Origin: Microcaldota archaeon
Lineage (GTDB): Archaea > Micrarchaeota > Micrarchaeia > CABMEP01
Length of the DNA: 44,570 nt
Direction of reading: 5' to 3'
NCBI GenBank assembly: GCA_026413625.1
Contig: JAOAKO010000005.1
Coordinates: 1-44,570, forward strand
The notes below the pieces were generated by a model. The model was not told where the DNA came from. It ran no database searches and saw nothing but the letters and a program-made list of their open reading frames with translations. Below, piece after piece: positions 1 to 44,570 of the stretch. The position numbers were made by a program, and so were the translations under genes. The first letter of the stretch is position 1, and every line of letters starts with the position of its first letter.

Positions 1-1
1 A

Positions 2-535
2 GCTGGAAGAGAGGTAGATGCCATCGCCGTTGTTGTTGTAAGCTGTGATGTTGGAGAGGGAGTTGGAATTGGAGTCGGATTGTATGGCGATGCCCCGCCC
101 GTTGTTGTAAGTGGTGATGTTGGAGAGGGAGTTGGAGGAGCCGGAAACGTGAAAGATGCCCAGCCCGTTGTTGTAAGTGGTGATGTTGGAGAGGGAGTTG
201 GAGGAGCTGGAGTAGAGGTAGATGCCATAATTCCAAGAATTATTGCTTTCTCCTTCTATTATGCAATTCTTTATGGTTACTCCTGATCTTCCGCTTAAGT
301 CAATGCCATTTCCGCTACCTGTGTGAGTGATCGTGTAACCGTCGCAGTCTAGCACGATGTTATTTGCTCCGATGTAAAGGGCTGTGCCGCTGCAGGTGAG
401 GTCGCTTGTTAGGGTTGTGTCTGTTGTGATTGTATCTCCGCAAGATACTGCGAAAGAGAACGTTAACGTAAATAATAGGAACACGAAAAATAGCTTAAAA
501 TTTTTCAACGGATACCAAAATCTTGTTTTCTTCAT
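2..535 (-). CDS. Secreted parallel beta-helix repeat protein, partial (C-terminus beyond the left window edge)
   Basis: Reverse-strand translation from ATG at 535: MKKTRFWYPLKNFKLFFVFLLFTLTFSFAVSCGDTITTDTTLTSDLTCSGTALYIGANNIVLDCDGYTITHTGSGNGIDLSGRSGVTIKNC...SNSLSNITTYNNGLGIF...; signal peptide plus SNSLSNITTYNN repeats typical of beta-helix proteins. Confidence 0.8.
   Translation of the reverse strand, partial: MKKTRFWYPLKNFKLFFVFLLFTLTFSFAVSCGDTITTDTTLTSDLTCSGTALYIGANNIVLDCDGYTITHTGSGNGIDLSGRSGVTIKNCIIEGESNNSWNYGIYLYSSSSNSLSNITTYNNGLGIFHVSGSSNSLSNITTYNNGRGIAIQSDSNSNSLSNITAYNNNGDGIYLSSS
32..200. repeat. Near-identical coding tandem repeats (about 66-69 bp) inside the beta-helix gene
   Basis: GTTGTTGTAAG(C/T)(G/T)GTGATGTTGGAGAGGGAGTTGGA-type units start at about 32, 101 and 167. 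Confidence 0.8.
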
Positions 536-544
536 CGTCTCACC

Positions 545-1930
545 CTAACTCCAGACCCAAGGAACTAAATTCAATATAAGCGCAAATAGTACAGTGTAAG
601 AAATTATATCAACAATTCTTTTGTTCTTCATTGAATCCTGAAGTATTCTATGGCCGTCAAATGCCTGAACAGGAAGAAGATTGATCACTCCTACAAAGAA
701 ATTGAGCACTGTTAGAAGTGCAAACACCAGGTACAGAGATCTTATCCACCAAAATTCCTCTTTGATCTCAGGAGAGACTATAATGCCTAATGTTCCGTCT
801 TCCCCTGTTTTAACATCAAAGGTACCTTTGCTTGTCTCCAAGACGGCTGAAGAATTCGGTTTCAAAGTTTTCTTAGCCATGTTAAAATCAGTTAATGAAT
901 TGATTTCCACTCCGTTTATGGAATATAATTGTGTTCCCGGCGTAACGTTTAATTCAGCTATGTTCTTGCTAAAACCGATTATTGCAACTTTATCTGAATA
1001 AAAGCCAGGCAGTGCAAAAAGCAAAATCAAAGTCGGAATAAAGAATATTATGGTGGCTACTATGTTCGATGCTGCGCCTGCAGCTGCAACTCTCAATTTA
1101 TGCTTGGCCTGCCTTTTTAAAAGGTCATTCTCATTTATATCCACAAAAGCCCCTACGGGAATAAAACCGAATAGCAAAAGTCCGGACGACTTAATCTTTA
1201 CTCTTGAACGAATAGCTTCAATCCCGTGGGCTCCCTCATGTATCACCAATAAAAGAACCAATGCAATCGCACCTTCTAAAAGAGGAATTGTTATTCCTGG
1301 GATTATAAATGAAACTCCCGGGGTAGAATCTATCTTTTGCGCGACTCCGAATGCAAACAAAAAAACAGAATATAAAACCGAAACTGCTTTGCTTAACAAT
1401 CCGAGGGCTACAAAACCTGCGAACCCGATTAAGATAAGAACTAAAAGAGACGCGATAGCAATTTCATTTGAGCTTGACTGTGGCACATCTGTCTGGGGCA
1501 GCTCGATTGCGGACAAAGCAATGACAGTTATAAATGGGGAAACAAATAGAGAGAATAATAATAGTATAGCAAGTGAAATAATTACTGTCTTTTTTTCTAT
1601 ATGCGGAAACAATCTTAGGCTTGAAACCCCAAATCCGAAAACAAGTCCGAAATCGGATACCTGATCCATCCATTTTCCGAAAACCCTATTGGCCCAATTT
1701 ATGAAGTCCAATCCTTCTTTGATTTTTAGCATTAGAAAGCCGCTCCATCCGTCTGCTTTTGTAATGCTCCTTATTATTAATCCTGTTACTAACAGGAGGG
1801 CGATTGAAATGATTCCTTTTAGAAAGCCTGAGGCATCGCTCGTAAGGATTAATATGAATAAAAGAAAGGAAACTATTACCGTGGCTGCAAGCTTGCATGA
1901 TTCCATTCCGCATAAATCTGTCAATCTCAT
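545..1930 (-). CDS. Site-2 protease-family (M50) membrane metalloprotease with PDZ-like segment
   Basis: 461 aa multi-TM protein; HExxH as VIHEGAHGIEA and distal NLLPVQAFDGHRIL (LDG-like) motif. Confidence 0.88.
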   Translation of the reverse strand: MRLTDLCGMESCKLAATVIVSFLLFILILTSDASGFLKGIISIALLLVTGLIIRSITKADGWSGFLMLKIKEGLDFINWANRVFGKWMDQVSDFGLVFGFGVSSLRLFPHIEKKTVIISLAILLLFSLFVSPFITVIALSAIELPQTDVPQSSSNEIAIASLLVLILIGFAGFVALGLLSKAVSVLYSVFLFAFGVAQKIDSTPGVSFIIPGITIPLLEGAIALVLLLVIHEGAHGIEAIRSRVKIKSSGLLLFGFIPVGAFVDINENDLLKRQAKHKLRVAAAGAASNIVATIIFFIPTLILLFALPGFYSDKVAIIGFSKNIAELNVTPGTQLYSINGVEINSLTDFNMAKKTLKPNSSAVLETSKGTFDVKTGEDGTLGIIVSPEIKEEFWWIRSLYLVFALLTVLNFFVGVINLLPVQAFDGHRILQDSMKNKRIVDIISYTVLFALILNLVPWVWS

Positions 1931-1999
1931 GAATAATATTTTATACTTAAATTTATAAAAACTACTTACGAAAAATAAATTAGCAGATAAGGTGTAATC

Positions 2000-2458
2000 A
2001 TGGATTGCGAATTGTGCGGAAGGCCTAATGCAAATTTAATTGCTTCAATTGAAGGAGTAAGGATGAATGTCTGCGAAAGATGCTCAAAGCATGGAAAGGT
2101 ATTGGCCATGATAAAGGAAGAAAACGAAAAATCCGCAAGGCCCGCAAAGGTTGAAAAGAGCGAAGTCGAGCTGGAAGTTGTTGACAACTTTGCCGAGATC
2201 ATTAGGAAAGAAAGGGAAAAAAGAGGATTGACGCTTAAGCAATTTGCTGCTGCGATAGCAGAAAAGGAATCGTATATAGACAGGATAGAAAGGGATGAAA
2301 CGATTCCGGATGAGAAAGTTGCGAGAAAGATTGAAAAATTCTTTAACATAAAACTTTTAGAAGAAGTGGTTGTATCAAAAGATGAAAAGAGCATAGAAAG
2401 TGATGAGGAGATAACGCTTGGGGATGTAATAGAAATCAAAAAGAAAGGAAAAAAATGA
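2000..2458 (+). CDS. aMBF1-like multiprotein bridging factor (zinc ribbon + HTH)
   Basis: N-terminal MDCELCGRPN...VCERC zinc ribbon followed by HTH_3 (IIRKEREKRGLTLKQFAAAIAEKESYIDRIER). Confidence 0.88.
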   Translation: MDCELCGRPNANLIASIEGVRMNVCERCSKHGKVLAMIKEENEKSARPAKVEKSEVELEVVDNFAEIIRKEREKRGLTLKQFAAAIAEKESYIDRIERDETIPDEKVARKIEKFFNIKLLEEVVVSKDEKSIESDEEITLGDVIEIKKKGKK

Positions 2459-2473
2459 AATAAAGTTGGTTTT

Positions 2474-3514
2474 ATGGGAGTTGATATCGGGAACGTGCTA
2501 ATCAAGCGGCCTATAAAATTGGAGAGTCTTGAGGGCAGAAGAATAGCAATTGATTCATACAACATGATATATCAATTCTTAACCACAATAAGGCAAAAGG
2601 ACGGAACGCCGTTAATGGACAGTAAAGGAAGGGTAACGAGCCATCTGTCTGGTTTATTGTATAGGGTGTCAAAGCTTCTTGAAATGAACATCCAGCCTAT
2701 TTTTATATTTGATGGCGAACCTCCAAAATTTAAGATAAAAACAATAGAGAAACGGCAGGAAATAAAGGCTCAGGCACAAAGAAGACTGGAGGAGGCAATC
2801 GCAAGGGGAGAAACGGAATTAAAGACTTATGCTCAGGCAACGGTAAAAATGACAGAGGAGATAGTAGAAGAGTCAAAGAAAATGCTTGAGCTGATGGGGG
2901 TTCCGGTTGTGATGGCGCCAAGCGAAGGAGAGGCTGAGGCCGCAAGGCTGGTAAGCGAAGGAATGGCTTATGCCGTAGGCTCTCAGGATTACGACTCGCT
3001 ACTTTTCGGAGCAAATAGGCTTGTCAGAAACATAACATTAAGCGGAAGGCGAAAGCTCCCGGGAAAGGGTGTTTGGGTTGAAGTTGAGCCGGAACTAATA
3101 GACGCAAATGAGTCCTTTTCTGCAATTGGGATGACGCGCAATCAGATGATATGGGCTGCAATGATGATTGGGACAGATTATTTTGAAGGTATAAAGGGCA
3201 TAGGGCCAAAAAAAGGCGTTGCTATAGCAAAGGAGTCGTCATCGCTTAAAGAATGCTTTGAGAAGGCCAAGGCCTCCGAAATATATGAAGAAAACAAAGT
3301 TGAGCTAGAGGAGATAGAGCGATTTTTCTTGAATCCGCCTAAGCCGAAGCAAGAACCTTCAATTCAGTTTAGAGATCCGAAAAAAGATGAGATAATAGAC
3401 TTCCTATGCGGAGAGCATGAGTTCATGATAGAAAGGGTGGAGGGCGCGCTTGACAGAATAATGAAAAAAGAAGAAGGAAAAAGCCAGACCAAGCTTGACA
3501 GCTGGTTCAGCTAA
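2474..3514 (+). CDS. fen: Flap endonuclease 1
   Basis: 346 aa; XPG N and I motifs (FIFDGEPP, APSEGEAEAARL, GSQDYDSLLFG), C-terminal PIP-box QTKLDSWF. Confidence 0.96.
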   Translation: MGVDIGNVLIKRPIKLESLEGRRIAIDSYNMIYQFLTTIRQKDGTPLMDSKGRVTSHLSGLLYRVSKLLEMNIQPIFIFDGEPPKFKIKTIEKRQEIKAQAQRRLEEAIARGETELKTYAQATVKMTEEIVEESKKMLELMGVPVVMAPSEGEAEAARLVSEGMAYAVGSQDYDSLLFGANRLVRNITLSGRRKLPGKGVWVEVEPELIDANESFSAIGMTRNQMIWAAMMIGTDYFEGIKGIGPKKGVAIAKESSSLKECFEKAKASEIYEENKVELEEIERFFLNPPKPKQEPSIQFRDPKKDEIIDFLCGEHEFMIERVEGALDRIMKKEEGKSQTKLDSWFS

Positions 3515-3539
3515 CGGCAAATTTCCTATTTTTGCTTGC

Positions 3540-3752
3540 TCATTTGAACTTCTTACCTGAATAGTATCTTTTATACAACTTCATTATTTCTTCATGGGCA
3601 GGATTAAGGAAGTCCTCTCTTTTTATTTTACTCCTTTTTTCGATTTTATCCAATCTTTTTGGAGAGAATTTCACGATTCTTCCGATGTCTCTCTTATCTT
3701 CGCTTGAAATAATTATTCCAAGCACTTCTTTTCTCTTTCTTTTTTTCATCAT
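3540..3752 (-). CDS. Small basic hypothetical protein (70 aa)
   Basis: Open reading frame in the FEN1/HEAT gap, no recognised family. Confidence 0.5.
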   Translation of the reverse strand: MMKKRKRKEVLGIIISSEDKRDIGRIVKFSPKRLDKIEKRSKIKREDFLNPAHEEIMKLYKRYYSGKKFK

Positions 3753-3785
3753 TTTACCACTCTTTTTATATAAAATTTAATATTC

Positions 3786-4907
3786 TTAATAGCTCAACTT
3801 CTTTGCAAGATCTACTAAAAGATTGTATATTTTAACGTCGTCATCTGTAACGCTTAAGTAATAGATATCTGGTTTTAATTCATCGATAATTTCATGGAAA
3901 GACGAAAGAACATAGTCTTCGAGATTAAAATCCTTCTTTGCAACTCCGAAACATGCGAAGCATGCGCACTCTCGTATCCTAACGCTCCTATTCCTGTCCT
4001 TTATCAGCGGTATTAAGTATTCAAGAATTTTGCTCTTGCATGCGGACAGGAGACTTATGCATTTATTTGTAAATTCAAAGTCATCGTTCGCTTCCAATTC
4101 GCTGAGGATTATTGTAAACAGTTCCTCTATTTTTTCTTTATTAACTGAATCCGCGTACTCTTCGAGAGACATAACTGCATTCTTTTTTATATCCAGGCTT
4201 TCATTCTTGTCTTTCAAAATGTTTATCAAAACGTTGATTGAATTTTTGCTGTATTCGGACGCCTTCGCTATAAAAGATATGGCCTGGTTTCTGATTTTTT
4301 GGCTGTTTTTTGAATTTTTAGCAATCTCATTGATTGTCGGGAGAAGGATCAAGCCTGCATCTCCCAGTCTTTCTGAAGAAAGTATGACTGAATAAATCAC
4401 TTCGCTGTTTTTTTCGTGAGTCAGAAGATATTGGAAAACAGATGCTGCCCTGTTCTTTTCTTCATAGTCAAGGCCGACCACTATTTTTGAGACTAGAAGA
4501 ACCGCGTCCATCTTTAGTATCACTTTCCTGCTCTCCATCTTATCCCGTATCTCGTTATCCTTAATCTTTTCAGGTATTTCTTTCCGCTTGAACCCCAATG
4601 TTTTCCCGCAGATATAAGTTAAAACGTTTTCGTCCAATAGAATTCCGTACAAAGTAGGCAGCGCAAGTCTTCCGGTCGATTTTATTTTGTCGAATGCGCC
4701 GTGCCTTATCTCGGGGCTGTGATCGAACATCTCAACTAATGAATGAACCACTCTGTCATGTGACGAACCTGAAAGTGGACCTTCTATCAGTCCGTTAAAC
4801 TTAGGATTGCATTTGAACGTGTTATCGTCGTTAAATCCGAATTTGTCTTCGTTTAAATCATTTTCACTCCTCATCCTCTTATTGTTCATATCCTTATATT
4901 CTGCCAT
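3786..4907 (-). CDS. HEAT-repeat-like protein
   Basis: Helical repeat pattern; start refined to MAEYKDMNN at 4907 preceded by GGGTGAACAC. Confidence 0.65.
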   Translation of the reverse strand: MAEYKDMNNKRMRSENDLNEDKFGFNDDNTFKCNPKFNGLIEGPLSGSSHDRVVHSLVEMFDHSPEIRHGAFDKIKSTGRLALPTLYGILLDENVLTYICGKTLGFKRKEIPEKIKDNEIRDKMESRKVILKMDAVLLVSKIVVGLDYEEKNRAASVFQYLLTHEKNSEVIYSVILSSERLGDAGLILLPTINEIAKNSKNSQKIRNQAISFIAKASEYSKNSINVLINILKDKNESLDIKKNAVMSLEEYADSVNKEKIEELFTIILSELEANDDFEFTNKCISLLSACKSKILEYLIPLIKDRNRSVRIRECACFACFGVAKKDFNLEDYVLSSFHEIIDELKPDIYYLSVTDDDVKIYNLLVDLAKKLSY

Positions 4908-4911
4908 GTGT

Positions 4912-6015
4912 TCACCCGTTATCAAACGAATTGCCTTTAGTTATCTTAAAATTGAACGTGAGTTGATTCGGATCCTTGCAATTAGTAACTTCTTCTTCAT
5001 CTTTGCCTTTAATTACGCTTATCAGGTTTGCTATGTTTTTATCGGTTTTATGCAGCGATATGGCACTCAGCAGATCGCCAATAAATCTGCTGACCTCGTG
5101 CGGCTTTCCTTTTTTCAGATTGCCTTCCGAGAGGGCGGATTGGTATTTAACATAACTCTTTATGAAATAAACAATGTCGCTAGAGTCGCTTATCATTCCA
5201 GAATATGCTGCATTGCCTAGGAAATTAAGAAAATCGTATCTGATGGCCTGCATCTTAGGAGAACTTAAAACATGTTCCATATCTAAAACCAATCTTGCTC
5301 TTGAATAGTTCATCTTGACCAAATCGATTATCATAAGCCTCTCGTTTGCTTTCTTCAGCAAAAAATTCTTCAGCTTAGGATCGTTGTGCGTGTAGCCGTT
5401 ATAATGGATAAGCGCAAGCAATTCTGCAGACGCCCTTATATAGTTCATTCTGTCTTCCTTTATAAGATTCCTAAACTCGATCGCGGAAAGAGGGATTACG
5501 TCTGTTTCCAATTTTGTAAAGAGAAAACTTGAAGCCGGAGAGTCTGAATTTTTATCTATAATATAACCGATTGGATACAGGGTCATTCCTTGTGACAGCG
5601 AATGGAGACTGATGTAGTTGTTAAATTCCTTTTCTATTCTTTCCTTTGTGCCGGACTTGAGAACGTATTTAAGCTTTTTAACTTTACAATCCGGACAAAT
5701 CACTTCCGCATGCTGAACTATGTTCATTGTCTTCGGAGCCAAAGATATGTGGCCCTTAAAATTATGCTGGCCGTCAAGAAACTGTTTATAATGGTCGCTT
5801 TTGATAATAAATCTGGTATTTGCATCCTCAACCTTTACATACTGCCCCAATGGAGGCATTAGTATGTGCTCTTTCTTCGGTTCTCTTATGGAAAATAGGT
5901 ATGGATTATAACCTATTGGCTCTATTCTAATATTATACTCTTTCCTGTTCATGTTAAAGAGAAAACAAATGAAATATATAAATCTTTCCAATTGAGATTT
6001 TGCACGTTTTGGCAT
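4912..6015 (-). CDS. Protein-kinase-like-fold protein (RIO/WaaP-like catalytic motif)
   Basis: HNDPKLKNFLL (HxDxxxxN catalytic loop) followed by MIIDLVKMN; 367 aa. Confidence 0.65.
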   Translation of the reverse strand: MPKRAKSQLERFIYFICFLFNMNRKEYNIRIEPIGYNPYLFSIREPKKEHILMPPLGQYVKVEDANTRFIIKSDHYKQFLDGQHNFKGHISLAPKTMNIVQHAEVICPDCKVKKLKYVLKSGTKERIEKEFNNYISLHSLSQGMTLYPIGYIIDKNSDSPASSFLFTKLETDVIPLSAIEFRNLIKEDRMNYIRASAELLALIHYNGYTHNDPKLKNFLLKKANERLMIIDLVKMNYSRARLVLDMEHVLSSPKMQAIRYDFLNFLGNAAYSGMISDSSDIVYFIKSYVKYQSALSEGNLKKGKPHEVSRFIGDLLSAISLHKTDKNIANLISVIKGKDEEEVTNCKDPNQLTFNFKITKGNSFDNG

Positions 6016-6039
6016 GATTTTTTGTTGCCTTGATTGCGC

Positions 6040-7227
6040 TTACAACTCAAAAACCCTGCCTTTAATGAATTCGTTTGTCAGCTCAGGTATTGAGTCTAAG
6101 TGCTCATTAAAGACAGATTTTATTTTATATTCATTTTTCTTGATTTTTTCTTCATCCCAAACGACATCCGCTATTGCAGCGGCCGGCTTATTAATTGGAT
6201 GGCCTATTTTTGATTGAAGATAAACGTTGCACTCCTGCGCTCCGAGTTCGCAGATGTCGTTAGCTATTCTGTTCGCAACTACGGAATATATTTTTCCAAT
6301 ATGGCTTACCGGATTCTTTCCTGCAACCGCTTCCATAGTCATTATTCTCATAGGCGAAATTAGACCGTTAGCCCTGTTTCCTCTCCCTGCGCTTCCGTCG
6401 TCTCCCATTTCGCAGCTCAATCCAGTAAGGGTAAGATAAACATTGTCTCCCTTGTCGGCTGTGTTAACGTTGACTATAATCTCGTATTCGCTTCCGGCGA
6501 TTCTTTCAGCGATTTTTTTTGCATTATCCCTGAGCCTTTCCTTCTTAGAAATATAGTCTTCAAGCGATTTGATATGTTTCGATACAAACGCAGCTGCGAT
6601 TGTTAGCTCGATTGTATCTCTTCCGCCTGCTCTGCTTCTGCATCCCATGATCTTGATGTCCTCCCCAACTTCCGGATATTTTGCCTTAAACGAACTTGAA
6701 TTTAACTCCTTTTCGGTGTTTAATACTGTTCTTTCAAGCACGGAAAGAGGGGCATAGCCAACGCAAATGGAGGTATCGTTTGACCTTGGCATTTTTGGGC
6801 CTACTAAAGAGGTCAAAGACCTTGACCCCTGCGAAATTTTTGACTCGACCACATAGTCGTATTCTCCAAGGTTTCTTGCAACCTTTTTCAAGTAGGCGTG
6901 CGTAGCCTTGATCGCTATTTGAGTGACCGGAATAATTGTGGATCCTATCTGAGATGTTGCCCTGCCGCTCAGGGTTATTTCAATCGGCTTCAAAAAATGG
7001 CCCCCTCCGAATTCAACATGCGTTGCCCCGCCGGTTATCATCGCCTTGTCTACATTGTGATGCAGGATCTTACCGAAATAGTCAAGGTATTCTATTGAAA
7101 GTTGCCTGCTTATCTCTTCTATTATTCCGTCAGTGAGCGTATCGGGATGACCTAAACCTTTTCTTTCGACAATTTCAAAATTTCTTAAATCTATTGGAAT
7201 GGCATTTAGCCGATTTATTCCAATCAT
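6040..7227 (-). CDS. mat: Archaeal-type S-adenosylmethionine synthetase
   Basis: RKGLGHPDTLTDGIIEEIS, GGATHVEFGGG, GDDGSAGRGNRANGLISPMR motifs of the archaeal SAMS family. Confidence 0.95.
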   Translation of the reverse strand: MIGINRLNAIPIDLRNFEIVERKGLGHPDTLTDGIIEEISRQLSIEYLDYFGKILHHNVDKAMITGGATHVEFGGGHFLKPIEITLSGRATSQIGSTIIPVTQIAIKATHAYLKKVARNLGEYDYVVESKISQGSRSLTSLVGPKMPRSNDTSICVGYAPLSVLERTVLNTEKELNSSSFKAKYPEVGEDIKIMGCRSRAGGRDTIELTIAAAFVSKHIKSLEDYISKKERLRDNAKKIAERIAGSEYEIIVNVNTADKGDNVYLTLTGLSCEMGDDGSAGRGNRANGLISPMRIMTMEAVAGKNPVSHIGKIYSVVANRIANDICELGAQECNVYLQSKIGHPINKPAAAIADVVWDEEKIKKNEYKIKSVFNEHLDSIPELTNEFIKGRVFEL

Positions 7228-7258
7228 GTAATCACCATAACGAAATAATTATTGGAAA

Positions 7259-9010
7259 CTAAAATCCTAGAGAGGCCTGGAATGTCAGATAGAGTATATA
7301 AACCACTCCAGCTATAAGAAAAGGCGCTATGTAATCTTGATAAATGGCGGATTTTCTCCACAACCAAAGCAAAAATTTGTTGTGAGGCTTGTTTCTGCTC
7401 TCTATCAGGTCTATCAGCTCTTTGAAATACTCTCTTTCTCCGGGAGGCATCTTCGGCTCTTTCACTCTCTTAATTTCCTTTCCGTCGACAGTTTCAACCT
7501 CTTCTTGCTTTCCAATCTCTTTCTTTGCGCTTTCGTACCAGGGCGGAAGAGAGGACTTTTTACCTTTCGGTTTTTTAGCCGCCAAAAGATATTTTATGGG
7601 ATCTGCAGCTAACGGGTCTAGAACCTCAATGTAATCCTTCATGGTAATTTCCCTCTGCTTCCCTGTCTTTAAAGCCTCAATCCAAGGAATCGCTGCCGCG
7701 TCGTCGCTAATCGCCTTGATGTCAGAAGAAGAAAATCCCTCTGTAGCCCTTGCCAATCTGTCCCAATCCACATTCTTTGAAACAGGCCTTCCTTTTGCAT
7801 AATACTGAAACATGGCCTTTCTTGAAGCGTAATCTGGCTCTCCGACATAAATCAGCTTTGAAAATCTTCCAGCTCTTCTTAATGCGGGATCAACATCCCA
7901 TGGCGAGTTTGTTGCTGCAACCACTAGAACATTTTCGTTTCTTGCCTCGACCCCATCCATTTCGTAAAGCAGCTGGTTTACGGCCATTCTCATATACTGG
8001 CCGGATTCCTTCATCTGCTCTCTCCTTCCGCCCAAACCGTCAATTTCATCTATGAATATGATGCATGGCGATGCTTTTCTTGCAGCTTCAAAAATGTTTC
8101 TTATATTCTTTTCAGTGTTACCTACATACATATCCAATACGTCGCTGAGTTTAACGTTAAGAAAGTTTGCGCCTACCTCTCCCGCAGCAGCCTTCATTAT
8201 GAACGTTTTACCGCATCCGGGTGGGCCGTAAAATAGAACTCCTCCTCCTCCGAACTTTCCGTATTTTCTTGCCAAATCTGGATCTTTTAGAGGATAAACG
8301 ATGTATTCCCTAATAAGCTCCTTTACATTATCCATCCCCACTACATCCTTAAATGTAACTTTCGGCTTTGCCATGAATTTAACTGCAGAAACCCCTTCTC
8401 CGCTTGAAGCTTCCTTTTCTGATTTCTTTTTCTGTGCAGCTGCCAGATGTTCCTGAGCCTCTGTAAAATTAGGGTTAATTTCAAGGGCCTTCTGATAGTC
8501 TGCTATCGCCTCGTCATACTTCTCAAGGAACTCGTATGCCAGGCCTCGCGCGTTGTAAGCTTCGACAAAATTCGGATCTAGCTCGATAACTTTTGTAAAG
8601 TTCTCCACTCCGCTTTCGTAATCCTGCATTGATGCATAGGCAAGTCCCCTATTATAGTAAGCTTTAAGATATTCTGGATTGATGCTTATTGCCTTATTGT
8701 AATCTGCAATCGCCCTCTCAAAATCCTGCTTTCTGTAATATGCATCTCCTCTGTTATTATAAATCATCGGATTGTCTGGATCAATCTCTATCGCTTTTGT
8801 GTAGTCATCTATTGCCTTGTCATAATTCTTTTTGTTGTAGTAGCAAAGAGCCCTATTAAAATAGCACTCTAGAAATTTAGGATTAAGTATTATTGCCATA
8901 TTATAGTTCTCAATTGCCCTGTCATAGTCGCCTTGTTCGTAGTAGTAGTTTCCCTTTTCGTAATACGCCTCTGCGTCCAATACCTCTTTTTTCTCGTCAT
9001 CTTCCGCCAT
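7259..9010 (-). CDS. TPR-repeat AAA+ ATPase with C-terminal transmembrane segment
   Basis: Five to six TPRs (e.g. YNNRGDAYYRKQDFERAIADYNKAISINP), Walker A GPPGCGKT, Walker B CIIFIDEIDG, RRAGRF; C-terminal hydrophobic APFLIAGVVYILYLTF. Confidence 0.9.
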   Translation of the reverse strand: MAEDDEKKEVLDAEAYYEKGNYYYEQGDYDRAIENYNMAIILNPKFLECYFNRALCYYNKKNYDKAIDDYTKAIEIDPDNPMIYNNRGDAYYRKQDFERAIADYNKAISINPEYLKAYYNRGLAYASMQDYESGVENFTKVIELDPNFVEAYNARGLAYEFLEKYDEAIADYQKALEINPNFTEAQEHLAAAQKKKSEKEASSGEGVSAVKFMAKPKVTFKDVVGMDNVKELIREYIVYPLKDPDLARKYGKFGGGGVLFYGPPGCGKTFIMKAAAGEVGANFLNVKLSDVLDMYVGNTEKNIRNIFEAARKASPCIIFIDEIDGLGGRREQMKESGQYMRMAVNQLLYEMDGVEARNENVLVVAATNSPWDVDPALRRAGRFSKLIYVGEPDYASRKAMFQYYAKGRPVSKNVDWDRLARATEGFSSSDIKAISDDAAAIPWIEALKTGKQREITMKDYIEVLDPLAADPIKYLLAAKKPKGKKSSLPPWYESAKKEIGKQEEVETVDGKEIKRVKEPKMPPGEREYFKELIDLIESRNKPHNKFLLWLWRKSAIYQDYIAPFLIAGVVYILYLTFQASLGF

Positions 9011-9086
9011 AGATTAATATTGAAAAGAAAACTATATAAATTTAGATTAACAATTAGCAATTTATCTTTAATCAAATGGTGAAATA

Positions 9087-9992
9087 ATGGGTGTTATCGA
9101 TCTTGTCAAAGGATTTATTACAGGAGTACTTGTATTGGTTCTAATGGCTGCATTGCCAAGTTATATAATAATGAATGCAATACAGTCAAATTTACTTAAC
9201 CAAAATTATTATGAAACTCAATTTGAAAAAACTGGACTGTATATAAAAATGCATAACGGACTCCTTGACATAATCGCATCGCAGATACCAAAGCAAGAAT
9301 TATCCACATATGGAATAAGCGAATCCGACGTGAGAAGTGCAATGTCAAAGTCTATAACGCGTGAATGGGTAAGGAGTGAAATCAATAGAAATATTAGAAA
9401 TCTGATGTGGTACCTTAACGATGAAACAAAAGGAGTGAATTTATCAATTTCTATAAGGCCTAAGATAGCTGAAGGAATTGCAAATATGATTACGGAAAAA
9501 ATCGGATTGTCTCAATCCGCGGCTATTGCATTCGCAAACGAGCTTGATGCTGTAAAGTCAATTCCCGATCCTTTAGACATGGAAACCTTTGCGCCTGGAA
9601 CGAAGACTGCATTGGCAGACTTAAAATCAAATATACTGATGTTCAAATCGGCTATCTCGTATTTGCTGATGGGAATAATCGCCATAGTTGCATTGCTATT
9701 CCTACTCACCTTAAACCTAAAGGAATTCGCAAAAGTACTCGGATGGCCGGTCTTGGCAACCGGAATAATATTGGCTGCAGCTTCGTTTTTCCTTCCGAAT
9801 ATAATCAGAGAAACAGTGTCTCAAATGGAGGTTGCGTCTTCGCAGCAAATGCTGACTGTAACCAACATAATCGACTTCCTTTCCCCAATATTTGGAAGTA
9901 TACTGACGCAGGCAGCAATCCTTATTGCAGTAGGAATTCTATTAGTGGCGTTCAGCTTTGTCTACCCTATGGTGGAAAAGAAGAAAAGTTAA
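9087..9992 (+). CDS. Multi-TM membrane protein of unknown function
   Basis: 301 aa, N-terminal TM and three C-terminal hydrophobic segments; GGTGAAATA upstream of ATG. Confidence 0.75.
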   Translation: MGVIDLVKGFITGVLVLVLMAALPSYIIMNAIQSNLLNQNYYETQFEKTGLYIKMHNGLLDIIASQIPKQELSTYGISESDVRSAMSKSITREWVRSEINRNIRNLMWYLNDETKGVNLSISIRPKIAEGIANMITEKIGLSQSAAIAFANELDAVKSIPDPLDMETFAPGTKTALADLKSNILMFKSAISYLLMGIIAIVALLFLLTLNLKEFAKVLGWPVLATGIILAAASFFLPNIIRETVSQMEVASSQQMLTVTNIIDFLSPIFGSILTQAAILIAVGILLVAFSFVYPMVEKKKS

Positions 9993-11941
9993 ATAACATT
10001 TAGCTCCTTTGACCTTGTTTTTATTTCTTCTTTTATTCTTTTCAAAAATTCATCAACAGAAATTGATGAAACTTCACCTGTTCTTTTTCTGATCGATAGA
10101 TTATTCGCAGCGGTTTCCCTTTTTCCTATGGTTATTATGTAAGGTATCTTTCTAAGTTGGGCGTCTCTTATCCTTGCCTCTAATTTCTCGTTTCTTGCAT
10201 CAAGCTCCGATCTGATTCCTTCTTCCTTCATTTTTTTATCAAGCTGTCTGCAAAATTCCACCTGATCGTCTGTCAATGGAAGAAGGATAGCCTGAATTGG
10301 CGATAACCAGGTTGGAAACTTTCCTGCATAATGCTCAATCAATATGCCAATAAATCTCTCCATGCTTCCAAGAATAGCACGATGAACCATAATAACGGGT
10401 TTCCTTGTTCCATCCTTATCCACATAAGTTGCGTTGAATCTCAATGGCATCTGGAAATCAAGCTGAATAGTGGCGCACTGCCATGGCCTATTCAATGCAT
10501 CTGATATGTCCACATCTATCTTGGGACCATAAAATGCACCGTCTCCAGGATTGATAGTATAATCGATTCCATTTCTTTTCAACGCGTTTGCCAAGGCCTC
10601 TTCTGCCTTCTCCCACAGCTGTGGATCGCCCATAGCGCCCTCAGGCTTTGTTGAGAGCTTCATTTTATACTGGAATCCAAACAAATCCCCGTAGACGTAT
10701 TTTATAAACCCTAGCAAGTCGGTTATTTCGTCCTCAAGCTGATCGGGAGTGACGAAAATATGGGCGTCATCCTGGGCAAACTTGGTGACTCTCGTCAGTC
10801 CGCCAAGAACCCCGCCTAACTCATTCCTATGAAGCTGGCCGAAATCCGCTATTCTGTAAGGGAGCTCTTTATAGCTGTGCGAGGACGAATTGAACATAAG
10901 AAGATGCGAAGGACAATTCATCGCCTTTAATGCATACTCCTCCCCATCGATTTCAAATGAAAACATGTTCTGCCTATAATGCTGCCAGTGACCGGAGGTT
11001 TCCCAAAGTGCTTTCTTAAACACTTGCGGAGTTATTACCTCATTATATCCTCTCTTCAGATACTCTTCCCTTAAGAATTTTTGCAGCTCGTTATAAATGA
11101 CCACTCCGGCCGGCAAGAAGAACGGGCTTCCTGCAAGGGCGTAATCGTGAGTCATGAAAATCCCAAGCTCTCGCCCTAGCTTTCGGTGGTCTCTTTTTTC
11201 CGCTTCTTCTAGAAACTTCAGATGATCGTCAAGCATTTTCTGCTCGGGATATGCAACCGCATAAAGCCTCTGCAGCATTTTGTTTTTTGAATCTCCCCTC
11301 CAATAGGCTCCTGCGTTTTTCATCACCTTAAACGCCTTCAGCTTTCCAGTCGATGGAAGATGCGGCCCCTTGCAAAGGTCCAAAAAGTCATTGTCTGTAT
11401 AATAAACTGAAACAGTTTGTTCACCTAGCTGTTCCAACTCCTCCAGCATCTCAAGCTTGTACTTTTCCTTCCTCTCAGCAAATATCTTTTTAGCATCCTT
11501 AATTGGGATCTCTTTCCTCTCAAACTTTTCATTTCTTTCCACTATTCTCCTAAATTCCTGCTCTATAAGCTTAAAATCATCCGGAGTGAAAGTATGGTCA
11601 AGATCAAAGTCATAGTAAAAGCCCCCCTCAATTGCAGGACCTATCGCAAGCTTCGCATCTGGATACAGCCTCTTCACTGCCTTGGCCATAACATGGCTTG
11701 CGCTATGCCAGAAAACCTCCTTTCCTTCTTGATCCCTCCAAGTCAAAACTTTGAACTCGCAATCAGAAGTCAGCTGCTGATTGAGATCTGTTACTTTTCC
11801 ATTGACTGCGCATGCTATTGCGTCGCTAGCAAGCTTTTTTCCCATTTTGCTTGCAAGATCAAACCCGGTTTCTCCGGGATTGAACTCAAGTGAAGAACCG
11901 TCTGGTAATCTCGCTTTCATATTCTCACAATCAATCGGCAT
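9989..11941 (-). CDS. thrS: Threonyl-tRNA synthetase, bacterial-type domain layout (TGS + editing + class II core)
   Basis: TGS N-terminus (ARLPDGSSLEF), editing motifs HSASHVMAKAV and DLCKGPHLPSTG, class II core with MNCPSH and YGPKIDVDI. Confidence 0.96.
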   Translation of the reverse strand: MPIDCENMKARLPDGSSLEFNPGETGFDLASKMGKKLASDAIACAVNGKVTDLNQQLTSDCEFKVLTWRDQEGKEVFWHSASHVMAKAVKRLYPDAKLAIGPAIEGGFYYDFDLDHTFTPDDFKLIEQEFRRIVERNEKFERKEIPIKDAKKIFAERKEKYKLEMLEELEQLGEQTVSVYYTDNDFLDLCKGPHLPSTGKLKAFKVMKNAGAYWRGDSKNKMLQRLYAVAYPEQKMLDDHLKFLEEAEKRDHRKLGRELGIFMTHDYALAGSPFFLPAGVVIYNELQKFLREEYLKRGYNEVITPQVFKKALWETSGHWQHYRQNMFSFEIDGEEYALKAMNCPSHLLMFNSSSHSYKELPYRIADFGQLHRNELGGVLGGLTRVTKFAQDDAHIFVTPDQLEDEITDLLGFIKYVYGDLFGFQYKMKLSTKPEGAMGDPQLWEKAEEALANALKRNGIDYTINPGDGAFYGPKIDVDISDALNRPWQCATIQLDFQMPLRFNATYVDKDGTRKPVIMVHRAILGSMERFIGILIEHYAGKFPTWLSPIQAILLPLTDDQVEFCRQLDKKMKEEGIRSELDARNEKLEARIRDAQLRKIPYIITIGKRETAANNLSIRKRTGEVSSISVDEFLKRIKEEIKTRSKELNVI

Positions 11942-11997
11942 AAAAACATATAATTTAACAGCATAAAATATTTAAAGCCAACAACACAAACTGAATT

Positions 11998-13722
11998 ATG
12001 AAGAATTTGGAAATCGCAGCGATTTTTTATGCAATGGCTGACATACTCGAGCTCCAGAATGTTCAATGGAAACCGATTGCATACAGGAAAGCGGCAAGAT
12101 CTATAGAAACCCTTTCTGAGCCAATCGAAGAAGTATATAAAAGGGGTGGGATAAACGCCTTAATGGAGATTCCCGGTATAGGCGAGGCTATCGCAAAGAA
12201 AACTGAGGAATATTTGCTTACCGGAAGGGTCGCAGAATATGAAAGACTGAAGAAAAAAATACCTAAGGGATTGAGAGAAATAATGGAACTTCAGGGATTG
12301 GGGCCCAAAAAAGCGATTAGGCTTTATAAAGAACTGAAAATCGATTCGATAGATGCGCTCGAAAAGGCTGCAAGAGAAGGAAAAATTGCTAAGTTGGAGG
12401 GATTCAAAGAAAAAAGCGAGAAGAACATTCTAAAGTCAATTGAAATGATAAAGAAAGGAAAGGAAAGAATAATGCTTGGCGTTGCTCTACCGATAGCAAG
12501 AGAGATAGTTCAAGAGCTAAAAAATGTTAAAGGAGTGAAAAGGATAGAAATCGCTGGATCTGTAAGAAGAATGGTTGAAACCATAGGGGATATAGACATA
12601 CTCGCAGAGATTGAGGGACATAGCAAAGAAGTGATGGATAGATTTGTAGCGCTTCAAGGCGTGACAAATATTCTTGCAAAGGGAGAAAAGAAATCTATGG
12701 TAATGATAAGAAAAGGAAAATACGATATTCAAGTCGACTTAAGAATAATCGAATCAAATTCGTTCGGAGCTGCTCTGCAGTACTTTACTGGAAACAAGGA
12801 ACACAACATTGAATTAAGAAAGCTTGCGATAGCCAAAGGGATGAAATTAAATGAATACGGCTTGTTTAAGGGCGACAAGCAAATCGCAGGTAAGGAAGAA
12901 AGAGAGGTATACTCAAAACTTGGAATGGAGTGGATACCGCCAGAATTGAGAGAAAACAAGGGTGAGATTCAGGCGGCAATGATAAATAAGCTGCCTGAAT
13001 TAGTGGAGTTAAGCCAAATAAAAGGAGACCTGCACGTACATACTGACTGGTCCGAAGGCACCGCAAGCATAGAGGAAATGGCAAATGCGGCAAAGAAAAT
13101 CGGATACGAATACATCGGAATATCCGACCACTCAAAATCAGAGAGAATTGCTAATGGTTTGGATGAAAAAAGAATCGAGCAACAGATTGAAGCGATAAAT
13201 GAGATACGAAGGAAAGTTAAAGGAATAAAAATTCTTCACGGCTCGGAAGTCAGCATCCTTCCAGATGGAAGCCTCGACTACGGAGATGACATATTGAAAA
13301 GGCTTGATTATGTTATAGCCGCTGTCCATTCTAGATTCAAATCATCTAAAGAGGAAATGACAAAAAGAATAACAAAGGCATTGGAGAACAAATACGTTAA
13401 GATTCTTGCGCATCCAACCGGCAGATTGATAAATGAAAGAATGCCGTACGAAGTTGACCTTGACCGGATATTTGAAATCTGCAGAGATAGAAGGATTGCG
13501 ATGGAGATCAACTCCTTTCCATTAAGGCTTGACTTAAATGACGTATATGTTAGAAAGGCAAGGGACTATGGAACAATGCTGTGCATAAATACAGACTCAC
13601 ATGCGATTGATCATTTGGGCTATATGGAGTACGGGATTGCGGTCGCAAGAAGAGGATGGTGCGAAAGAAAAAACATTTTAAATTGCATGGGACATGAAGA
13701 TTTAATGAAGTGGCTGGAATAA
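11998..13722 (+). CDS. polX: Family X DNA polymerase with C-terminal PHP domain
   Basis: HhH segments, GSVRRMVETIGDIDIL nucleotidyltransferase motif, PHP motif DLHVHTDWSEG. Confidence 0.93.
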   Translation: MKNLEIAAIFYAMADILELQNVQWKPIAYRKAARSIETLSEPIEEVYKRGGINALMEIPGIGEAIAKKTEEYLLTGRVAEYERLKKKIPKGLREIMELQGLGPKKAIRLYKELKIDSIDALEKAAREGKIAKLEGFKEKSEKNILKSIEMIKKGKERIMLGVALPIAREIVQELKNVKGVKRIEIAGSVRRMVETIGDIDILAEIEGHSKEVMDRFVALQGVTNILAKGEKKSMVMIRKGKYDIQVDLRIIESNSFGAALQYFTGNKEHNIELRKLAIAKGMKLNEYGLFKGDKQIAGKEEREVYSKLGMEWIPPELRENKGEIQAAMINKLPELVELSQIKGDLHVHTDWSEGTASIEEMANAAKKIGYEYIGISDHSKSERIANGLDEKRIEQQIEAINEIRRKVKGIKILHGSEVSILPDGSLDYGDDILKRLDYVIAAVHSRFKSSKEEMTKRITKALENKYVKILAHPTGRLINERMPYEVDLDRIFEICRDRRIAMEINSFPLRLDLNDVYVRKARDYGTMLCINTDSHAIDHLGYMEYGIAVARRGWCERKNILNCMGHEDLMKWLE

Positions 13723-13777
13723 AGACAAATCGCATTTCCAGACGCTAAAATTGTAAATGTTTATAGGTGAGTGCATT

Positions 13778-14173
13778 ATGAAAAAGATGGCAAAAGAAAT
13801 GAAAAATGATGGCAAAAGCGTATTTTCCAACCTTTTGGAAAAAAAGAGCGTGAAAATATTAATTTATCTCTTAATTGTGATTTTTGCCGTGTCAATAATT
13901 ATAACCTCTGCGCTCACTTCCGTAAATAACGGACAAAAAGAAGAGCAAGATTCAGGAAAAACAAACCTTGCAAAAAATTACTGCACTCCGGAATCAAGGA
14001 AAGCGGAGGTGTGCATCGCTGTTTATGAGCCGGTATGCGGCTGGTTTAGTCAGCCGATAAAGTGCGTCAGATATCCTTGCGCTGCAACCTACTCCAATGC
14101 GTGCTTTGCATGCATGGATGAAAAGGTCGAATACTGGACCGAAGGAGAATGCCCTTCCGGCATTTACTCTTAG
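13778..14173 (+). CDS. Membrane-anchored Cys-rich protein with Kazal-like motif
   Basis: N-terminal TM; CIAVYEPVCGWFSQPIKCVRYPCAATYSNACFACMDEKVEYWTEGECP resembles PVCG...Y.N.C.AC...G.C. Confidence 0.6.
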   Translation: MKKMAKEMKNDGKSVFSNLLEKKSVKILIYLLIVIFAVSIIITSALTSVNNGQKEEQDSGKTNLAKNYCTPESRKAEVCIAVYEPVCGWFSQPIKCVRYPCAATYSNACFACMDEKVEYWTEGECPSGIYS

Positions 14174-14174
14174 G

Positions 14175-15026
14175 CTAACTAACTTTTAAAGCCATCAATT
14201 TTAATTTTTTGATTCTTTTTTCAAGCTGCGATATGCTTGGATACAAGGTTAATGAAGGATACTTTGAAACAAACTCTTTTGCCTTTCTGATCGCCTCTTG
14301 CTTTTCATAGCCTTTAAGAATATCTGAATTGAATATGTTTTTTGAGATCCATAAAATCTTTTTCCTTTTGAGCGCAGGCGAAGTTCCATACAGACAAACA
14401 ATGTCTGGCCTAATGCCGTATAAGGCCATAAACTCCCTGTTTCCGTCAATATTCTTAGATGAGTAAGTCAGTATTACTGGTTGGCTTCTTATCTTATTTT
14501 GGCTGAATAGTCTCCTCAGTTTTTGCCATCGATATTTCACAGTTTGCGAGCTTAAGGTTAGGAGTTCGAGGTGGGAATTCGTACTTTCTAACGAAATGCC
14601 TAATTTTGAAGAAAGGAAATTGAAATTTTTCATAATTGTGTTTGGGTTCATGCTCAATAGCGATGAAATCTTTTTTCCGGAATCCGGTTTCAAGAACCTC
14701 TGAATAAGAATGTAGTTATTTTTAAGAGTGTTCAAATCCCTGCCTAAGAGCGAAGGCTGCGCGCATATCTCTTCTTTCTTGATCTTTAGCTCACAGGTCA
14801 AAAACATATAGTTGCGCAATATGCGGATTGGATTTAAGCACAGCAGACGCGCATTTTTGATTATCCGTTTGTCGTCTAAACCAATTCCTGAAAGCAAAGA
14901 ATACGAAGAATTGATCGTTCTGATCCTTGTGCTTTCCAGAGCCTTAAGATCTTGCTTGGAAATTAGACTAAAATTTTCCCCAAAGAGGGCACGCAGATTT
15001 TCAAGCCTTAGCTCCTTTTCGTCCAT
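14175..15026 (-). CDS. Helical-repeat protein resembling mTERF repeats
   Basis: Four about 30-32 aa repeats: YSLLSGIGLDDKRIIKNARLLCLNPIRILRN / YMFLTCELKIKKEEICAQPSLLGRDLNTLKNN / YILIQRFLKPDSGKKISSLLSMNPNTIMKN / FNFLSSKLGISLESTNSHLELLTLSSQTVKYR. Confidence 0.55.
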   Translation of the reverse strand: MDEKELRLENLRALFGENFSLISKQDLKALESTRIRTINSSYSLLSGIGLDDKRIIKNARLLCLNPIRILRNYMFLTCELKIKKEEICAQPSLLGRDLNTLKNNYILIQRFLKPDSGKKISSLLSMNPNTIMKNFNFLSSKLGISLESTNSHLELLTLSSQTVKYRWQKLRRLFSQNKIRSQPVILTYSSKNIDGNREFMALYGIRPDIVCLYGTSPALKRKKILWISKNIFNSDILKGYEKQEAIRKAKEFVSKYPSLTLYPSISQLEKRIKKLKLMALKVS

Positions 15027-15096
15027 GTCAATTATAACGTTTTCAAAGTATAAATAGATTTTGTTAATAAAACGATGAAACTTTAGTGATAAAAAG

Positions 15097-15169
15097 CGCC
15101 TGGGCCGGGATTCGAACCCGGGTCGGCGGCGTGACAGGCCGCAATGCTAGACCACTACACCACCCAAGC
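15097..15169 (-). tRNA. tRNA-Asp(GTC)
   Basis: Acceptor GCTTGGG/CCCAGGC, anticodon loop CTGTCAC, T-arm GGGTTCGAATCCC. Confidence 0.95.
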
Positions 15170-15177
15170 GTCTTAAA

Positions 15178-15289
15178 TCCCACCGGCCGGATTTGAACCA
15201 GCAACCCTCTCGTTTCTACAAAACGACTGCCAGGGAATCTGACAGGCTGGACTACAGCGAGATGCTCTGCCAGATTGAGCTACGGTGGG
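15178..15289 (-). tRNA. tRNA-Tyr(GTA) with about 38-nt anticodon-loop intron (approx 15214-15251)
   Basis: CCCACCG/CGGTGGG acceptor with C1-G72, TCTCG/CGAGA anticodon stem around CTGTAG, internal hairpin CTGTCAG-ATTCC-CTGGCAG, discriminator A. Confidence 0.85.
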
Positions 15290-15408
15290 GCAAATGAGCA
15301 AATGCAATAAATAATATGTAAGCAAAATTATTAAATAATTACTTCCTAAGCAGTGTTTCTTGTTTTATATTCTTTAATATTTTTAATTCTTTATATGCAA
15401 GTAAAAAT

Positions 15409-15945
15409 ATGAAGCGAAAGATAAAAGGCAAAGGAAAGGCGCAAAAAATGCCGCAAAAAATGACTGAAAAACAAGCGAAAAATCAGAGCAAAAAGCATAT
15501 CTTTAATGGATACCTGATTGTCCTAACGGCAATTTTGCTGCTTGTATTCCTTGCTGGAATTTATTTGATGTCTGCGGAAAATGATTCTGCTGCCGAAAGT
15601 CAAAGCTGGTTCAATGCTTCAGTGGTTGTCAACTATTCTGCAGGAAAGACCATGAGTGAATGCCTAGCACAAATCGGAATAAGTGAAAATCTTGTTTACA
15701 TCTACAGCGATACGTGCGTATACTCCCAAAGAAATACTCCCTGGATTAGAGAGATCAATCCTGAAAAGGGAGTGAGAATGATTAATATAGAAAACGCGGA
15801 ACAGCTTATCAAATTTATGAATTGCATGCCTAAATTTGAACTTGAGGGAACCCCTACTTATATCTGTATTCCTAACTCCAAAGTTCATGTTGGAAGCTTC
15901 GATTCTAAGTCTGAGCTCATGCTTTTCGCTGAAAATTGCAGATGA
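15409..15945 (+). CDS. Membrane-anchored thioredoxin-like protein
   Basis: TM segment then YSDTCVYSQRNTPWI (CxxS-like) and cis-Pro-type GTPTYICIPNSKV. Confidence 0.6.
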   Translation: MKRKIKGKGKAQKMPQKMTEKQAKNQSKKHIFNGYLIVLTAILLLVFLAGIYLMSAENDSAAESQSWFNASVVVNYSAGKTMSECLAQIGISENLVYIYSDTCVYSQRNTPWIREINPEKGVRMINIENAEQLIKFMNCMPKFELEGTPTYICIPNSKVHVGSFDSKSELMLFAENCR

Positions 15946-15956
15946 TAGGTGAGAAT

Positions 15957-16910
15957 ATGGCTAAAGGAAAAAGGCAAGATGGAAAAATTGGCAAGGTAAA
16001 AAAGATTGTGCATTCGGTTAAGGAAAAAATAAAAGAAAGGATAGGATTTCCTTACATTTTGCTTTTTTCTATTGTCGCTATAATAATAGGCCTATTTGTT
16101 CTTGGAATCAAAATTCCATTTGGAGAAGAAAATTCTTCGATAGTTGACAGCAAAATCGTCAAATTTCTAAATCTCTATTACGGCATGATAAACATAACTG
16201 TAAATAACAAAACACTTGAAAATGGAGTATGGAAGATAAATATAAACGGGTACACAAGCGACGGAATAGTCAATTTTGACATACAAATGAATGCGAATGA
16301 TTTTACAATCACAAAAATAAGTCAAAACTTAGTGATACCTTCAAAGCCTACCACTATAAGAGAAATTGGACGTGAAATCGGATGCAGTGTGGGTGGTAAA
16401 AAGACTGTTGACATATACATAGACCCATACGACCCCTGGTCTATAAGATATGACGGTGAGATTGATAATTTCTTATCTAAATTCAGCGATTCAATACGCC
16501 CTACATATAGGATTCTGTCTACTTATACATACAAGTACGTATACCAAGATCCGAATTCAAACGCATATTTGGCGCTGCTGTACTACGAATGTACCAAAAA
16601 CGAAGATTACTTTAAAACCTTCAAGTCTTGCGTCATAAGCAAATATGGCGAAAAGAAAGATTTTCTCACCGATGCGGAGCTGAAAGAATGCGTAAGGCAG
16701 TCAAATGGAAAAGTGGAGAATATTGAAAAATGCGTAGCTGACAGCTATCCAATGGGTGAATTAAGAACGGACCAGCGATTTGCAGAAACTTTTATAGGCA
16801 CCGCAACAACTCCAATGTATGTAGTGGATTGCAAGTATGTAATTTATCCCCTCTACATGGAAAATGCGTTTTGCTATCTTTACCCTGAGATAGAAAAATG
16901 CAAGGAGTGA
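15957..16910 (+). CDS. Membrane-anchored DsbA/thioredoxin-fold-like protein lacking a CxxC
   Basis: IYIDPYDPWSIRY at the expected active site and TATTPMYVVDCKYVIYP; start refined to ATG with GGTGAGAAT upstream. Confidence 0.5.
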   Translation: MAKGKRQDGKIGKVKKIVHSVKEKIKERIGFPYILLFSIVAIIIGLFVLGIKIPFGEENSSIVDSKIVKFLNLYYGMINITVNNKTLENGVWKININGYTSDGIVNFDIQMNANDFTITKISQNLVIPSKPTTIREIGREIGCSVGGKKTVDIYIDPYDPWSIRYDGEIDNFLSKFSDSIRPTYRILSTYTYKYVYQDPNSNAYLALLYYECTKNEDYFKTFKSCVISKYGEKKDFLTDAELKECVRQSNGKVENIEKCVADSYPMGELRTDQRFAETFIGTATTPMYVVDCKYVIYPLYMENAFCYLYPEIEKCKE

Positions 16911-16925
16911 ATTCTTTTTTTAATT

Positions 16926-17618
16926 TCATTTCTTTACATGGACAAAAAGATGATTCAAATCGTAAGGCGAAAGCTCCACTTCCTGAAGAATTTCAAATCC
17001 ATATTCTTTAAGCTCTTTTACAGATTCCTTATAAACCTCTTTTGAGCTTTTAGTAACGTCAATAGATTGCGATTTTATGCATATGAATCCTTCTCCGCCA
17101 TCCTTAAGGAACATGTCTGAATTCAGTTTAAATATCCTTATCTGGTCTGGCTGCGCAACATCTTGATATATGAAATCGACCTTTCCTTCGATATACTTCT
17201 TGAATTCCTGCGGCTTTCTTGCGTCTCCAAGAATTGGAATCATATTGTCTCTTACTTCGCAGACAGAAATGAGATCCCTTAAAGGCCTTTCTGAAAATTC
17301 AACGCAGTAGATTATTCCATTTTTACCTATTATGTCTGAAATGTGCGAACATGTAGTGCCGCTTGCCGCTCCCAGATATAAAATCGAATCTCCTTTTTTT
17401 ATTCCGCTTGACTTAAGGCCTTTTTTGATTGCTCCTGCAAGCTTTGATCTGAATGGATCCCAAAGCCTGTATTCCTTGTCGTCAACGTCTATAAGCCTCT
17501 CACCATAAACGGTATTTCCGGGATATGCGTTAAGGGTTGCTAATTTATCATCTATTTTGAATATACCTGGAAATATCTGCAACAGATCGTGCTGCGAGCG
17601 CCTTTCTTTTTTAGTCAT
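16926..17618 (-). CDS. flpA: Fibrillarin-like rRNA/tRNA 2'-O-methyltransferase
   Basis: DPFRSKLAGAI, YLGAASGTTCSHISDIIG, IYQDVAQPDQ motifs. Confidence 0.96.
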   Translation of the reverse strand: MTKKERRSQHDLLQIFPGIFKIDDKLATLNAYPGNTVYGERLIDVDDKEYRLWDPFRSKLAGAIKKGLKSSGIKKGDSILYLGAASGTTCSHISDIIGKNGIIYCVEFSERPLRDLISVCEVRDNMIPILGDARKPQEFKKYIEGKVDFIYQDVAQPDQIRIFKLNSDMFLKDGGEGFICIKSQSIDVTKSSKEVYKESVKELKEYGFEILQEVELSPYDLNHLFVHVKK

Positions 17619-17622
17619 AAAA

Positions 17623-17641
17623 ATAGTTTCAACTATAGTTT
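17623..17641. promoter_or_regulatory. Motif ATAGTTTCAACTATAGTTT immediately upstream of fibrillarin (copy 1)
   Basis: Identical 19-mer at 24096-24114; contains inverted repeat ATAGTT-TC-AACTAT. Confidence 0.55.
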
Positions 17642-17680
17642 TAAAAGCTTAATGACTTTCGGCTTTATTGAAAATATTGT

Positions 17681-17869
17681 TCAGCCGCGCATCCATGCCT
17701 GTTCCGCCTGCTCTAACTGCTCCTTTGTAAACTTTGGCTTTTCCTTGAAAATCCCTTCTGTAATCAAAGAGCCGAATTTTCTAATTCTGTTTCCTACGCT
17801 GGCGAAACCTCTCCTTATCGGCGCCTGCTCCGAAATCTGAACGCTTGATCTGAACTGAGTTTCTGTCAT
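17681..17869 (-). CDS. Small hypothetical protein (62 aa)
   Basis: Intergenic ORF, no antisense conserved gene. Confidence 0.5.
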   Translation of the reverse strand: MTETQFRSSVQISEQAPIRRGFASVGNRIRKFGSLITEGIFKEKPKFTKEQLEQAEQAWMRG

Positions 17870-17939
17870 ATTATCTGCCTCGAATATAATTATAGAATAA
17901 TATTTAAATACCTATCGAAAGATTAGAAGATTCGGCAAG

Positions 17940-18043
17940 CGCCCCCGGAGGGATTTGAACCCTCGACCTACTGCTTTCTTCGAAACACCCCATAAAAATG
18001 TTCTTAGGAGGCAGTCGCTCTATCCAAGCTGAGCTACAGGGGC
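17940..18043 (-). tRNA. tRNA-Arg(CCT) with about 29-nt anticodon-loop intron (approx 17976-18004)
   Basis: GCCCCTG/CGGGGGC acceptor, ACTGC/GCAGT anticodon stem around CTCCTA, GAGGGTTCAAATCCCTC T-arm. Confidence 0.85.
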
Positions 18044-18096
18044 ACATATAAGATATATGAAAAAAGAATTAAAAATAAGACTGAAACCGCCATGTC

Positions 18097-18567
18097 TCAG
18101 AACCAGTTCCATGGGAGTAGCTTTTTCCATTTGCTTTTGTTTTCTATCTTTTTCTCGTGCTTTTCGCCTTCGCTTCTTGCTTCTTGAAACTCTATTTTAT
18201 TTTGTATTGTGTCCAATCTTGCCTTTGAATGACGCTCAAGATTGCCTATCCTCTCATTAAGGCTTGCCTGCATTGCTGAAAGATCTTCCAATTTTTTGAT
18301 GATTTGCAAATTCTGCCTGTCTAGCGAAGAGAATGAGCTGTTGAGATAGTTGATTTTACTTGAAATATGGGAATATACACCTGCGATGTATCCGAATGTG
18401 AATGCAAACGCTATGGCTGCAGAGCCTCGGACTAGCACTTTCCTTGGATTGTTCGCTATGTATTTGGATGAACTTTCTATAATCTCTTCAGTCGCAACCT
18501 TAAACTTCGAATAGATGTCGCTTACCTTGCCTCTTGGTTGTGAATTAACGGGTTTAAACTCTTGCAT
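18097..18567 (-). CDS. Coiled-coil protein with one TM segment
   Basis: TM (GSAAIAFAFTFGYIAGVY) followed by heptad-rich C-terminus. Confidence 0.6.
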   Translation of the reverse strand: MQEFKPVNSQPRGKVSDIYSKFKVATEEIIESSSKYIANNPRKVLVRGSAAIAFAFTFGYIAGVYSHISSKINYLNSSFSSLDRQNLQIIKKLEDLSAMQASLNERIGNLERHSKARLDTIQNKIEFQEARSEGEKHEKKIENKSKWKKLLPWNWF

Positions 18568-18601
18568 AAGGAATTGACAAATTCATAGTATATAAATCTT
18601 A

Positions 18602-19033
18602 TTATTTCTTTAGATTCCTTTTTAAGTAGTTTTCAATCGCATTTTTCAACGCCTGCTGCGCGAGAACAGAACAGTGCATCTTGATTGCTGGAAGGCCACC
18701 TAGCTTTTCGGCTACTTGCTTGTTTGTAATTTTCAATGCCTCGTCCAATGTCTTTCCTTTGGCCATATCTGTAACCATACTGCTAGTTGCGATTGCCGCT
18801 GCGCATCCAAGCGTCTTGAACTTTATGTCCTTGATTCTGTTTTTTTCTATCTTAAGATACAGATACATCACATCTCCGCATACGGCATTCCCTGCCTCGC
18901 CGACTGAATCCGCATCTTCAATCTCTCCCATATTATGCGGGTTCATAAAGTGTTCCATTACTTTTTGCGTATAAAGAGAAGAATTTGTTAAGCTACTTGA
19001 ATTCTTCACAGTTTTTTTGCTTCTTTTTGCCAT
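18602..19033 (-). CDS. iscU: IscU/NifU-like Fe-S scaffold
   Basis: FMNPHNMGEIEDAD, GNAVCGDVMYLYLKI, TLGCAAAIATSSM, HCSVLA; start refined to ATG preceded by GGTGAGAAT. Confidence 0.94.
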   Translation of the reverse strand: MAKRSKKTVKNSSSLTNSSLYTQKVMEHFMNPHNMGEIEDADSVGEAGNAVCGDVMYLYLKIEKNRIKDIKFKTLGCAAAIATSSMVTDMAKGKTLDEALKITNKQVAEKLGGLPAIKMHCSVLAQQALKNAIENYLKRNLKK

Positions 19034-19046
19034 ATTCTCACCGTTA

Positions 19047-20219
19047 TTAGTATGTGGTAACCCCTTCAATTTTGGGAGTAATCTCCCTTATTTTCTTTAC
19101 TGAGATTTGAATCGCCTTTATTATATAATCGACTTCCTTTTCTGTTGTTTTGTAGCCCAATGTTATCCTAAGCGAGCCGTGCGCCTTGACCGGATCTGGA
19201 TCAAGAGCAAGAAGAACGTGAGAGGGAGAAAGATTGTGGGAAGAGCATGCAGAACCTGTTGAAGCGGAAATCCCCATCGAATCTAGCATAAGAAGAAGCG
19301 CTTCCCCCTCCACTCCCACGAATCCGAAATTAACGTTGTTTGCAAGCCTATTTTTGGGATGGCCGTTTAATCTCGAACCTGGAACGGAAGAGAGAATGGA
19401 ATCGATTATTCTGTCCCTCAGTTTTTCCAATCTCCTTTTTTCTCTTTCCATTTCTTTATTTGCAATTTCCGCAGCCTTAGCAAACCCTACTATGCCCGCT
19501 ACATTTTCAGTCCCTGCTCTTTTGTTGAATTCATGCGGGCCTCCTGTAAACAATGGCTTGATTTCTAATCCCTTTCTTACATATAATGCGCCTACTCCTT
19601 TCGGACCCCCTATTTTATGGGAAGAAACAGAAAGAAGATCTATATTCATTCTTTTCACATCTATTGGCAAGTGGCAGAATGTCTGAACCGCATCTACGTG
19701 AAATGGGACACTATGCTTCTTAGCTGTCTTTCCTATTTCACCTATTGGTTGGATGGTTCCGATTTCGTTATTTGCATGCATCACTGAAATAAGAATTGTT
19801 TTTTTGGTAATTGCTCTTTCTATTTCTTTCGGATCAACCTCCCCGTATTTATTCACTGGAATTATTGTCACATCAAATCCTTCCTTTTCAAGATCCTTAA
19901 CCGTATTAAGGACAGCGTGATGTTCTACTGCGGAAGTTATAATGTGATTGCCATTTTTCTGATTCGAACTTGCAATCCCCCTTATTGCAAGGTTATCGCT
20001 TTCTGTCCCTCCAGAGGTAAAGATTATTTCTTCTGGAGAGGCATTAATTATGTCTGCAATTATTTTTCTTGAATTCTTTATTGCATCGGCAGCAATCCTT
20101 CCGTCTGCATGAAGAGAAGACGGATTGCCGAAATGTTTATCAAAATATGGCGACATGGCCCTGATTGCTTCCTTCCTGACCGGTGTCGTTGCTGCATAAT
20201 CAGCATAAATTCTTCGCAT
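19047..20219 (-). CDS. iscS: Cysteine desulfurase (NifS/IscS family)
   Basis: YADYAATTPV, FTSGGTESDNLAIRG, PLP-Lys motif SSHKIGGPKGVGALY, catalytic Cys loop STGSACSS. Confidence 0.96.
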   Translation of the reverse strand: MRRIYADYAATTPVRKEAIRAMSPYFDKHFGNPSSLHADGRIAADAIKNSRKIIADIINASPEEIIFTSGGTESDNLAIRGIASSNQKNGNHIITSAVEHHAVLNTVKDLEKEGFDVTIIPVNKYGEVDPKEIERAITKKTILISVMHANNEIGTIQPIGEIGKTAKKHSVPFHVDAVQTFCHLPIDVKRMNIDLLSVSSHKIGGPKGVGALYVRKGLEIKPLFTGGPHEFNKRAGTENVAGIVGFAKAAEIANKEMEREKRRLEKLRDRIIDSILSSVPGSRLNGHPKNRLANNVNFGFVGVEGEALLLMLDSMGISASTGSACSSHNLSPSHVLLALDPDPVKAHGSLRITLGYKTTEKEVDYIIKAIQISVKKIREITPKIEGVTTY

Positions 20220-20223
20220 TGTT

Positions 20224-20583
20224 TCACCTTCTTATTTTATCAGCTAAGCAAGACTCGCAAACGCTAGATGGAACTTCTTCGATTATTTTATGGCTCCTGC
20301 AGATGTATCCATTAATTCTGAAATGAAAACAAAGATCGCAAACGTTTTCATTGAATGGCTTATTTACATCGTATTTCTCTGAAATGTATTTTGAAATAAG
20401 CTCTTCCAATTTCTTCTTGTGTTTTCCTCTCTTTTGTTTCAAGTATTGCGAAACGGCTGCCTCTGAGACGTTCATTATTTTTGATATTTCTCTTTGCGAG
20501 TAACCTTTATATAGAAGAAATCTTGACGTTTCCTTCCTTATTGTCGGCAGTAGTTCGTTTACCATAAATTCGCATGGTATCAT
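20224..20583 (-). CDS. XRE-type HTH regulator with C-terminal Cys cluster
   Basis: MIPCEFMVNELLPTIRKETSRFLLYKGYSQREISKIMNVSEAAVSQYLKQKRG plus CDLC...C..H...CESC. Confidence 0.85.
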   Translation of the reverse strand: MIPCEFMVNELLPTIRKETSRFLLYKGYSQREISKIMNVSEAAVSQYLKQKRGKHKKKLEELISKYISEKYDVNKPFNENVCDLCFHFRINGYICRSHKIIEEVPSSVCESCLADKIRR

Positions 20584-20599
20584 AGAATAACTTTACACT

Positions 20600-20613
20600 G
20601 TTAAGTTTTTAAC
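20600..20613. promoter_or_regulatory. Operator-like inverted repeat GTTAA-GTTT-TTAAC, with a further GTTAAC at 20623-20628
   Basis: In the divergent spacer between the HTH gene and the corrinoid adenosyltransferase gene. Confidence 0.4.
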
Positions 20614-20668
20614 TCTTGTGTTGTTAACCCGGGAAAAGCGTTTTAAAGAATTCGGCAAAATATAGCTT

Positions 20669-21241
20669 ATGGCAAAATTAGAGCTTGGATTAATTCAAAT
20701 ATTCTATGGCGATGGAAGAGGGAAAACAAGCGCGGCGATAGGAACTGCAATCAGAGCGGCCGGCCACGGACTTAATGTGGCGGTTATACAATTTTTGAAA
20801 GACGGGAGCATAAGCGGCGAATACAACTATCTTAAAAAACACAAGATAAAGATACTCCAGCTTGGGCCTTCAGCAGGCAAAAAATACGACAAAATGGTTA
20901 AAGAAGGTAAGGCAAGACTGATAAAAGAATACTTTACATACGACAGAAAAATAATAGAAAATTCAAAAAAAGGGCTGACGCTTGCTGAAAAATTGATTTC
21001 ATCAGGAAAATATGACCTGGTTGTTCTTGACGAAGTGAACACCGCCGCCGCATTCGGACATTTTTCATATGATGACATAATAAGGGTTTTGAAAAAGAAG
21101 CACGAAAAGACAGAAGTGATCATGACGGGGTTCAAGCCTGATGAAAGACTTATAGAGATGGCGGATCTGGTGAGCGAAGTTAAAAAAATAAAGCATCCGT
21201 TTGACAGAGGAATCCTTGCAAGATGGGGAGTGGACTACTGA
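20669..21241 (+). CDS. cobO: Cob(I)alamin adenosyltransferase (CobA/CobO/BtuR family)
   Basis: IQIFYGDGRGKTSAAIGTAIRAAGHG, VIQFLK, DLVVLDEVNTA, MTGFKP motifs. Confidence 0.88.
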   Translation: MAKLELGLIQIFYGDGRGKTSAAIGTAIRAAGHGLNVAVIQFLKDGSISGEYNYLKKHKIKILQLGPSAGKKYDKMVKEGKARLIKEYFTYDRKIIENSKKGLTLAEKLISSGKYDLVVLDEVNTAAAFGHFSYDDIIRVLKKKHEKTEVIMTGFKPDERLIEMADLVSEVKKIKHPFDRGILARWGVDY

Positions 21242-21249
21242 TTCCTCAA

Positions 21250-22839
21250 CTAATCCTTAATTTGCGATAAGTTCTTTGCTATTCTTACAGATAGCGACAC
21301 TGTTTCTTCGAAAGCTGCGACCGCGTCAATGAACAATACTGTAGCGTATGTGCTAAACTTTTCCCTTGAAAGAACGTTTATCCTCATCTTGTGGCAATAT
21401 GAAATTAAATTGTCTATTTCCCTTCTTTTATTTGAAATCGCAATCACATCCTTCTTATTTATTTTCAAAAATTTAGATGTGAGATAATCTAATATTTCAT
21501 CGATCTTAAATTTAAGTTGCATTATATCTTCAATTGACTCCTTTGAAAATTCTAATCCATTCTCCTCAAGTTTGACGTTTATATGTCCATAATCATGCAT
21601 GATATCCGCAAGCCTCTCAATCTGGTTGGCAACTTTTGATAACACTACTATCTCCCTTGATTGGCTTGGTGTTAATTTTCTATTTGACAATTCGACTAAT
21701 GTAGAGGTTATCTTTGAATCCAAATAGTCGCTAAGCGCCTCCAATTTCTCTATTTGATTTATTTTTTCTGTATTCTTGTAAACCATCATCTCGGTCGATA
21801 TGTCAAGCATTTCCCTTGCTATCTCTATATGATTTACCAGCTCTAGCTTTAGATTCCTTATTGCAGTATCGGTATCGGCAGGTATCCTATCGAGATATTT
21901 GGGCTTGAATAGGATCTCCTTCTCTTTTGATTGCGTAAATGACTCAATCAGTCTTACAAAAAACGGAGCGAACAAAATAAATATAGTGGCTGCAAACACG
22001 TTAAAAATCGTATGCGCATTTGCAACAGTAGCTCCAGGATTTGGGCTTATAGAGCTTACAAAATCTATGAACGATGGAATAAACGGAAATATGAATATTA
22101 CGCCTGCAACATTGAAAAGAACATGGGCATAAGCGGTTCTTTTCGCAAATACGCCCATCTTACGGGATACCAACAACGCAGTCAATGTAGTTCCTATGTT
22201 GCTTCCCAATACCATCGGAATAGCAATATTAAAAGGCAGCAATCCCTCCATAGTAAGCAATACTAAAAGTGCGGTGACTGCGCTACTTGAATTTATTATT
22301 GCGGTCAGAATAAAACCAAACAATATTGCAAACTCTATATTACTTGCTGTCCTGATTATGTCTTTCACTATCGCCTCGTCCTGCAATCCTTTTGCTGTCG
22401 TTGAAACGATTGTAAGGCCGTAGAACAAAAGACCGAATAAAAATATCGACTTGCCTATAAGATTGTATTTTGGAACGAATGTAAGAATAAATCCGGCTAT
22501 CAAAAAGAAAGGCGCGAAGATCATGAAATTAAATGCCACAAGTTGCGCAGTTATGGTTGTTCCTATATTGCTGCCTGCAATAACTCCTATACTATGATAA
22601 AACGAAACCAAACCTGCGTCTACCAACGCGATTAGAATTGAGGTTGTTGCCGTGCTGGATTGCAAAAGAATCGTCGCAAAAATCCCTGTGAATAAAGCCT
22701 TGATGGGATGGTCTGTAAATCTCTGAATAAGGCCCTTAAGATTTTCCCTTGAAATTTTTAAGAGTTGCTCGCTGAGTTGCTCTATGCTATATATGAATAT
22801 TGCAATTCCTGCGAGAATACCTATCAATTCAAAGAGCAT
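21250..22839 (-). CDS. Na+/phosphate symporter (NptA family) with PhoU-like C-terminal domain
   Basis: Two QSSTATTS / NSSSAVTA repeat signatures and GSNIGTT motifs; helical C-terminus. Confidence 0.92.
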   Translation of the reverse strand: MLFELIGILAGIAIFIYSIEQLSEQLLKISRENLKGLIQRFTDHPIKALFTGIFATILLQSSTATTSILIALVDAGLVSFYHSIGVIAGSNIGTTITAQLVAFNFMIFAPFFLIAGFILTFVPKYNLIGKSIFLFGLLFYGLTIVSTTAKGLQDEAIVKDIIRTASNIEFAILFGFILTAIINSSSAVTALLVLLTMEGLLPFNIAIPMVLGSNIGTTLTALLVSRKMGVFAKRTAYAHVLFNVAGVIFIFPFIPSFIDFVSSISPNPGATVANAHTIFNVFAATIFILFAPFFVRLIESFTQSKEKEILFKPKYLDRIPADTDTAIRNLKLELVNHIEIAREMLDISTEMMVYKNTEKINQIEKLEALSDYLDSKITSTLVELSNRKLTPSQSREIVVLSKVANQIERLADIMHDYGHINVKLEENGLEFSKESIEDIMQLKFKIDEILDYLTSKFLKINKKDVIAISNKRREIDNLISYCHKMRINVLSREKFSTYATVLFIDAVAAFEETVSLSVRIAKNLSQIKD

Positions 22840-22898
22840 AGAACTAATTGGATGAGAAATAATTTAAATATTACAAACTACGGTTTCGCGAAAGAATA

Positions 22899-22974
22899 AA
22901 TCAGACCGCCAATCACTCGTCACCGCCCCGACGGATAGCCAGGACTCAGATTCATCCATTGTCATCATCTGATT
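22899..22974 (-). ncRNA. C/D-box sRNA candidate
   Basis: Minus strand: AATCAG-ATGATGA(C)-CAATGGATGAAT-CTGA(D')-22 nt-GTGACGA(C')-GTGATTGGCGGT-CTGA(D)-TT; both guide spacers 12 nt; terminal AATCAGA/TCTGATT pairing. Confidence 0.7.
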
Positions 22975-23020
22975 AATTAAATCAGAAAACAATTTTAAAT
23001 TGCTCGGATTAAATTTAGTC

Positions 23021-24004
23021 ATGATAAGAACAATCCTTGGAATAGAGAGCACTGCGCATACTCTTGGGATAGGGATAGTCAAAGACGGCAAGATAAAGGC
23101 AAATGAGAAAAGCATGCTTTTTGAATACGGAATCCATCCTAGAAAGACTGCAGACCATCATGCGGATCAGATTCAAAATGTAATGCGTACAGCTCTTCAA
23201 AAGGCAAAATTAAGAATGGATGAAATAGACCTCGTCGCTTTTTCTCAAGGCCCCGGGATTGGCCCATGCTTAAGGATAAGCGCGATTGCAGCAAGAACGC
23301 TTGCTATTGCCTACAAAATTCCTGTCGTCGGAGTCAACCACTGCGTAGCGCATATTGAGATATCAAAATACTTCACTAAGTTTAGAGATCCGTTGATTCT
23401 TTATGTCAGCGGAGGAAACACCCAAATACTTATAAAAGAAAATGAAAGATACCACGTTTTAGGGGAAACGTTGGATGTGGGAATTGGCAATATGCTTGAC
23501 ACCTTTGCAAGGTCAGCAGGCTTGAAAAGCGCAAAGGACGTGGAGGATAAAGCAAAAAAAGGAAACAAATACATAGAAATGCCCTATTCTGTCAAGGGAA
23601 TGGATGCGTCATTTAGCGGAATACTAACGCATTCAGAAAAGCTTATAGGTAAAGAAAAGATAGAGGATATTTGCTATTCTTTGCAGGAAACAGCTTATGC
23701 AGCTTTGTGTGAAATAACAGAAAGGGCTTTGGCTCTTACAGATAAAAGCGAGATCATAGTATGCGGAGGCGTTGCTCAAAACAAAAGATTGCAAGGAATG
23801 CTTTCTGAAATGGCAAAGGAATGGAAATGCAAATTTGGAGTTGCGCCAAATGAATTCAACGCGGATAACGGCGGAATGATCGCATATGTCGGATACAAAA
23901 TGACGGAGAATAAAGAGATTCTTAAGCATTACATTCTGAAGGAAAATGAAATAGTGCCAAAGCCAAAATACAGAACAGACGAGTTTATAGCCAAATGGGA
24001 CTGA
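23021..24004 (+). CDS. kae1: KEOPS subunit Kae1 (t6A biosynthesis)
   Basis: ILGIESTAHTLGIGIV, NHCVAHIEI, YVSGGNTQ, VCGGVAQNKRL, NADNGGMIAYVG. Confidence 0.96.
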   Translation: MIRTILGIESTAHTLGIGIVKDGKIKANEKSMLFEYGIHPRKTADHHADQIQNVMRTALQKAKLRMDEIDLVAFSQGPGIGPCLRISAIAARTLAIAYKIPVVGVNHCVAHIEISKYFTKFRDPLILYVSGGNTQILIKENERYHVLGETLDVGIGNMLDTFARSAGLKSAKDVEDKAKKGNKYIEMPYSVKGMDASFSGILTHSEKLIGKEKIEDICYSLQETAYAALCEITERALALTDKSEIIVCGGVAQNKRLQGMLSEMAKEWKCKFGVAPNEFNADNGGMIAYVGYKMTENKEILKHYILKENEIVPKPKYRTDEFIAKWD

Positions 24005-24095
24005 TTCCAAGCTGATTCCAAGCTTTTTTGCTGAAAAATTTATGTAAAATTTAAATACATTTGTCTACAAATTTATATTCAGGTGACCATAAATT

Positions 24096-24114
24096 ATAGT
24101 TTCAACTATAGTTT
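24096..24114. promoter_or_regulatory. Motif ATAGTTTCAACTATAGTTT upstream of the diadenylate cyclase gene (copy 2)
   Basis: Identical to 17623-17641. Confidence 0.55.
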
Positions 24115-24148
24115 CAAAACTCATCTATATTTTAAGCGGTGAATAGAA

Positions 24149-24844
24149 ATGAATCTAAAAGAGAAGAAAAGTAAAATTGTAAATGATATAGACTTGGAAA
24201 AAAACATAGTGAAGCTAGTGATAGACCTTGCTATGGAGTTTGGCCAGCAGAAAAAGGGATCTTTCTTTATAATTACAAATAGAAACCTAAAACCTTACTA
24301 TACCTGGCTATATACGGACATACTTGAGAAAACAAAAGTCAAAATAAACAGCCAAAAGATACTTCCGGTAATAAGGAAATTGGCGGAATTGGACGGAGCC
24401 ATAATTATAGATGAAGACGGATATCTGATTGCGTATGGCGCCCAAATAAAAAAGATAAAGCATTATAAGGGGCATGGAACAAGGCATAGCGCCGCTTTGG
24501 GAATTTCTGAAATCCCAGGAACATTGTCTATAATTTCAAGCGAAGAGGACGGAGCGGTAAGGATAATGAAGAATGGAAAGACATTGATAGAGATAAATCC
24601 TTTCACTAAAACACCTCCAACATTAAGCGAAAAAATTGCAGAGCTTCTTACATCTCCATCTGTGCCTTTGATCGGAGGAGGAAGCATTGGGGCACTGGCA
24701 CTCGGATTAAATCCGTTCGTGGCTGCAATCGTATTCACAGGCTCTTATATAATGACGAAGAGCGGCGCAAAGAGCCTTGGAGAATTCTTAAAGAGAGGAC
24801 CTAGCGCCCTTAATGAAAAAAAGGAGAGTAAAAATGAGGAATAG
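24149..24844 (+). CDS. Diadenylate cyclase (DisA_N/DAC domain; archaeal c-di-AMP synthase type)
   Basis: DGAIIIDEDGYLIAYGA, GTRHSAALGISE, SSEEDGAVRIMKNG; C-terminal hydrophobic segment. Confidence 0.85.
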   Translation: MNLKEKKSKIVNDIDLEKNIVKLVIDLAMEFGQQKKGSFFIITNRNLKPYYTWLYTDILEKTKVKINSQKILPVIRKLAELDGAIIIDEDGYLIAYGAQIKKIKHYKGHGTRHSAALGISEIPGTLSIISSEEDGAVRIMKNGKTLIEINPFTKTPPTLSEKIAELLTSPSVPLIGGGSIGALALGLNPFVAAIVFTGSYIMTKSGAKSLGEFLKRGPSALNEKKESKNEE

Positions 24845-25460
24845 TTTCCAAAAAAGAGGGGCTGAAGCAAAGGTCTATTTCTCAAATCTATTCGGAGTCC
24901 CTGTTGTTATTAAGGTAAGAGATGAAAAGAAATACAGAATTAAAGAGCTTGACGAAAGCCTAAGGAAGAGCAGAAATAGAGTAGAGGCAAGATGCGTTTT
25001 GCACGCGGCAAGAAATAGCATAAATGTGCCAAGGATATATCATGCGGGTAAATACGAACTTGTATTAGAAAGGCTCGACGGAGTTCTTATGAAAGATAGA
25101 AAAAACACGCCTGCCCAAATAAAGAAAGTGGGTATCTTACTTGCGAAATTGCATTCTGCTGGAATTACGCATGGTGACTTTACTCCTGCAAATGTGATGT
25201 TTGTGAAAGAAGAGCCTTACATCATCGATTTCGGGCTAGCACAATTTTCAAACGATACCGAGGAAAGGGCTATAGATGTTTTGCTTATGAAAAGATCCCT
25301 AGGTAGGGATTTCCGCTACTTTTTGGAAGGATACAAAGCCCAAAGCAATTGGAAAGAAACAATCTCCCAAATGGAAGAGATAGAAAAGAGAGGAAGATAC
25401 CATAAACGAGGGGAAACTAAGGATAAGGAAAGCGATGATGAAATGCAAGATGAAGAATAA
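24834..25460 (+). CDS. bud32: KEOPS kinase Bud32
   Basis: RGAEAKVYF, HGDFTPANVMF, IIDFGLAQFSNDTEERAIDVLLMKRS. Confidence 0.93.
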   Translation: MRNSFQKRGAEAKVYFSNLFGVPVVIKVRDEKKYRIKELDESLRKSRNRVEARCVLHAARNSINVPRIYHAGKYELVLERLDGVLMKDRKNTPAQIKKVGILLAKLHSAGITHGDFTPANVMFVKEEPYIIDFGLAQFSNDTEERAIDVLLMKRSLGRDFRYFLEGYKAQSNWKETISQMEEIEKRGRYHKRGETKDKESDDEMQDEE

Positions 25461-25492
25461 GAAATGAAAGTTAGACTCAACTGTAAGAATAC

Positions 25493-27595
25493 TTAAAGCT
25501 GACAAATTCCAGAAGAACAGCCTGAGAATTCAGAAGAAACAGTTATCTTTCCTTTCGGCTCCTCTTTCTCTGTTTTCGGCTTCCCTAGGTATATTACCTG
25601 ATCCGCCCTGCTTCCATATCTGTAAACAGTTATTCCCTTTACCCCAAGCTCATAAGCGTTCCTATATATTTCCTGCACGTCTTCAACCTTTGCTTCGTAT
25701 GGAAGGTTGACTGTCTTTGAGACTGCATTATCAACATATTTTTGGAACGCGGCCTGCATCCTCAAATGCCAGATAGGATCGATATCATATGCAGTTACAA
25801 AGAGTTCCCTTACATCCTTGGGAATTTCGCTTATCTTTTGAATTGAAAATCCATGTGAAATCTTTTCCATCAGAGATCTGCTGTAAAATCCTCTCTCAAT
25901 CGATATCGAATGGAAAAGTTTGTTCACTTCTATAAGCCTAACGTTTTCAAGAACCTGCCTATAGTATGCGACTGCAAAAAGCGGCTCTATGCCAGAAGAG
26001 ACTCCGGCTATTATTGAAAGCGAACCAGTAGGAGCGATTGTATTTAAGGTTGCATTCCTTAACTTGCTCACTCTGCTCGGATAAATAGAGAATTTGAAGT
26101 TCTGATAGCTGCCCCTTTTGCCTGCAAGCTCCTGAGAAGTATTGTAAGAAATCTGCCTAATGAATTTCATTAGTTTTTCAGCAATCATCAATGCTTCCCT
26201 GCTGTCATATCTAATCCCCAGCATTATCAATGCATCGGCAAATCCCATGACGCCCAAACCTATCTTTCTGTTTGCCTTTGTTGTCTGCTCTATTTCTTTT
26301 ACAGGTATGCTGTTGACATCAATTACATTGTCCAAGAAATGTATTGCATTCTGAATCGCAATTTCAAGCCTGTCCCAATCAAAATCGCTTCCGTCTGAAA
26401 GCACGAACTTGGTAAGATTTATGCTTCCAAGGTTGCATGATTCGTAAGGCAAAAGAGGCTGCTCACCGCACGGATTGCAAGATTCGATCTCTCCGATCTT
26501 TCTGAGCGGATGTGTCTTGTTTATTCTGTCAATGAATATCAAACCTGGATCTCCGTTCTCCCAGGCTCTTTCTGCGGCTAGATTGAATATTTCCAAAGCG
26601 GAAATTGTTTTTACAACCTCTCCGGTCCTAGGATTTATAAGCTCGTATTCGTCATCCTTTTCCACTGCCTTCATGAACTTGTCTGTAGCTGCGATTGAAA
26701 TGTTAAAGTTCCTCAATCCCCCTTCTCTTTTTGAATTTATGAATTCTATTATGTCCGGGTGATCGCATCTCAAAACGCCCATGTTTGCCCCTCTTCTTCT
26801 TCCGCCCTGTTTTATTGTCTCTGTCATTGCATCATATATCCTCATGAAAGAAACGGGGCCTGATGCGATTGACATAGTCGAACGAACGAGATCCCCCTTA
26901 GGCCTTATTCTGGAAAATGAGAATCCGGTTCCTCCTCCGCTTTGATGGATTATAGCTGCATTTTTTAAAGTGGTGAAAATGCTTTCTAATGAATCGTCTA
27001 TTGGCAAAACAAAACAGGCAGAAAGCTGGCCTATTCGAGTGCCTGCATTCATTAATGTTGGTGAATTTGGGAGAAATTCGAGATTGCACATCATTTCGTA
27101 AAATATTTTTTCTGATTTTCTTTTATCTTCCCCGTATATCGAATCTGCCTCTGAAATGTGCTTTGCAACTCTCTTGAACATCATCTTCGGAGTTTCGATT
27201 ATCTTTCCTGATATGTCCTTTTGAAGATATCTCGATGCAAGCACCTTTGTTGCATTCAAGTCAAGCTTCAGGTCGTCATAAACGCCGAAAAGAACTTTTT
27301 TCTTTTCCCTGATCTCCGCCCTTTCTCTCCTGTAATTTATGTACAGTCTTGCGATTTTTTTGTTTTCCTTAAGAAGCTCCTCAACCACTATATCCTGAAT
27401 TTCTTCAACTGTTGGAATTTTATTTGCATACAAATCCTCAAGCCTTTTGACCACTCTGTCGGACACTTTTTGCGAAAGTTTCATATCGGGAGATTTTGCT
27501 GCCTCAGTTGCCTTGAAAATTGCATTCGTTATCTTTGACTGATCAAACTTTACAATCGATCCGTCTCTCTTTTGCACCTGTTTGATTAAGGCCAT
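25493..27595 (-). CDS. nrdJ: Ribonucleotide reductase, class II (adenosylcobalamin-dependent) type
   Basis: ATP-cone N-terminus, LPNSPTLMNAG, GGGTGFSFSRIRP, NPCGEQPLLPYESCNLGSINL, NTIAPTGSLSIIAG; C-terminal Cys pair GCSSGIC; no adjacent NrdB. Start refined to MALIKQV. Confidence 0.92.
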   Translation of the reverse strand: MALIKQVQKRDGSIVKFDQSKITNAIFKATEAAKSPDMKLSQKVSDRVVKRLEDLYANKIPTVEEIQDIVVEELLKENKKIARLYINYRRERAEIREKKKVLFGVYDDLKLDLNATKVLASRYLQKDISGKIIETPKMMFKRVAKHISEADSIYGEDKRKSEKIFYEMMCNLEFLPNSPTLMNAGTRIGQLSACFVLPIDDSLESIFTTLKNAAIIHQSGGGTGFSFSRIRPKGDLVRSTMSIASGPVSFMRIYDAMTETIKQGGRRRGANMGVLRCDHPDIIEFINSKREGGLRNFNISIAATDKFMKAVEKDDEYELINPRTGEVVKTISALEIFNLAAERAWENGDPGLIFIDRINKTHPLRKIGEIESCNPCGEQPLLPYESCNLGSINLTKFVLSDGSDFDWDRLEIAIQNAIHFLDNVIDVNSIPVKEIEQTTKANRKIGLGVMGFADALIMLGIRYDSREALMIAEKLMKFIRQISYNTSQELAGKRGSYQNFKFSIYPSRVSKLRNATLNTIAPTGSLSIIAGVSSGIEPLFAVAYYRQVLENVRLIEVNKLFHSISIERGFYSRSLMEKISHGFSIQKISEIPKDVRELFVTAYDIDPIWHLRMQAAFQKYVDNAVSKTVNLPYEAKVEDVQEIYRNAYELGVKGITVYRYGSRADQVIYLGKPKTEKEEPKGKITVSSEFSGCSSGICQL

Positions 27596-27627
27596 AAAAC
27601 CACAAGTGTAAAGCACTATAAAATGAG

Positions 27628-28806
27628 CTATCCTTTTCTTGCACGCTCTACAAGATCCATTACCTTCATAGCAACTTTCTTTGCTTCATCCTGCGTTGTA
27701 TCCTTTCCAAATGTAAACCTTACAGATCCTGTAAATTTCTCTCCCTTCACGCCTATCGCTTCCAGAGCCCTGCAGTCAACGCATGTTGAGGTTATGATGC
27801 CGTTTTCTTCAAGTTGCTTGACAAGCTCACTTCCGGTTATTCCGCTGAAGCTGAAATTTATATTGTTAGGAAGCCTTCTTGTCAAATGTCCGTTTAGCTT
27901 TACAAATTTGATGTTTTCCTCTATGTAATCTATAAACATCCTCTGTAATCTGGCAAGGTTTTTCTGGTTTTTGCCCATTTCCTTATGAGCGATTTCAGCG
28001 GCGGCAGCAAATCCGACTATTGAAGCAATGCTCAGAGTTCCGGGCCTTAAGAGATTGTCTTTATTCGGAAATATTGGCTTGATGGGAATTCCGCTTTTTA
28101 CATACAAAGCCCCTATTCCCTTGGGTCCATAGCAGTGGTGCGCGTCGAAAGACATCAAATCAACATTCATCTTTCTTACATCCAGAGGCACCCATCCATA
28201 AGAGAATGTGGCATCAGTATGGAATGTAACGCTCTTTTCCTTTGCTATCCTTCCTATGTCCTCTATGTGTTGGATTGTGCCTATCTCTCCGTTTGAATGT
28301 TGAACAGAGAGGAGGATTGTCTTGGGTGTTATTTTTGACCTGACGTCAGCGATGCTCACTAATCCGTCAACATCGACTAGAAGAGTGGTGAGTGTAAATC
28401 CCTCTGTAACCATTGATTTACATGTGGAAAAAACAGGATCGTGCTCTATTGCTGAGGAAAGAATATGATTTCCTGACTGCATCTTTGCCTTAGCTACTCC
28501 CCTTATTGCTAAAACAGAGGATTCAGTTGAACCAGATGTAAATACTATCTCTTCAGGAGAAGCGTTTATTGTTTTTGCTATTTTTTCTTTTGCCTCTTCT
28601 ATAGCCAGCTTGGCCTCGCGACCATAAGAATGGAGAGAGGAGGGATTCCCGAATTTTAGCCTAAAGTATGGCTGCATAGCCTCCAAAACTTCCTCCCTTA
28701 CAGGAGTGGAGGATGCATAATCCATGAAGATTATTTTTCCTTCCGAAGCCATCGGCTTCGCAATTTTAGCCAAAGATTTGCCGGATTTAGAAACTTTTTT
28801 TGCCAT
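27628..28806 (-). CDS. NifS/IscS-like protein with altered PLP-binding site (predicted non-desulfurase)
   Basis: MDYASSTPVREEVLEAM, FTSGSTESSVLAIRG, but DAHHCYGPKG in place of SAHKxxGPKG (verified from codons GAC GCG CAC CAC TGC TAT GGA CCC AAG GGA). Confidence 0.9.
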   Translation of the reverse strand: MAKKVSKSGKSLAKIAKPMASEGKIIFMDYASSTPVREEVLEAMQPYFRLKFGNPSSLHSYGREAKLAIEEAKEKIAKTINASPEEIVFTSGSTESSVLAIRGVAKAKMQSGNHILSSAIEHDPVFSTCKSMVTEGFTLTTLLVDVDGLVSIADVRSKITPKTILLSVQHSNGEIGTIQHIEDIGRIAKEKSVTFHTDATFSYGWVPLDVRKMNVDLMSFDAHHCYGPKGIGALYVKSGIPIKPIFPNKDNLLRPGTLSIASIVGFAAAAEIAHKEMGKNQKNLARLQRMFIDYIEENIKFVKLNGHLTRRLPNNINFSFSGITGSELVKQLEENGIITSTCVDCRALEAIGVKGEKFTGSVRFTFGKDTTQDEAKKVAMKVMDLVERARKG

Positions 28807-28853
28807 GAAATGATTTAGCAGTATAATTTAAAAAACATAACTTTATTATACGG

Positions 28854-29684
28854 TTACTTCATTGAATTGAACAATTTTTTCATGTAGATTGCATCCTTTT
28901 CGATGTTCGGAGACTCGGAAATGAAAACTCCATCGCATTTGAATTCATGAAGAGCCTCAAAGAGCGGCCTTAACGGAGGGATATCGTGATCCATTGTTAG
29001 GTGATTTCTCTCTCCCTTTGCTGAAAAGTTTATTGAAGACATATGGCAATGAAGAGTCTTCAGGCCTTCTTTTCCAACCTTCTTTTCTATAAGCTCCAAA
29101 ACCTCTGCATAGTCTTGCTTTTTCTTGAATCTTCCGTTATCCCTTGCGTGCAGATGCGCCCAATCGACCGTAGGCCTTATTTTATCATAACCTATCTCTT
29201 CAGAAAGAGAGTATAAATCTTCGAGAGAACCGAATGCTGTTTGCTTTCCTGTTGTCTCAGGCGACAAATGAATGTTATATCCGTTTTCCTCTATTTCTTT
29301 TGCCAGATATTTAAACTCTTTTCTCATTCTCTCATAAGCAGCGGAGTGCGAAAGTTTTAGGAAGAAACCTGGATGAAAAACAAGACGGTCGCCCCCTGCT
29401 GCATCAAGGATCTTTGCTGTCAACAAAATTTCATTCACCGTTTTTTTGTATTTTGAATTATTTTCTGAAAGTAGATTAAGATAATACGAAGCGTGCGCAC
29501 TTAAGACGATATCGTATTTCTTGGCAACAGCCCCTGCTTCCTTTGCGACATCTTCTTTCATCCTGCATCCATGCACGAATTCTAATTCAAAGGCATCCAA
29601 TCCCAGCTTGTGGGCGCACTCTATTCCTGAAACTGAGTCTCTTTTCTCGCATGAAATTGGCACTCCTGCAGGGCCGAATCTCAT
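28854..29684 (-). CDS. Endonuclease IV-like AP endonuclease / TIM-barrel
   Basis: AHASYYLNL, VFHPGFF, LSPETTGKQTAFGSLEDL, PTVDWAHLHAR, LHCHMSS metal-ligand pattern. Confidence 0.83.
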   Translation of the reverse strand: MRFGPAGVPISCEKRDSVSGIECAHKLGLDAFELEFVHGCRMKEDVAKEAGAVAKKYDIVLSAHASYYLNLLSENNSKYKKTVNEILLTAKILDAAGGDRLVFHPGFFLKLSHSAAYERMRKEFKYLAKEIEENGYNIHLSPETTGKQTAFGSLEDLYSLSEEIGYDKIRPTVDWAHLHARDNGRFKKKQDYAEVLELIEKKVGKEGLKTLHCHMSSINFSAKGERNHLTMDHDIPPLRPLFEALHEFKCDGVFISESPNIEKDAIYMKKLFNSMK

Positions 29685-29693
29685 AAAATCACT

Positions 29694-30476
29694 TCAAAGA
29701 GTGGATATTCTAAATGGAACCGGATCAAACAGCGATACATGAATGAAATAAGGAGCTGACACAAAAGGCTTGTCTAGCAGGAGTGAAACCGCTTGCATAG
29801 CCTCGATTGTGCCTATTAGGTTTGCAGTTATTCCTAGAATAGAATAGCATCCGGCTGCCTTTGCGAGTCTTTCCTTTAATTTCTTGTCTATTTTCTTTCC
29901 GTTTGAAGGAAGAGCAAAAACAGACTCGTAGCTCTGGCCCTTTGGAAGAAATATTGTGGAATACCCTCTTGTTTTTTCTGCCGCGCCAAAAACATATGGA
30001 ATTTGAAGGTCTTTTGCGGCCCTTGAAAGATATATTCGCGAAAGAACATTGTCCAGGCCGTCTATTACTATATCGTGGTTCTTCAAGATTCTAAACGCTG
30101 CTTCTTCTGAATCCACAAACTTGTCATATGTTCTTACCTTTATTGAAGGTGAGATGTCCAAAACTCTTTTCTTTATGATGTCAACTTTCTTCTTCCCAAC
30201 TACAGAATAGCTGCTGAATACTTGCCTGTTGAGATTGGATATTTCAAAAACATCTCCATCAGCAATTGTCAAGTTGCCGATCCCTGTTCTCGCGAGGAGA
30301 TCAATGGCAATTCCGCCCAATCCTCCGCATCCTATGACTGCGACATTTGCGTTTGCCAGCTTGTCCTGCTCTTTTTCTGTTATGGCGCCGATGTTTCTGG
30401 AGGAAATAATTTTGTATAAGCTGTACTCTTTCTTTGATTTATTTTCTCTATTTATTTTAATATACTTTTTAACCAT
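29694..30476 (-). CDS. E1-like (ThiF/MoeB/HesA) adenylyltransferase
   Basis: VAVIGCGGLGGIAIDLLARTGIG, DGDVFEISNLNRQ, VIDGLDNVLSR; start refined to MVKKYIKIN. Confidence 0.9.
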   Translation of the reverse strand: MVKKYIKINRENKSKKEYSLYKIISSRNIGAITEKEQDKLANANVAVIGCGGLGGIAIDLLARTGIGNLTIADGDVFEISNLNRQVFSSYSVVGKKKVDIIKKRVLDISPSIKVRTYDKFVDSEEAAFRILKNHDIVIDGLDNVLSRIYLSRAAKDLQIPYVFGAAEKTRGYSTIFLPKGQSYESVFALPSNGKKIDKKLKERLAKAAGCYSILGITANLIGTIEAMQAVSLLLDKPFVSAPYFIHVSLFDPVPFRISTL

Positions 30477-30531
30477 GTGACACCTGACGCCTTCGGCACA
30501 AGCAATAAGCAATGCCAAAGGATATTAACAA

Positions 30532-30699
30532 TTATTTTTTTCTTTTTGCAGATGCAATTTGCTGGAGCTCTTTGCCTTTATAGTAATGTTTTGGGGTCTT
30601 TCTTTTTTGGAAGTATTTTTCTGGCCTTTTTGCAAATAGCTTGTCCCAAAACGAAGTCTTAAACCATGAGCACATATTCTTAATAAAGCTCCTTGTCAT
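30532..30699 (-). CDS. Small basic protein, 55 aa (not in supplied ORF track)
   Basis: ATG at 30699 preceded by AAGGTGCTTGC; MTRSFIKNMCSWFKTSFWDKLFAKRPEKYFQKRKTPKHYYKGKELQQIASAKRKK; TAA at 30532-30534. Confidence 0.6.
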   Translation of the reverse strand: MTRSFIKNMCSWFKTSFWDKLFAKRPEKYFQKRKTPKHYYKGKELQQIASAKRKK

Positions 30700-30708
30700 G
30701 CAAGCACC

Positions 30709-30822
30709 TTACAGCTCGCCTACTCTTCTCTTCTGCATTCTTCTCATTTTCTTTCTTCTCTTTTTAATCCATTTCCATCTCATTTTTCCTTTTTTCTTCC
30801 ATTTTCTTGGTCTAGAACCCAA
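30709..30822 (-). CDS. Candidate ribosomal protein eL41-like microprotein, 37 aa from TTG (24 aa if ATG at 30783)
   Basis: MGSRPRKWKKKGKMRWKWIKKRRKKMRRMQKRRVGEL; resembles L41e MRWKW/RKKR..R...RRKMR; GGTGATTA just upstream of TTG. Confidence 0.6.
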   Translation of the reverse strand: MGSRPRKWKKKGKMRWKWIKKRRKKMRRMQKRRVGEL

Positions 30823-30935
30823 ATAATCACCTAATTAAACATTCACTGAGAACGATAGATAATATTGTATAAATTAATTTTTATATCTTTCTTTAGGGCT
30901 AAAATGTTTATAATTCTTATCTAGAAAATCATTTT

Positions 30936-32030
30936 ATGGACATTGAAACTAAAATTGAATTGATCGCAAAGGCGCCTACTGATGAAATAATAACCGTTCA
31001 GGCACTGAGGGAACTGCTAGAAACAAATAGCAAACCCATTGCATATAATGGCTTTGAGCCCTCGGGAAAGGTGCATCTTGGAACGGGGCTTATATGTTCT
31101 TATAAAATGAAGGACTTTATTCAAGCGGGAATAAAATTCAAAGTCTATTTGGCTACATGGCACGCATGGATAAATGATAAATTGGGTGGAGACAGAGAAA
31201 TGATAAAAAAGGCTGCCCTTCATTTCAAGCATTCCTGGATTGCGTTGGGCGTTCCTGAAGATAAAATAGAGTTCATATGGCCTGATCAGCTTTACGACGA
31301 TCTGGACTATTGGGAAATTGTAGTTAAAGTTGCAAAAGAAATGACTCTTGCAAGGGGTATAAGGACCTTGGAAATCGCAGGCAGGAAAGAAAGCGAGGGG
31401 CTAAAGCTTGCTTCGCTACTCTACACTCCTATGCAGGTAGCAGACATATTTCACTTCGGAGTCCAAATCCCACAATTAGGGATGGACCAGCGAAAGGCAA
31501 ATGTGGTGGCGATGGAAGTGGGTGAAAAGATAGGTTTCTGGAAGCCCGTTCCTGTTCACCACCATCTATTACAGGGACTTGTAAAGCCCCCTGTTTGGCC
31601 ATTGCCGGCTGATCCGACTGCAAAGAAAGAAGTATTGAGCGCAGTAAAGATGTCAAAATCAAAGCCGAACACCGCAATATTTATTTACGACGAACCGGAA
31701 GAAATAAGGCAAAAAATATCAAAGGCATTCTGTCCGGAAAAGGAAGTTGAAAACAATCCTTTGATGGATCTTGCAAAATACGTTATTTTCAGAGAAAAAA
31801 ATGAGATTGTAATTGAGAGGCCTGAAAAATTCGGAGGAAAAATTGAAATCCAATCCTTTGAAGAACTCAAGAGCATTTACTCCGCAGGAAAGCTCCATCC
31901 GATGGACTTCAAGAATGCTGTCGCTGAAAGTCTGATAGAGATACTTCAGCCTGTAAGGGAATACTTTAGAAAGAATAAAGAAGCAACCGAAACAAAACAA
32001 GTCATAGAAACTGCACATATAACGAGATAG
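30936..32030 (+). CDS. tyrS: Tyrosyl-tRNA synthetase (archaeal type)
   Basis: GFEPSGKVHLGTGL, KMSKSKPNTAIF motifs. Confidence 0.94.
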   Translation: MDIETKIELIAKAPTDEIITVQALRELLETNSKPIAYNGFEPSGKVHLGTGLICSYKMKDFIQAGIKFKVYLATWHAWINDKLGGDREMIKKAALHFKHSWIALGVPEDKIEFIWPDQLYDDLDYWEIVVKVAKEMTLARGIRTLEIAGRKESEGLKLASLLYTPMQVADIFHFGVQIPQLGMDQRKANVVAMEVGEKIGFWKPVPVHHHLLQGLVKPPVWPLPADPTAKKEVLSAVKMSKSKPNTAIFIYDEPEEIRQKISKAFCPEKEVENNPLMDLAKYVIFREKNEIVIERPEKFGGKIEIQSFEELKSIYSAGKLHPMDFKNAVAESLIEILQPVREYFRKNKEATETKQVIETAHITR

Positions 32031-32123
32031 TAATGCATCAAAGTGATAAATGATATAAAATGGTATTAAAAATTTAGATACCTTTATATCTTTTTAACCA
32101 GTAGATATTTTGTTTCAGTAATG

Positions 32124-32194
32124 GCCGCGGTCGTCTAATGGCAGGACGGGAGGCTGTGGACCTCCAAGCAGGGGTTCGATTCCCCTCTGCGGCC
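32124..32194 (+). tRNA. tRNA-His(GTG)
   Basis: GCCGCGG/CTGCGGC acceptor, anticodon loop CTGTGGA, T-arm GGGTTCGATTCCC; preceded by G (G-1) and C73. Confidence 0.94.
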
Positions 32195-32232
32195 CTCAAA
32201 ATGTTTTTAAATTCTACATTTAAACTTATTTT

Positions 32233-34989
32233 ATGCGAATATTGACTATTGAAGAAAAGAAAATAATAACCCCATTATTCAAATCGATAGTTGAAAAAAT
32301 TCCTATCGGGATAGGGGTAATAGATAAAAGCGGCGATCTCGTTCTAACAAACAAAAAAATGAAAAGAATATTCCTATATTTTGGACAAAAAACAAACTTA
32401 AACGTAAGGCTGGTAGAAGAAGAACTTTTACAAAAAATTATCAATGATATCTGGACAGGTAAAGAAAGTATTATTGACCTTGAATTTAATATCAAAGGAA
32501 TTATAAAAAATTTTAAAGCAATAACTGTGCCGATTACAAATGAAAAAAAAGAAATTTCATTTGTAATGTTAATTCTCCATGAAAGAACGAAGGAGATCCA
32601 AGATATAAAAAGGTTATCTATTGCTAAAGAAGTCATGAAGACTGCTAAATTAATCGACATCGCACTCGAAGGTAAAGAAGAAGTAGACGAAATGCTTGAG
32701 TCATTAGTAGCAGTATTTAGAAAAAATCCATACCTTGGCTGTGTTCATATTTTAAAATATGGGGAAAATCCAAAATTATATTATTACTCTTCAACTGGTC
32801 AATCTAAAAGTGAAATATTTTCATATTATAAAAAGTTTCATTTAAAAAAGGACATGTTGATTGTTCATGATATAACAAAGGGTGAATACTCACAACATAG
32901 AGAAACGACTGTTAGGTCACATTTTGGATTGATTTTAAAATTAAAATACCGGAACAAAGATTACGGAATTCTTACACTGCACTTTAAACCAGATGTTAAA
33001 CTATTTTTGGATGCGGTTAAGGCATTCAAAGAAATAGCATCAAACATATCTAAGATGATCTATAGCAAAGAAATAGAGAAGATAGAGATTGAGAGGCTTA
33101 AAGAGCTTAAAAGAATGGATATCGGTTTTAAAGCTAGCGCTGTTTGCAGATTGCTCGTAAAATATGAAAACAAAGAACCTAAAATAATTAAAGTCAATGA
33201 TGCTTTTAAGAAATTATATGGTTACTCTGAAAAAGAAGTTATAGGTAAGAATCCAAGAATATTAAAATCAGGTCTCATTCCAAAGGCAAAATATAAAGAA
33301 ATGTGGAGATCAATACTTGACAAAAACATTAGACATTGGGAAGGAGAAATAGTAAATAAAAGAAAAAACGGTGAATTAATAACTGTAAAATTGATTATAG
33401 ACACTATTTTTGAAAATGGAGAACCGAAATATTTCTTTGCAAACCACGTTGATATCACGGAACAAATGAGACTGCTACATGAAATAAACAAGCAGAATGA
33501 AAAATTGGCTGCGATTCTTAATAGCTCTTTAGATGCGATTATAGTTGGCGATAGAAAACTGAGATTTGAAATGGTTAACACGTCTTTTGAAAAAATGACC
33601 GGCTATAGTGCTTCAGAGATAATAGGAAAAGATATCCATGATTTACTTATGGCAAAGAAAGATATAAATAAAAAGAGATTGAAAAAATTCAAAAAAACAG
33701 GCAAAATCGATATATTGGGAAAGCAAGTAGAAACAGAAATAATCACTAAGGATAAAAAAATCATACCTGTGGAATTGAGCGTCAACAAATTTAAAATTGA
33801 CAACGATGAAAAGTTAGTGGCGATAATGAGAAACATTGCTGAAAGAAAAAGATTAGAAAATGAAATAATAGCAAAAGAAAAATTCTATCAAGAGATTTTT
33901 GAACATTCCGATGACGGTATTATTGTAGCTTACTATGATAGCAAAATTGGCGATTTTATAATCAAAGACATAAACAAAAGAGCATGCGAAATAAGTAAAG
34001 TTAGAAAAGAGGAGGCCATAGGTAAAGCTGCAAGAGAAATATTCAAAGGAATAGAAAAAATAGGATTATATCAAAAAGCAAGAGCTGGGATTCAGAGCGG
34101 CAAAGCTGAATACCTTCATGACGTTTTTTACAGCGATGGAAGGATATCTGGTTGGAGGGATTACTATATATTCAGATTAACAACAGATGAAGTAGTTGTA
34201 ATGTACAGAGATATTACTGAAAGAAAGGAAATGGAAAAGCTTAAGGAAAATTACAGAATAAAATTAGAGCAGGAAGTAAAAGAAAAGACACAGCAAATAA
34301 ATCAACAATTGGAACAGATTGAGCAATTGCAGAAAGCCAAGGATGAATTCATAAGAAATATGACGCATGAATTAAAAACTCCAACTTCAGTAATCTTGAC
34401 GAATTTAGAGATGCTGAAACAGATGGCGCCGATTGGCAAGGAGAAAGAGTGGCTGAAAATGATAGAAATGCTTCACAGAAATGCGGAAAGACTGAAGAAT
34501 TCGATAGACCAAATACTTAATTTAACAAGATTAAGTGCAATTCAACTCAATAAAGAGCGCATAATATTGGATGATATTGTTAATCAAGTTTACAATGATT
34601 ATTCGCCTCTAATGATGAAAAAAGGTCTTCAATTTAAAAAAGATGTCGAACCTATAGTTATAATGGCTGATAAAAACTTGTTAATATTGTTATTAAGTAA
34701 TTTAGTTTCAAATGCTATAAAATTCACAAACGAAGGAGAGATTAAACTAGAGGCAAAATCTTATGATCATACAATAATGATTGCTGTTGAAGATACTGGA
34801 ATAGGTATGACAGAAGAAGAGAGATCACATATATTTGAAAAATTCTACAAAGCAGATCCGAATTCTCCAGGCACTGGAATCGGGTTGACAATCGTAAAAG
34901 AAATAGTTGAAAAACATGGAGGAAAAATAGAGGTCAAAAGCCAAAAAGGAAAAGGAACAAGATTTGAGATTTATCTCCCAAGAGAATAA
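32233..34989 (+). CDS. Multi-PAS/GAF sensor histidine kinase
   Basis: PAS segments, GAF-like segment, H-box FIRNMTHELKTPTSV, N-box NLVSNAIKFT, G-boxes VEDTGIGM / GTGIGLTIVKEIVEKHGG. Confidence 0.95.
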   Translation: MRILTIEEKKIITPLFKSIVEKIPIGIGVIDKSGDLVLTNKKMKRIFLYFGQKTNLNVRLVEEELLQKIINDIWTGKESIIDLEFNIKGIIKNFKAITVPITNEKKEISFVMLILHERTKEIQDIKRLSIAKEVMKTAKLIDIALEGKEEVDEMLESLVAVFRKNPYLGCVHILKYGENPKLYYYSSTGQSKSEIFSYYKKFHLKKDMLIVHDITKGEYSQHRETTVRSHFGLILKLKYRNKDYGILTLHFKPDVKLFLDAVKAFKEIASNISKMIYSKEIEKIEIERLKELKRMDIGFKASAVCRLLVKYENKEPKIIKVNDAFKKLYGYSEKEVIGKNPRILKSGLIPKAKYKEMWRSILDKNIRHWEGEIVNKRKNGELITVKLIIDTIFENGEPKYFFANHVDITEQMRLLHEINKQNEKLAAILNSSLDAIIVGDRKLRFEMVNTSFEKMTGYSASEIIGKDIHDLLMAKKDINKKRLKKFKKTGKIDILGKQVETEIITKDKKIIPVELSVNKFKIDNDEKLVAIMRNIAERKRLENEIIAKEKFYQEIFEHSDDGIIVAYYDSKIGDFIIKDINKRACEISKVRKEEAIGKAAREIFKGIEKIGLYQKARAGIQSGKAEYLHDVFYSDGRISGWRDYYIFRLTTDEVVVMYRDITERKEMEKLKENYRIKLEQEVKEKTQQINQQLEQIEQLQKAKDEFIRNMTHELKTPTSVILTNLEMLKQMAPIGKEKEWLKMIEMLHRNAERLKNSIDQILNLTRLSAIQLNKERIILDDIVNQVYNDYSPLMMKKGLQFKKDVEPIVIMADKNLLILLLSNLVSNAIKFTNEGEIKLEAKSYDHTIMIAVEDTGIGMTEEERSHIFEKFYKADPNSPGTGIGLTIVKEIVEKHGGKIEVKSQKGKGTRFEIYLPRE

Positions 34990-35006
34990 AAACAAATGGT
35001 GGTTTT

Positions 35007-35366
35007 ATGAAGAAGATATTGATTATAGAAGATGAAGCAGATGTAGCCGAGAGTATTAAAATGTTACTTGAAATGAACGGCTATAAAGCGGATTACAACC
35101 TAAATCCAAAGGCTGCGATCAAAAAAGCAAAAGGATATGATCTGATATTATTGGACATCATGATGCCAGTAATGTCTGGAAGAGAGGTGCTAGCGGAATT
35201 CAAAAAAATGAAATTAAAGGTTCCAGTCTTGGTTGTAACTGCGGTTGGAATGCCGTTTGAAGTGGAAAGAGAGCTGAGCGCAAAATATTTTCCGGTAAGA
35301 GTTCTTCCAAAGACTTCCATTCATACTGATTTGATAAAAGAAATCAAAAAAATTCTAAAAGAGTGA
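35007..35366 (+). CDS. Stand-alone response regulator receiver domain
   Basis: IIEDEADV, LILLDIMMPVMSG, VTA and LPK signatures; no output domain. Confidence 0.94.
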   Translation: MKKILIIEDEADVAESIKMLLEMNGYKADYNLNPKAAIKKAKGYDLILLDIMMPVMSGREVLAEFKKMKLKVPVLVVTAVGMPFEVERELSAKYFPVRVLPKTSIHTDLIKEIKKILKE

Positions 35367-35660
35367 TTACTCTCCGACTTCCTTTCTAACTTCTTCTTTT
35401 CCTTTTTCAAGCTCCTCGACTTGCTCCCTATCCCTATTGAGAAGCAGCCTTTGGAACTCTCCAACGTGCGTTTTTTCTTCTTTTGCGATATCAAGAAGCA
35501 TCTTCTTGATGTTCTTGTCCTGGGCCAACGCGGCCATCTGCTCGTATAGATTTATTGCATCCAGTTCCGCGATAATCCCTGCCCTCAAAATCTCTTTATC
35601 TATATATTTCTTGTCAACCTTTTCCAGCTTAGTCGGTATCTCTGACATCATATAACTCAC
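35367..35660 (-). CDS. Ferritin-like / rubrerythrin-like two-helix protein
   Basis: GIIAELDAINLYEQMA and EEKTHVGEFQRLL ligand pattern in a 97 aa protein. Confidence 0.75.
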   Translation of the reverse strand: MSYMMSEIPTKLEKVDKKYIDKEILRAGIIAELDAINLYEQMAALAQDKNIKKMLLDIAKEEKTHVGEFQRLLLNRDREQVEELEKGKEEVRKEVGE

Positions 35661-35680
35661 CCATTAACCTAATGCGTTGC

Positions 35681-36409
35681 TTAAACCCTCCTTAAAAGAG
35701 ACGCCTCCATTGCCCTTGCCTTCTCGCCGCTGTAAATATGGGGCGCATCCTTCTCCAGATCGTAAACGACTATGTAATTTGATTTTCTCTCTGCCAATTC
35801 CTCCTCGTCAAACACCCCTCCGTAAAGTGCAGAATGGAACTCTTCCGGTGACATGAGGGCTGCTTCCTGTTTTTTCTTATAAATTCTTTTGCCGATTTCT
35901 TCAAAAAGCTCGTCTTTGAAAAGACTTAATGAAGTGGGCATAATGTCGTCAAATTGAATCGATTTTTCAGAAATAAATTTCTGAACGATTGAATGCTGAT
36001 CTTTTGCAGTCGCTTCCAAGATTTTTGAAAGGAAAAATAGCCTTGCGACTTCACTGCTTTGAGAAACAATTATCGAATACACCTTGTATAGCGTTTCGTT
36101 TGAAAGAGAGGAAAACGAAAGAGAATTTAAGTCATTCAATGAGACCTTTGCGGACTCATACGATTTGTGCGATTCGGAAACGAAATTTTTCAGCAATTGT
36201 TGCGCTGCTTCGTTTGACTGTGGCAGGTTTGAAGAGAATTTTTCTACATCTTTTCCCAAGATAAAAAGCTCTGCTTCGTATGACTTTACAAATGATATGG
36301 GGTTTGGCTGATAGAATCCCTTTGGCATTTTTCTTGCTGCAATTGTTAAAGCCCAGAGCTGCGAAACTGAAATATTTGAAAATTTTATTAATCTTACAAA
36401 GTCGCCCAT
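35681..36409 (-). CDS. Helical protein of unknown function (possible PEP-utilising-enzyme linker-like)
   Basis: 242 aa; start refined to MGDFVRL preceded by GGAGGGTCAT; C-terminus RKSNYIVVYDLEKDAPHIYSGEKARAME. Confidence 0.55.
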   Translation of the reverse strand: MGDFVRLIKFSNISVSQLWALTIAARKMPKGFYQPNPISFVKSYEAELFILGKDVEKFSSNLPQSNEAAQQLLKNFVSESHKSYESAKVSLNDLNSLSFSSLSNETLYKVYSIIVSQSSEVARLFFLSKILEATAKDQHSIVQKFISEKSIQFDDIMPTSLSLFKDELFEEIGKRIYKKKQEAALMSPEEFHSALYGGVFDEEELAERKSNYIVVYDLEKDAPHIYSGEKARAMEASLLRRV

Positions 36410-36450
36410 ATGACCCTCCAAAAAAATTAGTCTGCCAAAGATTATAAATA

Positions 36451-36476
36451 TTATATCAATATATAGATTGATATAA
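36451..36476. promoter_or_regulatory. Perfect 10-bp inverted repeat TTATATCAAT-ATATAG-ATTGATATAA
   Basis: In the divergent spacer between 36409 (-) and 36554 (+). Confidence 0.5.
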
Positions 36477-36553
36477 AAGAAGACTCATGGTCAGACTCCG
36501 AGATGTTTTTTATATTGATCTAATTTCAGGATAACAATTTATAGGGTGTATTA

Positions 36554-37483
36554 ATGAAAAGCGTTAATGTCATTGTTTTGGGAGACAACGAATTTGCAAA
36601 AGAACTTGGAAAAAAGGGGACGGTAACTGATTTCACGATTTACAACTACAAGGGGAGCGACATGCAGGGGGGAGAGCTTACTGCAACGTTCCTAGTCCCG
36701 ACCTCCTACCCGGACAAACTGCAGTCGCTTACCCACTGTTTGGCAATGGCTGATGCGGCAATTCTTGTTGTCAAAAAGCTGGATAGAGAATTGGGGGAGT
36801 TTATAATCGCTCTTGATTTGCTAGGAATAAATAAGGGACTGATTATATTTGACGAATATGTTGAAAAGGACAAATTCGTTAATATGGTAAGAGGAACTGT
36901 TCTTGAATCATTCATAATAGTAGATAAGTCGCCTGCCGAGGTATATCCAAGACTTGCAAAGATGGAAATTAAAAAACCGGAAATAGAGCATGTCGTAATA
37001 GATGCTGCTTTTGATGTAAAAAGCGTTGGAACTGTTGTGCTTGGAGTGGCAAGGGGAAGCGTGAACGTCCATGATGAATTTGGAATCTACCCGGGGGGCA
37101 AAAAAGTAACGGTCAGATCGATACAGGTGCACGACAAAGACGTAAAATCTGCAGAGACTGGAGAGAGAGTAGGCCTTGCTTTGAAGGGAGTAAGCGTGGA
37201 GGAAGTGGAAAGAGGCCATTTGTTTTCTAAGCAGGAAATAAAATCAGCAAAAGAAATAGAGGGAAGTTTCACTAAAAACAAATATTACACAGAAGAAATA
37301 AAGGAAAACAGCAAGGTATTCCTTGCTGCCCATTTGCAGTATAGACAAGTAGATGTCGTCTCTAATTCAGAAGGAAAAATAAGATTGAAATCTGAAAAAG
37401 AAATCGCATTGATTCCTGGGAATGAATATCTTATTCTCAAGCCTGAGGCAAAGGTGAGAATAGTAGGAAAAATTAAAATTTAA
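36554..37483 (+). CDS. EF-Tu/SelB-like protein with degenerate GTPase domain
   Basis: C-terminal EF-Tu domain 2/3-like segments (VKSVGTVVLGVARGSVNVHDEFGIYPGGKKVTVRSIQVHDKDVKSAETGERVGLALKG); no P-loop, DxPG or NKxD. Confidence 0.75.
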   Translation: MKSVNVIVLGDNEFAKELGKKGTVTDFTIYNYKGSDMQGGELTATFLVPTSYPDKLQSLTHCLAMADAAILVVKKLDRELGEFIIALDLLGINKGLIIFDEYVEKDKFVNMVRGTVLESFIIVDKSPAEVYPRLAKMEIKKPEIEHVVIDAAFDVKSVGTVVLGVARGSVNVHDEFGIYPGGKKVTVRSIQVHDKDVKSAETGERVGLALKGVSVEEVERGHLFSKQEIKSAKEIEGSFTKNKYYTEEIKENSKVFLAAHLQYRQVDVVSNSEGKIRLKSEKEIALIPGNEYLILKPEAKVRIVGKIKI

Positions 37484-37567
37484 TTTCTGATTTTAGCCAC
37501 CTCCTTGACTTAAACGATAGATATAAATATCAAAATATCGTATAGTTTAATGTCTTTGGTGGATTCA

Positions 37568-38710
37568 ATGGCGGTTTATCGTAGGAAAAAAAGAAAAGTA
37601 AAAGCCTCGAAGCAAGAAACAAATCCTAAATTCAAAGAAATGATAAAAGTCGAAACTAAGATAATAGATCCGCGAAAGCTCCGTTCTCATGAATACAGGC
37701 AATTCATATCTGAAGTAGGGGACATGATCAACAAGGGAGAAGTCATTGTTTTTCCAACGGAAACGGTTTATGGATTGGGCGCGAATGCGTTTGATTCTAG
37801 AGCTGTTTCAAAAATATTTGAGATCAAAAACAGGCCCAAAGACAACCCTTTGATTGTTCACATTTCTTCCAAAGACATGCTTAGCTACCTGGCAAGAGAA
37901 ATAAATAGCGATGCTGAAAAACTCGCAGAAAAATTCTGGCCCGGACCGTTAACTTTAATATTAAAGAAAAATCCGATAATGCCGGACGTCACCACTGCCG
38001 GATTGGACACTGTTGCAATAAGAATGCCAAACAATTCGATTGCGCTAGACATAATAAAGGTAAGCAGTGTTCCAATTGCGGCCCCCTCCGCGAACATATC
38101 TGGCAGACCAAGCTCTACTACTGCGATGGACGCTTTCTCAGACTTAAACGGGAAAGTACCTCTTATAATAGATGGCGGACAATGCAAAATAGGAATAGAA
38201 TCGACTGTTATCAACATGACAACCGAACCGTATACAATAGTAAGGGAAGGATATATAACAAAAGAAGAAATAGAAGAAACCTTAGAAAAGAAGATAAACG
38301 AATGCAAAGAAAAAAGTTGCGAAAAACCGATATCGCCAGGTATGAAATATAAGCATTATTCCCCGAATGCGGAGGTACTTTTGGCTAGGCGAAAGGACGG
38401 CAGGATGAAAACAATAATAAACATTGTATTTGAGGCGGAGAAAATCGCAAGCCAAGGAAAAAAAATAGAGCTAGTTTTTTCGGAACAGATACCTGAAAAA
38501 ATGAAAAAAGAGTTTGAAAAATTAGGTACGATTGTCGAATTTAAGAACAACATTGAAATGGCGCATTCATTTTTCAAAGTTCTTAGGAATGCAGATAAAA
38601 AAGGAATTGACGTAATAATAATCGAGGGAGTTTATGAGATTGGAATAGGTAGGGCGATAATGGAAAGAATAGAAAAGGCTGCCGATGGAGAGATAAACGG
38701 AATTTTTTAA
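37568..38710 (+). CDS. sua5: Threonylcarbamoyl-AMP synthase, Sua5-type (YrdC + Sua5 domain)
   Basis: VIVFPTETVYGLGANAFD, KNRPKDNPLIVHI, SANISGRPSST, SPGMKYKHYSPNAEV. Confidence 0.94.
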   Translation: MAVYRRKKRKVKASKQETNPKFKEMIKVETKIIDPRKLRSHEYRQFISEVGDMINKGEVIVFPTETVYGLGANAFDSRAVSKIFEIKNRPKDNPLIVHISSKDMLSYLAREINSDAEKLAEKFWPGPLTLILKKNPIMPDVTTAGLDTVAIRMPNNSIALDIIKVSSVPIAAPSANISGRPSSTTAMDAFSDLNGKVPLIIDGGQCKIGIESTVINMTTEPYTIVREGYITKEEIEETLEKKINECKEKSCEKPISPGMKYKHYSPNAEVLLARRKDGRMKTIINIVFEAEKIASQGKKIELVFSEQIPEKMKKEFEKLGTIVEFKNNIEMAHSFFKVLRNADKKGIDVIIIEGVYEIGIGRAIMERIEKAADGEINGIF

Positions 38711-38740
38711 TCGACCTTTTACTTTCTGTTCCAATTAAAC

Positions 38741-39028
38741 TCAATGCAATTTATTTGATTCAATCCTAATTTGTTTTCCAGTTGTTATTGCAAGAGCGAT
38801 CTTTTTCCTTGCAGAAGAAAGCAAGCGATTGAAAGTAGGCTGTGAAATCCACATTCTATTTGCTGCCTGCTTTTGAGTGAGGCCGTTCAATTCTCCAAGG
38901 CGTAAAGCCTCAAACTCATCGAGAGTCAAAACCACTTCGTCTAAATGCGTAATTTTGCTTCCAAACGGCTTGAAAATTCTTGCTTTAGGAATGGAACCGA
39001 TTTTTCTATATTTTATTTTTTTCGGCAT
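38741..39028 (-). CDS. DUF134/UPF0251-type HTH protein
   Basis: RKIGSIPKARIFKPFG...EVVLTLDEFEALRLGELNGLTQKQAANRMWISQPTFNRLLSSARKKIA. Confidence 0.85.
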   Translation of the reverse strand: MPKKIKYRKIGSIPKARIFKPFGSKITHLDEVVLTLDEFEALRLGELNGLTQKQAANRMWISQPTFNRLLSSARKKIALAITTGKQIRIESNKLH

Positions 39029-39086
39029 AATCCTCACAGAGTATATATTTTAGCATTTTAATGACGGGCACAATATTTGAGTTTTA

Positions 39087-39102
39087 ATGAATTATAATTC
39101 AT
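39087..39102. promoter_or_regulatory. 16-bp palindrome ATGAATTATAATTCAT
   Basis: Shares GAATTATAATTC core with 39130-39145, 43 bp away. Confidence 0.5.
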
Positions 39103-39129
39103 AATTTTTTTCAAATATATCGATATAAT

Positions 39130-39145
39130 TTGAATTATAATTCAA
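39130..39145. promoter_or_regulatory. 16-bp palindrome TTGAATTATAATTCAA
   Basis: Second copy of GAATTATAATTC in the DUF134/ftsZ spacer. Confidence 0.5.
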
Positions 39146-39330
39146 TATTTTTAAAACTTTCACTTTTACTTTTGAGCCGGCAAAAAAACAAAAATTTTCC
39201 AAATCCACAAAAATGTGTCATTTTCTCTGTGTAAAATCGAAAAATTTCTAGAAAATTCACGTCGGAGGAAAAAGAAAAAAAGAAACCTATTTAAATATTA
39301 TATATTAATAGCAATATTGAGGCGATTGTA

Positions 39331-40392
39331 ATGGAAAGCTTAATCAAATCTGTTACAGGACACACTGAGGCTGAGTCAAATCTTGGTCCAGTCGAAAGAA
39401 TTAAGATCGCAGTCGTGGGCTGCGGTGGTGGAGGAAACAATACCCTTCAGAGACTTCTCAAATACGGTGTCAAGGGTGCAGACTTGATTGCAGTAAACAC
39501 TGACAATCAGCACTTGCTGACATTGGACGAGAGAATTCAGAAGATTCTTGTTGGTAAATCAATAACAAGAGGTCTGGGTGCTGGAGGATATGTTGACGTA
39601 GGAAGAAAGGCTGCAGAAATAGACAAGCCTTTAATAGAGAGAGCACTTAAGGATGCACAACTCGTATTCATATGTGCAGGTATGGGAGGAGGTACAGGTA
39701 CCGGAACTGCTCCTGTCGTTGCAGAGATTGCAAAGGAACAGGGCGCAATAGTGGTAGCAATGGTTACCTACCCATTCGCACTTGAAAAGGCAAGAAGATC
39801 AAAGGCAGACGAAGGTATCCAGGCGCTAAGGAAACACGCAGACAGTGTCATTATAATTGACAACAACAGACTGGTTCAGCTCGTGCCAAACCTTCCAATG
39901 AACGAGGCGTTCGGTGTCGCAGATGAGATTCTCGCAAGAGCAATCGGTGGTCTTGTCTGGACAATCACACAACCTTCATTAATCAACATCGACTTTGCAG
40001 ATGTAAGAGCAATCATGTCTGCAGGAGACGTTGGTTTCATTGCAGTAGGCGAAGGAAGAGGAACAAACAAGGTTCAGGCTGCAGCTGAAGGAGTTCTTAA
40101 GAACAGACTGCTTGATGTTGACTTTGAAGGCGCAAAGGGCGCTTTGATCCACATCTCTGGTGGAAACGACCTAACACTCGGAGACGCGATCAAGGCAGGA
40201 GAAATCATAACTGAAAGAATGGATTCAACAGCAAGCGTCAAGTGGGGCGCAAGACTCATACCGGGATATGACGGCAAGATAGAAATCGTTGCAATCGTAA
40301 CCGGAGTCAAGGGAGCAAGCGTAGTTGGAGTCCCGCTTGAGGAACAAAAGGCTGAATCACCAGTATACGGTGACATTGAGATAATTGGTTAA
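39331..40392 (+). CDS. ftsZ: FtsZ paralog A
   Basis: [40 protein letters not shown]. Confidence 0.96.
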
Positions 40393-40401
40393 TTTGATTA
40401 G

Positions 40402-40420
40402 CTGGCTGCTTTGCAGCCAG
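40402..40420. other. Intercistronic perfect hairpin CTGGCTGC-TTT-GCAGCCAG
   Basis: 8-bp GC-rich stem between the two ftsZ genes. Confidence 0.6.
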
Positions 40421-40451
40421 TCCAGTTTAATTATTAGCTGGAAAATTATAT

Positions 40452-41546
40452 TTGAGGCAGGGTGTTAAAATGGAAAGTTTCCTGAGTTCGTTTACATCTG
40501 GAACCACAGTTAAGGCGGCCAAGGCACCGGAGAAGGATTACCTTGGATCTGACAAGATCAGAATCTCTGTAGTAGGAGTTGGTGGAGGAGGATGCAACAG
40601 CATCACAAGAATAATGAGATCTGGAATAAAGACAGCAGACACAATAGCGATTAACACCGATGTAAACCACCTAAAGATAACAGAGGCCCACAAGAGATTG
40701 TTAATCGGTCAGTCGATAACGAGAGGTCTTGGTGCCGGAGGATATCCAGAGGTTGCAAGAAAGGCTGCCGAGGCATCAAAGGACAAATTAGCAGAGGCAT
40801 TAAGCGGAGCAGATTTAGTATTTCTTACAGCAGGTATGGGAGGGGGTACAGGTACAGGTGCTGCACCAGTGGTTGCAGAAGTTGCTAAGAGAGAGGGCGC
40901 GATAGTAGTCGGTATGGTCACATACCCGTTCTCTCTTGAGAGAGCAAGAACAGAAAAGGCAAGATGGGGATTGGAAGAATTAAGAAAGGCATGCGACACT
41001 GTGGTTGTAATAGACAACAACAGATTGGTCCAATACGTGCCAAACCTTCCAATGAACGAGGCGTTCAACGTAGCAGATGAGATTCTTGCAAGAGCAATAA
41101 AGGGAATCTCTGACACAATTATGACCCCATCATTAATTAACATCGACTTTGCGGACATAAGAGCAATCATGGGCAACGGTGGAGTTGCAATGCTCTCCGT
41201 TGGAGAAGGAAAGGGAACGAACAAGGTTGAAGACGCAATAAAGAGCACGCTCGAACACCCGTTGCTTGATGTCAGCTACGAAGGTGCAAAGGGAGCTCTC
41301 ATTCACATTGCAGGTGGAGCGAACCTTACGCTTGGTGAGGCAACCAAGATCGGTGAGGGAATAACTGCAGCGTTTGACAACAATGCAAACGTCATCTGGG
41401 GAGCAAGACTCATGCCAGAGCTTGGCGACAAGGTTGTTGTAACTGCAATCATGACTGGAGTTACATCCACATCATTGCTTGGCAACCTTGAGCCACAGAA
41501 ACAGGAACACAAGGCATATGAAATGATAGAAGAAGTGGTTTGGTAA
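40452..41546 (+). CDS. ftsZ: FtsZ paralog B
   Basis: [41 protein letters not shown]. Confidence 0.96.
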
Positions 41547-41668
41547 CCGCTTATCTGTCATTACAATCGCCTTAATTTTTTCTTTTTATTTTCTTTTGTT
41601 TTCCGCTCTTTTTATTTTATTTGCTGAAATATAGATATATTTTAATTCTTTTAGAGCCAAAATAGCAT

Positions 41669-42550
41669 ATGACAGAACCAAAAGAATCGAAAGTTGAAAA
41701 GAGAAAAGAGCAGCTGATTAAGCTGCACAAAAGCAATATATTACTCATACTTTTCGCTGTTTTCTTTGTCCTATATTTATTGACGAAATCGGTTTTAATG
41801 GCGTTCTTATCTGGACTGACGTTAATTTCTTTATTTATTCTCGACATATATGTAAGTGCTGCGCAGACAAGCTGGAAACAGGAATTGATTGAGGTAGGAA
41901 AGGCTGCGCTGGTTGCGATAATAGTGTGGTACTTGGTTTCATTCCTTCTTGGAACTTCCGTCCCAATCAGCGGAGTTGTTTCCTGTTCTCTGCTTCCTTC
42001 ATATGAAAGGGGGGATTTCGTCATTGTTCAAGGGATAAAGCCGCAGGATATAAACGCTCCGACAATTGAAATCACTCGGAGCGAACTGGACGAAGTCATG
42101 AAATCAAAGGTTCTCTGCGGCCCAACTCAAAATGGAACAGTAAACTATTCATGTCAATCGATGTGCCCAAGGATCTCTTCTAAGACAAAAGAACTGATCG
42201 GTTACTCGCCAGAATGCGTCAGAAAAATAATTGTAAAGGGACAGGAAATTAAAGAGAACCTCGGGAACGACGTTGTTGTTTATGCTGCACATATAAATGG
42301 AACTTACATAAATATGGATATCGTGCATAGGGTATTTGCAAAACTGAAGGTTGATGGCAAATACTATCTTCTCATGAAAGGAGACAATAATAACTACATG
42401 GACATTTCGTATTTTGATATTGTAAGTGAGCAGGACATCAAAGGAAAAGTGATATTTAGAATTCCAATATTAGGATATATAAAGCTCGTAATAAGCGGAC
42501 CTGCATATTACGGGGAACCGGAAGGATGCGACACTATTTTGCTTCATTGA
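41669..42550 (+). CDS. Signal peptidase I (S26 family)
   Basis: VVSCSLLPSYERGDFVIVQG, DIVHRVFAK, LMKGDNNNYMD; N-terminal TMs. Confidence 0.87.
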   Translation: MTEPKESKVEKRKEQLIKLHKSNILLILFAVFFVLYLLTKSVLMAFLSGLTLISLFILDIYVSAAQTSWKQELIEVGKAALVAIIVWYLVSFLLGTSVPISGVVSCSLLPSYERGDFVIVQGIKPQDINAPTIEITRSELDEVMKSKVLCGPTQNGTVNYSCQSMCPRISSKTKELIGYSPECVRKIIVKGQEIKENLGNDVVVYAAHINGTYINMDIVHRVFAKLKVDGKYYLLMKGDNNNYMDISYFDIVSEQDIKGKVIFRIPILGYIKLVISGPAYYGEPEGCDTILLH

Positions 42551-43782
42551 TTAACTTCTGCTTTTAGAAGAATAAAAGAAATCAGAGCGGCAAATCCTGA
42601 AATAAAGAACGACAGCAAGGGCGATATGTCCCATAAGAAACCGAAAACAAGGCCTGAAGCGATTATCATGACACCTGTAACGGTCTGATATGCCCCAAAC
42701 GCACCGCCCATTTCCTTCTTTTTAACAAGGAAAGAAATATATGATTTAGACTCCACCTCAAACATTCCCATTCCTATGCTATATAATATCAGCGCAAATC
42801 CGAAAATCATAAATGATAGCATATTATCTGACTTTTGGAATTCGAAAAGCTGGACGAAAAATACTAGCAAGAAGGAAATCGCTACAAGAAGCAGAGAGAA
42901 CCTTATTCCCTGCTCCTTAGTAATCTTCAAATTGAATTTTTGTGAAATAAAATTCAATATCGAAGTGCCTATTAAGTAAAAGATTGAGTAGATCAGACTG
43001 AGGGTGATTACACCTGAAAGAACTAAACCCACTTTACTTGCTTGCAAGTAAATAAATGCTATGGGAGGTGCGAATAGAAAGAACGGAGCAAGTGAAAATA
43101 ATAACCTCTTAAATCTGTCCCCGTATTCTAAAGAAAAAGATTGGCCTATCGACTTATGATTTCGCTCTGGTTTTCTAAGTTCAACATCTTTAACAAAGAT
43201 TAATATTACGATTACACCAAGCAAACCCGGAATAAGGGATATGATAAAAAGATTCCTTACTGTGTTTTCAAAATCAACAGTTAATGCTGCAACAAATAAA
43301 AGTGCGATTAATGGACCGAGTATCGCCCCTAGCGTGTCAAGCATTCTGTGGAGGGCAAAACCGGCTCTTCTTTCTTCTATTGTTTTTCCTACGGAAGAAG
43401 CAAGAAGCGCATCTCTCGGCGCGTCCCGTATTGCCTTGCCTGTCCTTTCAATTGTTCTCGCGGCAAGAAATTCTGGCCATGTTGCAGTAAATGCAAATGC
43501 GCCTTTCATTAGAGAAGAAAGCAAATAACCCACAGCAATTACAGGCTTTCTCTTTCCTATTTTATCTGAATACCATCCAAATAAAAATGACAGAAGGCGC
43601 TCTGCAGCCTTTGCTATTCCTTCTATCAATCCTATTATGAAACCGCTTGCGCCAAGAACGTTTGCCAAAAACAAAGGCATAACTGCTGCGATCATCTCAG
43701 AAGAAGCATCTGTAAGCATGCTTACGATGCCTAGCCAAAGCACGTTACTTTTTTTATCTTTTCCATTTTTTGCTTGCTTCAT
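42544..43782 (-). CDS. MFS transporter
   Basis: 412 aa, about 12 TM; GWYSDKIGKRKPVIAVGY motif A-like and GKAIRDAPRDALLA. Confidence 0.92.
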   Translation of the reverse strand: MKQAKNGKDKKSNVLWLGIVSMLTDASSEMIAAVMPLFLANVLGASGFIIGLIEGIAKAAERLLSFLFGWYSDKIGKRKPVIAVGYLLSSLMKGAFAFTATWPEFLAARTIERTGKAIRDAPRDALLASSVGKTIEERRAGFALHRMLDTLGAILGPLIALLFVAALTVDFENTVRNLFIISLIPGLLGVIVILIFVKDVELRKPERNHKSIGQSFSLEYGDRFKRLLFSLAPFFLFAPPIAFIYLQASKVGLVLSGVITLSLIYSIFYLIGTSILNFISQKFNLKITKEQGIRFSLLLVAISFLLVFFVQLFEFQKSDNMLSFMIFGFALILYSIGMGMFEVESKSYISFLVKKKEMGGAFGAYQTVTGVMIIASGLVFGFLWDISPLLSFFISGFAALISFILLKAEVNQ

Positions 43783-43879
43783 ATTTTATCTTCTCAGCCA
43801 AGTAAGAATAAAATGCAAGTAAGAAAGCTAATTCGATAAATTATTTCTTAATTATGAAAAAATGAAAAAAAGAAAAAAA

Positions 43880-44242
43880 TTACGCCTCTTTTGCCACTTC
43901 AAAGATTTCCCTTAAGCAGACTACTGCAAGGCCCGGAGCGACAAAGAAGACCATATTCTGAGTTATTGATATGAGCGCAACGCTGACGTCTCCAAGCTGC
44001 AATGCCCTCATCAGGGATTCGAACATTCCTGCCGCAATCAGGAATCCTATGTTTGCCAATACATATCTGTCAAGCTCTTTGTCAGTCACATTTGCCAGCC
44101 CTACAATTATACCTAGCATTCCTAAGACTGCAAGATTTACATTTAATCCCCCTAAACCCTTAGGGAATAATCCAAGTAAAACAGCTGCAATTATGCCAAG
44201 GACAAAGGCCCATGGTCCTATTCCCTGCAATGTTTCTCTCAT
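43880..44242 (-). CDS. Small multi-TM membrane protein
   Basis: 120 aa with several hydrophobic helices. Confidence 0.7.
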   Translation of the reverse strand: MRETLQGIGPWAFVLGIIAAVLLGLFPKGLGGLNVNLAVLGMLGIIVGLANVTDKELDRYVLANIGFLIAAGMFESLMRALQLGDVSVALISITQNMVFFVAPGLAVVCLREIFEVAKEA

Positions 44243-44255
44243 TTAATTCACCCCA

Positions 44256-44570
44256 TTAATATTTTTTGAATAAGCTGTATTGCTTGAGTTCTGATCTCTT
44301 TGTAAGATAGAACTCGGCAAGTATGAATATTGTTATCAGGATTGCTGCAATTACTCTTATATTGTGTGTTGATTCTGAGAAAACTATCTCTTCAGGAGTC
44401 GGAAGGTATGGAATTCCTGTATGCATCAGTCCAATTGCATATGACTGTGAGCTGTAGGAATATAGTTTCTTGCTTACTGTGTAGGTCACTGTCTTTGTCT
44501 CTCCAATAGCGGCCGATCCCAAGTTGAATTGAATAACCGGATCCTCATTCAGGATTGTGAAGTTGGAGGT
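44256..44570 (-). CDS. Surface protein with C-terminal TM anchor, partial (N-terminus beyond right window edge)
   Basis: Frame stays open to the window edge (TSNFTILNEDPVIQFNLGSAAIGETKTVTYTVSKKL...), C-terminal IRVIAAILITIFILAEFYL. Confidence 0.7.
   Translation of the reverse strand, partial: TSNFTILNEDPVIQFNLGSAAIGETKTVTYTVSKKLYSYSSQSYAIGLMHTGIPYLPTPEEIVFSESTHNIRVIAAILITIFILAEFYLTKRSELKQYSLFKKY

Follow-up and report, generated by a model that had tools for sequence, protein, structure and literature searches.

IscS*, a lysine-less IscS paralog of the archaeal family Micrarchaeaceae and probable pseudoenzyme

We propose that IscS*, a paralog of the cysteine desulfurase IscS/NifS encoded on contig JAOAKO010000005.1 of a Microcaldota archaeon (44,570 nucleotides, hereafter the window), is a conserved pseudoenzyme that acts by binding, either as the subunit without catalytic activity in a heterodimer with IscS (IscS:IscS*) or as a protein on which components of the sulfur and Fe-S machinery dock, a reading to which we assign a probability of roughly 60%. 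On this reading the ancestor of the family Micrarchaeaceae duplicated iscS, and one copy remained a cysteine desulfurase beside iscU. The other, IscS*, lost the Schiff-base lysine (now histidine), the loop with the catalytic Cys and a number of contacts to the cofactor, with the fold kept. IscS* would form neither a PLP aldimine nor a persulfide, and we infer both the partner and the exact role of such binding, whether as IscS:IscS* subunit or as docking protein.

The assembly of the source genome totals 484 kb at 54% completeness and carries one further copy of the IscS/NifS type, the canonical paralog (Table 1). IscS* matches the aminotransferase class V profile (PF00266, fold type I) at 225 bits, and its best NCBIfam match is NifS (TIGR03402) at 359.5 bits, under the cut-off of 530.75, while the canonical paralog scores 521.9 bits and likewise falls slightly under that cut-off. 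An AlphaFold2 model of IscS*, computed from a six-row alignment, has a pLDDT of 82 and a pTM of 0.83, and its top matches in the PDB are human NFS1 followed by IscS of Archaeoglobus fulgidus and other bacterial IscS/NifS structures, with TM-scores of about 0.87-0.90. The full IscS fold is kept according to this model, in agreement with an initial sequence-only reading, which held that the open reading frame is intact and that the fold and the EH motif persist. The Lys-rich N-terminal tail of IscS* (28741-28806) is modeled with low confidence; it is also found in the ortholog of the same genus and is missing from the more distant one.

The two orthologs come from 'Candidatus Micrarchaeum sp. 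SulCav_AS07-7_42_18' (G001), which belongs to the same genus as the genome of the window, and from 'uncultured archaeon LFW-242_1' (G002), which belongs to the same family. Residues were numbered by alignment with E. coli IscS, the sequence of which was checked against PDB 1p3w, and the resulting assignments are collected in Table 1.

Table 1. Coordinates of IscS*, its active-site positions and neighboring genes in the window.
Feature	Position	Strand	Remark
IscS*, lysine-less and Cys-loop-less IscS/NifS paralog, 392 aa	27628..28806	-	intact ORF
Codon 224 (CAC), encoding His where E. coli IscS has its PLP Schiff-base lysine, K206; His in 3/3 orthologs	28135..28137	-	alignment
H223 (E. coli H205), kept in 3/3 orthologs	28138..28140	-	alignment
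D221, replaces Ser203; D, D, G across the three orthologs	28144..28146	-	alignment
F201, replaces Gln183; F, F, Y across the three orthologs	28204..28206	-	alignment
D198 (E. coli D180), kept	28213..28215	-	alignment
G173, replaces Asn155; G, G, A across the three orthologs	28288..28290	-	alignment
H122 of EH motif (E. coli H104), kept	28441..28443	-	alignment
STCVDCR, remnant of the catalytic-Cys loop	27769..27789	-	alignment; Cys not conserved in orthologs
R363 of GSVR (E. coli R354), kept in 3/3 orthologs	27718..27720	-	alignment
Ribonucleotide reductase (ATP cone), next gene downstream of IscS*	25493..27616	-	adjacency kept in 3/3 genomes
AP-endonuclease-2-type TIM barrel (endonuclease IV-like), upstream neighbor in 3/3 genomes	28854..29684	-	
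ThiF/MoeB-like E1 adenylyltransferase, two genes upstream of IscS* in 3/3 genomes	29694..30518	-	
Canonical IscS paralog (SSHK, STGSACSS), presumed active	19047..20219	-	
IscU scaffold, overlaps canonical iscS; same order in 3/3 genomes	18602..19069	-	

The motif that normally carries the Schiff-base lysine reads DAHHCYGPKG in IscS*, and the first reading, that the lysine has become histidine, holds at the position of E. coli K206 in all three proteins. The other divergent motifs that it quoted against the canonical paralog (HSNGEIG, HTDATFSYG and GSTESSV) are likewise present as given. In IscS structures N155, S203 and T243 take part in PLP binding, and the T243 loop of the homodimer completes the phosphate site of the partner subunit. 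The equivalent of T76 is also kept in IscS* of the window. The T243 equivalent is methionine in the G002 ortholog and the loop around it is one of the most poorly conserved parts of IscS*, so that a composite active site shared between subunits is unlikely and a structural or regulatory function would be the likelier one. IscS* thus resembles E. coli IscS in its fold, EH motif, D180, H205 and R354 but differs in the absence of K206, Q183, S203, N155 and the C328 loop. Both Lys and Cys are present in 28/28 canonical proteins aligned from the class, including the three paralogs of the family. Canonical IscS has 83 columns with conservation of 90% or more; all three IscS* proteins keep the residue in 49 of these and all three depart from it in 17, mostly at active-site and Cys-loop positions. 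When the DNA pattern for AHHxYGPKG was run against 301 genomes of the phylum, only the three IscS* genes matched.

The canonical Cys loop (STGSACSS...PSHVL) is longer by eight residues than its counterpart in IscS*, which reads STCVDCRAL in the window, and this shortening is found in all three orthologs. What had been described as a CxxC-like replacement, STCVDC, is private to the genome of the window, as the other two orthologs read STSIDG and TTSLND at this position. Hence the conserved part is the shortened loop rather than either cysteine, and the metal or Fe-S site that the motif had hinted at is rejected, and without a conserved Cys a Cys-ligand role is impossible for IscS* in general. 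Measured against catalytic IscS/NifS proteins, IscS* has the fold but lacks K206 and the C328 loop (with the Cys absent from two of the three orthologs) and does not reach the TIGR03402 cut-off.

The conservation of IscS* rests on three sequences, from three genomes of the order, and these point to long maintenance. IscS* of the window is 71 and 57% identical to its orthologs in G001 and G002, respectively, and its canonical paralog is 68 and 62% identical to the counterparts in those two genomes. Because the same histidine is encoded by differing synonymous codons (CAC, CAT and CAC), and because neighboring genes are shared, a sequencing error at the CAC codon is excluded, and a retained lysine, which would have refuted the first reading, is found in neither of the other orthologs. 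Differences between the window and G001 IscS* genes amount to 20% of first, 17% of second and 62% of third codon positions, and dN is 0.214 for IscS* versus 0.230 for the canonical copy, with no stops; as dS is saturated, dN and differences by codon position were used in place of dN/dS ratios. Loss of catalytic residues and purifying selection on the remainder are thus both found, and IscS* is a predicted pseudoenzyme that has been maintained for long. This lends good support to the earlier suggestion of a repurposed, probably non-desulfurase function rather than a decaying gene, given that both the replacement of Lys by His and the missing Cys loop recur in intact frames of two genera that evolve at a rate like that of the active paralog. 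A pseudogene or an assembly error is ruled out by the orthologs, the synonymous changes at His224 and the constraint on codon positions.

In a tree of 52 proteins the three IscS* form one clade (100/100), which joins the three canonical copies of the family at 100/97, and a smaller taxon set gave the same grouping with weaker values (55/92). The stem of the IscS* clade measures 0.51 changes per site versus 0.10 for the canonical copies, while later branch lengths are similar. This grouping and the long stem indicate that iscS was duplicated in or before the ancestor of the family, after which IscS* first changed rapidly and then came under constraint. In the same tree, which does not include A. 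fulgidus IscS (compared here through its structure and the literature), other lysine-less IscS proteins form a separate clade (100/98), so that IscS* lost its lysine independently of them and the tree requires at least three such changes. Membership of IscS* in that lysine-less clade, of which locus L040 is typical, is therefore rejected among the proteins in the tree.

That archaea contain dead, lysine-less IscS proteins is already known, with one of the two catalytic residues lost, and IscS* has lost both. The IscS of A. fulgidus has Asp in place of Lys and, according to a passage in PMC7585200 citing Marinoni 2012, Yamanaka 2013 and Pagnier 2014, shows no desulfurase activity, and its Cys ligates a [2Fe-2S] cluster on IscU (PMC7585200). 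In a fold search its structures (PDB 4eb5, 4eb7, 4hvk and 4r5f) are 39-40% identical to IscS* and share both the IscS fold and the replacement of the Schiff-base lysine, but IscS* has His rather than Asp, is not encoded beside iscU and has no conserved counterpart of the cluster-ligating Cys, so that its loss goes further. IscS1 of Methanosarcina acetivorans was reported to lack the catalytic Lys beside an active paralog, IscS2 (PMC7585200); likened by description only, it resembles IscS* in that arrangement but differs in being discussed with IscU1. Compared with these two known cases, A. fulgidus and one Methanosarcina paralog, the loss described here is probably independent, more extensive and maintained. 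In E. coli IscS the K206A, H104Q and Q183E variants have no desulfurase activity (PMC9978102), and as two of these three positions are changed in IscS* and the Cys loop is lost, IscS* is predicted to lack this activity.

Lysine-less IscS proteins are also found elsewhere. The pattern [AS]HHx[YF]GPKG was scanned across 84,980 species genomes and matched 21 stretches, five of which encode NifS/IscS, namely two IscS* orthologs, one protein from an archaeon (SZUA-158) and two from Deltaproteobacteria; the remaining 16 did not match the protein and were attributed to chance. Within the SZUA-158 phylum, of which 23 genomes were examined, the lysine of lysine-less IscS is replaced by His, Arg or Thr, and the separate lysine-less clade comprises proteins with His (L040/L104 and L044/L057), Arg (L105, L109, L110 and L112) and Thr (L117, L123, L128 and L132). 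In nine genomes of this phylum (G306-G314; loci L104-L112) a lysine-less iscS with His or Arg lies directly before a Lys-bearing iscS on the same strand, and iscU follows the pair in both loci that were read further (L133:2122-5128 and L134:1660-4761). Such tandem pairs suggest a mixed active/inactive IscS complex and, coming from a second archaeal phylum, offer a supporting analogy for a partner role of IscS*. Copies with His or Arg retain the Cys loop (SGSPC, SGSACSS), and in those whose SLR position is readable the arginine is missing; IscS* shows the reverse, having lost the Cys loop and kept the arginine. The two deltaproteobacterial proteins (L057:5087-6694 and L044:1581-3458) have His for Lys in SAHHFYGPKG, keep the Cys loop and have lost the SLR arginine, with iscU directly downstream. 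A search of an open-licence library of papers turned up none that deals with IscS* or with archaeal loci pairing an active and an inactive IscS in tandem. If lysine-less copies are non-catalytic partners, archaeal Fe-S and sulfur assembly may commonly use mixed complexes of active and inactive IscS.

Three further details of these loci were noted. L133 also carries a second NifU-like protein and nadA. An IscS paralog type with Thr at the Schiff-base position, for example in SAHTMYGPKG, occurs at L117, L123, L128, L129, L130 and L132, and L117 has an additional paralog with SSNLIHGPKG.

In favor of a binding role, every genome that bears IscS* also encodes an IscS-IscU pair of the active type no more than about 10 kb away, at 8 kb in the window. 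Against it, IscS* lies outside the iscSU operon, the equivalents of R354, H104, D180 and H205 are kept beyond the needs of a pure scaffold, and the K206A variant of E. coli IscS still retains some PLP (PMC9978102). The gene order E1, TIM barrel, IscS* and ribonucleotide reductase is the same in all three genomes, and these surroundings allow a sulfur-transfer role but do not show one. In an unlikely alternative, IscS* is an adaptor that works with the ThiF/MoeB-like E1 and passes persulfide from the active IscS to the E1 and a ubiquitin-like sulfur carrier, serving the thiolation of tRNA or the synthesis of cofactors. The E1, two genes upstream in all three genomes, aligns with MoeB and Uba4, its close orthologs (>50% identity) occur, like IscS*, only in this family, and the genome of the window encodes a ThiS-type ubiquitin-like protein (a 69-aa frame) above the Pfam cut-off. 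However, the endonuclease-IV-like gene between the E1 and IscS* is widespread in the class (62/98 genomes) and in G002 an opposite-strand gene separates it from IscS*, so that the linkage may be passive, and the ThiS-type match is absent or under the Pfam cut-off in G001 and G002.

The kept residues bear on another reading, in which the histidine replaces the lysine functionally, with PLP or PMP bound non-covalently and His224 acting as acid-base as in ColD/E1, or with a metal bound by His122, His223, His224 and Asp198. His224 is invariant in the three orthologs, and the 3-dehydratases ColD, E1 and SpnQ share the aminotransferase fold and have His for the catalytic Lys (PMC8987622), although they belong to another subfamily with other substrates and are likened by description only. 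We consider such a replacement improbable, as the contacts at Q183, N155 and S203 are lost (one ortholog also lacks that at T243), the phosphate cup is occupied by Asp or Gly, and the neighbors of IscS* are not sugar-pathway genes; lysine-less IscS proteins elsewhere have His, Arg or Thr, or Asp in A. fulgidus (PMC7585200), which makes His one of several replacements. There is only a slim chance that IscS* is an IscS-fold enzyme in which these same four residues build a new active or metal-binding site where PLP would sit, with chemistry of a non-PLP or PMP-His kind. It is very doubtful that IscS* works like A. fulgidus IscS, as a desulfurase-inactive protein with a loop Cys ligating a [2Fe-2S] cluster on IscU: both have the same fold and no Lys (PMC7585200), and the remnant loop in the window has two Cys, but both Cys are missing from the other two orthologs, which share the shortened loop, and IscU is not encoded beside IscS*. 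That IscS* is a recently dead gene heading for loss, or an assembly error, is scarcely credible despite its destroyed active site, and is already refuted: the frames are intact in three species from two genera, protein identity is 57-71% although third positions are saturated, and the surroundings are conserved.

The window has several other features of interest. Directly upstream of canonical iscS, a small helix-turn-helix protein with Cys pairs (20224-20583) is encoded in all three genomes and is possibly an Fe-S-sensing regulator of iscSU. The gene at 24149-24844, whose product has a diadenylate cyclase domain of the DisA type (PF02457), comes just before that of a Bud32-like kinase, in an order shared with G001 and G002. 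A large histidine kinase with multiple PAS domains precedes a response regulator (32233-35366) in this very small archaeal genome. TPR repeats are fused to an AAA ATPase in a protein that ends with a hydrophobic stretch (7259-9010), and a tandem pair of similar genes at 39331-41546 appears FtsZ-like as judged by reading of the sequence.
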